Source: Tyzzerella sp. (GTDB lineage: Bacteria > Bacillota > Clostridia > Lachnospirales > Lachnospiraceae). From it: a DNA stretch of 60,723 nucleotides. Position 1 is the first letter of the stretch. Each line of letters starts with the position of its first letter. The stretch spans positions 1-60,723 of the forward strand of contig JAFTWA010000024.1 in the NCBI GenBank assembly GCA_017465565.1, given 5' to 3'. Below the pieces are notes generated by a model. It saw only the letters and a list, made by a program, of their open reading frames with translations. It searched no databases and had not been told where the DNA came from. The position numbers and the translations under genes are program-made. Positions 1 through 60,723 of the stretch are shown in pieces.

Positions 1-299
1 ATTGGGAATTAATAGAAACATTGTGGAATGTAAAGAAAGGTAAGCCAACGGCTCAGACGATTGCGACAGAGGAATTAATAGAAACATTGTGGAATGTAAA
101 GAGTAATAAGACCCAAAACCTTCGTTGTCGTAATCTGAATTAATAGAAACATTGTGGAATGTAAAGCAAAAGTAGTTGCAAAGTCGTACGACTTGTGTTA
201 CACGAATTAATAGAAACATTGTGGAATGTAAAGCAAGTCCGTACTATAGGAGAAGCTGGTGGTGGCGCGGAATTAATAGAAACATTGTGGAATGTAAAG
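1..299 (+). CRISPR. CRISPR array, trailer-side part (5 repeats, 4 spacers)
   Basis: Five identical 30-bp repeats lie at 6-35, 72-101, 137-166, 204-233 and 270-299, beginning GAATTAATAG and ending TGTGGAATGTAAAG. Spacers are 36, 35, 37 and 36 bp; bases 1-5 are probably the end of another spacer, so the array continues off the left edge. The 3' end of the repeat resembles the Clostridioides difficile type I-B repeat (TGTGGTATGTAAAT). That suggests + strand transcription with an ATGTAAAG-like crRNA handle. Repeat decay at the right end (1476-1549) also fits a leader on the left. No cas gene is in the window, so the subtype is inference. Confidence 0.97.
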
Positions 300-1482
300 T
301 GAGATAACGCATGTACTCGAAGGCACGGAGCATTACCAGGAACTGCAGAACGCAATTTTCGAATATGCCAAAAGCAAGAATGATTACGAAGGGCGTCTTC
401 AGAAACTGACGGAGCTATACAAGGATATAGAAAATGCAAATGTAGAACAGGAGCTTACTGCAGACCTGATTGGTGATTATCTGTTCTCAGATGAAAAGTT
501 TGTGCAACAGTTGTCCTCGCAGAACCGAAATATCTTCCAGAAGATATATGACGAAATCAAGTATCTGGTTAAAACAGTAACTTCAGGAAGCAAGGAAGGG
601 AAGCAACTGGAGAAGGTTAAGAAACTGTTTGATGAGGTGTATAGGGAGACGGGCAAGACTGAAACAAAGGACTATGTTCAGTATTCTATCAATTATACGC
701 AGGATAATAGGGCAGTTGCAGTAATCGAAAACGACATATTTGACGGTAAATTTGCGCAACTTGACAAAAGTGAGAGAATAAAACTGGCAAAGAAAGAAAT
801 TAAGAAATTCAGACCGGGAGTTCCTGTTAGTGGAAGATTGGTGGGGGTTACAAAGAAAACTGCAGACCATTATACAAATTCGGATTATACGGACATTATC
901 AGGAAAAACCAGGAAGAAGTATATGAGGATAAATTGAATGCAGCGCAGAATCTGGATGATGTGATATATGCAAGCACAGATTATGTAAATGAGGAGTTAA
1001 ACCATACTAGAAAAGATGATATTACACAGTTTGCCAGAGGAAACGTTCTACTAGATATTGGCGGAAAGCAATACAATGCAAAAGTTATTGTTGGGTATAA
1101 AGAAAATGGAGAAATGGTTTTCTATGATTTACAAGATTTGGTTCAAGACTCTTTTGAATATAAAAAGAGATACAATCAAAACCAGTCGGTAAAAACCGAA
1201 CCTGGAAAGACGACTGCATCTCCTATTACTAGTATACCACAAAATCAGGAAAATGGAACACGAAACCAAGAAAAATATTCGATATCCGAAAAAAATGACG
1301 ATATCGCTCCAACTGGAAACTGGAATATCAGAGGAGAGGACATAGCCCTAGAAGCGATAGCACCAGTAAGAAAAGATATTGCGCCGGCGAAAGGGAGTGC
1401 TGCAGTTGGTGATATCGCTCCGTGGAATCCTGATGAACCAGAAGAAAACCTAGACATTGGACCATTCTCACAATCGAATTAA
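300..1482 (+). pseudogene. Internal fragment of mobile-element zincin/LPD polyvalent protein gene lying between two CRISPR repeats
   Basis: The frame is open from 301 to a TAA at 1480-1482 that is supplied by the next CRISPR repeat. It begins EITHVLEGTEHY; the T at 300 would complete a CAT His codon, so the break falls inside an HEITH zinc-protease motif. A helical region follows, then an LPD-type domain (about 1083-1180, ending in a GNVLLDIGG...VGYKENGEMVFYDL pattern) and a low-complexity tail with several DIAP repeats. Such architectures belong to very large phage or ICE polyvalent proteins. Both ends are missing. A GTG at 502 has no convincing ribosome binding site, so expression as protein is unlikely. 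The 1,176 bp between repeats (300-1475) occupy the place of a spacer. Confidence 0.85.
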
Positions 1483-1549
1483 TAGAAACATTGTGGAATA
1501 TAAAGGAAGGTCAGGTGTTTTTGTTATACAAAAAATTATGAATTAATAG
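1476..1549 (+). CRISPR. Terminal CRISPR repeat (1 mismatch), spacer and degenerate last repeat
   Basis: 1476-1505 is a full repeat with a single G to A change near its 3' end (AATATAAAG instead of AATGTAAAG). After 34 bp, the first 10 bases of the repeat recur at 1540-1549 and similarity then fades (a shifted TTGTG can still be aligned). Degenerate repeats at the distal end are usual for CRISPR trailers. The 34-bp interval 1506-1539 is the size of a normal spacer. Confidence 0.85.
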
Positions 1550-1734
1550 GTAGTCTTGTGCTAAAAAATGCATTGAAACCTGAAGAAAAAAATGGTTGTT
1601 ATCAAGTAAGAGCATACTGCGATATAAACAACATTCCGTCAAATATGCTTTGGATTAAAAATGGTTTTAAAATATCTCCTGTTAAAATGGAAAACGACAA
1701 TATTCCTGGGGCATATGTTACTTATAAATTATAA
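1504..1734 (+). pseudogene. Open-frame remnant, GNAT-like C-terminus
   Basis: A frame open from just after the repeat's in-frame TAA runs to a TAA at 1732-1734. The translation includes GSLVLKNALKPEEKNG and then NNIPSNMLWIKNGFK, which resembles the C-terminal part of a GNAT acetyltransferase (helix, G, then N-x-x-S-x-x-L-x-x-K-x-GF). There is no start codon with a ribosome binding site, and the frame overlaps the last spacer and degenerate repeat. It may be a gene truncated at the array's trailer end. The family call is tentative. Confidence 0.35.
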
Positions 1735-1862
1735 AATAATTGAAATTGATAATTTCCAATTTATAAGGAAGTAGGGTCAAATTTGGGTTAACTCCAATAA
1801 TAAGATATAACAACTTATAAAACTAGCCTAATAGCCCCTCATTCCTTTAGATAACTAAGAAT

Positions 1863-1892
1863 GAAAGTCGTAGAAATTCGGCTTTCTTTTTG
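1863..1892 (+). terminator. Intrinsic terminator
   Basis: GAAAGTCG and CGGCTTTC form an 8-bp stem (one G-U) around an 8-nt loop, followed by TTTTTG. It separates the array and remnant region from the genes to the right. Confidence 0.6.
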
Positions 1893-1931
1893 TATCAAGG
1901 AGCATAATCGAAAACCAACTCCACCTCATGA

Positions 1932-1960
1932 TTGAGCGAGAATTATATGAATGGTATAAT
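1932..1960 (+). promoter_or_regulatory. Sigma-A-type promoter
   Basis: TTGAGC and TATAAT are separated by 17 bp, about 55 bp upstream of the decayed HTH gene. Not otherwise supported. Confidence 0.5.
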
Positions 1961-2015
1961 GGTAACAATTAGATGATTTTAATAAAATATTAAAAAAGAA
2001 GAATGAAAGGAAAAT

Positions 2016-2268
2016 ATGACACAAAAAGACTATGTAATTAAAGCAATGGAGTAAAACGGTGGTTATGCCACATTTCAACTTTTACGAATTACAAGATTTT
2101 AGAGCAAAGTTTTATATTGTGGCAACTAAAGAGAGAAAGGAACAATTTAGTGACATCATTTCTGCATCTATTTATCGTCCGATAAAAGAATTAGTTGCCT
2201 TTGTGGATTATGATGCACTTATAAAACAATACGAAAAAGAAAGTCAAAATATTGAAAGGGTGATTTGA
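2016..2268 (+). pseudogene. Decayed HTH/restriction-endonuclease-like gene (nonsense plus internal deletion)
   Basis: ATG at 2016, after a GAAAGG ribosome binding site, starts MTQKDYVIKAME, then a TAA interrupts what reads on as NGGYATF. This is the N-terminal winged-helix signature of a family of HTH proteins with a PD-(D/E)XK-like C-terminal region. The reading frame then shifts, and FYELQDFRAKFYIVA to VDYDALIKQYEK (about 2080-2268) matches the expected C-terminus of the same family. The central few hundred residues are gone. The family identification rests on remembered motif similarity and is fairly but not fully secure. Confidence 0.6.
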
Positions 2269-2468
2269 TGCAAATATATAGAATTGCAATTGAAGAAACA
2301 GTAGTTGAAGAATTTGAAGTTATGGCGAATAATGTAAAAGAAGCATTAGAAATTGCAGAAGAAAAATATCAAGACAGTGAATTTGTTTTAACTCCAGGCG
2401 AGGTTCAGCATAAACAAATGTCTGTTATAAAACCAGTTGTGGAAGCTACAAATTGGATCGAGTTTTAA
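2268..2468 (+). CDS. DpnD/PcfM-like small protein
   Basis: A 66-aa protein whose pattern (MQIYRIAIEETVVEEFEV, then an alternating helix with EALEIAEEKY and a late beta strand) matches the DpnD/PcfM family. These small proteins are found beside DpnII-type restriction genes and on conjugative elements; their function is not established. The ATG overlaps the TGA of the upstream pseudogene (TGATG), which indicates translational coupling in the intact ancestor. The GAAAGGG upstream acts as ribosome binding site. It now sits behind a broken partner and may be an orphan. Confidence 0.6.
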   Translation: MQIYRIAIEETVVEEFEVMANNVKEALEIAEEKYQDSEFVLTPGEVQHKQMSVIKPVVEATNWIEF

Positions 2469-2504
2469 TATTGATATTTAAGGAAATAGAAAAGGATTAA
2501 AAAC

Positions 2505-2909
2505 ATGGAACTAAAAAAGAGTTATAAAGGATTTTTATTATGGATGCTAGTATTTGTAGTGACGATGTTAGGGGGTGCATTACTGCCAATTCAAAGTGGT
2601 GCGATTCTCACAAGAATCGTGATGAATGTTTGTGTACTCAATCTCGTATTGCTGGCATTCATTATATACAAAACGGAGTATGTATACTGGTACAACGGCA
2701 CAGAATATAACCAGGTGGTAGAAGCGGGTTCAGAACGCAGAAAGGAGTTTGCAAAGAAACACCTGAAGAGATTTGGGATATTCGCACTGCTTTATTTGGT
2801 GTACTCTGTTGTAGCACAATTGATTCGGATACCTTATGGAGTAGATATTGCAGTTGCTACCGTAGGGATGGTTATTACGGCAATTAGTACAATTAAATTT
2901 AAACTGTAA
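2505..2909 (+). CDS. Small integral membrane protein, unknown function
   Basis: A 134-aa hydrophobic protein with about four membrane segments: roughly residues 9-29, 34-57, 91-111 and 114-131. A charged stretch in the middle (GSERRKEFAKKHLKR) probably faces the cytoplasm. I do not recognise the family. The start follows AAGGAAATAG at modest spacing. It lies 36 bp after the DpnD-like gene and 42 bp before the flavin reductase gene, all on the same strand. Confidence 0.6.
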   Translation: MELKKSYKGFLLWMLVFVVTMLGGALLPIQSGAILTRIVMNVCVLNLVLLAFIIYKTEYVYWYNGTEYNQVVEAGSERRKEFAKKHLKRFGIFALLYLVYSVVAQLIRIPYGVDIAVATVGMVITAISTIKFKL

Positions 2910-2951
2910 AGGAAAAATATTAGAAAATATAAAGTTGACGGAGGAAATATC

Positions 2952-3512
2952 ATGAGAAAAAACTTAGGAGCAAAAGCAATTTTATACCCAATGCCGGTGC
3001 TTATCATCGGTTCGTATGATGAAGAAGGGATACCGAATGCAATGAATGCAGCATGGGGCGGTATCAGTGAAGAAACTGAGATTTCTATTTGCGTGAGTGA
3101 CGACCATAAAACAACTGCAAACATTTTAAATAGAGGAGCATTTACAGTTAGCATTGCCGACAAGGAAAATGTGGTAGCTGCTGACTATGTTGGGATTGTT
3201 TCTGGGGATAAAGTTCCAAATAAAATCGAAAAATGTGGATGGACAGCTGTTTCATCAGAGTTCGTGGATGCACCACTTTTTGAGGAACTACCGATGGCAC
3301 TTGAATGTAAGCTGATTAGTTATGACGAAGCAACTTGCCGTTTGGTTGGCGAAATCGTAAATGTATGTGCGGACGAACGTATTTTAGGCGAAGATGGCAA
3401 GGTATCTCTTGATAAATTTAGCCCAATTACATACGACCCAATTCATTATACTTATTGGACACTTGGAGAAGTAGTAGGAAAAGCATTTTCAGATGGAAAG
3501 AAGTTGAAATAA
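2952..3512 (+). CDS. Flavin reductase family (flavoredoxin-like) protein
   Basis: A 186-aa FMN-binding split-barrel protein. The N-terminal pattern YPMPVLIIGSYDEEGIPNAMNAAWGG followed by ISICVSDDHKTTANI is the typical flavin reductase-like domain in which the backbone and the Ser/Thr-rich loop hold FMN. The C-terminus ends in the usual YWTLGEVVGKAF helix. It probably moves electrons between flavin and an unknown partner in the cytosol. ATG follows GGAGGAAAT. Length is normal for the family. Confidence 0.85.
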   Translation: MRKNLGAKAILYPMPVLIIGSYDEEGIPNAMNAAWGGISEETEISICVSDDHKTTANILNRGAFTVSIADKENVVAADYVGIVSGDKVPNKIEKCGWTAVSSEFVDAPLFEELPMALECKLISYDEATCRLVGEIVNVCADERILGEDGKVSLDKFSPITYDPIHYTYWTLGEVVGKAFSDGKKLK

Positions 3513-3527
3513 AAAAGGAGACAGAGT

Positions 3528-3860
3528 ATGATTTTTATTAGTCTCAACGATTTTTTTGAAAAGATAAGTGACTGCAGAAAACTAAGCAGGCAGGAAGAAG
3601 TGGAATGCGCACGTCAAATGAAAAGCGGAGATGATTCTGCGCGAGAGCGTCTGATTGAAAGCTATCTGCCAATGGTTGCGGCGCATATAAAACGTATTCC
3701 GTCTCATCTGCAAAGTTTTGGTATGGTTATTTATTGTCAGCAGGCTCTTGAGAAGGCCGTTGATAGTTTTAATTTTGAGCAGAATGGCGAAACTTTTGCA
3801 CACCGCCTAGGTTGGTATCTGCGCCAGGCTACAACGCGGTATATTGCAGAGGTCAGATAG
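3528..3860 (+). CDS. Sigma-70 region 1.2/2-like small protein
   Basis: A 110-aa protein with LSRQEEVECARQMKSGDDSARERLIESYLPMVAAHIKR, which matches the region 1.2 to 2.1 helices of sigma-70 factors. The remaining part gives only a partial region 2 and there is no region 3 or 4. It could be a truncated sigma factor, an anti-sigma-like decoy or a domesticated core-binding module. It starts 15 bp after the flavin reductase stop behind AAAAAAGGAG, so the two are probably cotranscribed. It ends 38 bp before the TPR gene. Confidence 0.65.
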   Translation: MIFISLNDFFEKISDCRKLSRQEEVECARQMKSGDDSARERLIESYLPMVAAHIKRIPSHLQSFGMVIYCQQALEKAVDSFNFEQNGETFAHRLGWYLRQATTRYIAEVR

Positions 3861-3898
3861 TGAAAATACATATAAACAATGAAAAAAGGAGCACCCAA

Positions 3899-6229
3899 AT
3901 GGACATTCATTCAATCCTCACCACTTATGACACAATGTTTGGCAAATACCCACTGTCCGACATAGAAGCATATCTATATGAAAACATAGAACAAGCAAAA
4001 GAGCAGTCTGAAACAGGCATTTTATTTACACTTTTAAATGAAATGATTGGTTTCTGCAGAGATACCACGCAAAAAGACAAAGCGCTGAAATATTGCACGG
4101 AATTATTACAGTTGTTAGACGCGATGAAGCTTAATGGAAGCTTTGAATATGCGACTTCCCTCCTAAACATTGCGAACGCATATCGTGCATTTGGTCTGCT
4201 AGTAGAATCTTTGGAGCTGTTTGGGCGCGTCGAGCAGATTTATAAGCAGAAATTAGATGCGAAAGATTTTGGATATGCGAATCTTTATAACAACTGGGGA
4301 CTGGCGTATCAAGAAATCGAAGATTATGAAAAAGCGAAAGAGGTACTCTTAAGAGCATTGGCTGTTGTGGATTCTTATGAAGAAGCCGTGATTCCACAGG
4401 CGACAACACGAACCAATCTGGCTGCCACCTTATTGCAATTGGGTAAGGAAGAAGACTATAAGGAAGCGATTGTGTATTTGCAACATGCCCTACGCATACA
4501 TGAGGAAAATGGAGGACAAGATTTCCATTATGGTGCAACTTTAGTGGCAATGGGAGACGCGTACTGTTTTCAAAAGGATTTTTCTAAGGCAGCAAAAGCT
4601 TATGAAGCAGGATTACGGGAAATCGAAAAACACACCGGTAAGAATGATAATTATGCAAGAGTGATGGAAAAATATAATTATGCAAAGAGCCAGTGTTCTG
4701 GAGTTAATAAGTGGCGTTCGAATTTGGAACGCAGTAGAGAATTTTATGAAACCGTGGGAAAAGAAATGATTCATACACATTTTCCTGAATGGGAAAATCG
4801 AATCGCAGTTGGATTAGTTGGGGAAGGTTCAGACTGTTACGGATTTGATGACGAGATTTCCATGGACCATGATTATGCAGTGGGATTTTGTATGTGGCTT
4901 ACAGATGTAGATTATGAAAAAATTGGACCTGCATTGCAAGAAGAATATGAGAAACTCACGGAAAATGAGAATCGTTTAAAATATCGCCGCGGCGTATTTA
5001 GGATTAATGACTTTTATAATACACTTTTGGAAAGTTCTGAGGATTTTGAAAAAGAGATTTTGCTGGATTATCAAAAAGTAGAAGAATTCCAATTAGCGGC
5101 AGCTACCAATGGAAGCGTATTTCGAGATGATATGGGCATTTTTTCTGAGATTAGAAAGAAGCTGCTAGCCTATTATCCAGAAAGTGTTTGGAGAGGAAAA
5201 CTCGCACAAAGTATTCATGAATTTTCGCAGTATGCGCAGAGTAATTATGCAAGAATGATGGCAAGGGGAGATGAGCTTACTGCAAAAATCTGCGTGGGCA
5301 AGGCAATTGAAAGCACAATGGATTTGATTTATTTGCTGGGTAGAATCTATGCGCCTTACTATAAGTGGAAGAAGAAGGGATTGGAAGAATTTCCATTGTC
5401 AAAAAAGATTCTTCCATTATTAGAAAAGCTTGCCAATCTCCCGACTCAGAGCGATGCGTGGGAAAATGTAACTTATCGTGCTTCTTTCATTAATAAAGCT
5501 GATAAATGTGAGGAGTTATTTGAGCAAATTGCAAAGGAACTTTTGGAAGAATTAAAGCGGCAGGGATTAGTGTCGGGCGAGGATGTATTTTTGGAAAGCT
5601 ATATCAAACAGATTTTGGAAGGGAAAAATATGGACATCATTGAAAAAATCGTAGCATTAGAATGGAAACAATTTGACCGGGTGAAAAACGAAGGCGGCAG
5701 AGCAGATTGTCAGGATGATTTCCAGACATTTTCGATTATGAGAAAAAGCCAGTATCTTACATGGACAGAAGATTTGCTCCATAGCTTTTATCAGGATTTG
5801 GTCGATGCAGAACAAAAAGGCTGGAATCTGATTATGGAAAAATATGCGAGAATGATGAAGAGCACAAATCCAGAAAAATATTTGCTGCTTGAAAAGGATT
5901 TGCCTGTGATTTCAGAGGAGCGAAACGCAATTCAGGAAGAAATTATCAAGATTCAAGTAGCCTGGATGGAAGAATTTGCGGAAAAGTATCCGAAAATGGC
6001 GGGTAGTGCAAGAAGCATCAAGACAGTTACGGATACCGCATTTAACACTTCTTATGAAACCTATCTGAGAGGGGAAATGAGTACCTATTCAGAAAGCACG
6101 TTTATTTTGTACAGTGGATTTATCGTTTCGCTGTTAAAGCAAAATAGAAATTTGGCCATGGAAATCATGGAAAATACGGCAAAATTATACGGATATGATT
6201 CGTTGGAGAATGCCGAAAGGAGAATATAA
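3899..6229 (+). CDS. TPR - DUF4037 - DUF4125 multidomain protein
   Basis: The start ATG at 3899 follows AAAAAAGGAG; the open frame extends upstream to 3812, but that part overlaps the sigma-like gene. The 776-aa protein has about 250 residues of TPR-like helical repeats (patterns such as YANLYNNWGLAYQEIEDYEKAKEVLLRAL). A DUF4037 nucleotidyltransferase-like domain follows; GEGSDCYGFDDEISMDHDY supplies the GS and DxD-type residues expected of a pol-beta fold. A C-terminal DUF4125 domain contains NEGGRADCQDDFQTF and ends in MENTAKLYGY. The biochemical substrate is unknown. The MGMT-type gene starts on the very next base after the stop, so the two are co-translated. Confidence 0.85.
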   Translation: MDIHSILTTYDTMFGKYPLSDIEAYLYENIEQAKEQSETGILFTLLNEMIGFCRDTTQKDKALKYCTELLQLLDAMKLNGSFEYATSLLNIANAYRAFGLLVESLELFGRVEQIYKQKLDAKDFGYANLYNNWGLAYQEIEDYEKAKEVLLRALAVVDSYEEAVIPQATTRTNLAATLLQLGKEEDYKEAIVYLQHALRIHEENGGQDFHYGATLVAMGDAYCFQKDFSKAAKAYEAGLREIEKHTGKNDNYARVMEKYNYAKSQCSGVNKWRSNLERSREFYETVGKEMIHTHFPEWENRIAVGLVGEGSDCYGFDDEISMDHDYAVGFCMWLTDVDYEKIGPALQEEYEKLTENENRLKYRRGVFRINDFYNTLLESSEDFEKEILLDYQKVEEFQLAAATNGSVFRDDMGIFSEIRKKLLAYYPESVWRGKLAQSIHEFSQYAQSNYARMMARGDELTAKICVGKAIESTMDLIYLLGRIYAPYYKWKKKGLEEFPLSKKILPLLEKLANLPTQSDAWENVTYRASFINKADKCEELFEQIAKELLEELKRQGLVSGEDVFLESYIKQILEGKNMDIIEKIVALEWKQFDRVKNEGGRADCQDDFQTFSIMRKSQYLTWTEDLLHSFYQDLVDAEQKGWNLIMEKYARMMKSTNPEKYLLLEKDLPVISEERNAIQEEIIKIQVAWMEEFAEKYPKMAGSARSIKTVTDTAFNTSYETYLRGEMSTYSESTFILYSGFIVSLLKQNRNLAMEIMENTAKLYGYDSLENAERRI

Positions 6230-6565
6230 ATGGACAAATCTGTATTTGAATTAATCTATGATGTGGTAAAACAGATTCCGAAAGGCAAAGTCGCAACTTA
6301 TGGACAGGTGGCTGCCCTTGCGGGAAATCGAAGATGGTCACGAGTGGTGGGCTATGCACTTCATGTCAATCCAGACCCGGAGCACATCCCTTGCCATAGG
6401 GTGGTAAATCGCTTAGGAGAAGTGTCCAAAGCATTTGCTTTTGGTGGAGAAAACCGACAGATTATTCTTTTGGAAAATGAGGGTGTTAAAGTGGAAGGGA
6501 ATCGGGTGGATTTGGAGAAATACAGATGGAATCGAGTGACCATTGAAATGATGGAATATCTCTAA
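6230..6565 (+). CDS. MGMT-type DNA alkyltransferase-like protein
   Basis: A 111-aa protein equal to the C-terminal DNA-binding half of O6-methylguanine methyltransferases. It has the QIPKGKVATYGQVAALAG helix-turn-helix and the active-site motif IPCHRVV with Cys55. Because the cysteine is kept, it differs from alkyltransferase-like ATL proteins, where this position is Trp or Ala. It may still accept alkyl groups, although the N-terminal domain of full Ada/Ogt proteins is absent. The start is immediately after the previous stop (TAAATG). A terminator follows at 6593. Confidence 0.85.
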   Translation: MDKSVFELIYDVVKQIPKGKVATYGQVAALAGNRRWSRVVGYALHVNPDPEHIPCHRVVNRLGEVSKAFAFGGENRQIILLENEGVKVEGNRVDLEKYRWNRVTIEMMEYL

Positions 6566-6592
6566 CGCGATACCGAAAAAAATAATAAAAAA

Positions 6593-6636
6593 TGCCACAC
6601 TTTTGAATGAAAATTCATGAGTGTGGCAGTTTTTTT
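6593..6636 (+). terminator. Intrinsic terminator after MGMT-type gene
   Basis: TGCCACAC pairs with GTGTGGCA across a 20-nt loop that has its own ATGAA/TTCAT pairing, followed by GTTTTTTTG. Confidence 0.85.
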
Positions 6637-6755
6637 GTGCTTACTATACTTTTAAAGTTATAACAGTACATTTGAACTGATTATTTAAAGTGAAAGATAA
6701 ATGACGTAATATAAGAGTGAACAACCAGCAGATTAGAATTTTGGGGGAAATTGAA

Positions 6756-8360
6756 ATGAAAGTATGTATAATTCAACCAGCTTATTCAACAGATTTTAGT
6801 AAATCAGATAAATATTTTGAAGCGCAGCTTGAGTTATTAAAACAATGTGACGATACAATGGACATAATTGTGATGCCAGAATCATGTGATATTCCATGCT
6901 TGGCAGGTTCAAGGGAGAATGGACTAATCAGTACAAAAAAGTTTAATCAAAGACTTTTGAATACTGTTTCCAAAACAGCAAAGAGATGTAATGCTATGGT
7001 TTTTGTAAATGCTCGTTCGACCCTTGAAAGTGGCTTGAGAAACACTACATATTGTTTTAATAGGCAAGGTGAAATTGTTGGACAGTATTATAAACAGCAT
7101 CTTACGCCAGGTGAAGTGAGTAAGACAAAGTTAGACAGCAACTATTCATATGAATTTTCAGAACCAACGATAGTAGAAATGGAAGGAATTCGTTTTGCAT
7201 TTATGGTTTGTTATGACAATTATTTTTATGAAGCATTTCCAAACATTGCAAGACAAAATGTGGACGTGATTATCAACTGTTCTCATCAGCGCAGTGATAC
7301 ACACCAGGCACTTCAAATTATGACACAATTTTTGGCATACAACACGAACGCCTACGTGATTCGTTCATCTGTTTCTATGGATGAAAATTCTGATATTGGT
7401 GGTGCGAGCATGGTTGTAGCGCCAGACGGCAAGGTGCTGACAAATATGTATAGCCGCGTGGGAATTGAAACAGTTGATATTGATGTAAAGGATAAATATT
7501 ATAAACCGGCTGGATTTGGCAACCCACTGGCAGCTCATTATGAGTATATTGAGAAAGGTCGTCGTCCTTGGAAATACAGACCAGCGGGAAGTGCGATTGT
7601 CAGACCAGACAGTATTATGCCATATCCTAGAATCTGCGCACATAGAGGATTTAATACAATTGCACCAGAAAATAGCATGCCTGCTTTTGGGGCTGCTGTA
7701 GCAATGGGTGCTGAAGAGATTGAATTTGACCTCTGGCCAACAAAAGATGGAGAAATTGTTTCCATTCACGATCCGTTTCTCGAACGCGTATCAGATGGCA
7801 GAGGAGTGGTTACGGAACATACATACGAAGAATTGCTCCAATATGATTTTGGAGTGAAATATAATGAGAGATTTAAAGGTATGAAAATCCTGAAATTCGA
7901 GGATATTTTAAAGAAATTTTCATGTCATGTAGTTATGAATCTTCACATTAAATCCCTGAAGTTTGAGGGAGTAGAATACAACAGAATTATTCTACAGAAA
8001 ATCATTGATCTAATAGATAAATATGACTGTAGAAAATACGTGTATTTTATGAATGGTGAGGAAGATTTTCTAGAACTAGCAATAGAGATGGCACCAGATA
8101 TCTGTCGGTGCTGCGGTGGTGCCGGTACGGCTGAAAAAAGATGGTCCATTGTAGAACGTGCAATAAAATATGATTGTAAGAAGGTTCAACTATTTAAACC
8201 ATATTTCAATCAGGAAATGATTGATAAAGCACATGCAAATGGCATTATTTGTAATGTGTTCTGGTCAGATGACGTAGAAGAAGCAAGGCAGTTTTTGGAA
8301 ATGGGAATCGATACGATACTTACAAATGATTATAATCTTATTTCACAGATTATTAAATAG
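6756..8360 (+). CDS. Nitrilase-superfamily amidase fused to glycerophosphodiester phosphodiesterase
   Basis: The ATG at 6756 follows TTGGGGGAAATTG, which is better than the GTG at 6717. The 534-aa protein has two enzyme domains. Residues about 1-260 are a carbon-nitrogen hydrolase with the full Glu-Lys-Cys triad: E42 in VMPES, K113 in GQYYKQH and C152 in FMVCYDN. Residues about 290-534 are a GDPD TIM barrel with CAHRGF (H296), ENSMPAF and the metal-binding EIEFDLWPTKDG. No signal peptide is visible, so it acts in the cytosol. The pairing suggests sequential cleavage of an amide and a phosphodiester in one compound, such as an N-acyl phospholipid head group; that is inference. The CapA gene follows 19 bp later. 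Confidence 0.88.
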   Translation: MKVCIIQPAYSTDFSKSDKYFEAQLELLKQCDDTMDIIVMPESCDIPCLAGSRENGLISTKKFNQRLLNTVSKTAKRCNAMVFVNARSTLESGLRNTTYCFNRQGEIVGQYYKQHLTPGEVSKTKLDSNYSYEFSEPTIVEMEGIRFAFMVCYDNYFYEAFPNIARQNVDVIINCSHQRSDTHQALQIMTQFLAYNTNAYVIRSSVSMDENSDIGGASMVVAPDGKVLTNMYSRVGIETVDIDVKDKYYKPAGFGNPLAAHYEYIEKGRRPWKYRPAGSAIVRPDSIMPYPRICAHRGFNTIAPENSMPAFGAAVAMGAEEIEFDLWPTKDGEIVSIHDPFLERVSDGRGVVTEHTYEELLQYDFGVKYNERFKGMKILKFEDILKKFSCHVVMNLHIKSLKFEGVEYNRIILQKIIDLIDKYDCRKYVYFMNGEEDFLELAIEMAPDICRCCGGAGTAEKRWSIVERAIKYDCKKVQLFKPYFNQEMIDKAHANGIICNVFWSDDVEEARQFLEMGIDTILTNDYNLISQIIK

Positions 8361-8379
8361 ACATTAGTGAGGTGAAAAG

Positions 8380-9492
8380 ATGACAGAAATTGCATTCACA
8401 GGTGACATCGCATTTTCGAAATATTTCAAAGATGCTTGGTCAAATTCAGAATTAATTGATTCAGAACTAATAGATTTTTTGAGTTCAGCGGACTATACAG
8501 TTCCAAATGTAGAAGGTGCGCTGACTATTGGAAATATGAAACGAGGCGATAGTTCAACGCCTGCTCATGCGAGTGACCCTCGAGCTATTTCGTGGTTACT
8601 AAAAATGAATGGTAACATTTGGAATTTATCCAATAACCATACGCTGGATTGCGGTGAGAGCGGTTTGGAAGATACCATCAATCTGGCAAAAGAATATAAT
8701 TGTCGCATTCTCGGTGCAGGGAAAAATATTGATGAGGCGGCAAAGCCAGTGATTATTGAAAGTTCTGGAGGGATTGGACTCCTAAGTGTTTGTTACAAAC
8801 AGCTTTTTGAAGCAGATATAGACAAACCGGGAATTGTGTTTTGGGATGATTTTTCACGAATTGAAAAACAGATTCGTGAGGTAAAGAAAAGCAATCGCTG
8901 GTGTGTGCTAATTGTACACGGGGGTGAAGAGTTTTCAAATCTTCCGCTGCCAACGGTAAGGAAAAAATATCTTCGTTATCTCAAATATGGAGCTGACATT
9001 GTTGTGGGACATCATCCACATGTCCCGCAGAATTACGAAAAAGTCGGGAATAAAATGATTTACTATTCTTTGGGAAATCTTGTTTTCGATACCGATTATC
9101 AGCGTTTGCAAAGACATACGGACGAAGGAGTATTACTGAAACTCAAATTTACTGACGAAAAATTTGAACACAGTTGTATGGGATATCATATTAACAGAGA
9201 TAAGCAATGCATTGAAAAGGCGGATTGCCCGACTGTTTTCCAAAATATTACTGCAAAAGAATACAATCGTTTGATTCCACTTGCAATGAAATGCTTTCTC
9301 GATGAGTACAAAGTTGCAAAGATTTTTTTGAGACCATACATGAAGGACTATTCAAAAATACAATGGGCAAAATGGTATTGGGAAAATAAAGGATTTGGTG
9401 TTTGGGTTTCACTTATGATTTGCCGTGTAAGATATATATTTAAGGGTTGGAAAAAATCCAACCCAGAGCTTATACATTATATTTCAAAATAA
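8380..9492 (+). CDS. CapA-family metallophosphatase-like protein
   Basis: A 370-aa protein of the CapA/PgsA family. The conserved blocks are ITFTGD-like (IAFTGDIAFSK), NLSNNHTLDCGESGL and IVVGHHPHVPQ plus YYSLGNLVFD, which form a calcineurin-like fold with Asp, Asn and His metal ligands. Family members act in poly-gamma-glutamate assembly but many are uncharacterised phosphatases. Unlike PgsA it has no N-terminal membrane anchor. The start follows GTGAGGTG. It is in one transcription unit with the nitrilase-GDPD gene, and no capB/capC genes are nearby, so a polyglutamate role is not supported. Confidence 0.85.
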   Translation: MTEIAFTGDIAFSKYFKDAWSNSELIDSELIDFLSSADYTVPNVEGALTIGNMKRGDSSTPAHASDPRAISWLLKMNGNIWNLSNNHTLDCGESGLEDTINLAKEYNCRILGAGKNIDEAAKPVIIESSGGIGLLSVCYKQLFEADIDKPGIVFWDDFSRIEKQIREVKKSNRWCVLIVHGGEEFSNLPLPTVRKKYLRYLKYGADIVVGHHPHVPQNYEKVGNKMIYYSLGNLVFDTDYQRLQRHTDEGVLLKLKFTDEKFEHSCMGYHINRDKQCIEKADCPTVFQNITAKEYNRLIPLAMKCFLDEYKVAKIFLRPYMKDYSKIQWAKWYWENKGFGVWVSLMICRVRYIFKGWKKSNPELIHYISK

Positions 9493-9498
9493 GATATA

Positions 9499-10365
9499 TT
9501 ATTTCGTTTCAGTGCAAGCAACATCCGCAAGGAACTCCAAAAATGATTTAAGAGCGTCATCGTTATTGCGAACTTGTCGATGATACACATATACAAGCTG
9601 AGTTTCACAAAAATCAATGACATCAAGAGCAACGAGCTCTTTTTGGATATCATCCTTTAATGCTTTTTTCGTTCCTAAAGAAAGCCCCATGCCAGCATTC
9701 ACACAATGCAAAAGGCAATCACGGTCAGCGCATTCAATCACTACATTAGGAGTGAAATTACAACGATTCCCATGTTTGACAAGAAGTCGATGTAACGTGT
9801 TTTCCTTTCCCATTGTAATAAATGGTTCATTACAAAGATTACGCATTGTAAGGCGTTTTTGAGTCAGGGGATTATCTTTGTGAGCTTTTATACATAATTC
9901 ATCAACACTAAGAAGAAAATGCTCCCAATCACTACATTCATCAGTTTGTCTGCCAATGACAATGTCATAAGGGGTAAAATCTGTGGTGGCATAATCATGA
10001 CTCATTTTAAAAGAAACATTTGGATGAAGCTTTTTATACTGAACAAGTAGAGTGGTTATCCAGTTTCGTCTTGCACGAACAAGTAAACTTATTTCAGGAA
10101 CAGGAACTTTAGGAGCTTTGATTTCTGCAATTGCATTTTCAGCATGTTCGAAGGCTGATGTTAAAGCATTTGCAAATATTCTTCCTTGTTCATTCAGGGA
10201 AATTTTATTTGCTTTGCGGTCAAATAACTGAATTCCAAGTTCAGACTCTAGCCTTTTGATTGAGGCAGAAACGGAAGAAGTTGGAACCATATATTTTTCT
10301 GCTGTTTTTGAAAAGTTTTCGTTTTTGGCACTATCCATAAAATAGCGCAATTGTAATAAATCCAT
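9499..10365 (-). CDS. LysR-family transcriptional regulator
   Basis: A 288-aa protein with the LysR N-terminal winged helix (MDLLQLRYFMDSAKNENFSKTAEKY, VSASIKRLESELGIQLFDR) and an effector-binding domain. The ATG at 10365 follows GAGGTG with 6-bp spacing; the GTG at 10374 lies in the ribosome binding site and is rejected. It is transcribed away from the glycan locus at 10516, the usual arrangement for a LysR factor and its target. A palindrome at 10385 lies between the two. Confidence 0.93.
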   Translation of the reverse strand: MDLLQLRYFMDSAKNENFSKTAEKYMVPTSSVSASIKRLESELGIQLFDRKANKISLNEQGRIFANALTSAFEHAENAIAEIKAPKVPVPEISLLVRARRNWITTLLVQYKKLHPNVSFKMSHDYATTDFTPYDIVIGRQTDECSDWEHFLLSVDELCIKAHKDNPLTQKRLTMRNLCNEPFITMGKENTLHRLLVKHGNRCNFTPNVVIECADRDCLLHCVNAGMGLSLGTKKALKDDIQKELVALDVIDFCETQLVYVYHRQVRNNDDALKSFLEFLADVACTETK

Positions 10366-10384
10366 ATTAATCACCTCATGTATA

Positions 10385-10402
10385 TTTTACTATATGGTAA
10401 AA
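10385..10402. promoter_or_regulatory. Palindromic operator in LysR divergent region
   Basis: TTTTAC-TATATG-GTAAAA is a perfect 6-bp dyad. It is placed 20 bp before the LysR start and about 115 bp before the solute-binding protein gene. It is an AT-rich LysR-type box candidate for auto- and cross-regulation. Confidence 0.5.
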
Positions 10403-10515
10403 ATTGTCACAAGACTTTTTTGCTATAACTATTAAAATATAATAAAAATTAGCAAACGAATATAACTTGATTTCGTAAGCAATCAAGTAATATATAAAGA
10501 AAAGGAGAAAATTTT

Positions 10516-11994
10516 ATGAAAAAGAGTCTTTTTAAGAAAGTAACTGCAGTTTTTTTAACTTTCGCATTGCTCGCATCCATAGGGGGATGTGGAAGCAAAG
10601 GAAAAGGTGGAAGCGCAGATGGTTCAGAAGAGCAAACAACAATCACGCTTCTTGTAAACTATGATTTGAAGAATGAAATTGATTCTATTCTACCAACATT
10701 TAACGAACTTCACCCAGAGATTAAAGTTGAATTAATGGATACTGATTCTGGGGTAGGAGATACACCTACTGCTTTGAGTAAACTTGCAGCAGCAGGAAAT
10801 CTTCCAGACGTTGCATTCGGCGTTGAGAACTTTGCATTTATCTTAAGTCAAGGTTTGGCATATCCATTGGATAACCTTTATGCAAATGATCCAGACAAAG
10901 AAAATGCACTTCAAGCAGGTGTTGACAATTATACGTATGGCGGACATCTTTACGCGATGCCTTGGCGTGTTCAATTTAACACAATTCAAGTAAACCAATC
11001 TTTACTTGATACATTGAACCTTGATGACCCAGGATATGAATGGACAATTGAAGAATTTATCAATCTGTGTAAGAAAGCAACTACAAATGAATATTCAGGT
11101 ATCAACATTGTAACAAGCAGCGACAATACGCATGAACTTTCTACAAAGTTAATGGGTGGTATGTTAGAAGCGCCACTTCAAATGTACGGATATAATTTTG
11201 AAACAAATCAATTTAATTTTACAAATGGCGCATGGACAAAATCAATTGAGATTGTAGAAGAATTACAGTCTGTTCCAGGTCTTATTTCTGATGAATTAAA
11301 AGATAATGATAAACGTAATCAAGGTATTGCAGATGCATATGAGTTAAAATTCGGTGGTTCTGCAGATGCATTATTAGCAGGTAAGGTTCTTTTTGGTAAT
11401 CACAACTCATGGGATACAGGGTGGATTAACAAGGGAGTAAATTTTGAATGGGATATTTATCCAGTGCCTACAGCAGAAGGGTTAGAACAGCGTATTCAAA
11501 CACACGTTGACTATTGCTTCATCCTTTCAAGCTGCCCTGAAGAAAAGGCTGAGGCGGCATACGAACTTGTGAAATTCCTCAGTTATGAAGAAGAAGGCTG
11601 TAAAGCACGTATTGATTATAGAAAAACAAAACTTGAAACATCTTCTATCTACACACCGGCATCAGCCGACCCAGACGTATTGGAATACTATGGACAAGAA
11701 GGGTATGCAAAAGACGGTTTAGTATATTGTTTGGAAACAATCTCAAAAGACCCAGAAAAGATTTTTATCGCAGATGCTAACAAGCTAGTTCCAAACTTCT
11801 GGAATGACGTAAATACATATTTAGAGCAGGTAGAAACGCAGATTGACAGTGGAAGCGACCCAACTTCACTTGCAAAAGATTTTGAAAATAAATGTAATAT
11901 GGCAGCTGGAGAAACATGGGCAAACTTTGAGAAGAAGTTGGAAAAATATTTAGATGAATTTTACGCTTCTCATCCAGGAGAAAAAGCAGAATAA
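10516..11994 (+). CDS. Extracellular solute-binding lipoprotein (carbohydrate type)
   Basis: A 492-aa ABC-type substrate-binding protein. It has a signal peptide with lipobox IGGC and lipid-accepting Cys25, then a Gly/Ser linker and a periplasmic-binding fold (TITLLVNYD, TFNELHPEIKVELMD, AAAGNLPDVAFG). This is the family 1 sugar-binding pattern. It would be tethered outside the cell membrane. The start follows AAAGGAG. No transporter permease or ATPase is adjacent, so it either uses a transporter encoded elsewhere or serves as a glycan-binding sensor. GH30 follows after 15 bp. Confidence 0.9.
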   Translation: MKKSLFKKVTAVFLTFALLASIGGCGSKGKGGSADGSEEQTTITLLVNYDLKNEIDSILPTFNELHPEIKVELMDTDSGVGDTPTALSKLAAAGNLPDVAFGVENFAFILSQGLAYPLDNLYANDPDKENALQAGVDNYTYGGHLYAMPWRVQFNTIQVNQSLLDTLNLDDPGYEWTIEEFINLCKKATTNEYSGINIVTSSDNTHELSTKLMGGMLEAPLQMYGYNFETNQFNFTNGAWTKSIEIVEELQSVPGLISDELKDNDKRNQGIADAYELKFGGSADALLAGKVLFGNHNSWDTGWINKGVNFEWDIYPVPTAEGLEQRIQTHVDYCFILSSCPEEKAEAAYELVKFLSYEEEGCKARIDYRKTKLETSSIYTPASADPDVLEYYGQEGYAKDGLVYCLETISKDPEKIFIADANKLVPNFWNDVNTYLEQVETQIDSGSDPTSLAKDFENKCNMAAGETWANFEKKLEKYLDEFYASHPGEKAE

Positions 11995-12009
11995 AAGGAG
12001 AGTGAGTAT

Positions 12010-13578
12010 ATGCGGTTCAAACAAATAATATGTATTTTGTTAAGTTTGACTTTGCTCCTTGGCTTGACGGCATGTGGACAAAATGAGCCTTCAACAGAGT
12101 CTAAGCCTCAAACAAATGTTCAAGAGGAAGTGGATGATAGTTCAAGCGATGAAAACCCTGCAGAAGATGAGGATATTTCCGTAGCAAACAGCTATACGCT
12201 CAGTGAAGAACCTCTTGTCTTTATTTCTGATAAAGAGAAAGATTTTACATTTATCGAAGATGCTGCAAAGATTTACGATAAAAGTGAATTAGATGCTACA
12301 TCAGGTACGATTATTGACATCAATACAGAAAATCAAAAACAAGAGATTAATGGATTTGGTGCAACCATTTCTGAGACATCGGTAGTTGCAATGTCGCAGG
12401 TTCCACAAGAAGAAGTGGATAAGGCTTATATTCGTCTCTTTGATAAAGAAGAAGGAATTGGTCTCAACATCATTCGTAACACAATTGGTGCCAGTGACTT
12501 CGCTGTGGATTATTATACATATGACGATATGCCTGAGGGAGAAGAAGATTACGAACTCGCACATTTCGATTTTTCGCGTGAGCTTGAGGGAGTGGTTCCT
12601 TACACAAAGAAAGCCTACGAGATTATCGGAGAAGAAGATTACGAAATGATTCTTTCTCCATGGACGGCGCCGCTTTGGATGAAGTCAGAATACAAATGGC
12701 AAGGAAAATATAGAGCAACACTTCGACGTGAATGCTACAACGTATATGCAAAGTATCTTGTAAAGAGTATTCAAGAGTGGGAAAAACAAGGAATACCTGT
12801 AGATATAATAACACCTCAAAACGAGCCATGGTCTGCGAATAATTGGCCTGGCATGTGGTGGGATTGGGAATCACTTGCGAACTATGCGAATGATTATCTT
12901 CGTCCAGCATTAGATGATGCAGGATTGGATGTAAAGATTTTGAACTGTGATAATGACTATAAATATAGTGAAGAGGCTAATAATATTATGTCAGCAACCA
13001 TGCTGTCAACCCAGGGTGTGGGATATCACTGGTACTCAGGAGATCCTGAAATGATGGCAGAAACAGCGGAGTTGTTCCCAGATGCACTTATATATGTTAC
13101 AGAGGCATCTTCTAGTCGTCCATATTCACTTGGTACACTTCTTAGAAGAACGCAATCTATTGCACGCTGCCTTAGAACCGGTGCAAATGCATATGTACTG
13201 TGGAACCTTGCGCTCGACCAAGAGGGTGGCCCTACTTATGATGATATCAATACACACTGTGCAGGTATTATTACCTGTGACAGTGAAACAGGTAAAGTAT
13301 CGTACAGTCACGATTATTATGCGCTCGCTCATTACAGCAAATATATTCATAAAGGTGCGCATGTTGTCGAGTCTACGGACACTGGAACAGACACAAATCA
13401 TGAACTTGAAAATGTTGTTACATTGAATCCAAACGGTACAATGACAGCAGTTATCACAAACTATTATTTAAACGAAGACCAGGTTTGTAAATTAGTTCTT
13501 GGGGATAAGGTAATGGAAGTGAATGTTCCTGCCCGTTCTGTTATTACAGTGACTTGGGATGCAAACGTTTATGAATAA
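12010..13578 (+). CDS. GH30-family glycoside hydrolase lipoprotein
   Basis: A 522-aa secreted lipoprotein (lipobox LTAC, Cys22) with an acidic linker followed by a GH30 clan-A barrel and side beta-domain. The INGFGATISE motif is characteristic of GH30. The acid/base is E272 in TPQNEPW and the nucleophile E365 in VTEASS. Family members include glucosylceramidase, beta-1,6-glucanase and xylanase. The substrate here is unknown, with glucosyl-type GH30 the best guess. It shares an operon with the binding protein upstream and the modular protein downstream. Confidence 0.93.
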   Translation: MRFKQIICILLSLTLLLGLTACGQNEPSTESKPQTNVQEEVDDSSSDENPAEDEDISVANSYTLSEEPLVFISDKEKDFTFIEDAAKIYDKSELDATSGTIIDINTENQKQEINGFGATISETSVVAMSQVPQEEVDKAYIRLFDKEEGIGLNIIRNTIGASDFAVDYYTYDDMPEGEEDYELAHFDFSRELEGVVPYTKKAYEIIGEEDYEMILSPWTAPLWMKSEYKWQGKYRATLRRECYNVYAKYLVKSIQEWEKQGIPVDIITPQNEPWSANNWPGMWWDWESLANYANDYLRPALDDAGLDVKILNCDNDYKYSEEANNIMSATMLSTQGVGYHWYSGDPEMMAETAELFPDALIYVTEASSSRPYSLGTLLRRTQSIARCLRTGANAYVLWNLALDQEGGPTYDDINTHCAGIITCDSETGKVSYSHDYYALAHYSKYIHKGAHVVESTDTGTDTNHELENVVTLNPNGTMTAVITNYYLNEDQVCKLVLGDKVMEVNVPARSVITVTWDANVYE

Positions 13579-13613
13579 AGTTTTCTGAATAATGAGAAAG
13601 GAGGAAACTTATT

Positions 13614-16600
13614 ATGAAAATGAAAAAAATTCTAGCGGTTGTTTTATCGGTGGCGCTTCTGTTAGGTTCAGTGCCAAATGCAATCGAGGCTTATGCTGAT
13701 AGTGGTGTGACACCGTTGACTTCGCAGAATGGGGAAGATATTACGCTACTTCCAACAGATGATTACAGCGAATATGTTACCTTGAATGGTACAAAGCAAA
13801 AATTAGAGAATAATGTTCCAATATGGGCAGTGGGAAATACTGGTGACGTGAACTATGATCGTCCATATATCTATGGTTCTTTCCCAGGCCAAACTACAGC
13901 CAATGGTGCGAATTTAGCAACATATGGATTTTCGGAGATAAATAACGATACTGGTAATTATCGCTGGGATTACATTGCGATAAAGACAAGCGTTGAGATT
14001 AATGGCACCTATCAGATATCAGCAGAGCTGAATAGAAATACGAGTAATGCTACAAGTACACGTAAAAATGTCATGGTTGTAGTAGATGGCATGATGCACT
14101 ATGCGACCTGCGAAAACACCGGTAAGATTGATTCACCGACAGAGATTTCCTTGTCATTAGAATTAACTGAAGGGGAGCATATCATTTTGTTTTCATTTCC
14201 TGTCAACAATGATTATGATAATGCAAAAGCTGCAAATTCGGCAACGTGGATCAATTATCATTCCATCACGGTAGATGGAGATATGACCGTACTGGGAGCG
14301 CCTACAATTGATGATGTAACAACTTCTATCACTAGTGCAACACGCATTGAAGCGGAAGATACTAATTATGCAATTTTAAGTGGCGGATATGCTAAAAGAG
14401 ATGCCAATACGGCGTCAGATAAAAAGTCAGTTAGTTATAATTCTAATTATGGTCTTGATTCAAATGAAATTGCAGCATTGGCTGAATCAATACGAAGCAA
14501 TAATGTCACAACGAACTCATACTGTTCGTTTGTGGATAAAAACCTGGCATTACCATATGTGGAATATCAGCTTCAAGCAGAAGAGTCTGGTAAGTATAAT
14601 CTGCGACTTGGTGCTTTTGTGCGTCAAGTAGGAGAATTTCCAACGGCAGCGCTTGTTGCTAACGGTACAGTTTATAAATCGCCTTTCAACATTGAGACGT
14701 CAGGTAAATACTGTAATGCATATTTTTCGGTCCAATTGCAGAAAGGTATCAATACGATACGTGTGATTGGTATGGCTTTAGATATGACAGATGTTGATAA
14801 ACTAAGCTATGATGACGGTCAAATCTATGATATTCAGCCTGACTACTTAGAGATAGATAGCAATCTGAACCCAGTACAAGTGGGCATGCAGACAATTGAA
14901 GCTGCAAATACGGAAAATGTTTCATTTGGGCACTTTAATGATGAGAATAAAACAGATACTGCACTTAAAAACTGTAATCCAGGTGATATACAATATGATA
15001 AACTAACGCTTGACAGACTGAATGTTGGTATTCTTTCGCGTGTTCCTTATGTATCTGTGAAGGTGGAGGCCAATGAAGATGGATATTATAATGTTGCAGG
15101 CAATTTTGAAACAGCAACAAATGGTCAGAAAAATATAGGCGTGATCATAGATGGTGAAGTTTATGTGACTACAATCTCACCAAATTTCTCTGTACGGCTT
15201 ACAAAAGGTACCCATGTGATCACATTTACATCACCTATGCCGGTGACAAAAGCAGATATAGGAACAAACAATAATACATATAATTGGCCATGGATGGATG
15301 TATATTCTATTTCTGTTGATCAAAGACTTACTGTTAAAACGGCTCCGACTAAGGAGGAGATTATTCCGGTTACTCGTTTAGAAGCAGAGAATACAGAATA
15401 TGCATTCTATAACAGAACGAGTGCAGGTGTTTATGCAAAGAAATCTTATAATGGGGCAGGAAGTAATGCCTTAATTCACATTACAAGTACAGCCAAGCTA
15501 ACACAAAGCTTGTCTCAACTTGAAGCAGGACTTGATACTGGAAAGACACCATACGTGAGATATCTTGTGAATGCAGAAAATGCAGGCGAATATGAACTTG
15601 GTATTGGAATGTATGCAGAAGGTTCAGGTACAACAAAACCTTCAGCAATTGTCATGGTGAACGGTGATGTATATGAAGTGCCATTTAAGTCAGAATTAAA
15701 TTCGCTCGGTCATTCTACAGTTACTGTAGAATTGCAGGAAGGAATCAATGAGATTCGTCTCATTGCAGGAATAACAGACCAAGGCGATACTGTGAAGCTG
15801 CAGTATGACTACATCGACATTCCAAAGGGTGTAGTACCGATGACAAATCAGATTATCAACGGAGCTGATTCTGAAAAAGTTTCATTCGGTCACTACGATG
15901 ATAAAGATAAAGAAGATACAGCGCTGAAAGGTGCACAGGCAGGCGATGCTGCTTGGGACAAACTTACAATCGACCACTTGAATTATGGTGCCTTAACAAG
16001 AACACCATACGTGGCAATCAAAGTGACAGCACCAGAAGATGGTTCTTACTATATAGCAGGAAACTTTGGATTCGATGGTAACAATTGCAGAACAATTGGT
16101 TTAATTGTGGATAAAGATGTTCAAACTGTAACGTTAACACCAGATCTCACATTGAAATTAACAAAAGGCGAGCATGTGATTATTTTCACATCACCAATGC
16201 CTCAGAACAGAACGGCAATGGATGGCAAAACAGACGCATACAATTGGTCATGGATGGATGTATATTCTATCGTAGTTGATGAGCGACTTACAGTAAAAGA
16301 AGCACCAGTTATTGAAAACCTCATTCCGGGACGTTTGGAAGCGGAAGATGATATATACGCTTCTTACAATCAAACTAGTGCAGGAACATACAAGCATGAA
16401 AAGAAAAACGGTGCATCTGGAAATGCAGTTGCAGGTGGTGTGAATTTTGACAGACTTTCACAAACTGCTGAAGATGTGAAAGAAAAACTTGGAATTAGCA
16501 AGACACCATATATCCAATATATATTAAATGCACCAGCGGCAGGTGAATATGAACTTGGCATTGGAATGTTTGTCGATTCAAAGAATAAAGGTGAAGACAA

Positions 16601-19600
16601 ACCATATGCAACAATTATGGTAAATGACAAAGTATACCAAGCAGAGTTTACAGCAGACTGGTTCTCATCAGGACATGCAACTGTAACTGTTGAAATGCAG
16701 GAAGGCATGAACATTGTTCGTCTTGTATCCGTAACATGTGAGCAGGACGCTTACAAATACGAAAGGGAAAATGGTGGCTGGGTATATATTAACTACGACT
16801 ATCTAGATATTCCAGAAGAAATTGTACCTGTTGAAAATACGCAGGTAATCAAAGCGGGCGATGAAACAAAAGTACGTATTAACAAATTTAAAGACAATGG
16901 AGATATTATTGGAAATGTATCATGGGCTGACGCAAGTTGGGACAGAATGACAATCGACAAGATTACATTAAACAATCTTGAACGCACAGCTTATGCAGCA
17001 TTCAAGGTATCGGCAGTAAGCGATGGAACTTACGATATTATCGTGCAAAGCAGTTGGGCTGAAGCAAATGCTACGACAGATACAATTGCAGTATTTGTAG
17101 ATGGCGTGCCAACAGCAGTTCCATATACTGTTAAGATCGACTCAGCAATACGTATTAATGTAGAACTTACGAAGGGTGAACATGTAATTGTACTTACTTC
17201 ACCACTTCCGGCAACCCAGGAAATACTAAAGAAAAATGCTCCTGATTTGTATAATGCAAATCCAATGACCGTGGAAATTAATGGACAGAAAGCAACACAA
17301 TATGCTTATCCTGCAATTGATTATAGTAATATTATTCTCGGAAATGGACTTTCAGTTGTAGCTGCGGCTCCAACAAAATCTGAGGTGGAATATCCTGGCT
17401 ACAATCGTATTCAGGCAGAAGATAATGATTATGCTGTTTATAATCTTTATAGCGGTGAAGCAGAGAAATGGTCTGGTGCTTCTGGCGGAAGTGTAATTGG
17501 TGGTTTTTCTACCGGAGGTGTCCAATCATATGAAGACATCGTTGCAAATGGACTCGACATGGCACATGTTGGTGTAATTGAATATTTGGTAACTGCACCA
17601 AAAGCAGGGGAATACAGCATTCGAGTTGCATACCTTGCAGGAAAACCAAAAGACAGCAGTGTGGAAAAACCTTATGTTACCGTAGTAATCAACGATTCCG
17701 AAAAGGTTTATAAAGCACCATACGATGCTGAATGGAAAGAAATTGATGAGGTAGAACTGAAAGTTACACTGAAAGAAGGACGCAATTACATTCGTATCAC
17801 AGGCATTACGGGTGACCAAGCATCTTATAAGGTAGGAGGTTCTTATATCAATCATGACTATGTTGATTTCCAAGAAGACCTTACGGTAGAAAAGCGTACA
17901 GCAGTTGTGTTCGAGGCAGAGGATAGTCAATATGTAAATCTGTATAAAGTTCAACCTGGTGAAAAGGTCGAAAAGGCATCTAACGATAAAGTTCTTGGAG
18001 GTTCTGTACAGACCGAAATGATTAGAAGAGAACTCACTGTAGAAGGATTAAGAGAAAAAGACCTTGGTTATGTGCCATATTTCTCAGTGACAATAGATGT
18101 ACCTGCAGATGGATACTACAGCATGAGACTCAATCACAATGCAAGAAGTCTAGATACTACAACTTACCTTGCTATGGTAATAGATGGAAAGGTTCATGTA
18201 GTGAAATATGGTCGAGTTTCTGCAGATATGAATAAGAATACAGTGGATGTTTCTAGCTATCTTACTGCGGGAGAACACACCATTACATTCACATGTCCAA
18301 TGCCTCTAAATGCACAGGATGAGCAAATCTACATGTGGATGAACTTTGATAAAGTAACGTTTTATGATGGTATTACCATTGCGAAAACTCAAAAGGCTCC
18401 AGCTGCTGCAAGTGAGACACTTATCTTTGAAGCGGAAGATTATGCGCTTGCAAATATGGGTTATATCATTGCAAATGAATCTTATTCTGGCGGAGCGAAT
18501 ATAGGTGATATTCGTTGCAAAAAGACGCAGACATTAGCGGAAATCAAAAAGAATGGAATTGATGGTAATAGAACACCATATACACAATTCACAATCTATG
18601 CGAAAGAAGCAGGCGAATATGAGATTAGTGCACTTTACAGATACGCATTCTGGAGTGAGGAGCCTACCATCAAAGATGAGATTGATACAACCTTCGTTAT
18701 TAGTGCAAATGGAAAATATTATCCAGTAACGAAGAAGGCAGGAACGGGAACCAGAACAAGATATATCGGAGCAACCATTTCTCTACAGAAAGGTGAAAAC
18801 AAAGTGCTCTTCATATGTCCAACAAGAGACAGCCATAGAGGAGAAGGCTATGTATGGGCAAATATTGACTACGTTGAGATTCCAAAAGAATATGAAAGTA
18901 AGTTATCATTTGTAAAACTTGGCGGCGTGGTAGAAGCAGAATTATCAGAATTTGCGAACTATGACCGAACAACCAGCAAAAAAGCATCTGGTGGCAGAAG
19001 AATTGGAAATGCAACCTATGCAAATATGGACCGCTTAGACATCACATGGGATAACCTTGATGTAAATAATTTGAGTGAAGTTCCACACGTTGTTTATAAT
19101 GTCATTGCCGAAAAAGCAGGAACTTATGATATTTCCGTTCAGTTTAATGGTGGAACAGATACCTATAAACAAGAAGAAATGGATGCACTTGGACCATTTA
19201 CATTTGCAATGTCAATAAATGGCGGTGAAAAACAAAAGGTACAGTTTGTTCCGGGAACAAGTGGTGGACTTATGTCGCGCATCATCACGGTTGATTTACA
19301 AGAAGGCGAAAACCTGATTACGTTTACGACACTTCTTGCGGACTACTTTAAGGGTGTCAGTCCTAGTGATCCTGTAAATTATAGACTGTATTGGGTTGAC
19401 CATGATGCAATTTTCCTTTCATCAGGTCTTACTGGAGCAGTGGTCGAAGAAAAGAGTGTTGATGATTCAGATGTTGATTATTCACAAATTAAAGTGAAAG
19501 GTCGCTCAAATAGTGCGGCAGGAGAAGATTCTGAACAAACAGAAAGCAATGGATTCTTCGATTTTGATAAAGATGGAACAGGAATGATAGTGGGCGGTAC

Positions 19601-19682
19601 ATCTATCTTGCTGTTAGTAGCAATATTATTTATTATTCTAATTCTCCTTAAGAGAAGAAAGAAGGAAGAAAAACAAGAATAG
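13614..19682 (+). CDS. Giant membrane-anchored modular carbohydrate-binding-like protein
   Basis: A 2,022-aa cell-surface protein. It has a signal peptide at residues 1-30, about eleven beta-rich modules in alternation, an acidic Ser-rich linker, a membrane helix near 1990-2012 (IVGGTSILLLVAILFIILILL) and a basic tail (KRRKKEEK). One module type begins with an R-x-EAE(D/N)xxYA pattern and resembles CBM6/CBM35 sugar-binding jelly rolls. The other has PYV-x-KV, GEHVI-x-FTSPMP and WMDVYSI motifs and may be a related fold. It is probably a multivalent glycan-binding scaffold that works with the GH30 enzyme. No catalytic domain or LPxTG signal is visible. Confidence 0.85.
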   Translation: MKMKKILAVVLSVALLLGSVPNAIEAYADSGVTPLTSQNGEDITLLPTDDYSEYVTLNGTKQKLENNVPIWAVGNTGDVNYDRPYIYGSFPGQTTANGANLATYGFSEINNDTGNYRWDYIAIKTSVEINGTYQISAELNRNTSNATSTRKNVMVVVDGMMHYATCENTGKIDSPTEISLSLELTEGEHIILFSFPVNNDYDNAKAANSATWINYHSITVDGDMTVLGAPTIDDVTTSITSATRIEAEDTNYAILSGGYAKRDANTASDKKSVSYNSNYGLDSNEIAALAESIRSNNVTTNSYCSFVDKNLALPYVEYQLQAEESGKYNLRLGAFVRQVGEFPTAALVANGTVYKSPFNIETSGKYCNAYFSVQLQKGINTIRVIGMALDMTDVDKLSYDDGQIYDIQPDYLEIDSNLNPVQVGMQTIEAANTENVSFGHFNDENKTDTALKNCNPGDIQYDKLTLDRLNVGILSRVPYVSVKVEANEDGYYNVAGNFETATNGQKNIGVIIDGEVYVTTISPNFSVRLTKGTHVITFTSPMPVTKADIGTNNNTYNWPWMDVYSISVDQRLTVKTAPTKEEIIPVTRLEAENTEYAFYNRTSAGVYAKKSYNGAGSNALIHITSTAKLTQSLSQLEAGLDTGKTPYVRYLVNAENAGEYELGIGMYAEGSGTTKPSAIVMVNGDVYEVPFKSELNSLGHSTVTVELQEGINEIRLIAGITDQGDTVKLQYDYIDIPKGVVPMTNQIINGADSEKVSFGHYDDKDKEDTALKGAQAGDAAWDKLTIDHLNYGALTRTPYVAIKVTAPEDGSYYIAGNFGFDGNNCRTIGLIVDKDVQTVTLTPDLTLKLTKGEHVIIFTSPMPQNRTAMDGKTDAYNWSWMDVYSIVVDERLTVKEAPVIENLIPGRLEAEDDIYASYNQTSAGTYKHEKKNGASGNAVAGGVNFDRLSQTAEDVKEKLGISKTPYIQYILNAPAAGEYELGIGMFVDSKNKGEDKPYATIMVNDKVYQAEFTADWFSSGHATVTVEMQEGMNIVRLVSVTCEQDAYKYERENGGWVYINYDYLDIPEEIVPVENTQVIKAGDETKVRINKFKDNGDIIGNVSWADASWDRMTIDKITLNNLERTAYAAFKVSAVSDGTYDIIVQSSWAEANATTDTIAVFVDGVPTAVPYTVKIDSAIRINVELTKGEHVIVLTSPLPATQEILKKNAPDLYNANPMTVEINGQKATQYAYPAIDYSNIILGNGLSVVAAAPTKSEVEYPGYNRIQAEDNDYAVYNLYSGEAEKWSGASGGSVIGGFSTGGVQSYEDIVANGLDMAHVGVIEYLVTAPKAGEYSIRVAYLAGKPKDSSVEKPYVTVVINDSEKVYKAPYDAEWKEIDEVELKVTLKEGRNYIRITGITGDQASYKVGGSYINHDYVDFQEDLTVEKRTAVVFEAEDSQYVNLYKVQPGEKVEKASNDKVLGGSVQTEMIRRELTVEGLREKDLGYVPYFSVTIDVPADGYYSMRLNHNARSLDTTTYLAMVIDGKVHVVKYGRVSADMNKNTVDVSSYLTAGEHTITFTCPMPLNAQDEQIYMWMNFDKVTFYDGITIAKTQKAPAAASETLIFEAEDYALANMGYIIANESYSGGANIGDIRCKKTQTLAEIKKNGIDGNRTPYTQFTIYAKEAGEYEISALYRYAFWSEEPTIKDEIDTTFVISANGKYYPVTKKAGTGTRTRYIGATISLQKGENKVLFICPTRDSHRGEGYVWANIDYVEIPKEYESKLSFVKLGGVVEAELSEFANYDRTTSKKASGGRRIGNATYANMDRLDITWDNLDVNNLSEVPHVVYNVIAEKAGTYDISVQFNGGTDTYKQEEMDALGPFTFAMSINGGEKQKVQFVPGTSGGLMSRIITVDLQEGENLITFTTLLADYFKGVSPSDPVNYRLYWVDHDAIFLSSGLTGAVVEEKSVDDSDVDYSQIKVKGRSNSAAGEDSEQTESNGFFDFDKDGTGMIVGGTSILLLVAILFIILILLKRRKKEEKQE

Positions 19683-19690
19683 TATTTACA

Positions 19691-19728
19691 AATTCTGCGG
19701 GGGAGGGCTAGCCTCTCCCGCAGAATTT
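19691..19728 (+). terminator. Strong hairpin ending the glycan locus
   Basis: AATTCTGCGGG-GAGG pairs with CCTC-CCCGCAGAATT around a short loop. It lies 8 bp after the giant gene. The U-tract is poor, but there is a run of T 25 bp later. Confidence 0.75.
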
Positions 19729-19818
19729 ATAATGGGATTTTTTACCCTCTTTCTTTGGCTGGAATAACATTGTATAATTTAGGCAAGTAAAGAATGGAGT
19801 TTGAGAAAGAGGAGGAAT

Positions 19819-20445
19819 ATGAAAATGACCAGCAAAGAGCGAAGAGAAAAGGAAATGTTATTCATTGCTGACGATAATGATTGGGTAGAAATGAAAAGAG
19901 CCAGACAGTTGACACAGGAGCTGAATACTGTAGACAGGTCGGATTTTGACAAGATACGCTCGATTGTCAATGAGCTGTTCGGAAAATCGGATGAAACAAC
20001 TTTTGTAAATCCCCCATTTTATTGCGATTACGGCTCGAACATCGAGGTTGGCAAGAACTGTTTTATCAATTATAACTGTGTCATTCTTGACAATGCGAAG
20101 GTGAAGCTGGGAGATAATTGTCTGATTGCACCAAATGTATCTATTTATACTGCAGGACATACCTTGCATCCGGATGCAAGGAGCATCGGGTATGAATACG
20201 GTATCGAAATCACCGTGGGAGATAATGTGTGGATTGGTGGCAATGTTGTGATTTGCCCAGGTGTTCATATTGGTAATAATGTTGTGATTGGTGCGGGAAG
20301 TGTTGTCACGAAGGATATTCCAGATTGGTCTTTTGCCGCTGGAAACCCTTGTCAAGTGATTCGTAAAATTACGGAAGAGGACAAGAAATATTGTTTCAAA
20401 AAGCGAGAAATCGATGAAGAGATAGCAGTGCTTTTAAATAATTAG
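19819..20445 (+). CDS. Maltose/galactoside O-acetyltransferase-type protein
   Basis: A 208-aa left-handed beta-helix acetyltransferase. It has an N-terminal helical MAC domain (ERREKEMLFIADDNDWVEMKRAR), then hexapeptide repeats (GSNIEVGKNCFINYNCVILDN, GDNVWIGGNVVICPGVHIGNN) and the AGNPCQVIRKI end. The H in TAGHTLHPD is the catalytic-type histidine of the family. It acetylates sugars or thiols using acetyl-CoA in the cytosol. AGAGGAGG is only 3 bp from the ATG at 19819, so the second ATG at 19825 may be the real start. Confidence 0.92.
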   Translation: MKMTSKERREKEMLFIADDNDWVEMKRARQLTQELNTVDRSDFDKIRSIVNELFGKSDETTFVNPPFYCDYGSNIEVGKNCFINYNCVILDNAKVKLGDNCLIAPNVSIYTAGHTLHPDARSIGYEYGIEITVGDNVWIGGNVVICPGVHIGNNVVIGAGSVVTKDIPDWSFAAGNPCQVIRKITEEDKKYCFKKREIDEEIAVLLNN

Positions 20446-20455
20446 TACATTTACA

Positions 20456-20515
20456 GGATTTGATGTTTTTAAACTGATTTTTGCGAAGGATATTAAAAAC
20501 AGAGCCACTGTTTAG
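20456..20515 (+). pseudogene. C-terminal relic of a DUF2798-like membrane protein
   Basis: The frame ending at TAG 20513-20515 reads DVFKLIFAKDIKNR and so matches the C-terminus (VFKLIFANDIKNRSK) of the intact gene at 27999-28556. Only about 20 codons remain. It shows that a second copy once stood here. Confidence 0.6.
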
Positions 20516-20610
20516 AAGTGTGTCAAGTAAATTTTATCACAAAGGAAATGGCTTGTATTAATAAAAAAATGTGGTAAAATAGTAAAAAAAGCAAGGAGAT
20601 GGTTTGGCTT

Positions 20611-21228
20611 ATGAAAAATTATATTTGTCGTCATTGTGGTAACATCATTAGTATGATTTCTGATGCGGGAGTTCCTGTAATGTGTTGTGGAACGAAAATG
20701 GAAGAACTCATACCGAATACAGTGGAAGCAAGTGCTGAAAAGCATTTACCAGTAGTAGAGGTTGTAGGAAATACAGTGAAAGTGAATGTGGGCTCTGTGG
20801 ACCATCCGATGATACCAGAACATTATATTGAATGGATATACTTAGAAACGGAAAAAGGCGGACAATGTAAAAAATTGAACCCGGGAGAAGCACCATGTGT
20901 TACATTTACTTTGAAAGACGATAAGGCTGTAGCTGTGTATGCTTATTGCAATCTTCATGGATTGTGGAAAACTGAAATCGAAGAGAAAAAGGTATGTGAT
21001 TTGAAACCTTTGGATGTCAATGCAAAAGAAAACTATATTGTATGTAATTGTAACAACGTAAGTTATTTTGATATTCTTAATGAAGTTCACAAACATAGCA
21101 GTATTGAACAACTTCTTGATGTTTTTGAGGATGTGAAAAATACGACTCATTGCTCTACAGGATGTGGAGGGTGTTATGACAAGGTAATTGCTATTATTTC
21201 GGAAGCACTGACAACAGGAAAGAAATAA
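20611..21228 (+). CDS. Desulfoferrodoxin/superoxide reductase with C-terminal BFD-like [2Fe-2S] domain
   Basis: A 205-aa protein. Residues 1-35 form a desulforedoxin Fe(Cys)4 site (C6, C9, C25, C26). Residues 40-125 form a superoxide reductase domain with the His4Cys ligands H45, H65, H71, C113 and H116. Residues 143-198 are a BFD-like domain (CNC at 145-147, C181 and C185) that probably binds a [2Fe-2S] cluster. Superoxide reductase converts superoxide to peroxide; the extra cluster may supply its electrons. The ATG at 20611 is preferred; the ATG at 20599 overlaps the AAGGAG site. A terminator follows at 21234. Confidence 0.9.
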   Translation: MKNYICRHCGNIISMISDAGVPVMCCGTKMEELIPNTVEASAEKHLPVVEVVGNTVKVNVGSVDHPMIPEHYIEWIYLETEKGGQCKKLNPGEAPCVTFTLKDDKAVAVYAYCNLHGLWKTEIEEKKVCDLKPLDVNAKENYIVCNCNNVSYFDILNEVHKHSSIEQLLDVFEDVKNTTHCSTGCGGCYDKVIAIISEALTTGKK

Positions 21229-21233
21229 TAATC

Positions 21234-21272
21234 ATGGTGGCAGAGGAGCAATCTCTTTGTCACCATTTTTTT
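21234..21272 (+). terminator. Intrinsic terminator after superoxide reductase gene
   Basis: ATGGTG-CA-AGGA pairs imperfectly with TCTCT-TG-CACCAT, followed by TTTTTTT. Its stem resembles the terminator at 22810. Confidence 0.8.
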
Positions 21273-21280
21273 GCTGGTAT

Positions 21281-21342
21281 ATGTGCAGTAAAATATTGTC
21301 AGTATAAAAGCAATGCGAAGAAATAAGAGGAGACATAAAAAT
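21281..21342 (+). repeat. 60-bp dispersed repeat, copy 1 (relic of DUF2812 3' end and following ribosome binding site)
   Basis: The segment from ATGTGCAGTAAAATATT through GAGGAGACATAAAAATG is almost identical to 23428-23491. The coding part reads VKYCQYKSNAKK then stop, the same C-terminus as the collapsed gene at 23285. It now supplies the ribosome binding site of the DUF1349 gene. Confidence 0.75.
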
Positions 21343-21952
21343 GAGATTTAATACAAAAGAATTAAAATGGACAAGGGAACCAGAAAAATATTCTATCACG
21401 GAAGATAAAATAGAAATCATTACAAAGCCACACACTGATTTATGGCAAAGAACTTATTATCATTTTAGAAATGATAATGCTCCTGTATTGCAAATAACTA
21501 CAGATGAAAAATATTTTTCATTTGTTGTAAAGACAGAATTTGACAGCAAACACAGATTTGACCAATGTGGAGTTGTTATGTATTTAGACAGCGAAAATTG
21601 GATGAAAGGTTCTATAGAATATGAGAATGAAGAGTTTCAGCATTTGGGAAGTGTTGTGACAAACAATGGTTACTCGGATTGGGCGACGACTGCAATTGAC
21701 GCTTCGATTAAATCGATGTGGTATAGATTTAGTCGTAGAGAGGATGATTATTGCATTGAATGTTCTACAGATGGTGTGGATTATAACCAGATGCGTATCT
21801 GCCATATGTGGAATGGAAACGGAACGATTCAGTTTGGTATTTATGCATGTAGTCCAGAGGATTCATCATTTAAGGCTACATTCACAAATATGGAGATGAC
21901 TGAATGTAAATGGATGGCTCATGACGGGCAGGCACCTGATGAAGAAGGATAA
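21341..21952 (+). CDS. DUF1349-family protein
   Basis: A 203-aa cytosolic protein with the concanavalin-like beta-sandwich pattern of DUF1349: DLWQRTYYHFRNDNAPVL, then DQCGVVMYLDSENWMKGSIEYENEE, then SVVTNNGYSDWAT and FGIYACSPEDSSFKATFTNM. The family is thought to bind or process carbohydrate, but no reaction is established. The start follows AGAGGAGAC. Length is normal. Confidence 0.87.
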   Translation: MRFNTKELKWTREPEKYSITEDKIEIITKPHTDLWQRTYYHFRNDNAPVLQITTDEKYFSFVVKTEFDSKHRFDQCGVVMYLDSENWMKGSIEYENEEFQHLGSVVTNNGYSDWATTAIDASIKSMWYRFSRREDDYCIECSTDGVDYNQMRICHMWNGNGTIQFGIYACSPEDSSFKATFTNMEMTECKWMAHDGQAPDEEG

Positions 21953-21982
21953 AATTTTAAGTTGGATTGATTGTTATATGTC

Positions 21983-22013
21983 TTGACTCTGACGTTGCGT
22001 CATAGTGTATGCT
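21983..22013 (+). promoter_or_regulatory. MerR-type promoter with 19-bp spacer and dyad
   Basis: TTGACT (-35) and TATGCT (-10) are separated by 19 bp, which is the stretched spacing used by MerR activators. The dyad TGACG-TTG-CGTCA at 21990-22002 lies between the two hexamers. It is 26 bp upstream of the merR gene start, so autoregulation is likely. Confidence 0.75.
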
Positions 22014-22038
22014 ATGTTTAACACGTGGAGGTAGAAAT

Positions 22039-22767
22039 ATGAGAACAGTAAACGAAGTAAGTAAATTAACGGGAGTGAGTGTGCGCACACTACATTATTA
22101 TGATGAAATCGATCTGCTAAAACCATCGGCTACAACAGAATCCGGATATCGGTTGTATGACGATATAGCATTAGAACGATTACAGCATATTATGTTGTTC
22201 CGCGAGTTGAAGTTTTCACTTAAGGATATCAAGCAGATTCTATATGCTTCTGATTTTGATAGGAATCGTGCTTTGGAACAGCAGATTGAACTTCTTACTT
22301 TAAAAAAGGAACATATTGAAAATCTCATTACATTTGCACGTGGAATAAAATTGATGGGAGTTAAGAATATGAGTTTTGATGCATTTGATACAAAGAAATT
22401 AGATGAGTATGCGGCCCAGGCGAAGGCATCCTGGGGAAAAACGGAAGCATACAAGGAATATGAAGAGAAGACAAAAGACCGAACAGCGAAGCAGATGAAC
22501 GAAGTGGCGGTAAAGATGATGGTTCTATTCGAAGAGTTCGGTCAGATGCTGCATTTGGAACCGGAGTGCGAGGAAGTGCAGAACCAGGTGAAGATGTTGC
22601 AAGATTATATCACGGAGCATTTTTATACTTGTACAAATGAGATTTTGTCAAGTCTTGGGAAAATGTATGCTGGTGGTGGAAGTATGACAGAAAATATCGA
22701 CAAAGCTGGAGGAGAAGGGACTGCAGAATTCGTGACGAAAGCTATAGAGATATATTGCAGACGGTAG
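22039..22767 (+). CDS. MerR-family regulator with TipAS-like effector domain
   Basis: A 242-aa protein. Residues 1-70 are a MerR winged helix (VSKLTGVSVRTLHYYDEIDLLKPS, ESGYRLYDD), residues 75-115 the dimer coiled coil, and the rest a TipAS-like drug-binding domain (EEFGQM, YITEHFYTCTNEILSSLGKMYAGG). TipA relatives sense peptide or cationic drugs and activate efflux genes. The start at 22039 follows GTGGAGGTAG. The dyad promoter upstream indicates self-control, and no efflux gene directly follows. Confidence 0.93.
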   Translation: MRTVNEVSKLTGVSVRTLHYYDEIDLLKPSATTESGYRLYDDIALERLQHIMLFRELKFSLKDIKQILYASDFDRNRALEQQIELLTLKKEHIENLITFARGIKLMGVKNMSFDAFDTKKLDEYAAQAKASWGKTEAYKEYEEKTKDRTAKQMNEVAVKMMVLFEEFGQMLHLEPECEEVQNQVKMLQDYITEHFYTCTNEILSSLGKMYAGGGSMTENIDKAGGEGTAEFVTKAIEIYCRR

Positions 22768-22809
22768 AGCGTGATAAGAGGAAAAGAATTAGGATTATAA
22801 AATAGAAAT

Positions 22810-22848
22810 AATGGTAACAGAGAGAATATTCTCTTTGTTACCATTTTT
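22810..22848 (+). terminator. Intrinsic terminator after merR
   Basis: ATGGTAACA-AGAGAA pairs with TTCTCT-TGTTACCAT, followed by TTTTTG. Confidence 0.88.
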
Positions 22849-22874
22849 GTTATCAAATGCACGGGGAAAGTCTC

Positions 22875-22943
22875 TTGACATATGTATCGTAGTGCGATAT
22901 ACTACAACTATAATATATCGAAGTGCGATGTATCGCAGTGATA
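22875..22943 (+). promoter_or_regulatory. padR promoter with three operator copies
   Basis: TTGACA (22875-22880) and TATACT (22898-22903) have a 17-bp spacer. The palindromic box TATCGTAGTGCGATA (22885-22899) fills the spacer. Two further copies follow back to back: TATCGAAGTGCGATG at 22916-22930 and the shorter TATCGCAGTGATA at 22931-22943. The arrangement is that of a tightly autorepressed PadR promoter. Confidence 0.8.
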
Positions 22944-22968
22944 CTTAATAGGGCGGAGGAATACAATA

Positions 22969-23307
22969 GTGGATCAGCATATTAAAAAAGTATATGTACC
23001 AATGACTGAAACAGCATTTTATATTTTATTATGTTTAAGAAAGCCTAATCATGGTTATGGGATCGTCCAAATGGTTGAGAAGATGACGGACGGAGCCATA
23101 AGACTTGCACCGGGAACCATGTACGGCAGTTTATCTAAGATGGAAAAAGATAAGGTGATTCGATTTGTACGTGAGGAAGAAAAACGAAAAATATATCAGA
23201 TAACAGACTTAGGATTAGAAGTTTTGCAACTTGAATTAAAACGAATCGAACGCTTATATAAAATCACACAGGAGGAAATTCAGAATGGAAACGAAGAAAG
23301 AATTTAA
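22969..23307 (+). CDS. PadR-family transcriptional repressor
   Basis: A 112-aa winged-helix protein with the PadR signature (AFYILLCLRKPNHGYGIVQMVEKM, LAPGTMYGSLSKMEKDKVIRF, YQITDLGLEVLQLELKRI). It starts with GTG, 9 bp after GGAGG. It is likely to be controlled by the three operator copies just upstream. The following DUF2812 frame overlaps its end by 23 bp, so the two formed a padR-DUF2812 pair before the partner decayed. Confidence 0.92.
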   Translation: MDQHIKKVYVPMTETAFYILLCLRKPNHGYGIVQMVEKMTDGAIRLAPGTMYGSLSKMEKDKVIRFVREEEKRKIYQITDLGLEVLQLELKRIERLYKITQEEIQNGNEERI

Positions 23308-23474
23308 ATTTTTTACGATATTTGAACACGAAGAGGAACAAGTTTATTAATGTTTTCAACTTGCATAATTATCTGTTTGCTTCTTTTTACGGAGGAATAA
23401 TTATTGTGTATGTTGTTATTTTTGTGATGTGCGCAGTGAAATATTTTCAGTATAAAAGCAATGCGAAGAAATAA
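23285..23474 (+). pseudogene. Collapsed DUF2812-family gene
   Basis: ATG at 23285 starts METKKEFKFFTIFEHEEEQ, the N-terminus of DUF2812 proteins that commonly follow padR. After a TAA at 23348, another frame gives the C-terminal membrane segment (SFYGGIIIVYVVIFVMCAVKYF) and ends at TAA 23472-23474. About 150 central codons are missing, so the protein is lost. Confidence 0.75.
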
Positions 23475-23491
23475 GAGGAGACATGAAAAAT
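23428..23491 (+). repeat. 60-bp dispersed repeat, copy 2
   Basis: Near-identical partner of 21281-21342. It covers the 3' end of the DUF2812 relic and the AGAGGAGACATG ribosome binding region of the next small gene. Confidence 0.75.
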
Positions 23492-23585
23492 GATTAGTGA
23501 TTTTATGGAGGCAGCATTCCCATGGATTGTGATGGGATTGTTTGTAGCAATTAGTTGTGTGCTTATGAACAAAAGGAAAAAATAA
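23490..23585 (+). CDS. 31-aa single-pass membrane small protein
   Basis: ATG at 23490 after AAGAGGAGAC opens MISDFMEAAFPWIVMGLFVA, followed by more hydrophobic residues and a MNKRKK tail. One membrane helix (residues 9-25) with a basic C-terminus fits a small membrane protein with the tail inside. The ribosome binding site is good and the composition is protein-like. The function is unknown; it may have accompanied the padR-DUF2812 pair. Confidence 0.6.
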   Translation: MISDFMEAAFPWIVMGLFVAISCVLMNKRKK

Positions 23586-23687
23586 AATGGAATATGTAGG
23601 GATGAAAAATTCGAGTTTTCTCTACTTTTCGTAGGTGGTAAAAATATCTTTCTACGCTTATGATATTTACATAGGAGGTAAGAGAGA

Positions 23688-24329
23688 ATGAATCAATATG
23701 TTACAGGGGCAGTTATCAGGGAACTGCGAGAAAAAAATCATTTGACACAGTCTGAACTTGCCGAGAGGCTATGTGTTTCGGACAAGACCATTTCAAAATG
23801 GGAGACTGCAAAAGGATACCCCGATATTTCTTTATTAGAACCAATAGCCAAGGTCTTTGGTGTATCAATTACAGAACTTATATCTGGAAATGCAGTCAGT
23901 AATGTAAATGTATCAGCGAATATGATGCGTTCAAAGTTCTATGTATGTCCTGTCTGTGGAAATATAATTCACTGTATGGGTGAAGCAGTAATCAATTGTC
24001 ATGGAGTGTTGCTTACACCGTCCCAAGCAGAGGAAACAGATGAGGACCATAGGATTCTTATTGAAAGAGTTGAAGATGAGTATTATGTGCGTATGGAACA
24101 TGATATGACAAAAGAGCATTACATTTCTTTTGTTGCAGCATTTTCTTCAGATAAAATTCAGATGATTAAACTTTATCCAGAGGGAAATCCAGAAGCAAGA
24201 TTTAAAATTAATGGAGTAAAGAAGATTTTCTTCTATTGTAATAGGGATGGTCTGTTTTTCATCAATGTTAATAAGGGAATTGATGGAAAAGAAAAAATAA
24301 ATTTGAATTCTGAGAGCAGATATTTATAG
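23688..24329 (+). CDS. XRE regulator with degenerate superoxide-reductase-like sensor domain
   Basis: A 213-aa protein. Residues 5-62 are a Cro/C1 helix-turn-helix (LTQSELAERLCVSDKTISKWETAKGYPD). Residues 83-195 align with desulfoferrodoxin: CPVC at 87-90, a C104 near the second Cys pair, then H121, H138, H144 and C184. The last ligand is changed (YCNRDG, D187, where the enzyme at 20611 has YCNLHG). It may therefore be a redox or metal sensor rather than an enzyme. The start follows AGGAGGTAAGAGAG. The target is unknown, with the MATE gene downstream a candidate. Confidence 0.85.
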   Translation: MNQYVTGAVIRELREKNHLTQSELAERLCVSDKTISKWETAKGYPDISLLEPIAKVFGVSITELISGNAVSNVNVSANMMRSKFYVCPVCGNIIHCMGEAVINCHGVLLTPSQAEETDEDHRILIERVEDEYYVRMEHDMTKEHYISFVAAFSSDKIQMIKLYPEGNPEARFKINGVKKIFFYCNRDGLFFINVNKGIDGKEKINLNSESRYL

Positions 24330-24496
24330 CAATACAATACTTGTTATATCTTCTCCCTTGCCATTATGACATCTAATAAGGGAAAAAACAAGGGAAAGAA
24401 AATCTAGTGAAACAATATAACAAAATATGTTTAAACAGTTGGACTGAAATGATGTGCTATAAATCAGAAAAGTAGTTAAAAAGAACAAAAAAACTT

Positions 24497-24525
24497 TTGA
24501 AAAATTTATTTGGTTGGGGTACAAT
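24497..24525 (+). promoter_or_regulatory. Promoter of MATE gene
   Basis: TTGAAA and TACAAT with a 17-bp spacer, about 80 bp before the MATE start codon. Confidence 0.55.
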
Positions 24526-24544
24526 GTAAGAAGTGCGTATCCGA

Positions 24545-24581
24545 AAAGGTGTAAGTCCAGCTTTGGGCTTACACCTTTTTT
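24545..24581 (+). terminator. Leader terminator (possible attenuator) before MATE gene
   Basis: AAAAGGTGTAAG-CC pairs with GG-CTTACACCTTTT and is followed by T residues. It lies between the promoter at 24497 and the AGGAGG at 24592, so most transcripts may stop before the pump gene unless the hairpin is relieved. No obvious leader peptide was found. Confidence 0.65.
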
Positions 24582-24605
24582 GCGTAAAAAAGGAGGTAAT
24601 TTAAA

Positions 24606-26000
24606 ATGAAACAAAATAATCAATCTTACCTTGCAACTGAAAAGGTAAGCAAACTAATGGGCAAGTATTCAGTGCCCTGTATCATTTCACTTTTGGTCGG
24701 TGCGCTTTATAATATTGTTGATCAAATATTTATAGCAAACGCCGATTATCTTGGTTCATACGGAAATGCTGCTAATACAGTCGTTTTTCCGCTAACCGTG
24801 ATTGCTCTCGCCATTGCTATAATGCTCGGTGATGGATGTTGTGCATTTGTAAGTTTGAGTTTGGGTAAAAATGAGCCGGACAATGCAAAAAAGAGTGTTG
24901 GAAACTCAGTGATTTTAACAATAGTAAGTAGTTTGGTCTTGTGTGCGATTTATTTGATTTTTAGTGACCAAATCATTGCTATGTTTGGTGGGACAGTCAA
25001 TGCGGAAACTTTTAAATGTTCCCATGAATACTTCTTTTATATTTCTATTGGAATTCCGTTTTATATGTTCGGTCAGGCAATGAATCCGATTATACGTGCA
25101 GATGGTAATCCAAAGTTTGCAATGATATCTACTTTGGCAGGAGCCATTTTAAATATCATTCTTGACCCTATTTTTATCTTTGTATTCAGATGGGGAATGA
25201 TGGGAGCAGCCGTTGCTACAGTCATTGGACAGATTGTAACAGCAGTTCTGGCAATCTGGTACCTATATCACATGAGATTAGTAAAACCGAGAAAAGCGGA
25301 TTTTTCTATTGACTGGAAAATTTCACGTAAGACTTTGATTCTTGGTGTAACAAGCTTTCTTTCACAGATTTCCCTTGTTGCAGCAATGGCCGCTATCAAT
25401 AATATGATTCGAAAATATGGGGCAATGGATTCTGTCTTTGGGCAAGAGCAGTACGCACAAATCCCAATGGCAGTTGTTGGGATTGTTATGAAATTCTTCC
25501 AAATTGTAATTTCGATTGTAGTAGGTATGGCTGCAGGATGCATTCCTATTGTCGGATATAATATGGGCGCAGGATTAAAGAAGAGGGTAAAGGAATTGTT
25601 CACGAAACTGCTTCTTGTAGAGGCAAGTGTGGGCGCAGTGGCGTTAATCATTGTAGAAATCTTTCCACATCAGTTGATTACAATTTTTGGTGCTGCAAAT
25701 GAGAGTGCTTATTACACTGATTTTGCAATAAAAGCATTCCGAATTTATCTGTGTATGATGATTTTGGCTTGTGTTAATAAAGCATGTTTTATCTTTTTGC
25801 AGGCAATGGGAAAAGCAGCCGCTTCGACGGCACTTTCTATGATTCGAGAAATCGTATTTGGTGTAGGATTTGCATTGCTTCTTCCTATATTCTTTGGATT
25901 AAACGGAGTCCTGTATTCTATGCCTGTTTCGGACTTACTGACTTTTTTGATTGCAGTGTATCTGATTCAAGCAACATACAAGGAATTAAGTGCAAGGTAA
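24606..26000 (+). CDS. MATE-family multidrug efflux transporter
   Basis: A 464-aa membrane protein with about 12 helices in two MatE halves (LMGKYSVPCIISLLVGALYNIVDQIFIAN; the second half starts near residue 245). It exports drugs or metabolites using Na+ or H+ gradients. Its pattern is that of the clostridial MepA-like group. The start follows AAGGAGGTAATTTAAA. A leader hairpin and an XRE regulator lie upstream and may control it. Confidence 0.92.
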   Translation: MKQNNQSYLATEKVSKLMGKYSVPCIISLLVGALYNIVDQIFIANADYLGSYGNAANTVVFPLTVIALAIAIMLGDGCCAFVSLSLGKNEPDNAKKSVGNSVILTIVSSLVLCAIYLIFSDQIIAMFGGTVNAETFKCSHEYFFYISIGIPFYMFGQAMNPIIRADGNPKFAMISTLAGAILNIILDPIFIFVFRWGMMGAAVATVIGQIVTAVLAIWYLYHMRLVKPRKADFSIDWKISRKTLILGVTSFLSQISLVAAMAAINNMIRKYGAMDSVFGQEQYAQIPMAVVGIVMKFFQIVISIVVGMAAGCIPIVGYNMGAGLKKRVKELFTKLLLVEASVGAVALIIVEIFPHQLITIFGAANESAYYTDFAIKAFRIYLCMMILACVNKACFIFLQAMGKAAASTALSMIREIVFGVGFALLLPIFFGLNGVLYSMPVSDLLTFLIAVYLIQATYKELSAR

Positions 26001-26152
26001 GCAATATATAAAACTGCACAATAGTATATTTAAAATACATGTTGCAAAGTGCCGAAATTTAAAAGTGAACAGTGTTTTTTTGCTTACGAAACGAAAAAAA
26101 TCGGCTATAATTTTAACAGGAACTTGCAAAATAGTAAAGGTAGGTAGAGAGA

Positions 26153-26392
26153 ATGAAAAGAGTTAAATTAGCGTGTCTAACACAAACATTGCATTTTATG
26201 TTGAAGGAAGATGTCGGACATAATTATGCGGTGCAACTTGTAAATGAAGAGGTTAAAAAGTATAAAGATGACCTTGATAAAAAGCAGACACAATATCGAA
26301 TTCTTTCAGAAGAAACACAGGCTGATGGTTCTATTATTATTGAGATTAAGAAACAATATAATGCATCTCCAGTAGGTAATTATCTGGATTAG
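26153..26392 (+). CDS. Small uncharacterised protein
   Basis: A 79-aa protein, basic and mixed alpha/beta, containing LKEDVGHNYAVQLVNEEVKKYKDDLDKK and ending in IIIEIKKQYNASPVGNYLD. I do not recognise the family. A TATAAT-like box at about 26115 and a GTAGAGAG ribosome binding site precede it. It is the first of five small same-strand genes leading to the CarD/HPr-like set. A hairpin with a T-run follows at 26413. Confidence 0.5.
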   Translation: MKRVKLACLTQTLHFMLKEDVGHNYAVQLVNEEVKKYKDDLDKKQTQYRILSEETQADGSIIIEIKKQYNASPVGNYLD

Positions 26393-26412
26393 TCGTAATG
26401 TTTGTAGTAAAA

Positions 26413-26449
26413 GCGTGCATTTGTCTTTGGAGGATGATTGCACGTTTTT
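26413..26449 (+). terminator. Intrinsic terminator
   Basis: GCGTGCA and TGCACGT pair over a 19-nt loop, followed by TTTTC. It lies between the 79-aa gene and the next gene. Confidence 0.55.
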
Positions 26450-26469
26450 CTATATCAAGAGAGGTATTT

Positions 26470-26856
26470 ATGATGGAAGAAATAGAACTAATACATTCAA
26501 CAGTAATACATAAGATATTCGGAAAAGGCATTATTTGCAGCATGGACGAAAAATATATTGAAGTGGATTTTGCAGAAAAGAATAAAGTGAGTAAATTTGC
26601 GTATCCATCGTGTTTTCGGGAATTTCTTACATTGGAGAATGATGAAATGCGTGAAACAATGCAAAAGGTCGTTGAGACATGGAAGATAGAAAACGGTATC
26701 GATAAAAAAGAAGAGATCTGGAAAAGACATGAAAAAACAGTACAAGGAATCAAAGAAAGACAACTTGCGGCAGCCGAAAGAAAGTTAAAAGCTGCACAAC
26801 GAGCAATATCACATCGAACTGCATATAACAACGTCAAACAGGAAAAACAAAATTAA
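26470..26856 (+). CDS. SH3/KOW-like small protein with basic helical tail
   Basis: A 128-aa protein starting MMEEIEL after GAGAGG (a second ATG at 26473). Residues 8-50 have the pattern V-x-H-x-x-FGKG-x-I and I-x-VDF-x-EK, as in small SH3-like beta barrels found in UvrD tails and related nucleic-acid proteins. Residues 60-128 are a charged helix ending in KERQLAAAERKLKAAQRA. It may bind nucleic acid or RNA polymerase; that is inference. The CarD N-terminal-like gene follows after 18 bp. Confidence 0.55.
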   Translation: MMEEIELIHSTVIHKIFGKGIICSMDEKYIEVDFAEKNKVSKFAYPSCFREFLTLENDEMRETMQKVVETWKIENGIDKKEEIWKRHEKTVQGIKERQLAAAERKLKAAQRAISHRTAYNNVKQEKQN

Positions 26857-26874
26857 TACGTAGGAGAAACTGAG

Positions 26875-27150
26875 ATGTATGATAAAAATGATGTAATATA
26901 TAGTGATGGAATAGGTGTATGCAAGGTGGCAGATATTGTTAATCTGACAGTAAATAAAAAACCACCTATGCAATATTATTTGCTTTCTTCTGTATTTAAT
27001 AAGAAAAGGACATCCTATATTCCAGTCAATGGGCATCAAGTAATGTTAAGACGTTTAATTACAGCAGATGAAGCAAATGAAAAAGCATTTATGGAAAATA
27101 TCACTGAAAATGAAAAGAACGAAATAAAATATGTACTTGGACGTATCTAG
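26875..27150 (+). CDS. CarD N-terminal (RNA polymerase-interaction) domain protein
   Basis: A 91-aa protein. DVIYSDGIGVCKVADIV and YYLLSSVFNKKRTSYIPVNG match the Tudor-like RID domain of CarD and TRCF, which binds the RNA polymerase beta subunit. It then has only a short helix (ITADEANEKAFMEN) and stops, so the CarD DNA-binding helical domain is absent. The next gene encodes that missing part. ATG follows TAGGAGAAACTGAG. Confidence 0.75.
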   Translation: MYDKNDVIYSDGIGVCKVADIVNLTVNKKPPMQYYLLSSVFNKKRTSYIPVNGHQVMLRRLITADEANEKAFMENITENEKNEIKYVLGRI

Positions 27151-27192
27151 CAGTGCAAATAATTAGATATGCATTTATGGCAGAGGAACGTG

Positions 27193-27588
27193 ATGGACGA
27201 GAAATATGTTATTACAGAAAATAGGATAATGAAAGAGAATGAATGTTTGGATAGATTTGTTCGTGTAATCAGCACAAAAGAAGAATTAGAAGAGCTGCTC
27301 GAACGGATTCCATATATTCAGACGATACAAGCGCCTAATAGCAAGTTGAGAAAAGAATTGTATCAGAGTGCTATGAATGAGTATGATGACATAGAATGGG
27401 TAAAAGTAATAAAAAGCGTCTATATACGCATGGAAGATAAATGTTACGAGGAATATGAGCCACAATATATGAAAATGGCTAAGCAATTTTTGTATGGAGA
27501 AATAGCTATTCAATTTGGACTTAACTTCGAAGAAGTAGAAGGTTTTGTGAATAACGCTATCGAAAGACATTTAAAGGAATTTGAATAA
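27193..27588 (+). CDS. CarD C-terminal helical domain protein
   Basis: A 131-aa protein starting at ATG 27193, 6 bp after AGAGG; the upstream ATG at 27169 lacks a site. It contains the helical domain of CarD: ISTKEELEELLERIPYIQ, then WVKVIKSVYIRMEDK, then the signature MKMAKQFLYGEIAIQFGLNFEEVEGFV. There is no RID domain. Together with the preceding gene it covers the whole CarD fold in two polypeptides, with the linker region present in both. It overlaps the HPr-like start by one base (TAATG), implying coupling. Confidence 0.75.
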   Translation: MDEKYVITENRIMKENECLDRFVRVISTKEELEELLERIPYIQTIQAPNSKLRKELYQSAMNEYDDIEWVKVIKSVYIRMEDKCYEEYEPQYMKMAKQFLYGEIAIQFGLNFEEVEGFVNNAIERHLKEFE

Positions 27589-27824
27589 TGATAGAGATAC
27601 AAATCAAGAATACGGAACATAAACAAAGCAAAAAGGGAATTATTTCTGTTGCTTGTAGATTTAAAAGTGAGATTATTGCAGAGGTTAACGAACAAAGGGT
27701 TAATGCGAAAAGTATTATGAATGCCCCCATAATTGATGCTGCAACAAATATTCGTATTATAATTTCCGGTATGGACGAGAAAATAGCGGCTAAAGCCATA
27801 CAAAATTATTTCGATATAGTATGA
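27588..27824 (+). CDS. HPr-like protein lacking the phosphorylated histidine
   Basis: A 78-aa protein. FKSEIIAEVNEQRVNAKSIMNAPII and the final IIISGMDEKIAAKAIQNYF match the second strand, Ser46 helix and last helix of HPr. The GLHARPA active-site loop is replaced by NTEHKQSKKGI, so His15 phosphotransfer is not possible, while the regulatory Ser in KSIM is kept. This recalls Crh of Bacillus, a regulatory HPr without His15. It is translationally coupled to the CarD C-terminal gene, so a link to transcription control is plausible. Confidence 0.65.
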   Translation: MIEIQIKNTEHKQSKKGIISVACRFKSEIIAEVNEQRVNAKSIMNAPIIDAATNIRIIISGMDEKIAAKAIQNYFDIV

Positions 27825-27832
27825 AAATTCGT

Positions 27833-27862
27833 TTGATTTTTTTGAAACCAATGTGATATAAT
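27833..27862 (+). promoter_or_regulatory. Promoter upstream of DUF2798-like gene
   Basis: TTGATT and TATAAT with an 18-bp spacer, about 135 bp before the start codon of the membrane protein. Confidence 0.5.
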
Positions 27863-27898
27863 GCTAAATCGGTGAGACAATAAAATACAGCAAGAACG

Positions 27899-27978
27899 AC
27901 ACAAGTAATGCTTATGCATGTAAATCTGATTACGGTACATATGAAAGATTTGATGCAAGGATGCTTGTGTTTTTTTAT
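27899..27978 (+). promoter_or_regulatory. Leader with long-range hairpin and T-run
   Basis: ACACAAG (27899-27905) can pair with CTTGTGT (27964-27970), which is directly followed by seven T residues. This resembles a leader terminator ahead of the AAGGAGGAAGG ribosome binding site of the next gene. The long loop makes it uncertain. Confidence 0.35.
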
Positions 27979-27998
27979 GCACAAAGGAGGAAGGTATT

Positions 27999-28556
27999 AT
28001 GCCAAGAAATCAATTTCAGCGAATGATATTCGCACTATTAACAGTTATTGTGACAGTTCATTCCTACGTATTTTACAGTTTATATGTAGTGAATGGAAAC
28101 TATTTTTCATCTATTGAGGGAGCAACCAGTGTGATTGATGGTATCAATCTAAATGGTGGTGTAATGATGTTTGGACGATTATTTCCAATATGGACAGTCG
28201 TGTTACTTGAATTTGCGCTTGCATACATATTAGAGTGTTTAATGGGAAGTCCATGTTCATTTAAACTTGCATGTAAAGTATTTGATCCGAAGACAACACA
28301 TCCTGTATTGTTTGAAACAGCGATTATCTGTGCAACAGTAGGCTTGATGTGTCCGGCAATGAGCTTTTTAGCAGCTATTATATATTATCCGTATTATGCT
28401 GGTTTTAATATGATTACACTTTTGGCAAATTGGTTGAAATTAGTATGTTATAACTTACCGTTTGCATTTTTTACTCAGTTATTCTTTATACAACCATTTA
28501 TTCGTACAGTATTTAAATTGATTTTTGCAAATGATATCAAGAACAGATCTAAATAA
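27999..28556 (+). CDS. DUF2798-like integral membrane protein
   Basis: A 185-aa protein with four membrane helices in two similar halves: MPRNQFQRMIFALLTVIVTVHSYVFYSLYVV, FPIWTVVLLEFALAYIL, TAIICATVGLMCPAMSFLAAIIYY and KLVCYNLPFAFFTQLFFIQPFIRTVFKLIF. This is the usual layout of the small DUF2798 proteins of Firmicutes, whose function is unknown. The start follows AAGGAGGAAGG. A relic of a second copy lies at 20456-20515. Confidence 0.75.
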   Translation: MPRNQFQRMIFALLTVIVTVHSYVFYSLYVVNGNYFSSIEGATSVIDGINLNGGVMMFGRLFPIWTVVLLEFALAYILECLMGSPCSFKLACKVFDPKTTHPVLFETAIICATVGLMCPAMSFLAAIIYYPYYAGFNMITLLANWLKLVCYNLPFAFFTQLFFIQPFIRTVFKLIFANDIKNRSK

Positions 28557-28612
28557 ACCTACAGGAGAAATGGGTATCTGATTTGATGGAAAATGCTTAT
28601 AGATGACAACTT

Positions 28613-28668
28613 AGTCTCGTTGGGAGGAACAGTTGATTTGAGTGCATCCTCAACGAGACTTTTGTTTT
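28613..28668 (+). terminator. Terminator after DUF2798-like gene
   Basis: AGTCTCGTTG-GAGGA pairs with TCCTC-AACGAGACT and is followed by TTTTGTTTT. It may serve both strands, since a minus-strand frame ends at 28650. Confidence 0.75.
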
Positions 28669-28940
28669 ATCGGAGGTTGATAATTTCTCGCATATTCTTT
28701 TTGCTGGTTAATCGGTGCTATTTCTCGCTGAGAAATAACTTTCCGCACAACCGCTTTATGCTCTCGTTCTGGTATCTTCAGTGACAATTCGCTGTCCGTG
28801 CATTTTACTGCTTCCTTGAAAATCATATCTTGGTATTCGTCTCCATAAAATTCCTTTAAATCCTTGCGAGTTTTTTCGTCTTCTATATTTTTGTAAACAG
28901 CTTCTTTTGCAATTGCAGAATAGAATTCGTCTTTACTCAT
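28650..28940 (-). CDS. Small hypothetical protein next to relaxase relic
   Basis: A 96-aa charged protein (MSKDEFYSAIAKEAVYKNI, DEKTRKDLKEFYGDEY) whose start overlaps the 3' end of the relaxase relic by 8 bp, as in a mobilisation operon. I do not recognise the family. It is likely to be cargo of a former mobilisable element and may no longer be expressed, because the relaxase gene and its promoter are lost. Confidence 0.45.
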   Translation of the reverse strand: MSKDEFYSAIAKEAVYKNIEDEKTRKDLKEFYGDEYQDMIFKEAVKCTDSELSLKIPEREHKAVVRKVISQREIAPINQQKEYARNYQPPIKQKSR

Positions 28941-29384
28941 AGAAGCAATTAACTTTTAATAAGGCAACTATCTGTTTTACTTCTTTCATCGAATATACTT
29001 CAGCCTCATAAAAAGCTTTGAATAAGTCTTCTCTATAATCGGCAATTTTGTCATAGTCTGTTTGTTTTTCAATCTGCTGTATTATACGATAACATTTTTG
29101 AATCGCCGCCTCGTTATAGTGCAGAGAAGTTTTTAATTGTGCTTCTTTTACATCGTTGCTAATATCCTGATACATGGTTGTAATGAATCGGGAACGAATA
29201 CGAAGTAATAAGTTTGTAAGTTCTTTCACCTTTTCATCAAATGCTTTCTTTGCGGCCACCTTTAATTCGCCCATTTTAATCTTGATAGAGCGTAGTAAAC
29301 GATTGTCTTCTTTTATCTGTCTGTTTATCTTGCCTCTTTCTGAAATTCGTCCTTTTTTCTCCATCTGGCAAGCGAGTTTGGTAT
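28933..29384 (-). pseudogene. MobA/MobL relaxase, C-terminal remnant
   Basis: The open frame reads LACQMEKKGRISERGKINRQIKEDNRLLRSIK. That corresponds to the ACQMERKG-x-x-TERGNxNR motif that ends the catalytic domain of MobA/MobL relaxases, followed by the usual coiled-coil tail. The N-terminal relaxase domain with its catalytic Tyr and His triad is missing. At the break, sequence similarity passes directly into a GNAT gene fragment on the other strand. Confidence 0.75.
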
Positions 29385-29580
29385 TCGCTATCACGGTTTA
29401 CCAGAGGATGCGGACTCATCATTCTTTCTGTGTAAGGAATTAGTACCAGGATATCTGAACGGTATAACAGGCGAATATGCAACACCAAAAGGCTATTTTG
29501 TCGATGAAGAAGAAACTGAGAAATTTGATATGACCTTTCCATATAAAGAAAAACTGAAACTTCCAGGGCAACTTTTCTAA
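29371..29580 (+). pseudogene. GNAT acetyltransferase, C-terminal remnant
   Basis: From about 29371 the frame reads ASEFGIRYHGLPEDADSSFF, then KELVPGYLNGITGEY and FPYKEKLKLPGQLF before TAA at 29578. This is the C-terminal portion common to a clostridial GNAT group. It has no start codon or N-terminal half and abuts the relaxase relic, so the mobile element probably inserted in it and later decayed. Confidence 0.65.
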
Positions 29581-29598
29581 ATAAACGAATAAATGTAC

Positions 29599-29624
29599 AG
29601 CAATGCGTCTTTATGGCGCATTGC
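29599..29624 (+). terminator. Hairpin after GNAT remnant
   Basis: GCAATGCG pairs with CGCATTGC across an 8-nt loop, just after the GNAT stop. The T-run is weak. Confidence 0.45.
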
Positions 29625-29666
29625 CATCTACTAAAGAAATTTCAATTTCGAGCAACAGCGAGTTGC

Positions 29667-29695
29667 TTGTTTCTTCGATATACTCACTATATAAT
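29667..29695 (+). promoter_or_regulatory. Promoter of XRE zinc-ribbon gene
   Basis: TTGTTT and TATAAT with a 17-bp spacer, about 20 bp upstream of the start codon. The short distance leaves room only for the GAGGTGATG ribosome binding site. Confidence 0.6.
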
Positions 29696-29716
29696 GTATA
29701 TGAGGTGATGATTTAT

Positions 29717-30481
29717 ATGAAAACTAAAGATGTAATACTTGAACTTCGAACCCAAAAAGGTTTATCACAGGATGAGCTTGCAGAAAAAGTGTTTGTAACT
29801 CGTCAAGCTGTATCTCGTTGGGAAAATGGAGAAACAACACCAAACACTGAAACTTTGAAATTATTATCAAAGCTGTTTGATGTTTCTATAAATACTCTTT
29901 TAGGTTCTCCGCGACAGCTGATTTGTCAATGTTGTGGTATGCCTCTTGAGGATTCTACCATCAGCAAAGAAGTTGACGGTATATTCAATGAAGAATACTG
30001 CAAGTGGTGTTATGCGGATGGTGAATTTGCTTATGATAGCATTGATGACTTGATTGACTATTGTGCTGAACATATGGCAAATGAAAATTGTTCTTCCGAA
30101 CAAGTACGAGCATATATGAGAGAAATGTTGCCAAAATTAAATTATTGGAAGCAGTATGTAGCGCTCGGCGATGAAGAAACATTTAATGAATTTAAAATGC
30201 AACTCATTGATGAATTTAACGCTTTGAATATTGAAGGAATGCCAAAGGTTGAAAATCTTAATGCACTTGTCGGTGGTTTCGTCAATCTTGAATATAAACT
30301 TCCAAACGGAAAAAGTATTAAGTTTTTAGATGATGGGGTTACCTATCTCGGAAATCAGCTTGAATGTGAGTTCGGTGGAGACAGGTGCTTTGGTATTATT
30401 GCAAATATGGACTTTCTTCTTGTGTGCACTTATGAAGAAAACGGCACAAATCCGGAGTTAGTCATTTATAAAAAGAGATAA
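29717..30481 (+). CDS. XRE regulator with zinc-ribbon domain
   Basis: A 254-aa protein. Residues 1-60 are a Cro/C1 helix-turn-helix (LSQDELAEKVFVTRQAVSRWENGETTPN). Residues about 70-150 are a zinc-ribbon domain seen after such HTH modules (QCCGMPLED, EEYCKWCYADGEF, YMREMLPKLNYWKQY). The C-terminal 70 residues are a beta-rich region of unknown role (GGFVNLEYKLPNGK to VICTYEENG-like end). The start at 29717 is 9 bp after GAGGTG. The target is not evident; it may regulate itself. Confidence 0.85.
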   Translation: MKTKDVILELRTQKGLSQDELAEKVFVTRQAVSRWENGETTPNTETLKLLSKLFDVSINTLLGSPRQLICQCCGMPLEDSTISKEVDGIFNEEYCKWCYADGEFAYDSIDDLIDYCAEHMANENCSSEQVRAYMREMLPKLNYWKQYVALGDEETFNEFKMQLIDEFNALNIEGMPKVENLNALVGGFVNLEYKLPNGKSIKFLDDGVTYLGNQLECEFGGDRCFGIIANMDFLLVCTYEENGTNPELVIYKKR

Positions 30482-30506
30482 ATAAATTAGAATACGTTAT
30501 TGAGAA

Positions 30507-30538
30507 AGAGGTCCCAAAACAGTTGTTTTCGGACCTCT
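30507..30538 (+). terminator. Terminator-like hairpin
   Basis: AGAGGTCC-AAAAC pairs with GTTTT-GGACCTCT. It follows the XRE gene by 25 bp and has a weak T-run. Confidence 0.6.
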
Positions 30539-30549
30539 GAATATTTCTC

Positions 30550-30578
30550 TTGTTTTGAGCTTGTGCCTAGAGTACAAT
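30550..30578 (+). promoter_or_regulatory. Promoter of nicotinamidase-like gene
   Basis: TTGTTT and TACAAT with a 17-bp spacer, about 95 bp before the gene. Confidence 0.5.
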
Positions 30579-30678
30579 AGTATCAAACATTCTATACATA
30601 TGCATGATGATGCCAGTGATAATCAGGAAGAACTGACGTTATCATGCAGGATAGTGTTATAAGGAGGATGAATTGGTT

Positions 30679-31200
30679 ATGAAGTATTTAATCGTAGTAG
30701 ATATGCAAAAGGATTTTGTAGACGGAGCACTTGGGACAAAAGAAGCGGTAGCGATTGTGCCAAATGTGGTGGAGAAAATTAAAGGATTTGACGGCAAGGT
30801 TCTCTTTACAAGGGATACGCACCATGAAAATTATATGGAGACACAAGAAGGGAAAAATCTCCCTGTTCCACACTGTATAAAGGGAACAGAAGGTTTTGAA
30901 TTAGTGCCAGAAATTAAAGCACTTTGTGATTCAGAGCCAATTGACAAGCCAGTGTTTGGTAGTGCAGAACTGGGGATGAAGCTGCAGGCAGAAAATGAAA
31001 AGGAAGCCATCGAATCGATTACATTGATAGGACTTTGTACCGATATTTGTGTAATTTCAAATGCATTTGTCATTAAATCATTCTTAACGGAAGTTCCGAT
31101 TATTGTGGATGCAAGCTGCTGTGCCGGAGTTACACCAGAGAGCCATCTGAGAGCGTTAGAATCCATGAAAACTTGTCAGATTCAAATAATAAACGAATAG
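30679..31200 (+). CDS. Isochorismatase-family cysteine hydrolase (nicotinamidase-like)
   Basis: A 173-aa protein with the nicotinamidase catalytic set: D8 (VVDMQKDF), K90 and C124 (GLCTDICV), plus metal ligands D46, H48 and H65. It probably hydrolyses nicotinamide to nicotinate in NAD salvage; other amide substrates are possible. AAGGAGG is 11 bp from ATG 30679 and 5 bp from an in-frame TTG at 30673, which is an alternative start. The following genes are FAD- and NAD-dependent oxidoreductases. Confidence 0.88.
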   Translation: MKYLIVVDMQKDFVDGALGTKEAVAIVPNVVEKIKGFDGKVLFTRDTHHENYMETQEGKNLPVPHCIKGTEGFELVPEIKALCDSEPIDKPVFGSAELGMKLQAENEKEAIESITLIGLCTDICVISNAFVIKSFLTEVPIIVDASCCAGVTPESHLRALESMKTCQIQIINE

Positions 31201-31231
31201 GTAATATAACTGTTTTGAGGAGGGATAATGT

Positions 31232-32602
31232 ATGAAATATGATGTAATTATTATTGGAGCAGGACCAGGAGGTATTTTTTCTGCGTATGAATTGAATCAG
31301 AGAAACCCAGAACTGAAGGTTGCTGTTTTTGAAGCTGGTCATGCTTTGGCCAAGCGTCATTGTCCGATTGACGGTGAAAAGGTAAAGTCGTGTATCGGAT
31401 GCAAGAGCTGTTCGATTATGAGCGGTTTTGGAGGTGCGGGAGCATTTTCAGATGGAAAATACAATATTACAAATGATTTTGGCGGCACACTGTACGAATA
31501 TATTGGTAAAAAGCATGCGCTGGATTTGATGCGATATGTAGATGAAATCAATATGCGTTATGGTGGTGAAGGCACTAAGCTTTATACTACTGCCGGCACA
31601 AAATTTAAAAAGGAATGTATTCAACATGACCTGCATCTTCTGGATGCTTCTGTCCGTCATCTGGGTACAGATATCAACTATGTAGTTTTGGAAAATCTTT
31701 ATGCTGATTTGCAGGAAAAAATAGATTTCTATTTCGACACGCCTGTGGAGACTGTGTCTGTCGTTGATGGCGGCTATGAGGTGATATGCAAAGACCAGTC
31801 TTATAGTTGTGACAAATGTATTATTTCTGTAGGCCGCAGCGGCAGCAAGTGGATGGAACGTGTTTGCAAGGAACTAAAGATTCCAACAAAATCCAACCGT
31901 GTAGATATCGGCGTTCGTGTGGAATTGCCGGCAGAAGTTTTTGCGCATCTGACAGATGAACTCTATGAGAGCAAGATTGTTTACCGCACCCAGCAATATG
32001 GCGATAAAGTACGTACCTTCTGTATGAATCCAAAAGGTGCAGTCGTGAATGAAAATACAAATGGTATTATCACGGTAAATGGTCATAGTTATGAAGATCC
32101 TGCAAAGCAGACAGAGAATACTAATTTTGCATTATTGGTGGCAAAGCATTTCTCAGAGCCATTTAAGGATTCCAATGGTTACGGTGAATCAATTGCCCGT
32201 CTGAGTAATATGCTGGGCGGAGGAGTGATTGTTCAGCGTTTTGGAGATTTGATTCGAGGACGACGCTCCACACCAAGCCGCATTGAAGAAGCATTTATTA
32301 CTCCAACCTTAAAAGCTACTCCAGGTGACTTGAGTCTGGTACTTCCAAAGCGTATTTTGGATGGTATTATCGAAATGATTTATGCACTTGACAAAGTAGC
32401 TCCTGGTACAGCAAATGACGATACGCTGCTTTATGGTGTTGAAGTGAAATTCTACAACATGGAAGTAGAAGTAAATGAGAAATTGGAATCTTGTTACGAA
32501 GGTTTATATATCATTGGCGATGGAAGCGGAATTACACATTCCTTGTCACATGCGTCTGCCAGTGGTGTTCATGTTGCAAGAAATATTATTGAAAAAAATT
32601 AA
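31232..32602 (+). CDS. FAD-dependent dehydrogenase
   Basis: A 456-aa flavoprotein with an N-terminal dinucleotide fold (YDVIIIGAGPGGIFSAYEL), a Cys cluster (CPIDGEKVKSCIGCKSC) after the first domain, and a C-terminal FAD contact (EGLYIIGDGSGITHSLSHASASG). It belongs to the group of uncharacterised FAD dehydrogenases common in clostridia. The Cys residues could hold an iron-sulfur centre or react with thiols. The start follows GAGGAGGG. It lies 31 bp after the nicotinamidase-like gene. Confidence 0.88.
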   Translation: MKYDVIIIGAGPGGIFSAYELNQRNPELKVAVFEAGHALAKRHCPIDGEKVKSCIGCKSCSIMSGFGGAGAFSDGKYNITNDFGGTLYEYIGKKHALDLMRYVDEINMRYGGEGTKLYTTAGTKFKKECIQHDLHLLDASVRHLGTDINYVVLENLYADLQEKIDFYFDTPVETVSVVDGGYEVICKDQSYSCDKCIISVGRSGSKWMERVCKELKIPTKSNRVDIGVRVELPAEVFAHLTDELYESKIVYRTQQYGDKVRTFCMNPKGAVVNENTNGIITVNGHSYEDPAKQTENTNFALLVAKHFSEPFKDSNGYGESIARLSNMLGGGVIVQRFGDLIRGRRSTPSRIEEAFITPTLKATPGDLSLVLPKRILDGIIEMIYALDKVAPGTANDDTLLYGVEVKFYNMEVEVNEKLESCYEGLYIIGDGSGITHSLSHASASGVHVARNIIEKN

Positions 32603-32624
32603 TACAAGTTTGGAGATGCGGAAG

Positions 32625-34310
32625 ATGAAGGTTGTTATTATTGGAGGCGTGGCAGGCGGTGCGACAGCCGCAGCCAGACTCCGCAGATTAGATGAAAAAG
32701 CACAAATTGTTATCATTGAGAGAAGTGGTTATATTTCTTATGCAAACTGTGGTCTGCCTTATTATATTGGTGGTGAAATCACAAGAAAAGAAAGTCTGAC
32801 CCTGCAGACTCCGGAGAGCTTTTGGAGACGTTTTCGAATTGATGTAAGAGTAAAACAGGAAGCTGTTTCTATAGATGCAGAAAAGAAAATAGTAGGTATA
32901 AAGAATTTGGTGACTGGCGAAGAATATAAAGAGAGTTATGATAAATTGATTCTTTCGCCAGGAGCGAAGGCAATAAAGCCTGACATAGAAGGAATAGAGA
33001 ATGAAAAAGTCTTTACCTTGAGGACGGTGGAAGATACCTTTGCAATTGCTGGGTTTGTCGAGCGTAATCATCCAAAGACTGCAACGGTAATCGGCGGCGG
33101 ATTTATTGGATTAGAGATGGCAGAAAATTTGGTTCATAAAGGAATTGATGTTACCGTTGTCCAAAGGTCAAATCATGTCATGCCGACGATTGATTCGGAT
33201 ATGGCAGCTATTTTACATAATTACATGAGAAATAAAGGGATAAAACTATGCCTCAATTCTGGTGTAATAGGTATTGAAGAAGCAGAAGGCCAGGTGAAAA
33301 CTTTAATCAATGGCAAAGAAGCAATCACATCAGATATGTTGATTATGGCAGTTGGTGTAGTTCCAGAATCCAGCCTTGCAAAGGAAGCTGGTTTAGAGCT
33401 TGGTATAAAGGGTGCGATTGTAACAAATACTCATATGCAGACGTCAAACCTTGACATCTATGCAGTGGGAGACGCAGTGGAAGTGAAACATTTTGTTACA
33501 GACAAAAAGGCAGTTATTTCGCTTGCTGGACCAGCAAATAAGCAGGGACGCATTGCTGCAGACAACATATGTGGTATTCAGAGTGAGTTCAAGGGTTCAC
33601 AAGGCTCTTCTATCATGAAGATGTTTGGCATGACTGTGGCAAGTACGGGACTTAGTAAAACGGCTGCGGACAGAGAAGGCATTGACAGTGATTATGTGAT
33701 TCTCACCTCTTCCTCTCACGCCAACTATTATCCAGGTGCGGAGAGCATGTATGTAAAAGTAGTATTTGAGAAAGAAAATGGAAAAATTCTTGGAGCCCAG
33801 ATTATTGGATTTGGCGGAGTGGACAAGCGGATTGATGTGTTGGCTACCGCAATCCGCGCGAAAATGACGGCATACGATTTGGAAGAGCTAGACCTCGCTT
33901 ATGCGCCGCCTTATTCATCTGCAAAAGACCCTGTGAATATGGCGGGTTTTGCGATTTGCAATGTATTGGATGGTATTGTAAAACAGATTCATTGGGATGA
34001 TTTGGAACGTTTGCCTGAGGATGCAGTTATTCTAGATACGAGAACAGACGGAGAGTATGCAAATGGACATATAGAAGGCGCGCTGCATATTCCATTAGAT
34101 TCTTTGAGAGAAAGAATGAATGAGGTGCCAGAGGGGAAAACTCTGTATGTGTACTGCCAGAGCGGACTTCGCAGTTATTTAGCCTGCAGAATTTTAGGGC
34201 AGAATGGATATGATTGCTTTAATGTATCTGGAGGATTTGGTTTCTATCAAAATATGGCGTTAAATAAGCAGATGGAACAAGAAGGCACAGGTCCATGTGG
34301 ACTGAGATAA
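32625..34310 (+). CDS. CoA-disulfide reductase with rhodanese domain
   Basis: A 561-aa pyridine nucleotide-disulfide oxidoreductase. The VVIIGGVAGGATAAARLRR dinucleotide fold is followed by the single redox Cys of the CoADR group (YANCGLPYY, C42), an NAD-binding fold near residue 150 (ATVIGGGFIGLEMAENL) and a dimer domain. The last 95 residues are a rhodanese domain with active-site YCQSGLRS. Such fusions reduce CoA disulfide, persulfide or polysulfide. The start at 32625 is 9 bp from GGAG; the longer frame overlaps the previous gene. Confidence 0.92.
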   Translation: MKVVIIGGVAGGATAAARLRRLDEKAQIVIIERSGYISYANCGLPYYIGGEITRKESLTLQTPESFWRRFRIDVRVKQEAVSIDAEKKIVGIKNLVTGEEYKESYDKLILSPGAKAIKPDIEGIENEKVFTLRTVEDTFAIAGFVERNHPKTATVIGGGFIGLEMAENLVHKGIDVTVVQRSNHVMPTIDSDMAAILHNYMRNKGIKLCLNSGVIGIEEAEGQVKTLINGKEAITSDMLIMAVGVVPESSLAKEAGLELGIKGAIVTNTHMQTSNLDIYAVGDAVEVKHFVTDKKAVISLAGPANKQGRIAADNICGIQSEFKGSQGSSIMKMFGMTVASTGLSKTAADREGIDSDYVILTSSSHANYYPGAESMYVKVVFEKENGKILGAQIIGFGGVDKRIDVLATAIRAKMTAYDLEELDLAYAPPYSSAKDPVNMAGFAICNVLDGIVKQIHWDDLERLPEDAVILDTRTDGEYANGHIEGALHIPLDSLRERMNEVPEGKTLYVYCQSGLRSYLACRILGQNGYDCFNVSGGFGFYQNMALNKQMEQEGTGPCGLR

Positions 34311-34339
34311 ATAAATTCATAATGTTGTAGGTGGATAAA

Positions 34340-36808
34340 ATGAGTTATTTTGGAAAGTTTTATTTGGATAAAGAAAAAGATATTGTCGTTCGTTTAGATA
34401 TGAACCAAAGCGTTCTTTCTTATACCATTTTTGTGACGAATCATCAGTCAGATAATCTAATCAATAATTTGGCGGTTATTTCCAATCAGAAAACGTGGAT
34501 TCAAGATGGAAAGACGGTAATTGTGGGTGAAATTCCATGTTATATCAAAGGCGATGGACAAAGAGTCTATATTTTCCGTTTGAATGGAACCAAACTTGCA
34601 AATATTTATCCAAATGGAAAAATTGAAGTAAATTCTTTAATTCCGGCAATTGCGAAAACTTTAATGAGCCAGACAAAAGATTATAAATATTCATTTAGAG
34701 AAACCTTGCTGAAATCATATGTGCCAGAAAAAGTGAAGCTATCCACAGATTTGCACACCCATGGCAATGCGAACTTGAGTGCAGATATCTTAATTGCAAT
34801 GGCGATAAAGCACCAAATCCGTTATCCGCTATATTATATAAAGAAATTAAAGCTAACTTTATCGAGTGTGCAACAGCAATTCTTAAATGAACAGCGGGAA
34901 ATGGTGAAAAACACCATTGATTTGGCGGGGCTCACAGGAAAACATTTAGACAGAAAAATTGATGACAATACATTTATCAATTTTGCAGATTTGATTTTAT
35001 TAAATATCGAAAATTCCACAGAAAATATCAGCAAGATTCGTAGGTCCTTGACGCTTTTAAAAGGCTCTCAGGCGGTATTTACAAATCTGGAAAAACTATA
35101 TATTTATCGCTATGTTTTCACAAAAGGTGTAGAAGCCAGCTACAAAATTGATTTGGTGAATATGGAGCAAATCGAAGACCAGGATATTCGTCATTATTTG
35201 GAAAGAATGCTGGCGGATTTGCATAATGAAAATTATGCGAATCTTACATTTTATGAAGACACGTTACTTTGGATTGGGCGAGAATATCAAAAAAGACACA
35301 TCGAGTATGTGGAAATCAGTGATACGACATTGGTAAAAAAGGAGATATCTGCAGCTCGCATGCTGGAACAGATTCATCACATTCTTCCTTTGGTTAAGGC
35401 AGAGACAGGGGTGGATATTCGTTTCTTGGCAGCCATTCGAAGAATTCCATTGACGTTGGTAAAAGAAAATATTACCTCCAACAATTACTTGACGGAAGCC
35501 ATGCAGGCATTAAAGGTTGTGTGTAAAGACCCGTATGTGGTGGGAAGTGATTTTGTTGGGGAGGAAATCAATGATATCGCGGAGCTGAAAGCAGTCATCA
35601 AAGAAATCGTGACGAAGATTGCCAGTGAGGATAAGAATTGGACTATTCGTGTACACGCTGGAGAAAATGATTCCCTGAAGAGCAATATGTCAAAGGCAAT
35701 TCATCTTGTGGAAGAGTCCTTATTACCAGGCCAAACGTTTCCATATATGCGAATTGGACATGGGCTTTACTGCGCAAGTCTTAAGAGCAAACAAGGGAAA
35801 GAACTGCTGGCGAAAATTAAGGAGCACGATATTGTCTTAGAATTCCAGTTAACAAGTAATGTGCGTTTGAATAACATCATTGATTTGAGGAAGCACCCAT
35901 TAAAAACATATTTGGAAAGTGATATTTCCTGTGTGATGGGAACCGACGGCTATGGGTTATATGGAACTGACAGCATTGATGAACAATTGGCGTTAACGAA
36001 TTTCCTTAAAATTTCAGATGAGGAGTTCGGGAAAATGCAAGAGGCAGAAGATGCAATTATTGAACGTCAAGCTTATAACTTCGTTCATAAATCCACTGCG
36101 TTCGCGAAGGCGTTGAATGGGCAGTCCGTTCAAGGGTATTATATGGATGAATTCCAAAAACAATTTGATGATATTAATGATGTAAAGTTTGAAATTAATA
36201 AATATCCATCGTATCCAGTTTTTAAGGACAAGGTTGTCGAATTACCTTGGGATAAATATCCAATCATTATCGCGGGAGGAAGTTTTAACAGTGATAATGC
36301 TTCCGCAAAGGTCAGCGATGCCGATAAAAAATTATTGCAGGCATTGTTGGACAATTTGGACCCTGATAAAGTATTTTTTGTGGTAGGTCACAAATTATTG
36401 GGCCATGAGAGATACATCGTGGAAAATAACAAGGATTTCGATATTTATAGTATTATTCCGTCTTTGATGAACCAAAAGCAAATTCGAAAACTGTCACGCG
36501 CGAATATTAAGGGGGTTCGGATTTCAACGGAAGCACAGGAGATGGGAATCTATAAATCATTTAATTATGAAATCTTTGAAAGAAGAAACTGTGCATTATT
36601 GGCCTTTGATGGAAATTCTGCCATTGCCAACCTGGTGCAAGAAGCACGCAATGGAAAAGGGCGCGCGTGGATATTTGTTCATCCGAAGTCAGCAATGCTC
36701 AAAGCAAAGGCAGTTTCTCTTCAGGGATATGTGACAATCAATGCTTCCTCAGAAGAAGTGATTCAGAAAATCCATGAAATAGAAGATAATATTGGAACAA
36801 AATTATAA
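34340..36808 (+). CDS. Adenosine deaminase-like protein with C-terminal SLOG-like domain
   Basis: An 822-aa protein. Residues 1-125 form a beta-rich N-terminal domain of unknown type. Residues about 130-600 are a metal-dependent amidohydrolase barrel of the ADA/AMP-deaminase kind: H139 and H141 in DLHTHGN, H439 and E442 in HAGEND, H474 in IGHGL and D536 in GTDGYGLYGTD. An insert of about 250 helical residues separates the first His pair from the rest. Residues about 636-815 look like a SLOG/DprA-LOG Rossmann domain (IIIAGGSF at the start, then ALLAFDGNSAIANLVQEAR and WIFVHP). It may deaminate an adenosine-type nucleotide under control of a ligand; that is inference. A membrane protein gene follows 22 bp later. 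Confidence 0.8.
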   Translation: MSYFGKFYLDKEKDIVVRLDMNQSVLSYTIFVTNHQSDNLINNLAVISNQKTWIQDGKTVIVGEIPCYIKGDGQRVYIFRLNGTKLANIYPNGKIEVNSLIPAIAKTLMSQTKDYKYSFRETLLKSYVPEKVKLSTDLHTHGNANLSADILIAMAIKHQIRYPLYYIKKLKLTLSSVQQQFLNEQREMVKNTIDLAGLTGKHLDRKIDDNTFINFADLILLNIENSTENISKIRRSLTLLKGSQAVFTNLEKLYIYRYVFTKGVEASYKIDLVNMEQIEDQDIRHYLERMLADLHNENYANLTFYEDTLLWIGREYQKRHIEYVEISDTTLVKKEISAARMLEQIHHILPLVKAETGVDIRFLAAIRRIPLTLVKENITSNNYLTEAMQALKVVCKDPYVVGSDFVGEEINDIAELKAVIKEIVTKIASEDKNWTIRVHAGENDSLKSNMSKAIHLVEESLLPGQTFPYMRIGHGLYCASLKSKQGKELLAKIKEHDIVLEFQLTSNVRLNNIIDLRKHPLKTYLESDISCVMGTDGYGLYGTDSIDEQLALTNFLKISDEEFGKMQEAEDAIIERQAYNFVHKSTAFAKALNGQSVQGYYMDEFQKQFDDINDVKFEINKYPSYPVFKDKVVELPWDKYPIIIAGGSFNSDNASAKVSDADKKLLQALLDNLDPDKVFFVVGHKLLGHERYIVENNKDFDIYSIIPSLMNQKQIRKLSRANIKGVRISTEAQEMGIYKSFNYEIFERRNCALLAFDGNSAIANLVQEARNGKGRAWIFVHPKSAMLKAKAVSLQGYVTINASSEEVIQKIHEIEDNIGTKL

Positions 36809-36830
36809 GAAGATAGCAAAGGAGGCGCGA

Positions 36831-37550
36831 ATGATGAATTATATTGACAATTATAGCGAAGGTAACCCAAAACTTAGACGAAAACTTCCATGGATTATGG
36901 GCGCAATATTGATTCTTGCAATTGGCGCCTCTGCGTGGATAAATTTAAGACCAGGAGTCTATGTTGGAGATGATTTCTTATACCGAAAACGTTGGAATTA
37001 TTATGTAAATGGTGGTAACGAAATCCGAATAACAAATACAGATGGTAACACAACATTTTCTACTGATTTGTTCGGCGAGAAAAAAATTGCTGAAATCACG
37101 TGGAAAGGTGGGGAACCATTAGTTGAATTTGATGATGGTGAAATTGTCACAGGTAACTGGGGCGTTTGGAATGGTGAAGAATACATATTAGATGAGGATA
37201 ACCTCCCAATTGTCTTGGAGGAAGGAATGACAATTGTCGTTAATAACGAAATAGAGCAGAGACAGGTGAGTAATAAAACGTTGGCAAATATTCTATGCAG
37301 GATTGACTCTACAGAAAATTGGAAGGGTGTAGAAACGAAAGGACATTGGGCATTTATTTTGATTGGAGCAATCGCTTATCTGATAGGAATGGCTTGTTTC
37401 TATTTTCCAGAAGAAACGGCACTTTTATTTACACGCTGGAAATATGATTACGTAGAATTGTCTGATATGGCGTTATTTTCGGAAAAAGCAGGTGGAGTTG
37501 CAGCGATGGTGATTGGAGTTGTTATGATTTTTCATTTGATACCATTCTAA
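36831..37550 (+). CDS. Membrane protein with extracytoplasmic beta-rich domain
   Basis: A 239-aa protein with membrane helices near residues 17-37, 178-198 and 218-238. Between the first two lies a domain of about 140 residues rich in charged beta strands (EIRITNTDGNTTFSTDLFGEKKIAEITWKGG, VEFDDGEIVTGNWGVW), probably outside the membrane. I do not recognise the family. ATG at 36831 follows AGGAGG by 6 bp. It is in one unit with the deaminase-SLOG gene. Confidence 0.65.
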   Translation: MMNYIDNYSEGNPKLRRKLPWIMGAILILAIGASAWINLRPGVYVGDDFLYRKRWNYYVNGGNEIRITNTDGNTTFSTDLFGEKKIAEITWKGGEPLVEFDDGEIVTGNWGVWNGEEYILDEDNLPIVLEEGMTIVVNNEIEQRQVSNKTLANILCRIDSTENWKGVETKGHWAFILIGAIAYLIGMACFYFPEETALLFTRWKYDYVELSDMALFSEKAGGVAAMVIGVVMIFHLIPF

Positions 37551-37557
37551 AAAACTC

Positions 37558-37586
37558 TTGCACATACAGAAGTAAAATAATATCAT
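37558..37586 (+). promoter_or_regulatory. Promoter of dapF
   Basis: TTGCAC and TATCAT with a 17-bp spacer, 39 bp before the dapF start. Confidence 0.5.
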
Positions 37587-37624
37587 AAGAATATTAAACG
37601 ACAGCATGGAAGGAATGAACAAAG

Positions 37625-38458
37625 ATGAAATTTACAAAAATGCAGGGCCTCGGTAATGATTACGTATATGTAAATTGTTTCGAGGAGAAGATAGAAAATC
37701 CATCAGAGGTTGCAATTAAGGTCAGCAACCGTAACTTCGGAATTGGTTCCGATGGTCTGATTATGATTAACCCATCGAAAGTGGCTGATTTTGAGATGGA
37801 GATGTACAATGCAGACGGTTCACGTGGGAAAATGTGTGGAAATGGTATCCGCTGTGTTGGGAAATATGTTTATGATTACGGTTTGACAGATAAAACAAGT
37901 ATTTCTGTGGAAACCCTTGGAGGAATTAAGTATCTTGATTTCACAGTGGAAGATGGAAAAGTGAAGTTAGTAAAAGTAGATATGGGAAGTCCGGAGCTTG
38001 TACCAGCAAATATTCCAATTGTTGCAGAAGGTGATTCAGTAATTGATGCCCCAATCGTTGTTGACGGCAAAGAATATCGCATGACAGGGGTTTCGATGGG
38101 AAATCCACACACAGTCGTTTACATTGATGATGTGCAAGGATTAGAAATTGAAAAAATTGGACCTAAATTTGAACATCATGAACGTTTTCCGGATCGAATT
38201 AACACCGAATTTGCACGTGTGATTGACAGAAACACAGTTGAGATGCGTGTGTGGGAAAGAGGTTCAGGTGAAACACTTGCCTGCGGAACAGGAGCATGTG
38301 CAGTTGCAGTTGCAAGTATTTTGAATGGTCATACAGAAGACAAAGTGACTGTAAAATTGCTTGGCGGTGATTTGCAGATTGAATGGGACAGAGAAGCGAA
38401 TAAGGTCTATATGACAGGGCCAGCAGAAGTTTCATTTGAAGGTGAAATTAAATTATAA
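37625..38458 (+). CDS. dapF: Diaminopimelate epimerase
   Basis: A 277-aa two-domain epimerase that converts LL- to meso-diaminopimelate for lysine and peptidoglycan. The two catalytic cysteines are present: C71 in [10 protein letters not shown] and C220 in LACGTGAC. N-terminal KMQGLGNDY and the central GNPH substrate motif are intact. The start follows GGAAGGAATG. It stands alone here with its own promoter; a terminator-like hairpin immediately follows as part of the foldback element. Confidence 0.97.
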
Positions 38459-38467
38459 GAAACAAGG

Positions 38468-38940
38468 AGAGGCTACCACTTGTGTGGTGGCTTTTGTTAT
38501 TGTGTAGTATACAAATTTGTATTTAGGGAAGTGTTTGTTTCGAGGTTTGAACTGACTTGCTGAGTTCTGGGGATTTTTTGATTTGCAAAAACGCCTAGAT
38601 TACTAAAGGCATTCACATCTATCTGTCGTATTTATTCTTGCTTAGTGCGTTGATTCGCCTAGAAGTAGAGGTTGTAGAGTATCTAGACGCATAGACTTAG
38701 TAAACAAGTTAATTCTATGCATCTAGATGTTCAATAAGTTCCACTTCTAGACGTCTCAGCACATTAAACAAGAAATAATACAACAGATAGTTGTGAAAAA
38801 TTTTACAAATCTAGGCGTCTTTGCAAATCAAGCAAGCTCCAGAATCCACCAAATCAGCTCCAACCTCAAACTAAACATACTCTCAAATACAAATTTGTAT
38901 ACTGCACAATAGCAAAGGTCCCACACAAGTGGCAGCCTCT
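38468..38940. repeat. 473-bp imperfect palindromic (foldback) element
   Basis: The left arm from 38468 (AGAGGCTACCAC) and the right arm ending at 38940 (GTGGCAGCCTCT) are complementary nearly throughout, with the axis close to 38704. Shared blocks include GTATACAAATTTGTATTT, TTGATTTGCAAA, CGCCTAGATT, ACTATCTGT and TCTAGA-GCATAGA near the tip. The differences are mostly substitutions rather than gaps, so the RNA would make a very long hairpin. It carries no open frame. The outer hairpin may end dapF transcription. It is a MITE-like or structural-RNA element; no target-site duplication was evident. Confidence 0.9.
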
Positions 38941-39051
38941 GTATTTTTGATTATGTTTTTGATTTTTTATTTAATATTGAAACTATATCATTAAAAAGCA
39001 TTTGAGTATGTTACCGAAAAATTAGAAATAAAAGGTCAAGAATTTTTAGAT

Positions 39052-39570
39052 ATGTTTTCTTTGAGCAGAATTGGAGACGCATTTTCAAAAGGTGAGATTC
39101 GATATATTGCAGGAATGTCGGGGATTGAACTTGCGGATAGAATATTAAAAGAATATTCAATTACTATTGAGACAAAGGATTATGATTTGCGCGTGGATTA
39201 TCCCGCCGAGTACTGGTGCGGATGGATTTTGGCTTATTTTCAATGGTATACTGGAAAAACATTTTCACAGCTTCAAAAGAAAATTTCATTTAAAAATCTT
39301 ATGAATTTATACGGGGTACTTCATGAGGCAGATGTCAGTAAAGCGGTAGAAGTATTGAGTAGATTTTTGGAGGATGTCTCTACTAGACTTGCAAAAGCAA
39401 GACTAAATGCAGGACTTTCACAAAGTGAATTGGCCAAGGAATCAGGCGTTTCTCTTCGGTCCATTCAGATGTATGAGCAGAGGAATAATGACATCAACAA
39501 TGCACAATATAATCGATTATGTGCAATTGCAAAAGCGCTGCATTGCAAAATAGAGGATATCATTGAGTAA
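39052..39570 (+). CDS. XRE-type HTH protein, probably 5'-truncated
   Basis: A 172-aa protein from ATG 39052. Residues about 1-105 are an unassigned domain (AGMSGIELADRILKEYS, YPAEYWCGWILAYFQWYTGKTFSQL) and residues 108-172 are a Cro/C1 helix-turn-helix (AGLSQSELAKESGVSLRSIQMYEQ). The frame is open and protein-like from 38995 (AFEYVTEKLEIKGQEF) but has no start codon there, and ATG 39052 has no clear ribosome binding site. The N-terminus may therefore have been lost next to the foldback element that ends at 38940. A terminator follows. Confidence 0.65.
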   Translation: MFSLSRIGDAFSKGEIRYIAGMSGIELADRILKEYSITIETKDYDLRVDYPAEYWCGWILAYFQWYTGKTFSQLQKKISFKNLMNLYGVLHEADVSKAVEVLSRFLEDVSTRLAKARLNAGLSQSELAKESGVSLRSIQMYEQRNNDINNAQYNRLCAIAKALHCKIEDIIE

Positions 39571-39577
39571 GAAAACA

Positions 39578-39613
39578 AAAAAGAGCTGCATTCCGAAAAG
39601 AATGCAGCTTTTG
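39578..39613. terminator. Bidirectional terminator between HTH gene and purC
   Basis: AAAGAGCTGCATTC pairs with GAATGCAGCTTTT across CGAAAA. It has T-runs on both strands and lies between convergent genes. Confidence 0.85.
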
Positions 39614-39625
39614 TATTGCCCTAAA

Positions 39626-40309
39626 CTATCTGTTTAAGATTAATTTTGTTAATTCAACTGGATCAACGATTGTACCATCTTTGTAAACACGCATGTTGCC
39701 AGAAGCGATTTCATCGATTAAGATAACTTCGTCGTTGTTGTAACCAAATTCAAATTTGATATCCCATAAATCAAGGCCGATTGATTTTAAATCATCAGCA
39801 ACGATTTTTGTGATTTTTAATGTCTGTTCTTTCATGCTTTCAAACATAGCTGGTGTCATGATGCCGAGTGCTGCAAGACCTTCGCCTGTCACAAGTGGGT
39901 CGCCAAGTTCATCGTTTTTGAATGTACATTCAACGTATCCGCCTTCTAATACAGTACCATTTTCGATGTATTCGCCGTATCTGCGGATGAAGCTTCCTGT
40001 TGCCACAAGACGGCAGATTACTTCAAGACCATGTCCAAATACTTTTCCAGGAAGAACTTCCATAGTAGCTTCTTCTACATTAGCACCAACATAGTGTGTT
40101 TTGATTCCAGCTTCTTTTAATAATTCGAAGTAGTGGATAGATGTTTCTAAGTTCGCTTTACCAATTCCTTCAATTGTTAAACCAACAGAGTTTTCACCTG
40201 GATCGAATACGCCATCTTTTCCAGTACAGTCATCTTTGAATTTTAACATAACATTTCCATTATCAAGTTTATAAACGTCCTTCGTTTTTCCTACATAGAT
40301 CTTTTCCAT
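39626..40309 (-). CDS. purC: Phosphoribosylaminoimidazole-succinocarboxamide synthase
   Basis: A 227-aa SAICAR synthetase that joins CAIR and aspartate with ATP in purine synthesis. The recognisable motifs are [25 protein letters not shown] at the nucleotide site, [13 protein letters not shown], and [27 protein letters not shown]. The start follows AAAGGATG on the minus strand. It is an isolated purine gene transcribed against its neighbours, not part of a pur operon here. I saw no purine riboswitch in the 243 bp upstream. Confidence 0.97.
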
Positions 40310-40497
40310 TTGAGATCATCCTTTCCATATCTGAATCAATTAGTAACGAGATTAAAAACACCTCACTCTCATTTTTTATCATAAAATAAATGATTTTACA
40401 ATATTTTCGAAAGAAAAAATCATACATTTATTTTAAATAGTATTAATAAGTAGAATTTAATAATGTAGCTGTATTTATAAGTGAAAACAGGAGTCGG

Positions 40498-40526
40498 TTG
40501 AAAATTTGAGGAAGTCATAGTATACT
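40498..40526 (+). promoter_or_regulatory. Promoter of YitT-like gene
   Basis: TTGAAA and TATACT with a 17-bp spacer, 27 bp before the start codon. Confidence 0.65.
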
Positions 40527-40553
40527 AGAGCATAATGTAAAAAGAGGGATATA

Positions 40554-41171
40554 ATGAAGATAAAACAGTTTGTGAAGGAACTGAATAAAAAGGATTTAGC
40601 CTACTTGTTGATGGGAAGTGCGATTTTGGCGTTTGGACTCTATAACGTGCATTCCATATCAAATGTAACGGAAGGTGGTGCACTGGGGCTGACGCTGCTC
40701 CTGCAGCATTGGTTTGGCATATCTCCCGCGCTTTCAGGTTTTATAATAAATTTTGCCTGCTTTTTTCTAGGATGGAAATTGCTTGGGGGTAAATTTATTG
40801 TGTATTCCTTCATTTCGGGTGGTGCCTACTCCGTGTTCTATTACATTTTCGAACAGTTTGAACCAGTATGGCCAGAAATCGGGAATTATCCATTAGTAGC
40901 AGCAATAGTGGGCGCACTGTTTGTGGGTGTAGGAATTGGGCTGTGTGTCCGTGTGGGCGGAGCACCTAGCGGGGACGATGCACTTGCAATGAGCTTGTCA
41001 AAGGTCTTCAAAAAGGAAATACAATGGATATATTTGATTAGTGATTTGACAGTTCTTGGGTTATCATTGAGTTATATTCCAGTTCAGCGAATTCTGTATT
41101 CTTTGCTTACTGTGGTATTGTCTGGACAGATAATTGGGTGGATTGAAAGACTTGATAAGAAGAATTTATAA
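40554..41171 (+). CDS. YitT-family membrane protein
   Basis: A 205-aa protein with about five or six membrane helices and the YitT pattern: GSAILAFGLYNVHSISNVTEGGALGLTLLLQHWFG, then a conserved GLCVRVGGAPSGDDALAMSLSK loop. There is no C-terminal DUF2179 domain, so it is a short form. Function is unknown (transport suspected in the family). The start follows AAAGAGGG. The tRNA genes follow. Confidence 0.85.
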   Translation: MKIKQFVKELNKKDLAYLLMGSAILAFGLYNVHSISNVTEGGALGLTLLLQHWFGISPALSGFIINFACFFLGWKLLGGKFIVYSFISGGAYSVFYYIFEQFEPVWPEIGNYPLVAAIVGALFVGVGIGLCVRVGGAPSGDDALAMSLSKVFKKEIQWIYLISDLTVLGLSLSYIPVQRILYSLLTVVLSGQIIGWIERLDKKNL

Positions 41172-41178
41172 AAAAAGG

Positions 41179-41206
41179 GTTGCTTTTTTGGAAAATGCTG
41201 ATATAA
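41179..41206 (+). promoter_or_regulatory. Promoter of tRNA-Gln
   Basis: TTGCTT and TATAAT with a 16-bp spacer, 24 bp before the tRNA. Confidence 0.6.
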
Positions 41207-41229
41207 TGTAAATGTTCGGTAAAGAACGA

Positions 41230-41300
41230 TGCGGAATGGTGTAACGGTAGCACAGCAGACTCTGACTCTGTTAGTAGGGGTTCGAATCCCTTTTCCGTAG
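41230..41300 (+). tRNA. tRNA-Gln (CTG anticodon)
   Basis: Full cloverleaf: acceptor TGCGGAA/TTCCGTA, D-arm with GTAACGGTAGCAC, anticodon stem GCAGA/TCTGT with loop CTCTGAC (anticodon CTG), and T-arm GGGGTTCGAATCCC. CCA is not encoded. Its own terminator follows. Confidence 0.95.
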
Positions 41301-41304
41301 CTTT

Positions 41305-41328
41305 AAAGTGTGCAGTGCACACTTTTTT
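41305..41328 (+). terminator. Terminator after tRNA-Gln
   Basis: AAAGTGTGCA and TGCACACTTT form a tight stem followed by TTTT. Confidence 0.8.
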
Positions 41329-41346
41329 CTTTAGAAAAAATATTAA

Positions 41347-41420
<74 letters not shown>

Positions 41421-41423
41421 GGG

Positions 41424-41466
41424 ATACCGGGACTTTTGATTTATCAAGGGTTTCGGTATTTTTTTG
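41424..41466 (+). terminator. Terminator after tRNA-Pro
   Basis: ATACCG pairs with CGGTAT around an inner imperfect stem, followed by TTTTTTT. Confidence 0.75.
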
Positions 41467-41517
41467 CGTAGTATTAGCAGTAGAAATATGATATACTAGA
41501 CAAAAGAGGGTGATAGA

Positions 41518-42543
41518 ATGAGAACATGTAGTTTATGCGGCGGAAAACTTGACAATCATAAGCGCTGTACACTTTGCGGATTGGACAATACAAAAAATGA
41601 TAGCATGTATAAGCACTTGCTGAATCAGAGTAATTGCGAACATGCGCCATTAACCCATGTCCACGAAGAGCCTGTGAAAAATACATATTCAAAAACGTAT
41701 TCTGAGGCGAAGTATAATAGCAGCACTTTTAGAAAAGCCTCTAAGACAACTCGTACAAAGAAAAAAGGCTCGAAGAGTCTCGCAGCAACTGTTGTCAGTG
41801 TGATTACAATTGTTGTGGCACTTATGAGTGGGATTATTGAATTAGTAGAAGATATCCGTTACGAATCATCATATGAAGAAAGTTACACCGAAGAGTATTC
41901 GGATCCATACGAATACGTCGTGGATGCAATGCCTGATGAAGGCGAAGCCTTTAAAGTTGTCTTAGAGCCAGGAATCTATAAGGTTGGTGCTCATATTCCA
42001 GCAGGATTCTACAATGCGGAACTTGTTTCAGGAAACTATGGATATATATCGATTGACGACTATGATAACTGGATTTATCATACGGAAAATATGAACTATC
42101 AGGACAAGAGTATTGTGTATGACTTGAGGCTTTATGACGGGGCATATTTCACTGTCTCTAGCAATATTACGGTTAATATTTATGCGGAAAATGCGCAGCC
42201 AATTACGGCAGTACCTCAGACAAATCCTCTGACGCAATCCGTGGCAGCAAAGGGAGAGATGACAGCAGGAGAGGATTTTGAAGCGGGAATGTATGATATA
42301 GTATATCAGCCTGCTGAGGGGTATGAGTATGGATATGTGGAATATACAGTGTCAGATGAGGAAGGTTATGACTATAGCTGGAGCGTTTATTTTGATTCAG
42401 ATGTAGGGGCAGAAATTTTCCATAATGTAGCCCTGCCGAAAGGGGCAACCATTAATATCGGTGAGTTAGAGAATATAACACTAGTGCCAAGTGCGAGCAT
42501 CTTCTCCACAAATTATAATGAGTTTTATGAAGGTTATTATTAG
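41518..42543 (+). CDS. Zinc-ribbon, single-pass membrane protein
   Basis: A 341-aa protein. It starts with a zinc-ribbon (CSLCGGKLDNHKRCTLCGL), has a basic linker (TTRTKKKGSKS), one membrane helix at about residues 96-116 (LAATVVSVITIVVALMSGI) and an acidic Tyr-rich outer part. Two similar beta domains follow, each containing a (G)x-Y-x-(A/I)G-x-x-(I/F)-x-AG-type pattern (LEPGIYKVGAHIPAGFYNAEL, TAGEDFEAGMYDIVYQ). It is a typical Lachnospiraceae cell-envelope protein of unknown role. The start follows GAGGGTGATAG. Confidence 0.7.
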   Translation: MRTCSLCGGKLDNHKRCTLCGLDNTKNDSMYKHLLNQSNCEHAPLTHVHEEPVKNTYSKTYSEAKYNSSTFRKASKTTRTKKKGSKSLAATVVSVITIVVALMSGIIELVEDIRYESSYEESYTEEYSDPYEYVVDAMPDEGEAFKVVLEPGIYKVGAHIPAGFYNAELVSGNYGYISIDDYDNWIYHTENMNYQDKSIVYDLRLYDGAYFTVSSNITVNIYAENAQPITAVPQTNPLTQSVAAKGEMTAGEDFEAGMYDIVYQPAEGYEYGYVEYTVSDEEGYDYSWSVYFDSDVGAEIFHNVALPKGATINIGELENITLVPSASIFSTNYNEFYEGYY

Positions 42544-42551
42544 CACGCAAA

Positions 42552-42928
42552 GGGGCTGTTGCAAAATAAAGAGAAAATAAAAATCATAATATGAGATTTT
42601 ATCCACCACTTTCTGTGGTGGTTTTTTTGTGCAGAAACAAGAAATTGAAGGACAGTTTTCCATATGTAAAAAAACTTCCTCACCATGTATAAACTTTACC
42701 TTAAAACCTTAGTGTTGGAAACAGATTATTTTGTATACGGAAAATACCGTCTAAAAATGCAGGAAAATCTGCTCAAAACAAAGAATTTTCATCCGTGGAA
42801 TATCAAAAATATTGTATATGGAAAACTGTCCTTCAATTTCTTGTTTCTGCACAAAAAACCACCACAAAAAGTGGTGGATAAAATCTGATATTATGATTTT
42901 TATTTTCTCTTTATTTTGCAGTAGCCTC
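42552..42928. mobile_element. 377-bp foldback MITE-like element with IS-type ends
   Basis: The ends GGGGCTGTTGCAAAATAA (left) and the complement of TTATTTTGCAGTAGCCTC (right) form terminal inverted repeats of the GGnnCTGTTGCAAA kind seen in several IS families, including IS1182 and IS6. Beyond them the arms stay complementary for about 116 bp (42552-42667 with 42813-42928), including CCACCAC/GTGGTGG and GGACAGTTTTCCATAT. No transposase is encoded. It probably is a non-autonomous derivative of an IS. No clear target duplication was found. Confidence 0.85.
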
Positions 42929-42939
42929 TTGTTTTTGCA

Positions 42940-43443
42940 TTATTTTTCGATTTCATATTCTAAAATATAATCATCCATCACGAATCCATTTCCAATATCA
43001 TTGACCTCTTCTCTTACCTTCTTGAATCCAAGATGGTCATAAATCGCCAATGTATTATCATTATGGCGGTTGCATGTAAGCCAAATCTTGTCTAGATTTC
43101 TCATTTTACAAATCTCAATGAATTTCTGGAACATGTGTGAAGCAATTCCTTTTCCGCGGAAATCCTTATGTACATACAACTTGCTCAAAAATAAGCTTCC
43201 GTCCTTTTCGTGAATTCCGGCAAATCCAGCAAAGGTATATTCGTAAGAAAATAAGAAATATTCATATCCAGAATTGATTTGTTCTACCAGAGCTTCTGGT
43301 GATAAAAATTTCTCAAGCATATAGTCAACCTGTTCTTCGCCAATGATTGGAACAAAATGGTCATGCCAGATCTCATCGGCAACAGCAGTAACTGAGTAGA
43401 CAAGTTCTATATTTGTAACAGGGATAATTCGTAAGCCTTCCAT
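42940..43443 (-). CDS. GNAT-family N-acetyltransferase
   Basis: A 167-aa protein with the GNAT fold. The acetyl-CoA loop is FRGKGIASHMFQKF and the C-terminal motif is NRHNDNTLAIYDHLGFKKV. Substrate unknown, possibly a polyamine or protein N-terminus. The start follows GGAG on the minus strand. Its 3' end stands 11 bp from the MITE-like element, so the element may serve as its terminator. Confidence 0.92.
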   Translation of the reverse strand: MEGLRIIPVTNIELVYSVTAVADEIWHDHFVPIIGEEQVDYMLEKFLSPEALVEQINSGYEYFLFSYEYTFAGFAGIHEKDGSLFLSKLYVHKDFRGKGIASHMFQKFIEICKMRNLDKIWLTCNRHNDNTLAIYDHLGFKKVREEVNDIGNGFVMDDYILEYEIEK

Positions 43444-43559
43444 AATTAGGTTCTCCTTTTTATAAATCTTTAATAGTTATATTGTACCATGTTTCCCATA
43501 CATTGTGGTATAATAAAATGTCAAGAAACGAAAAAATCATAGACGAGCGGAGAATATAT

Positions 43560-44264
43560 ATGGACAAATATGTAGAATTGCGTGATGTAAAGAAGATATA
43601 TAAAATGGGTGAAGTGGAAATCGCTGCGGCAAACGGCATTGATTTTTATGTGAACAAAGGAGAGTTTGCAGTAGTTGTAGGTGCCAGCGGTGCCGGAAAG
43701 ACTACTGTGCTTAATATTCTCGGTGGAATGGATACAGCAACTAGCGGCAAGGTACTTGTGGATGGAGAAAATATTGTAAAATACAGTCCGAAGAACCTGA
43801 TTTCATATAGAAGAGATGATATCGGCTTTGTTTTCCAGTTTTATAATCTGATTCCGAACTTAACTGCTTTGGAAAATGTAGAATTGGCACTTCAGATTTG
43901 TAAAGAACCACTGGATGCAAAAGAAGTATTAGAGGAAGTGGGGCTTGGTGACCGTATTAATAACTTCCCAGCACAGCTTTCGGGCGGGGAGCAGCAGCGA
44001 GTTTCGATTGCAAGAGCCCTCGCAAAGAATCCAAAGCTGCTTCTTTGCGACGAACCAACTGGCGCTTTGGATTATAACACAGGAAAAGCAATTTTAAAGC
44101 TTCTACAGGATACCTGTAGAAAGCAGGGAATGACCGTGATTTTAATTACGCACAACTCTGCAATCGCACCGATGGCAGACCGTGTGATACACATTAAGAG
44201 CGGAAAAGTTTCAAAGATTATTGAAAATGAGAATCCGATTCCAGTAGAAACAATCGAATGGTAG
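43560..44264 (+). CDS. ABC transporter ATP-binding protein (MacB/LolD type)
   Basis: A 234-aa ATPase. Walker A is GASGAGKTT, the Q-loop [21 protein letters not shown] is of the LolD/MacB type, the signature is [15 protein letters not shown], Walker B is [12 protein letters not shown] and the H-loop is ITHN. A TGGTATAAT extended -10 box at about 43506 may serve it. The start at 43560 is 7 bp after GGAG. The permease gene follows with its first possible start inside this stop, so they form a transporter. Confidence 0.94.
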
Positions 44265-44275
44265 GTGCAAAAGTA

Positions 44276-47200
44276 GTGAAGATAAAGAAAAGTGCATTGA
44301 GAAAGGATTTCTTTATGGAAATCCGAAAGAGTATGGGCCGATTTCTTTCCATTTTTTTCATCGTGGCACTGGGAGTTTCATTATTTGTAGGAATCCGCGC
44401 GACAGAGCCAGATATGATTCTTTCTGGCGATGCCTATGTCGATGAAAATAAATTGATGGATATTAAGGTTGTAAGTACGTATGGACTTACCGAAGAAGAC
44501 GCAGATGTAATTGAGAGACTTCCTGCCATTGAGTCGGTGGAAGGTGCGTATAGTGTGGATGTACTTTGTGAGGCAGGAGATAACATGAAAGTTATACATG
44601 TCATGTCTTGCATGGAAAGTATGAATTCCATTACGATAGCGGAAGGGCGGCTGCCTGAAAATGAAAATGAGTGTCTGGTAGACCAGGACTTTTTGGAAAA
44701 CTCTGAATACGAAATCGGAGATACGATTGAATTGGAGTCTGGCACAGAGGATGAGCTGACAGACACATTGAAGCATACGAGCTTTGAGATTGTAGGAAGT
44801 GGGAATAGTCCACTTTATTTCTCAATCGACCGCGGAAGCAGTACCATTGGTAATGGTACAGTAAGCGGGTTTGCAGTTGTTACACCAGAGGCATTTGATT
44901 TGGACGTGTATACAGAAATTTATGCGATGGTGAAGGATGCAGATGAGGCTACAGCGTTTACTGAGGAATACGATGTATTAGTGGAGGATGCCATCGAGCA
45001 GATTCAGATGATTCAGAATGTGCGCTGCGAAGTTCGTAAAGACGAACTGGCGTCAGATGCACAGCTGGAGATTGATGATGCCAGAAAGGAATTGAATTCG
45101 AAAAAAGAGGAAGCTGAAAAAGAAATTGCAGAGAATGAAGATAAGCTAGAGGATGCAGAACTAGAATTAAAACTCGGCGAGCTTCAGATAGAGAGTGCGA
45201 AAACACAGCTTGAGACTATGAAAGTTGTTTTGGAGACAGGCAGGACAGAACTGGAGTCGATGAAGCAGACCTATAATGAAGCATTGACTCGTCTGAAAGA
45301 AGAAAGAGCAGCTTTGGATAAAGAAATAAAGGAATCGGAAGCGAGAATTGAAGAGTTAGAAGGCGAAGCCAAGGAGGCGGCGCAGCAAGCCCTTGAACCG
45401 ATGAAAGAATCTTTGGCAGAGCTGGATAAAGAGATTGCAACCCTAGAAACAGATGGTGCGGCAGAGATTGCAGATTATGAAAAACAGCTTGCGGATGCTG
45501 AGACACAGATAGCAGATACTGAAAAAGAAATTCAAAAGGCAGAAAAGGAACTGAAATCTGGGAAAAATGAAATTGAGTCAGGAAAGGCAGAATTGGAAGA
45601 TGCCAAAGAAGATATAGAGACTCAGATTGCAGATGGGGAAGCTGAGATTGATGAGGCAGAAGATGAGATTGCTGATATCGAGGTCCCTGTATGGTATGTC
45701 TTTGACCGAAGCTCTATTCCGGAATATACAGGCTATGGAGATAACGCAGCACGAATTGCAGCCCTTGCCATTGTATTTCCTAGCATCTTCTTCTTGGTTG
45801 CAGCATTGATTAGTTTAACGACCATGACACGTATGGTGGAAGAACAGCGTGTTCAGATTGGTACTTTGAAAGCGCTGGGTTATAGCAAGTTTGCCATCAT
45901 GAAGAAATATTTGTATTATGCACTCTTTGCAACCCTTGGAGGCAGCGCTTTTGGTGTGCTTGTGGGAGAGAAATTGTTCCCATATGTTATTATTGTGGCA
46001 TACAAGGTTGTTTACACGCGTATTCCGCATGTGATTTTGCCTTACCAATGGGGTGTTGGTGTTATAGCAACTTTAATTGCGGTGCTTTGCACAGGTGTGG
46101 CGACAGTATCTGCCTGCTATAAAGAATTAGTTGCGCAGCCAGCCGTTTTAATGCGTCCGGCCGCCCCTCAGATTGGAAAACGTACTCTAATAGAAAAGAT
46201 TCCGTTTTTATGGAAACATTTGAACTTTACATGGAAATCATCACTTCGGAATCTGTTCCGTTATAAGAAACGTTTCTTCATGACCTTATTTGGTATTGGT
46301 GGCTGTATGGGGCTTTTGATGGTAGGTTTTGGCCTTCGGGATTCGATTACAAGTATTGCGACTTACCAATATGGAGAATTACAGTTGTATGACAGCAGCG
46401 TTTTCATCAGTGAGGACATGGAAGGCGAAAGCAGAGCAGAGCTCACGGCTTATCTTGACCGGAATATCAATGTTGTTGCACATATGAATGTCAATATGAC
46501 AAGCATCACAGCGCAGAATGATGAAAACGAAGTGGATGCATATTTAACGGTGATTGATGATTTAGAACAAGTAGAGGAGTTCTTTGTATATCGTGACCGT
46601 GTTTCAGAAAAGAAATTCAAGCTTTCAGATGACGGCGTTATTTTGACAGAAAAAGCATCTAATATGCTTGGCGTGGATGTGGGCGATACGATTTACATTT
46701 CTGAAGAGGGAATGAATGAACGCAAAGTTGAGGTCACCTCAATTTGTGAAAACTATGCAGGTCATTATGTGTACATGACATCGACGCTTTATGAAGAACT
46801 GTATGAAGAAACACCATTTTACAATAATCTGCTAATCAAGACGGATGAAGAATTAGCATTTAATGATTTGCAGAAAATCGGTGAAAAGATTCTGACTTAT
46901 GACAATATTTTGAATGTTCAATATACGGCATCTTTGAGTGGACAGTTAAATGATATGCTTTATGCACTGGATCAGGTAATGATTGTTTTAATTGCCGTGG
47001 CCGGAATGTTATCTTTCGTTGTGCTGTACAACTTAAATAATATAAATATTACAGAACGTCGAAGAGAACTTGCGACATTGAAGGTTTTAGGATTCTATGA
47101 TGGAGAAGTTGCGACCTATGTATATCGCGAAAATATCCTGCTTACACTTTTAGGAACAGTTGTGGGATGTGGTGTAGGGAAGTTCCTACATTTATTTACA

Positions 47201-47368
47201 ATCACAACAGTGGAAGTAGACATGGCCATGTTTGGACGTGAAATTTTCCCAATCAGTTACCTGTACGGGGCCGCATTTACGATTGGATTCTCGGCACTTG
47301 TAAACTGGATGATGTATTTTAAACTCAAGAAGATTAACATGGTTGAGTCGCTGAAGAGCGTTGAGTAA
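44276..47368 (+). CDS. FtsX-like ABC permease with long extracellular coiled coil
   Basis: A 1,030-aa permease. The GTG at 44276 with TAGGTG 8 bp upstream is a better start than the ATG at 44258. A membrane helix (FLSIFFIVALGVSLFVGI) is followed by an extracytoplasmic region with about 200 residues of coiled coil (EAEKEIAENEDKLEDAELEL and similar). Two FtsX blocks of three or four helices each come next (LAIVFPSIFFLVAALISLTTMTRMVEEQR and the C-terminal block after residue 900). Members with this layout move peptides or lipids or act mechanically on the envelope. It pairs with the ATPase before it. Confidence 0.9.
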   Translation: MKIKKSALRKDFFMEIRKSMGRFLSIFFIVALGVSLFVGIRATEPDMILSGDAYVDENKLMDIKVVSTYGLTEEDADVIERLPAIESVEGAYSVDVLCEAGDNMKVIHVMSCMESMNSITIAEGRLPENENECLVDQDFLENSEYEIGDTIELESGTEDELTDTLKHTSFEIVGSGNSPLYFSIDRGSSTIGNGTVSGFAVVTPEAFDLDVYTEIYAMVKDADEATAFTEEYDVLVEDAIEQIQMIQNVRCEVRKDELASDAQLEIDDARKELNSKKEEAEKEIAENEDKLEDAELELKLGELQIESAKTQLETMKVVLETGRTELESMKQTYNEALTRLKEERAALDKEIKESEARIEELEGEAKEAAQQALEPMKESLAELDKEIATLETDGAAEIADYEKQLADAETQIADTEKEIQKAEKELKSGKNEIESGKAELEDAKEDIETQIADGEAEIDEAEDEIADIEVPVWYVFDRSSIPEYTGYGDNAARIAALAIVFPSIFFLVAALISLTTMTRMVEEQRVQIGTLKALGYSKFAIMKKYLYYALFATLGGSAFGVLVGEKLFPYVIIVAYKVVYTRIPHVILPYQWGVGVIATLIAVLCTGVATVSACYKELVAQPAVLMRPAAPQIGKRTLIEKIPFLWKHLNFTWKSSLRNLFRYKKRFFMTLFGIGGCMGLLMVGFGLRDSITSIATYQYGELQLYDSSVFISEDMEGESRAELTAYLDRNINVVAHMNVNMTSITAQNDENEVDAYLTVIDDLEQVEEFFVYRDRVSEKKFKLSDDGVILTEKASNMLGVDVGDTIYISEEGMNERKVEVTSICENYAGHYVYMTSTLYEELYEETPFYNNLLIKTDEELAFNDLQKIGEKILTYDNILNVQYTASLSGQLNDMLYALDQVMIVLIAVAGMLSFVVLYNLNNINITERRRELATLKVLGFYDGEVATYVYRENILLTLLGTVVGCGVGKFLHLFTITTVEVDMAMFGREIFPISYLYGAAFTIGFSALVNWMMYFKLKKINMVESLKSVE

Positions 47369-47406
47369 GCGAATTCTAAAGAAAAAATAAACAAATTATT
47401 AAATTA

Positions 47407-47433
47407 TTAGCACTCTTGCGGAAAGAGTGCTAA
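47407..47433 (+). promoter_or_regulatory. CIRCE operator (HrcA binding site)
   Basis: TTAGCACTC, nine bases and GAGTGCTAA: a perfect match to the CIRCE consensus. It lies 7 bp upstream of the htpG -35 box, so HrcA should repress htpG and heat or misfolded protein should release it. In Bacillus CIRCE controls groE and dnaK, not htpG. Confidence 0.95.
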
Positions 47434-47439
47434 TTTTTG

Positions 47440-47468
47440 TTGACTTTTGAATAGGAGAGTATTAATAT
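47440..47468 (+). promoter_or_regulatory. Promoter of htpG
   Basis: TTGACT and TAATAT with a 17-bp spacer, directly downstream of CIRCE. Confidence 0.65.
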
Positions 47469-47512
47469 ACCTTTTAGATGAGTTTGTTTTAGAAAAAAGG
47501 AGATGTTATTTT

Positions 47513-49555
47513 ATGGCAAAAAAGCATGGAAATCTTTCAATCAGCAGTGAAAATATTTTTCCAATTATTAAGAAATGGGTATATTCGGATCATGACATCT
47601 TTGTTCGTGAATTAATTTCAAACGGATGTGATGCGATTACTAAGTTAAAGAAATTAGATATGATGGGAGAGTATCAGCTTCCAGACGATTATAAAGCAAA
47701 GATTCAGGTTATTGTAAACCCAGAAGAAAAGACATTGAAATTTATTGATAATGGTCTTGGTATGACAGCAGAAGAGGTGGAAGAATACATTACACAAATC
47801 GCTTTTTCTGGTGCTACAGAATTCTTAGAAAAATATAAAGATAAGACAACAGATGACGAAATCATCGGTCACTTCGGACTTGGATTTTACTCTGCATTTA
47901 TGGTTGCAGAAGAAGTGCACATCGATACATTGTCATACAGAGAAGGTGCGAAGGCAGTTCACTGGACATGTGATGGCGGCACAGAATATGATATGGAAGA
48001 GGGTAATAGAGAGACTGTTGGTACAGAGATTACTTTATTCCTGTCAGAAGACAGCGTAGAATTCTCAAATGAATATCGTGTGAGAGAAGTGATTGAGAAA
48101 TACTGTTCTTTCATGCCAGTTGCAATCTATTTGTCAAAAGAGAATGCACCTCAAGAGTATGAAACAATCATGGCTGATGAGCTGAAAGAAGATGATGTGG
48201 TTGTAGAACATATTCATGAAGAAGCAAAAATGGAAGAAAAAGAGAACGAAGATGGCACAAAAGAAATGGTGGAAGTGTCACCTGCAAAGGATAAGGTGAA
48301 AATCAACAAGCGTCCTGTAGCACTTAATGATACAACACCGCTCTGGACAAAGCATCCAAATGAATGTGAGAAAGACGATTATATCGCCTTCTACCGCAAG
48401 GTATTCATGGATTATAAGGAACCATTATTTTGGATTCACTTAAATATGGATTATCCATTTAACTTAAAGGGTATCTTATACTTCCCTAAGATTAATACAG
48501 AATATGATTCTATTGAAGGAAAAATTAAATTATATAACAACCAGGTATTTATCGCAGATAACGTAAAAGAAGTTATTCCTGAGTTCCTTATGGTACTGAA
48601 AGGAGTAATTGATTGTCCTGACTTACCACTGAACGTTTCACGTAGTGCCCTGCAGAACGATGGATTTGTAAATAAAATTTCGGATTACATTTCTAAGAAG
48701 GTAGCAGACAAGCTTTCTGGAATGTGTAAGACAGACAAAGAAGCTTATGAAAAATACTGGGATGATATCAGCCCATTTATCAAATTCGGATGTCTCAAGG
48801 ATACAAAGTTCTGCGACAAGATGAGCGATTATATTTTGTTCAAGAACCTTGACCACAAGTATCTGACACTCAAGGAATGTATTGATAACAATAATCCAGA
48901 AGCAGAAGTTGTAGATACTGAAAAGTCAGAAGAAAAGAAGACAACAACCATTTACTATGTAACAGACGAGCAGCAGCAAAGCCAGTACATCAATATGTTC
49001 AAGGCAGAAGGTATGGATGCGGTTATCTTAACACACAATATCGATTCTCCATTCATTACGCAGTTAGAACAACGCAATGAAAACGTGAAATTCCAGCGCA
49101 TTGATGCCGACCTCACTGAAACATTCAAACAGGAAGTGGCAGCAGACGAAGAAGAAATTTTCAAGGCAAATACAGAGACACTTACAGACATTTTCCGCAA
49201 AGCTTTAGAAAATGAAAAATTAGATGTCAAAGTAGAAAAACTAAAAAATGAAAACGTGGCATCTATGATGACGCTTTCAGAAGAATCACGCCGTATGCAG
49301 GAAATGATGAAAATGTATGGTATGCCAGGCATGGATGCAAGTATGTTTGGAACAGATGTGACATTGGTACTCAATGCAAATCACCCATTGGTACAGTATG
49401 TATTGAATAACAAGGATGGGGAACATACAGCGCTGTTCTGTAAACAATTGTATGATTTGGCATTGCTTGGAAATAAGCCACTGAATCCAGAAGAAATGAC
49501 AGCATTTATCAATAGAAGTAATGAGATAATGATGCTGCTTACACTTGAAAATTAA
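47513..49555 (+). CDS. htpG: Molecular chaperone HtpG (Hsp90)
   Basis: A 680-aa Hsp90. The N-terminal GHKL ATPase shows ELISNGCDAITKLKKL (Asn of motif I), DNGLGMTAEEV, GHFGLGFYSAFMVAE and GTEITLFL. The middle domain carries SRSALQNDGFV with the catalytic Arg, and the C-terminal dimer domain follows. NGCDA replaces the common NASDA. The start follows AAAAAAGGAGATG, and the frame further upstream runs through the promoter. CIRCE upstream places it in the HrcA regulon. Confidence 0.97.
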   Translation: MAKKHGNLSISSENIFPIIKKWVYSDHDIFVRELISNGCDAITKLKKLDMMGEYQLPDDYKAKIQVIVNPEEKTLKFIDNGLGMTAEEVEEYITQIAFSGATEFLEKYKDKTTDDEIIGHFGLGFYSAFMVAEEVHIDTLSYREGAKAVHWTCDGGTEYDMEEGNRETVGTEITLFLSEDSVEFSNEYRVREVIEKYCSFMPVAIYLSKENAPQEYETIMADELKEDDVVVEHIHEEAKMEEKENEDGTKEMVEVSPAKDKVKINKRPVALNDTTPLWTKHPNECEKDDYIAFYRKVFMDYKEPLFWIHLNMDYPFNLKGILYFPKINTEYDSIEGKIKLYNNQVFIADNVKEVIPEFLMVLKGVIDCPDLPLNVSRSALQNDGFVNKISDYISKKVADKLSGMCKTDKEAYEKYWDDISPFIKFGCLKDTKFCDKMSDYILFKNLDHKYLTLKECIDNNNPEAEVVDTEKSEEKKTTTIYYVTDEQQQSQYINMFKAEGMDAVILTHNIDSPFITQLEQRNENVKFQRIDADLTETFKQEVAADEEEIFKANTETLTDIFRKALENEKLDVKVEKLKNENVASMMTLSEESRRMQEMMKMYGMPGMDASMFGTDVTLVLNANHPLVQYVLNNKDGEHTALFCKQLYDLALLGNKPLNPEEMTAFINRSNEIMMLLTLEN

Positions 49556-49646
49556 CTAAAAGAGATTTATAATATCCCTCAGAGAGAACTGAAGGTACTC
49601 CATTGGAGTGCACAGGTGTACTAAATTTTATTCTGGGAGGATACAC

Positions 49647-51185
49647 ATGATAACAGTAAAGGAATACAGTGGTCACATTCGAAATTGGAAGAAACTATGT
49701 GATGAATTGCAAATTGAAAATACATTACCTAGAGAAAAAAGAGAAGAAGAGATTCTCGTAAAAGCATATCAGACCTGGGGATGCAACATGGCAGAGCACT
49801 TATATGGGATGTTTGCATTTGCTTTATGGGATGATGAAGAAGAGAAATTATTCTGTTTGAGAGACCAATTTGGAGCAAAACCATTTTATTATTATGAAAC
49901 AGCTGATGGAAACCTTCTTTATGGGACAAGCATCCGTAAGATTATAGAACAGCCAGGTTTTGTAAAAGAATTGAATATAGAAATGCTTCAGTTATATATG
50001 AGTTTGACTTATGTGGCAGGAGAGAATACTTTCTTTAAAGGACTTAAGAAACTTCTGCAGGGAAGATATCTCATTTGGGAAAAGGGAAAACTTAAGGTAG
50101 AACGTTATTGGACACCGGCCTTTAGACCAGATGAAAGCAAATCGTTGGAAGACTGGGCAAAGGAAATCAATGAAACTGTTGCAGAAATCATGACTGAGGT
50201 TAAGACAGAAGATGAGTATGCAGAGTCATTCTTGTCTAGTGGGGTGGACTCTTCGTACATGTTGGCGATGTCTAATGTACAAGTATCAAGCTCTTGCGGC
50301 TATGAAGAGGAACGCTTTGATGAATCAAGATTAGCCGCGGAGACGGCAAAGATTTTGGGACGCGATAATACAAGATGTCTGATTACACCAGAAGAGTATT
50401 TTGAGATTGTTCCTTATGTTATGTATAACATGGAACAGCCTTTAGGGGATGCGTCTGCGATTGCTTTTGCGCTGGCTTGTAGAGCAGTGGCTGAACGTAC
50501 AAAGCTTTGTTACTCAGGAGAAGGTGCAGATGAATTCTTTGGCGGATATAACATTTATCGCAATGCAGAACGATATGGCGACAATTTGAAGACATTCTAT
50601 GTTGGTAACACCAATATCATGAAGGAAGACGAAAAGAAACGTATCCTGAAATACTATGATGAATCAGTGCTTCCAATTGGACTGGTAAGAGATATCTACG
50701 AAGAAATTGAAGGTCTCGACCCACTTTCTAAGATGTTAAATATTGATATGCAGACATGGCTTGAAGGTGATATCTATCTGAATGTGGAGAAGATGGGAAG
50801 GGCAGCAGGATTAGAAATCCGTATGCCATTCACAGATATGAGAATGTTTAATATCGCTTCTTCGCTTCCTTCAAAATTCAAATTGAACGAAGAGCAGAAT
50901 AAGGTGGCATTCCGTACGGCCGCATCTAATGTGTTGCCAGATGAGATTGCATTCCGCAAGAAATTAGGCTTCCTTGTACCAATTCGTATATGGATGGCAG
51001 ACGAACGATATAATCAAGATGTTCGTGATAAATTCAACAGTGAAATGGCTGAAATGTTCTTTAATGTAGATGAAATCAAAGCAATTTTTGATGATTATAT
51101 TAATGGAAATTCAGACAACTGGAGAAAAGTATGGACCATATATACATTCCTGGTATGGTATGAAGAATATTTTGTAAAACGGTAA
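49647..51185 (+). CDS. Asparagine synthetase-like protein lacking the glutaminase Cys
   Basis: A 512-aa protein. The second half is an AsnB synthetase domain with the PP-loop FLSSGVDSSYMLA and the SGEGADEFFGGY motif. The N-terminal half resembles class II glutamine amidotransferase from the RDQFGAKPFYYYE and LLYGTSIR motifs on, but begins MITVKEYSGHIRNW, without the usual Met-Cys-Gly start. The Cys nucleophile and about 40 residues are therefore absent. ATG 49647 has GGGAGG at 6 bp, so this is the real start. It may use free ammonia or an amide donor from another protein, or act on a different substrate. Confidence 0.88.
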   Translation: MITVKEYSGHIRNWKKLCDELQIENTLPREKREEEILVKAYQTWGCNMAEHLYGMFAFALWDDEEEKLFCLRDQFGAKPFYYYETADGNLLYGTSIRKIIEQPGFVKELNIEMLQLYMSLTYVAGENTFFKGLKKLLQGRYLIWEKGKLKVERYWTPAFRPDESKSLEDWAKEINETVAEIMTEVKTEDEYAESFLSSGVDSSYMLAMSNVQVSSSCGYEEERFDESRLAAETAKILGRDNTRCLITPEEYFEIVPYVMYNMEQPLGDASAIAFALACRAVAERTKLCYSGEGADEFFGGYNIYRNAERYGDNLKTFYVGNTNIMKEDEKKRILKYYDESVLPIGLVRDIYEEIEGLDPLSKMLNIDMQTWLEGDIYLNVEKMGRAAGLEIRMPFTDMRMFNIASSLPSKFKLNEEQNKVAFRTAASNVLPDEIAFRKKLGFLVPIRIWMADERYNQDVRDKFNSEMAEMFFNVDEIKAIFDDYINGNSDNWRKVWTIYTFLVWYEEYFVKR

Positions 51186-51196
51186 ATAACAGAGAA

Positions 51197-51226
51197 AATA
51201 CGAGGCGCTATAGCACCTCGTATTTG
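51197..51226. terminator. Bidirectional terminator
   Basis: AAATACGAGG-GC and GC-CCTCGTATTT form the stem between convergent genes. Confidence 0.8.
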
Positions 51227-51696
51227 ATTTCTTTCTGCGTAAAAAACTTCTGCACCATTTTGTCCCATGCCTGTTCTAGTGACTTATCCATGGTAAATAA
51301 ATTCATCGCTGTCCCCGTTACGCACTGTAATTTCTGCCCATCAAATTTCAGATTTATGTAAAGGCCTCGAACGTCTGCTGGCTTAAAGTCTAATTCCTGT
51401 TGTATCAGCAGTTTCTCAATATTCGAATCTGACAATCCCAGCACAAATTTAAAACTAAGTGGAGTGCGCTTACCTTTAATCAAAGAAAAACAATACTCAC
51501 GCATATCTTTCCAAAGTGCATACTCACGAGTTGGGGCATCTTCATTTTCAAAAAACTCTTTTTTGAGATAACCATCCATGGTGAATGTACCAAATGTCAC
51601 AATTTCTCCTTCGATAAAATAAAATGGGTCAAAGGTTTCAGATAACAAGAGCTTTCCCATACATTCTTTCACTTCTGTAAGTGCAAGTGCAATCAT
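51208..51696 (-). CDS. DUF5721-like protein
   Basis: A 162-aa cytosolic protein with LLLSETFDPFYFIEGEIVTFGTFTMDGYLKKEFF and WKDMREYCFSLIKGKRTPLSFKFVLGLS, which I associate with DUF5721, a Lachnospiraceae family of unknown function. Its ATG overlaps the end of the MATE gene by four bases (ATGA), so it is translated in a coupled way and shares its transcript. Its extreme 3' end lies in the terminator. Confidence 0.7.
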   Translation of the reverse strand: MIALALTEVKECMGKLLLSETFDPFYFIEGEIVTFGTFTMDGYLKKEFFENEDAPTREYALWKDMREYCFSLIKGKRTPLSFKFVLGLSDSNIEKLLIQQELDFKPADVRGLYINLKFDGQKLQCVTGTAMNLFTMDKSLEQAWDKMVQKFFTQKEIKYEVL

Positions 51697-53021
51697 GCGA
51701 GCACCTCCTTTTCTGGTTTCTTTAAGAAATATATCGCAATCAATAAAGTTACAAATTCTCCAAGTGGTACAGAAGCCCAGATTCCGTTCACGCCAAAGAG
51801 CGGTGCAAGAATAGTTACGAAGAGAATGCTAAGCACGCAGCCTCTAAGGAGACACAATAATAGTGAAATCTGAGGTCTTACCGTAGATTGGAAATATCCA
51901 ACGATAAACATATTAATTCCTGTCACAAAGAATCCAATAAAGTAAATGCGAATTGCCGTTGGCGACAAGGCGAGGATTTCTTCGTTTGGATTCAAGAAAA
52001 TATAAGTAAATAGGTTTGGTATAATCAATCCTGCGATGGCAGGGACTGAGCAAATAATAAGTGCCGTTTTTAATCCCAGTTTTCGCACAGCTTCAATGCG
52101 GTCTTGAAGTCCGGCACCGTGATTCGTGGAAATAATTGGCTGAGCGGCCTGATTAATTCCATTGCAAAGGCAGGTTACAATGATTGCGGTATTGCAGATG
52201 ACTCCGTACATGCTGACACCAATGTCGCCTGCAACTTCTAGAATGGAGATGTTAAAGACAAACATGACAACTCCAGAAGTGATTTCTACTAAAAAGCTGG
52301 TAAATCCATTTGTAAATATTCTTGTCACATAAGAAAATGAAAATCCATCCAGTGAAAATTGTAATCCGTTGGATTTGGAACGGAAATGGAAGAGTAAAAT
52401 TATCACGGTAGTGGCGGAACCAAGGACACTTGCAATGGAAGCGCCTGCCATTCCCATTTGAAATGGAAATACGAATATAATATCTAAAATTACGTTCAGA
52501 ATCCCTCCAGTTACAACTGCAGCCATCGCTAGCTTTGGAGCACCATCATTTCTTACAAAGGTTTGCAAAAATGTTGAAAATGAGAATGCACTCAATCCAG
52601 CAATGACATATGGAACGTATTCCAAAACGTAAGGCAGAGTTACATCGGTCGCTCCGAGAAATTTGACGATTGGCTCTGTAAAAATCAGAAGTAGAATGGT
52701 GTATAAGATACAGGTAACGACATTAAGCAGAGTAGCAACGGTAAAATAGCATTGTCCCGCTTTTACATCTCCACGTCCTCGTGCGATGGACATGAGGACA
52801 GAGCCGCCAACTCCAAATAGAAGTCCATTTCCAAAGAAAATGTTGAATAGTGGGAGCACAATATTGAGTGCAGCCATGGCATCAATTCCGATTCCTTTAC
52901 CAATAATAATGGTGTCGGCTAAAACATATATAGAGGTTACCATGGTTCCCATAATTGCGGGAAGCAGGTAGCGGAAAAATATTTTGGATACTGGTTCGGT
53001 TAATAAAGTGTTCGTCTGCAT
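51693..53021 (-). CDS. MATE-family efflux transporter
   Basis: A 442-aa transporter with about 12 helices and two MatE halves (FFRYLLPAIMGTMVTSIYVLADTIIIGKGIGIDAMAALNIVLP at the start). It differs clearly from the MATE protein at 24606, so the two are not a recent duplication. The start follows AAAGGATTATTTT. It is coupled to the DUF5721-like gene, suggesting a shared but unknown role. Confidence 0.93.
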   Translation of the reverse strand: MQTNTLLTEPVSKIFFRYLLPAIMGTMVTSIYVLADTIIIGKGIGIDAMAALNIVLPLFNIFFGNGLLFGVGGSVLMSIARGRGDVKAGQCYFTVATLLNVVTCILYTILLLIFTEPIVKFLGATDVTLPYVLEYVPYVIAGLSAFSFSTFLQTFVRNDGAPKLAMAAVVTGGILNVILDIIFVFPFQMGMAGASIASVLGSATTVIILLFHFRSKSNGLQFSLDGFSFSYVTRIFTNGFTSFLVEITSGVVMFVFNISILEVAGDIGVSMYGVICNTAIIVTCLCNGINQAAQPIISTNHGAGLQDRIEAVRKLGLKTALIICSVPAIAGLIIPNLFTYIFLNPNEEILALSPTAIRIYFIGFFVTGINMFIVGYFQSTVRPQISLLLCLLRGCVLSILFVTILAPLFGVNGIWASVPLGEFVTLLIAIYFLKKPEKEVLA

Positions 53022-53095
53022 AAAATAATCCTTTCACATATACTAAACATTATAGCAGATGTACATTAGAAAATACATTCCCTTTCTTCGAAAAG

Positions 53096-53124
53096 TTGAC
53101 TTTTAAGGTGCAACCAAGTATCAT
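53096..53124 (+). promoter_or_regulatory. Promoter of the aminopeptidase gene
   Basis: TTGACT and TATCAT with a 17-bp spacer, 29 bp before the start codon. Confidence 0.65.
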
Positions 53125-53153
53125 GAAAAGAGATAAAAAAGGAGTGTAAACTT

Positions 53154-54437
53154 ATGAGTCACATGGAAAAATTATTTGAATTATTAGAAAACGCAACTTC
53201 ACAATTTCATGCAGTTCTAGAGACGAAAAAACAACTTACTGCACAGGGATTTGAAGAATTACATTTAAAAGACAATTGGAAATTAGAAAAGGGCGGAAAA
53301 TACCTGCTAGACCATCATGGTTCTACAATTTTCGCTTTTGTAATCGGGGAAGAATTTGAAGCAGAGGATGGATTCCGTATTGCAGCTGCACACGGTGATT
53401 TCCCGGGATTTCGTATTAAACCAAATGCAGAGATGGAAGTAGGAGGATACCGTCAGCTCAATACAGAAACTTATGGCGGAGTGAACCTTGCAAGCTGGCT
53501 TGACAGGCCACTCTCTGTAGCAGGACGTGTGGTGTTAAAGTCTGATGATGTATTTAAACCAGAGGTCCGTCTCATTGACCTCAAGAGACCAGTTCTATTG
53601 ATTCCAAATATTGCAATTCACATGAACCGTGAAATGAATAAGGGAACAGAGCTTCGTAAACAGGTAGAAATGCTTCCGGTTTACAGTACAGCCTCAGAAG
53701 AACTGAGCAAAGAAGCCTTTTTAGAATGTATCGCAAAAGAATTGGGCGTAGAAGCTTCTGATATTTTGGATTATGAACTAAATATTTATAATGCAGACAA
53801 GCCAAGTATGGTTGGACTTACGGAAGAGTTTGTCTGTGCACCAAGACTTGATAATCTTACCTCTGCACAGGCTTTGATTACAGGTATTGCAGACGGAACC
53901 CGTAAAAAGGGCTTGAACATGATGGTGGTATTTGACCATGAGGAGATTGGCAGCCGTTCAAAACAGGGGGCATGCTCAACCTTACTTCCACATTTGTTAG
54001 AAAAGATTTATTTGTCACTTGGTTTGACGGGCATCGATTTCAAGAATGCATTGGAAGACAGTTTACTCATGTCAGTTGACGTGAGTCACGCATATCATCC
54101 AAATTACGGCGCAAAATACGATTTGACAAACAGACACGTATTAAACCAGGGCTTTGCAATTAAAGCTGCCTGTGACCAAAGCTATGCAACAGACAGTGAA
54201 ACAATTGCAATCATCCAACAGATTTGCGAGAAAGAAGGAATTGCATATAAGAAATTCCTCAAGCACTCAGATTCACCAGGCGGAGGAACTCTTGGGGCAA
54301 TCGCATCTGCAATGCTTCCAATCCGCACAGCAGATATTGGTGTACCGCTTTGGGCAATGCATTCCAGCAGAGAGACTATGGGAGCAAAGGATTACGAAGC
54401 CCTGGTTGCTTTCATGACAGCATATTATAAATTGTAG
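53154..54437 (+). CDS. M18-family aminopeptidase
   Basis: A 427-aa metallopeptidase. The zinc motifs of M18 are present: AAHGDFPGFRIKP (His ligand; the usual form is HTDSPG), CAPRLDNLTSA (Asp), FDHEEIGSRSKQGA (Glu pair), SVDVSHAYHPNY (Asp) and the last His in WAMHSSRETMG. It removes N-terminal residues from peptides in the cytosol. The start follows AAAAGGAGTG. The pseudouridine synthase gene begins 8 bp after its stop. Confidence 0.93.
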   Translation: MSHMEKLFELLENATSQFHAVLETKKQLTAQGFEELHLKDNWKLEKGGKYLLDHHGSTIFAFVIGEEFEAEDGFRIAAAHGDFPGFRIKPNAEMEVGGYRQLNTETYGGVNLASWLDRPLSVAGRVVLKSDDVFKPEVRLIDLKRPVLLIPNIAIHMNREMNKGTELRKQVEMLPVYSTASEELSKEAFLECIAKELGVEASDILDYELNIYNADKPSMVGLTEEFVCAPRLDNLTSAQALITGIADGTRKKGLNMMVVFDHEEIGSRSKQGACSTLLPHLLEKIYLSLGLTGIDFKNALEDSLLMSVDVSHAYHPNYGAKYDLTNRHVLNQGFAIKAACDQSYATDSETIAIIQQICEKEGIAYKKFLKHSDSPGGGTLGAIASAMLPIRTADIGVPLWAMHSSRETMGAKDYEALVAFMTAYYKL

Positions 54438-54445
54438 GAGACGTT

Positions 54446-55183
54446 ATGGAAATACGTTTGAATAAATTTTTGAGTGAGGCGGGAGTCTGCTCAAGACGAG
54501 AAGCGGATAGGTTGATTGAGAGCGGGAAGGTAACCGTAGATGGAAAGCGCGCAGAGACAGGGATGAAGATTACGGAATCCCAGGTAGTGTGTGTCGGCAA
54601 AAAAGAAATCCGTCCAAAGAATAAAAACGAGATGGTGCTTCTTGCGGTAAATAAACCAGTCGGAATCGTCTGCACGGAAGAAAAGCGGGAAAAGAATAAT
54701 ATCATTAATTTTCTGAAATATCCGACGCGGGTTACTTACATTGGCAGACTGGACAAGGATTCAGAAGGACTGCTTTTGATGACAAATAACGGAGACATCA
54801 TCAATAAGATGATGCGCTCGGGTAACCAGCATGAGAAAGAGTATAAAGTAACGGTAAATAAGCCAATTACACCAGAATTTATCGAGAAGATGGCAAACGG
54901 CGTGCCGATTCTGGATACCGTCACACGAAAATGTAAGGTGGAAATGATAGGGAAGTACAAGTTCCGAATCATTTTAACCCAAGGGCTGAATCGTCAGATT
55001 CGCCGTATGTGCGAATATCTTGGTTATAAGGTAACGAAGCTAGAGCGTGTGCGTGTCATGAATATTGAGCTTGGAAGCTTAAAACCAGGAGAATACCGCA
55101 AAGTAACAGATGCAGAAATTGCAGAATTATATGAATTAATCAAAAATTCTTCGAATGAAACTGTGATTCCAGTCGAAGAATAG
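54446..55183 (+). CDS. rluF: RluF-type 23S rRNA pseudouridine synthase
   Basis: A 245-aa protein. It has an N-terminal S4 RNA-binding domain (IRLNKFLSEAGVCSRREADRLIESGKVTVDG) and an RsuA/RluB-like catalytic domain with the catalytic Asp in GRLDKDSEGLLLMTNNG. GLNRQIRRMCEYLGY is typical of RluF, which modifies U2604 of 23S rRNA. It shares a transcript with the aminopeptidase gene before it and ligA 17 bp after it. Confidence 0.92.
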   Translation: MEIRLNKFLSEAGVCSRREADRLIESGKVTVDGKRAETGMKITESQVVCVGKKEIRPKNKNEMVLLAVNKPVGIVCTEEKREKNNIINFLKYPTRVTYIGRLDKDSEGLLLMTNNGDIINKMMRSGNQHEKEYKVTVNKPITPEFIEKMANGVPILDTVTRKCKVEMIGKYKFRIILTQGLNRQIRRMCEYLGYKVTKLERVRVMNIELGSLKPGEYRKVTDAEIAELYELIKNSSNETVIPVEE

Positions 55184-55200
55184 AAGTTGAGGGATAATAC

Positions 55201-57159
55201 ATGGAATCAAAAAAAATGCGCATGCAGGAATTAGTAGAACTGCTCAATAAAGCTTCGAAAGCATACTATCAGGAAGCAACTGAAATTATGAGTAACTTTG
55301 AGTATGATAAGCTTTATGATGAACTGCTTGAATTAGAAAAAGAATTAGGAATTACACTGGCATCCAGTCCGACAGTGAACGTTGGCTATGAGGTCTTAAG
55401 TGAGCTTCCGAAAGAGCGCCATGAAAAGCCGATGCTTTCTCTGGATAAGACGAAAGAGGTGTCACGTCTCAAAGAATTCTTAGGAAATCAGAAGGCTTTT
55501 ATCTCATGGAAATTGGACGGTCTTACGATTGTTCTGACTTATAGAAACGGGGTATTGGAGAAGGCAGTCACCAGAGGAAATGGAGAAATTGGTGAGGTTA
55601 TCACAAATAACGCAAAGACCTTTAAAAATCTGCCGCTCCGCATTGCTTATCAAGGTGAATTAATTCTCCGGGGAGAAGCAGTAATCAGTTATCAGGATTT
55701 TGAAAAAATCAATGCAGAAATTGAAGACCCGGATGCAAAATACAAAAATCCAAGAAATCTTTGCAGTGGTTCTGTGCGTCAGCTTAACAATGAGATTACC
55801 GCGAAAAGAAATGTACAGTTCTTCGCCTTCTCCCTTGTAAAAGCTGAGGATGTGGATTTCCACAATTCTAGAATCTATCAGCTTCAGTGGTTAAAAGAAC
55901 AGGGATTTGAAATTGTGGAAGGTGACGAAGTCACATACGAAACCATAGAAGATAGTGTATTATCATTTTCAGAGAAGATCAAAAACAACGATTTTCCATC
56001 AGATGGTTTAGTACTTGTATATGATGACATTGCATATGGACAGTCACTAGGAAGAACCTCAAAATTCCCACGCGATTCCTTTGCGTTCAAATGGGCAGAC
56101 GAGATTCGGGAGACAGAGCTTGTGGAAATAGAGTGGAGTCCATCCAGAACAGGGCTTATTAACCCGGTTGCAATTTTTAAACCAGTAGAGCTAGAAGGAA
56201 CGACCGTCAGCAGAGCCAGTGTTCATAATATTAGTATTATGGAAGAGTTGGAGCTTGGCATCGGAGACAAGATAGAAGTGTATAAAGCGAATATGATTAT
56301 TCCGCAAATTGCTTCGAACCTGACAAGGAGTGGTGTGAAAGACATCCCGGGCATGTGCCCGGCTTGCGGCGGCAAAACTGAGATTCGAAAAGACAGTGAA
56401 ACGAAAGCGTTGTACTGCACAAATGAAGACTGTGTTGCGAAACATTTGAAATCATTTGCATTATTTGTAAGTAGAGATGCACTCAATGTGGAAGGCTTGT
56501 CAGAAGCGACTTTAGAAAAGTTTATCGGAAAAGGATTTATCCATACTTACTCAGATATCTTCCATTTGGACCGCTTCGAAGAAGAGATTAAGTCCATGGA
56601 GGGATTTGGAGAAAAGTCGTATGTAAACCTTCAAAAGAGCATTGAAAAGGCGAGAACGACCACACTTCCAAAACTAATTTATGGTCTTGGAATCGCCAAT
56701 ATCGGACTTGCGAATGCAAAAGTGATTTGCAAAGAGTTCCACTATGACATTGAAAAAATGATACATTTGACAGAGGCTGATTTAAGTAATGTGGCTGGAA
56801 TTGGACCAGTTATCGCCAAGGCATATGTAGAGTATTTTGCAAATGAAAAACATGTGGAAGAACTTCAGAAGCTCCTTCAGGAGTTAGTGATTCCAGAGGA
56901 GGAAGTGAATACAGAGGCGCAAATTTTCGAAAATATGAACTTCGTTATCACAGGAAGTGTAGAACATTTTGCAAACCGTAACGAAGTGAAAGCGGTTATC
57001 GAGAGCAAAGGCGGAAAGGTAACTGGCTCAGTAACTTCGAAGACAAATTATCTGATTAACAATGATGTGACATCTACATCATCTAAAAATAAAAAAGCAA
57101 AAGAACTGGGAATTCCAATTATTACAGAAACGGATTTCCTAAATATGTTAAATAATTAG
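55201..57159 (+). CDS. ligA: NAD-dependent DNA ligase
   Basis: A 652-aa LigA. The domains are Ia (AYY and NFEYDKLYDEL), adenylation with K104 in SWKLDG, an OB fold, a Zn finger (CPACGG and CTNEDC), helix-hairpin-helix repeats (IYGLGIANIGLANAKVI, AGIGPVIAKAYVEYF) and a C-terminal BRCT (NFVITGSVEHFANRNEVKAVIESKGGKV). It seals nicks in replication and repair. It is slightly shorter than E. coli LigA but complete. The start follows TTGAGGGAT. Confidence 0.97.
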   Translation: MESKKMRMQELVELLNKASKAYYQEATEIMSNFEYDKLYDELLELEKELGITLASSPTVNVGYEVLSELPKERHEKPMLSLDKTKEVSRLKEFLGNQKAFISWKLDGLTIVLTYRNGVLEKAVTRGNGEIGEVITNNAKTFKNLPLRIAYQGELILRGEAVISYQDFEKINAEIEDPDAKYKNPRNLCSGSVRQLNNEITAKRNVQFFAFSLVKAEDVDFHNSRIYQLQWLKEQGFEIVEGDEVTYETIEDSVLSFSEKIKNNDFPSDGLVLVYDDIAYGQSLGRTSKFPRDSFAFKWADEIRETELVEIEWSPSRTGLINPVAIFKPVELEGTTVSRASVHNISIMEELELGIGDKIEVYKANMIIPQIASNLTRSGVKDIPGMCPACGGKTEIRKDSETKALYCTNEDCVAKHLKSFALFVSRDALNVEGLSEATLEKFIGKGFIHTYSDIFHLDRFEEEIKSMEGFGEKSYVNLQKSIEKARTTTLPKLIYGLGIANIGLANAKVICKEFHYDIEKMIHLTEADLSNVAGIGPVIAKAYVEYFANEKHVEELQKLLQELVIPEEEVNTEAQIFENMNFVITGSVEHFANRNEVKAVIESKGGKVTGSVTSKTNYLINNDVTSTSSKNKKAKELGIPIITETDFLNMLNN

Positions 57160-57172
57160 GAGGTATTTTATT

Positions 57173-57496
57173 ATGATGATCGTAACAAATAAAAATTTTC
57201 AAGAGGAAGTAGTAGAATCAAAGGTTCCAGTATTAGTAGACTTTTATGCAGAATGGTGCATGCCTTGTAAAATGTTTGGACCTATTTTAGAATCAGCAGC
57301 AGAGGATTTCGAAGGTAAGATGAAAATTGTGAAGATAAATATCGACGAATCTCCAGAGCTTGCTCAAAAATACTTTGTAATGAGTATTCCAACACTGAAA
57401 TTGTTCAATGGAAGTGAGGAAGCAAAAGCAACATTTGTAGGTTCAATGTCAGGCGAAGAATTAGAAGAATGGGTTGCTTCGCAAGGAATTAAATAG
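57173..57496 (+). CDS. trxA: Thioredoxin
   Basis: A 107-aa thioredoxin. The active site is WCMPC (C29 and C32), not the standard WCGPC. The cis-Pro is in SIPTLKLF and the fold is complete. Met at the second position of the motif should shift the redox potential. It starts with ATGATG after AGGAGG. The thioredoxin reductase gene follows after 9 bp, so this is a matched pair. Confidence 0.95.
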   Translation: MMIVTNKNFQEEVVESKVPVLVDFYAEWCMPCKMFGPILESAAEDFEGKMKIVKINIDESPELAQKYFVMSIPTLKLFNGSEEAKATFVGSMSGEELEEWVASQGIK

Positions 57497-57505
57497 GAGG
57501 CAGTT

Positions 57506-58426
57506 ATGGAAAATAATATTTATGATGTAATTATAATTGGTGGAGGACCAGGCGGATATACAGCTGCACTTTATGCGGCAAGAGCAAATCTTTCTACCCT
57601 GGTTATTGAAAAAATGGCTCCGGGCGGACAGATGGCTACGACAGATATCGTAGAAAACTATCCGGGATTTGTAGATGGCATCAATGGATTTGAGCTTGGT
57701 ATGCAGATGAAAAAGGGCGCAGAACGCTTTGGTGTGAAGTCTAAGATGGCAGAAGTAAAGAGCGTGGAACTTTCTGCGAATCCAAAAGTGGTTAAGACTG
57801 CAAAAGATACTTTTGAAGCAAAGACAGTTATCTTGGCACTCGGTGCATCTCCAAGAGAACTTGGCTTAGAAAATGAAAGAAATTTAAGAGGTCGAGGCGT
57901 GTCTTACTGTGCAACCTGTGATGGGATGTTCTACCGCGATAAAACAGTCGTAATTGTTGGCGGTGGCAACACAGCAGTTGCAGACGCGATTTTCCTTGCA
58001 AAGATTTGTAAGAAGGTATACTTAGTACACAGAAGAGATGAACTTCGTGCTTCGAAGACTTATATGGAAGCGCTTGAAAATGCAGAGAACATCGAATTTG
58101 TGTGGAGCAGCGAAGTAGTAGAAATCATGGCAGAGCAGATGGTAACTGGCGTAAAAGTCAAGAGCCGCAAGGATGATTCTGTCAGAGAAATTGCCTGCGA
58201 TGGTGTATTTGTGGCAATCGGAAACGTGCCAAACACAGATTTGATTAAGGGTCAGGTAGAGCTGGATGAAGCTGGTTATGTGGCAGCAGATGAAACTACA
58301 AAGACCAATATTCCAGGTGTATTTGCAGTTGGTGATATGAGACAGAAGCCGCTTAGACAGATTGTAACAGCGGTGGCTGATGGGGCTGTGGCATCCAAGT
58401 ATGCAGAGGAATTTATTGATTTGTAA
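57506..58426 (+). CDS. trxB: Thioredoxin reductase
   Basis: A 306-aa low-molecular-weight thioredoxin reductase. FAD site IIGGGPGGYTAALYAARA, redox pair CATCDGMFY, NADPH fold VVIVGGGNTAVADAIFLAKICKKVYLVHRRDELRA, and GVFAVGDMRQKPLRQIVTAVADGAVA at the end. The HRRDE pattern fits NADPH. It reduces the TrxA encoded just upstream. The start follows AGGAGGCAGTT. Confidence 0.97.
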   Translation: MENNIYDVIIIGGGPGGYTAALYAARANLSTLVIEKMAPGGQMATTDIVENYPGFVDGINGFELGMQMKKGAERFGVKSKMAEVKSVELSANPKVVKTAKDTFEAKTVILALGASPRELGLENERNLRGRGVSYCATCDGMFYRDKTVVIVGGGNTAVADAIFLAKICKKVYLVHRRDELRASKTYMEALENAENIEFVWSSEVVEIMAEQMVTGVKVKSRKDDSVREIACDGVFVAIGNVPNTDLIKGQVELDEAGYVAADETTKTNIPGVFAVGDMRQKPLRQIVTAVADGAVASKYAEEFIDL

Positions 58427-58433
58427 AATTGTT

Positions 58434-58521
58434 AGTTGGGGACGTAGTAAAATTAAATTTTACTACGTCCCCAACTGCGTTTAGTGGTGTCCCCAACTTA
58501 TATTTAGTGGTGTCCCCAAAT
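58434..58521 (+). repeat. Perfect 21-bp-arm palindrome plus two direct repeats
   Basis: AGTTGGGGACGTAGTAAAATT (58434-58454) is followed after one base by its exact complement (58456-58476), giving a 43-bp hairpin. TTTAGTGGTGTCCCCAA then occurs at 58480-58496 and 58503-58519, spaced 23 bp. The shared element is GGGGAC/GTCCCC. It may be a terminator of trxB, a REP-like element or a protein-binding array. It sits directly upstream of the clpX promoter. Confidence 0.85.
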
Positions 58522-58541
58522 TGAGTTTATAAAAACTTCAC

Positions 58542-58570
58542 TTGTAGTCTCACCATATCTGGGCTATAAT
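58542..58570 (+). promoter_or_regulatory. Promoter of clpX
   Basis: TTGTAG and TATAAT with a 17-bp spacer, 34 bp before the clpX start. Confidence 0.6.
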
Positions 58571-58604
58571 TATCCCGTATGAAATACAAAAAGGGGAAAT
58601 ACAT

Positions 58605-60035
58605 ATGTCAGACAAAATGGATTTTAGAGAAATAGATGAAAATGAAGAAAGAAAAACCGACATCGTAGAAACAGTGGAAGAGACTGTCGGTGATGACGAA
58701 GGATATGAAAAGTATTGTTTTCTGTGCCACAGACCAGAAAGTGTTGCAGGTAAGATGATTGATTTGCCAAACAACATGAGTGTCTGTTCAGACTGTATGA
58801 ATAAAAGCTTTGAGGCAATGAACAATACGCCGATTGATATCAGTAAGCTTATGAACACACCTGGGGTGCAGTTTCTAAATCTCTCAGATTTGGATTCTGT
58901 ATTTCCAAAACAGCAGCGCGTGAAACGTAAAAAAGAGGGAGAGAAAACGGCTCCAGCGTTGAATATCAAAGATATTCCGGCACCACACAAAATCAAAGGA
59001 CAATTGGATGAGTATGTAATCGGTCAAGAACATGCAAAGAAGGCCATGTCGGTAGCTGTTTACAATCATTACAAGCGTGTAGCAACTGATACTATGGATG
59101 ACATCGAAATCGAAAAGTCAAACATGCTTATGATTGGACCAACAGGCTCTGGTAAGACTTATTTGGTTAAGACTCTTGCGAGACTCTTGGATGTGCCACT
59201 CGCAATTGCAGATGCAACATCCCTTACAGAAGCAGGTTACATTGGCGATGACATCGAAAGCGTTCTTTCAAAATTACTTGCAGCAGCAGACAATGACGTA
59301 GAGAAGGCAGAACGTGGAATTGTGTTCATTGATGAAATTGATAAGCTTGCTAAGAAAAGAAATGCAAGCCAGAGAGATGTCAGCGGTGAATCTGTGCAAC
59401 AGGGCCTTCTAAAACTTCTTGAGGGAAGTGAAGTGGAGGTTCCAGTTGGTGCAAATAGCAAGAATGCTATGGTTCCACTTGAAACCATCAACACAAAGAA
59501 TATCTTGTTCATCTGTGGCGGTGCGTTTCCTGATTTGGAAGAGATTATCAAAGAGCGACTCAATAAGCACTCGTCTATGGGATTTATTGCAGATTTGAAG
59601 GATAAATATGATAATGAAAAAGATATTTTATCTAAGGTGACTGTGGAAGACCTTAGAAAATTTGGTATGATTCCAGAATTTATCGGTCGTCTTCCAATTA
59701 TTTTCACATTGCAGGGATTAAATGAAGATATGCTTGTGAAGATTTTGAAAGAGCCAAAGAATGCGATTCTGAAGCAGTATCAGAAGCTTCTTGCATTGGA
59801 TGAAGTGAAGCTTGAGTTTGATGATGAAGCACTTCGCACGATCGCTGAAAAAGCAATGAAAAAAGATACTGGTGCCAGAGCACTTCGTTCCATTATCGAG
59901 GAATTTATGCTGGATATCATGTATGAGATTCCGAAGGATGACAACATTGGAATGGTAACAATCACAAAAGAATATATTGAAGGTAAGGCCTCGCCGCTTA
60001 TTACAATGAGAGGGCAGGCAAGAATTACAGGTTAA
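58605..60035 (+). CDS. clpX: ATP-dependent Clp protease ATP-binding subunit ClpX
   Basis: A 476-aa AAA+ unfoldase. The N-terminal zinc domain (C38, C41, C61, C64) is preceded by an acidic extension of about 35 residues that standard ClpX lacks. The AAA+ core carries GPTGSGKT, IVFIDEIDKLAKK and GARALRSI (sensor 2). The expected IGF-type ClpP loop is not canonical here: KHSSMGFIADL has GF after SM. It could be a second, specialised ClpX, because no clpP or tig is adjacent. The start follows AAAAGGGGAAATAC. Confidence 0.93.
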   Translation: MSDKMDFREIDENEERKTDIVETVEETVGDDEGYEKYCFLCHRPESVAGKMIDLPNNMSVCSDCMNKSFEAMNNTPIDISKLMNTPGVQFLNLSDLDSVFPKQQRVKRKKEGEKTAPALNIKDIPAPHKIKGQLDEYVIGQEHAKKAMSVAVYNHYKRVATDTMDDIEIEKSNMLMIGPTGSGKTYLVKTLARLLDVPLAIADATSLTEAGYIGDDIESVLSKLLAAADNDVEKAERGIVFIDEIDKLAKKRNASQRDVSGESVQQGLLKLLEGSEVEVPVGANSKNAMVPLETINTKNILFICGGAFPDLEEIIKERLNKHSSMGFIADLKDKYDNEKDILSKVTVEDLRKFGMIPEFIGRLPIIFTLQGLNEDMLVKILKEPKNAILKQYQKLLALDEVKLEFDDEALRTIAEKAMKKDTGARALRSIIEEFMLDIMYEIPKDDNIGMVTITKEYIEGKASPLITMRGQARITG

Positions 60036-60040
60036 AATAG

Positions 60041-60064
60041 GCTCTGCAACATTTGTTGCAGAGC
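60041..60064 (+). terminator. Hairpin after clpX
   Basis: GCTCTGCAAC and GTTGCAGAGC form a perfect 10-bp stem around ATTT. No T-run follows, so termination is uncertain. Confidence 0.55.
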
Positions 60065-60102
60065 AAAAACAGAAGCGGATAACCTTAGAATAGTATTGAA
60101 TT

Positions 60103-60128
60103 AGGCTCTGTGCAATACAGGGCCTTTC
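60103..60128 (+). terminator. Second hairpin after clpX
   Basis: AGGC-CTGT pairs with ACAG-GCCT around GCAAT, followed by TTTCT. Confidence 0.45.
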
Positions 60129-60175
60129 TAAATTTCACAGAAAGATAAATTATGTGAATTTATAGTTGGAATATA

Positions 60176-60204
60176 TTGACATCATCTGAAAACCATGCTA
60201 TTTT
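60176..60204 (+). promoter_or_regulatory. Promoter upstream of Rpn-type gene
   Basis: TTGACA and TATTTT with a 17-bp spacer, about 125 bp before the gene. Confidence 0.45.
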
Positions 60205-60327
60205 ATCAAAACAAGCAGAAGTTCAAATTTCTCGGCTTTTAGCCATTCTTAGAATCTGATAACAAATCTGAAAATCACTGCTTGAAAATTACACATTAAG
60301 TTATAATCGAATAAGGAGGAAGTAGTA

Positions 60328-60723
60328 ATGACAAACACACTACAACTATATTTTTCTCAGCTTAGAAACCGCCAGCAGGTGCTGGACGATATTTTTAGCC
60401 GGGAAAAACTTAAAACACTTTATGACACGTGGAATGCGGAACAACAGAAATACTTTCTGGATATCTGTACTGGGGCGCGGGGAGTAAAAATGCTATACGA
60501 TAGCTTTTTTAAAGAAATTTTCGACCCTGACGTGAAACCAGAGCGATTGGAGGGATTCTTGTCTCTGGCATTAGGACAGAGAGTAAAGATATTGAAGGTG
60601 CTTCCCAATGACTCTACGCGTATTGCAGACGAGAGTTCTCTGCTTATTATGGATATTGTCGTGGAGTTAGAGGACGGAAGTCTGGCCAACATTGAGTGCC
60701 AGAAAATCGGGTATGCATTTCCA
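60328..60723 (+). CDS. PD-(D/E)XK nuclease family transposase (Rpn-like), 5' part
   Basis: The frame is open from ATG 60328 (after AAGGAGGAAG) to the window edge, 132 codons. MLYDSFFKEIFDPDVKPERLEGFL is the common start of clostridial Rpn/PDDEXK_2 proteins. The nuclease core shows MDIVVELEDGSLANIECQKIGY, where the Asp and the E-x-Q pattern are the metal site. Members promote recombination, and similar proteins are often called transposases. The C-terminal half lies outside the window. Confidence 0.85.
   Translation, partial: MTNTLQLYFSQLRNRQQVLDDIFSREKLKTLYDTWNAEQQKYFLDICTGARGVKMLYDSFFKEIFDPDVKPERLEGFLSLALGQRVKILKVLPNDSTRIADESSLLIMDIVVELEDGSLANIECQKIGYAFP

Follow-up and report, generated by a model that had tools for sequence, protein, structure and literature searches.

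A kilobase segment of a phage gene in a spacer slot of a type I-B CRISPR array of Tyzzerella sp., and its possible origin by recombination with two spacers

Varble is said to have described, in 2021, the integration of prophages into the CRISPR loci of Streptococcus pyogenes. That case has phage DNA within an array in common with the locus analysed here, where an internal gene segment alone is found and no prophage. Spacers are also documented to recombine with the phage sequences that they target (Varble 2019, in staphylococci, and Watson 2018, both through citation in PMC8616872 and PMC10434264). As in the present locus, homology of spacer size joins an array and a phage in those studies. 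Their outcome, as cited there, is the transfer of CRISPR-cas regions by transducing phage particles, whereas here a clean block of phage DNA, a kilobase long, remains between the repeats of a type I-B array. No case in which a gene segment of kilobase size takes the place of a spacer was found among the titles and the beginnings of abstracts listed in our literature search, a weak absence given that subscription literature is poorly covered there. Recombination of spacer and target is known; a natural kilobase scar in an array would be a new form of it.

The DNA analysed here, referred to as the window, is a stretch of 60,723 nucleotides (contig C40) from a Tyzzerella sp. genome. It carries 1,176 bp of a phage gene in place of a spacer, and the recombination of two former spacers with the invading phage gene is considered the best explanation of this insert, with a probability of about 0.5.

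Layout and orientation of the array

The window starts inside a type I-B CRISPR array. Repeat comparison located five exact copies of the 30-nt repeat, GAATTAATAGAAACATTGTGGAATGTAAAG, on the plus strand at positions 6 to 35, 72 to 101, 137 to 166, 204 to 233 and 270 to 299, the last of which forms the left border of the insert. The four spacers between them are 36, 35, 37 and 36 nt long. The fifth slot, at positions 300 to 1475, holds 1,176 nt and departs from the canonical spacer length of approximately 35 nt, and the remaining spacers of the array are 34 to 39 nt long on contig C40 and on contig C21 of the same genome. The right border is formed by a repeat at 1476 to 1505 (plus strand) whose single mismatch is an A for G at position 25 of the repeat. 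The initial annotation had placed a 1,176-bp fragment exactly between two repeats, and this was confirmed, since one repeat ends at 299 and the next begins at 1476. Long spacers with a decayed repeat, as treated in the CRISPRDetect paper (PMC4869251), look alike, but no decayed repeat was found hidden in 300 to 1475, where the best repeat-like 30-mers have 13 mismatches in 30 positions.

The insert does not occupy the final slot. It is followed by a last spacer of 34 nt (1506 to 1539, plus strand) and by a degenerate terminal repeat (1540 to 1570, plus strand), which starts 34 nt past position 1505 and whose first 10 of 10 bases, GAATTAATAG, are perfect. This 10-mer has seven copies on the plus strand of the 60.7-kb window, all seven in the array, and none on the minus strand. 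The alignment score of the degenerate repeat was 8.5, compared to a mean of -1.65 (standard deviation 2.98, maximum 9.0) in 2,000 shuffles, and the position of the 10-mer is the stronger point for calling it a repeat. A consensus scan placed a terminator-like hairpin 3′ of the array at 1863 to 1886 on the plus strand; the same scan found no terminator-like site on the plus strand within the insert. An Rfam search of window positions 1 to 6000 gave no match at E 0.1.

Two further features were observed past the array. An open frame at 1550 to 1734 weakly resembles what would remain of the C-terminus of a GNAT acetyltransferase; PDB chains of acetyltransferases were matched at E 0.6 to 0.8, and the frame had no Pfam match. 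The stretch at 1798 to 1895, which includes the terminator-like hairpin, has copies of approximately 80% identity in the same genome (contigs C30 and C15) and in genome G003 (81%); the matches in G004 and G007 are shorter.

Contig C21 ends in five further exact copies of the repeat, with spacers of 39, 34, 34 and 35 nt and one unfinished, and its repeat is identical to that of the window. Upstream of these copies, on the same strand, lie cas6, cas8b, cas7, cas5, cas3, cas4, cas1 and cas2. Type I-B models were the best PADLOC hits for 8 of 8 cas genes, and 7 of 8 were named by NCBIfam, Cas8b being left without a name. The cas operon together with the repeats of C21 indicates that the array reads on the plus strand, with C21 as the leader side and the window as the trailer side. 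The insert is therefore located near the trailer of the array. The array is split between the end of C21 and the start of the window, with the spacers between them lost in the assembly gap. Between cas5 and cas3 on C21 there is a lone repeat-like sequence (L016:8200-8229), identical to the repeat at 23 of 30 positions, which could be a degenerate repeat, a regulatory mini-guide or a chance match.

Identity and probable source of the insert

The insert is a single open frame on the plus strand, with codons from 301 to 1473 and 391 codons without a stop. Its first base is the third of the His codon in a HEITH motif, and its last lies inside a codon. A Pfam LPD3 domain was found in the encoded protein (E 1.9e-7, 31.7 bits compared to a cut-off of 27). 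From its residue 1 the protein aligns to giant phage polyvalent proteins that extend past both of its ends. These relatives read VVGH directly before EITHVLEG, so that the protein runs on across the left cut point, and the five relatives with a complete frame (2,095 to 2,550 amino acids) have HEITH, HETSH or HETTH at that point, an HExxH motif which we take to mark a working zincin. The initial annotation had recognised a large polyvalent protein with a zincin HEITH end and an LPD domain, and this holds: an LPD domain, giant relatives and a zincin-type HExxH at the cut were all found.

The search with the insert protein recovered three distant loci in IMG/VR and two in genome_contigs, with best-segment identities of 41 to 63% in these five and weaker relatives down to 28%. 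Homology runs from residue 1 to residues 356 and 362 of 393 in two relatives (L013 and L019, respectively). In a third (L021), residues 333 to 388 are matched in a piece farther downstream, behind an extra stretch, and the final approximately 30 residues of the insert have a counterpart in one relative only, in this displaced piece. Around the giant gene of L013, four of six neighbouring ORFs match PHROGs families (unknown function, virion structural protein, tail protein and endolysin), and the ORFs ahead of the giant gene of L019 are near-equal in size and stand in the same order as in L013. The neighbours in L013 suggest that the source was probably a phage rather than an ICE. Of the mobile elements proposed initially, the phage is thus supported, and the neighbouring genes point away from an ICE.

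The insert occurs once in its own genome (88.6% complete), indicating that it was not copied from a resident gene in the assembled part. No match to the source gene was obtained in phages and plasmids by DNA, or in phages or plasmids by protein. Among other genomes, 1 of 9 in the genus and 4 of 396 in the family encoded relatives of the insert protein, two of the four being weak. The intact gene, which the initial annotation had proposed to seek in phage and ICE genomes, was represented by distant relatives, none close enough to give the PAM at the left border. Nor was a sister strain found in which the array might show the two spacers in ordinary form, since the repeat, with up to 3 mismatches allowed, was present in 0 of 9 further genomes of the genus.

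Long gaps in related arrays

Thirty other array loci with 1,118 gaps between repeats were surveyed, several of these loci being pieces of arrays. Regions were taken from 10 of 94 genomes with any match (nine arrays), followed by 15 regions (six arrays); the second batch comprised 15 loci of 13 genomes, with repeats accepted at up to 9 mismatches. The gap counts exclude L064 and L102 to L110, which have one repeat-like site each, and some other genomes with multiple matches, such as G191 and G353, lie outside the survey. In the first 15 arrays or pieces, 518 of 520 gaps were 33 to 40 nt long, and both exceptions (85 and 576 nt) belonged to a single locus, L060. The next 15 loci had 598 gaps, six of them outside 32 to 42 nt: 4,012 nt (L113), 3,067 nt (L123), 523 nt (L121), and 24, 54 and 70 nt. 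Gaps of more than 100 nt were therefore present four times in the 30 loci (L060, L113, L121 and L123). With the window included, five of 31 loci have such a gap, and in two of them, the window and L060, it is phage-like with no recognised transposase.

The gaps of L113 and L123 contain ORFs which we take, by recognition, to be transposases. Like the window, these loci have long foreign DNA between repeats; theirs carries transposase-like ORFs, whereas no transposase family was matched by the main frame of the insert in the window. Both are related I-B arrays, and the nearest full repeats flanking their insertions are exact on both sides. The gap of L121 lies behind a degenerate array end and contains a transposase-like remnant.

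The 576-bp insert of L060 (L060:1006-1581, minus strand; G163:C16) is derived from a phage and lies in a related I-B array before a degenerate terminal repeat. A phage head-morphogenesis gene (phrog_4728) ends in it, followed by a small ORF, and a gene for a Prp-type peptidase begins there (phrog_4478; PF04327 at 24.6 bits, under the cut-off of 27). Three relatives (L065, L127 and L128) share the order of the head gene's end and the small ORF, and from a short stretch of L127, by reading, the Prp gene appears to come next in relatives too. The right border of this insert is exact, with TCG 36 nt upstream (YCN would occur there by chance in 108 of 527 cases), which shows that phage DNA is able to abut a trailer-side repeat directly. 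The left side differs. Bases 1 to 39 were identical to the three relatives at 6, 5 and 7 of 39 positions, compared to 83, 65 and 61 of 111 for bases 40 to 150. Homology to the phage thus starts at approximately base 40, or at approximately base 31 if a one-codon gap is allowed, and a spacer-like stretch of approximately 36 nt separates the last exact repeat from the phage DNA, with no repeat between. L060 had been considered as a second clean two-spacer case and was rejected, as comparison with three of three relatives shows that its first approximately 36 nt do not come from the phage gene. No source phage near enough to give the left PAM of L060 was found. The 85-nt gap of the same locus (reverse-complement 3322-3406) contains the repeat minus its first 14 nt and is a partial repeat deletion beginning at the spacer border.

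Origin of the insert and its consequences

The favoured explanation supposes an ancestral I-B array that held two spacers acquired approximately 1.1 kb apart on one strand of a single phage gene, with the spacer of the upstream target (spacer A) nearer the leader than the other (spacer B). During a later infection the phage gene would have recombined with the array through both spacer homologies of approximately 35 bp. The stretch of the gene bounded by spacers A and B, both included, would have replaced the intervening repeat and any repeats and spacers between, giving a product of repeat, gene segment and repeat with exact borders. Such an exchange predicts exact borders together with a PAM to the left of both end pieces. 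Exact borders at both repeats and continuous target DNA between them, the expected signature of the product, were found. Double exchange has short homologies to work with at two times approximately 35 bp, and this counts against the two-spacer explanation, as does the insert of L060, which does not fit it. The trailer end of arrays is described as old and stable in PMC8047081, so a rare event would be retained there.

The repeat end of the array presumably resembles that of C. difficile, and this likeness, with the I-B cas genes, suggests that the array's system uses a C. difficile-like PAM. The I-B PAM of C. difficile is YCN, including CCW; CCA is functional, and it was the commonest motif for spacers from an endogenous plasmid, as given in PMC8406132. 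Searches with the array's own spacers yielded no convincing protospacer, so the PAM would rest on C. difficile. Six of the ten spacers were searched as 20-mers in viral_contigs, with 0 matches, and stretches of the array gave two matches at E = 1 in one search of phages and none in the other. A match of 17 of 18 nt between the spacer at 102 to 136 and a structural gene of L019 was discarded, as it falls to 21 of 35 at full length, which is chance level: the best place for this spacer anywhere scored 22 of 35, and 200 shuffles reached 20 to 24. The best scores of the ten spacers were likewise 20 to 24, the shuffle control being for the spacer at 102 to 136 alone.

At the right border, CCA is found at 1438 to 1440 (plus strand) and leaves 35 nt up to the repeat, a normal spacer length in this array. 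It is the candidate PAM of spacer B, which by the position of the CCA would have occupied 1441 to 1475 (plus strand). Random end points within the insert had CCA or CCT at 34 to 37 nt in 78 of 1,127 cases (0.069), CCA or CCT at 34 to 39 nt in 116 of 1,127 (0.103) and YCN at 34 to 37 nt in 231 of 1,127 (0.205), figures which are post hoc, since the CCA was spotted by eye ahead of the computation and the length ranges were chosen by the analyst. The initial annotation had proposed a check for a CCW motif beside end pieces of approximately 36 nt. The CCA bears this out at 35 nt; at 36 nt (1440 to 1475) the preceding triplet is ACC, which is no PAM. At the left border the source gene should read NCA before base 300 (the His codon), with N set by the preceding Gly codon. 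This triplet is YCA in four of eight relatives and another in four of eight, and within the insert a pyrimidine is the third base in 6 of 22 Gly codons. The left side thus appears compatible with a PAM for spacer A, which would have occupied 300 to 335 (plus strand) if a length of 36 nt is assumed, its PAM being NCA in the lost gene context. Overall, the proposal that two spacers recombined with the invading element, which was one of two offered initially, gains moderate support from the CCA at 35 nt and stands with its left PAM unread.

The other initial proposal, over which the exchange between two spacers is favoured, has Cas1-Cas2(-Cas4) take up a single 1,176-bp prespacer early in the life of the array, with normal integration and duplication of the repeat. 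We consider it unlikely, if the least unlikely of the alternatives. Normal integration yields exact repeat borders, the NCA on the left is compatible with a PAM, and the inserts of the window and of L060 are both among the oldest, trailer-side units of their arrays. In contrast, spacer length is tightly ruled, as the 518 of 520 gaps at 33 to 40 nt in the 15 related arrays show, and capture predicts a PAM on the left and none on the right, which would make the CCA at 35 nt a matter of chance (0.069 to 0.103).

Slightly less probable again is an entry in which the phage DNA paired with a single right-hand spacer and was joined at its left end without homology, taken jointly with its variants, illegitimate capture or the integration of a prophage in the array with later deletion. 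The L060 insert looks like such a product, having an exact right border, TCG (a YCN motif) 36 nt upstream of that border, and a left end where homology to phage DNA sets in approximately 36 to 40 nt past the repeat with no repeat between, and the L060 array speaks for joining on one side. The left border of the window insert lies exactly at the end of a repeat, which is unexpected for illegitimate joining.

An assembly artefact, in which phage DNA was misjoined to the array through the 30-nt repeat, is improbable. In its favour, the assembly is in 62 contigs at 88.6% completeness, and one of its breaks, between C21 and C40, falls in this very array. Against this, a misjoin would need real DNA in which the gene segment touches a repeat on either side, the right-hand repeat is marked by a mismatch of its own and by unique flanks, and the protein of the relatives simply runs on at the left cut point. 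A remnant of an insertion sequence or other transposon can be set aside almost entirely: related arrays do carry transposase-bearing blocks (4,012 nt in L113 and 3,067 nt in L123), but a search for transposase families, confined to the insert's main frame (P0001), gave no match, and the segment comes from the interior of a phage gene, both of whose ends are missing.

As the array is read on the plus strand, a transcript of the insert would be sense to the phage gene. An RNA of approximately 1.2 kb, either sense or antisense, had been predicted initially; the sense form agrees with this orientation and the antisense form does not. The pre-crRNA would hold 1,176 nt between two Cas6 sites. If the exchange between two spacers took place, spacer A would keep an intact 5′ repeat handle, and immunity through A may survive 3′ trimming. 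Spacer B would be left without a repeat handle of its own, so that only one of the two presumed memories would remain. This loss would be the cost of the event, with a long piece of phage DNA fixed in the array instead.

The locus would then be natural evidence that homologies of spacer length let phage DNA recombine into a bacterial immune locus. It also provides a signature that can be searched for in all genomes, consisting of a repeat, a PAM-compatible start and a PAM approximately 35 nt ahead of the right repeat. The default upper gap limit on array extension is 125 nt in CRISPRDetect (PMC4869251), which suggests that such arrays are usually cut off. Array finders with a gap limit may truncate them, and probably split and overlook them. 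That type I arrays repeatedly gain kilobase phage segments through their own spacers, and that these persist at the trailer and are transcribed as giant pre-crRNAs, is a doubtful extension of these findings. If such repeated uptake were true, CRISPR loci would be targets of recombination and long-range archives of phage DNA, beyond tags of 35 nt.
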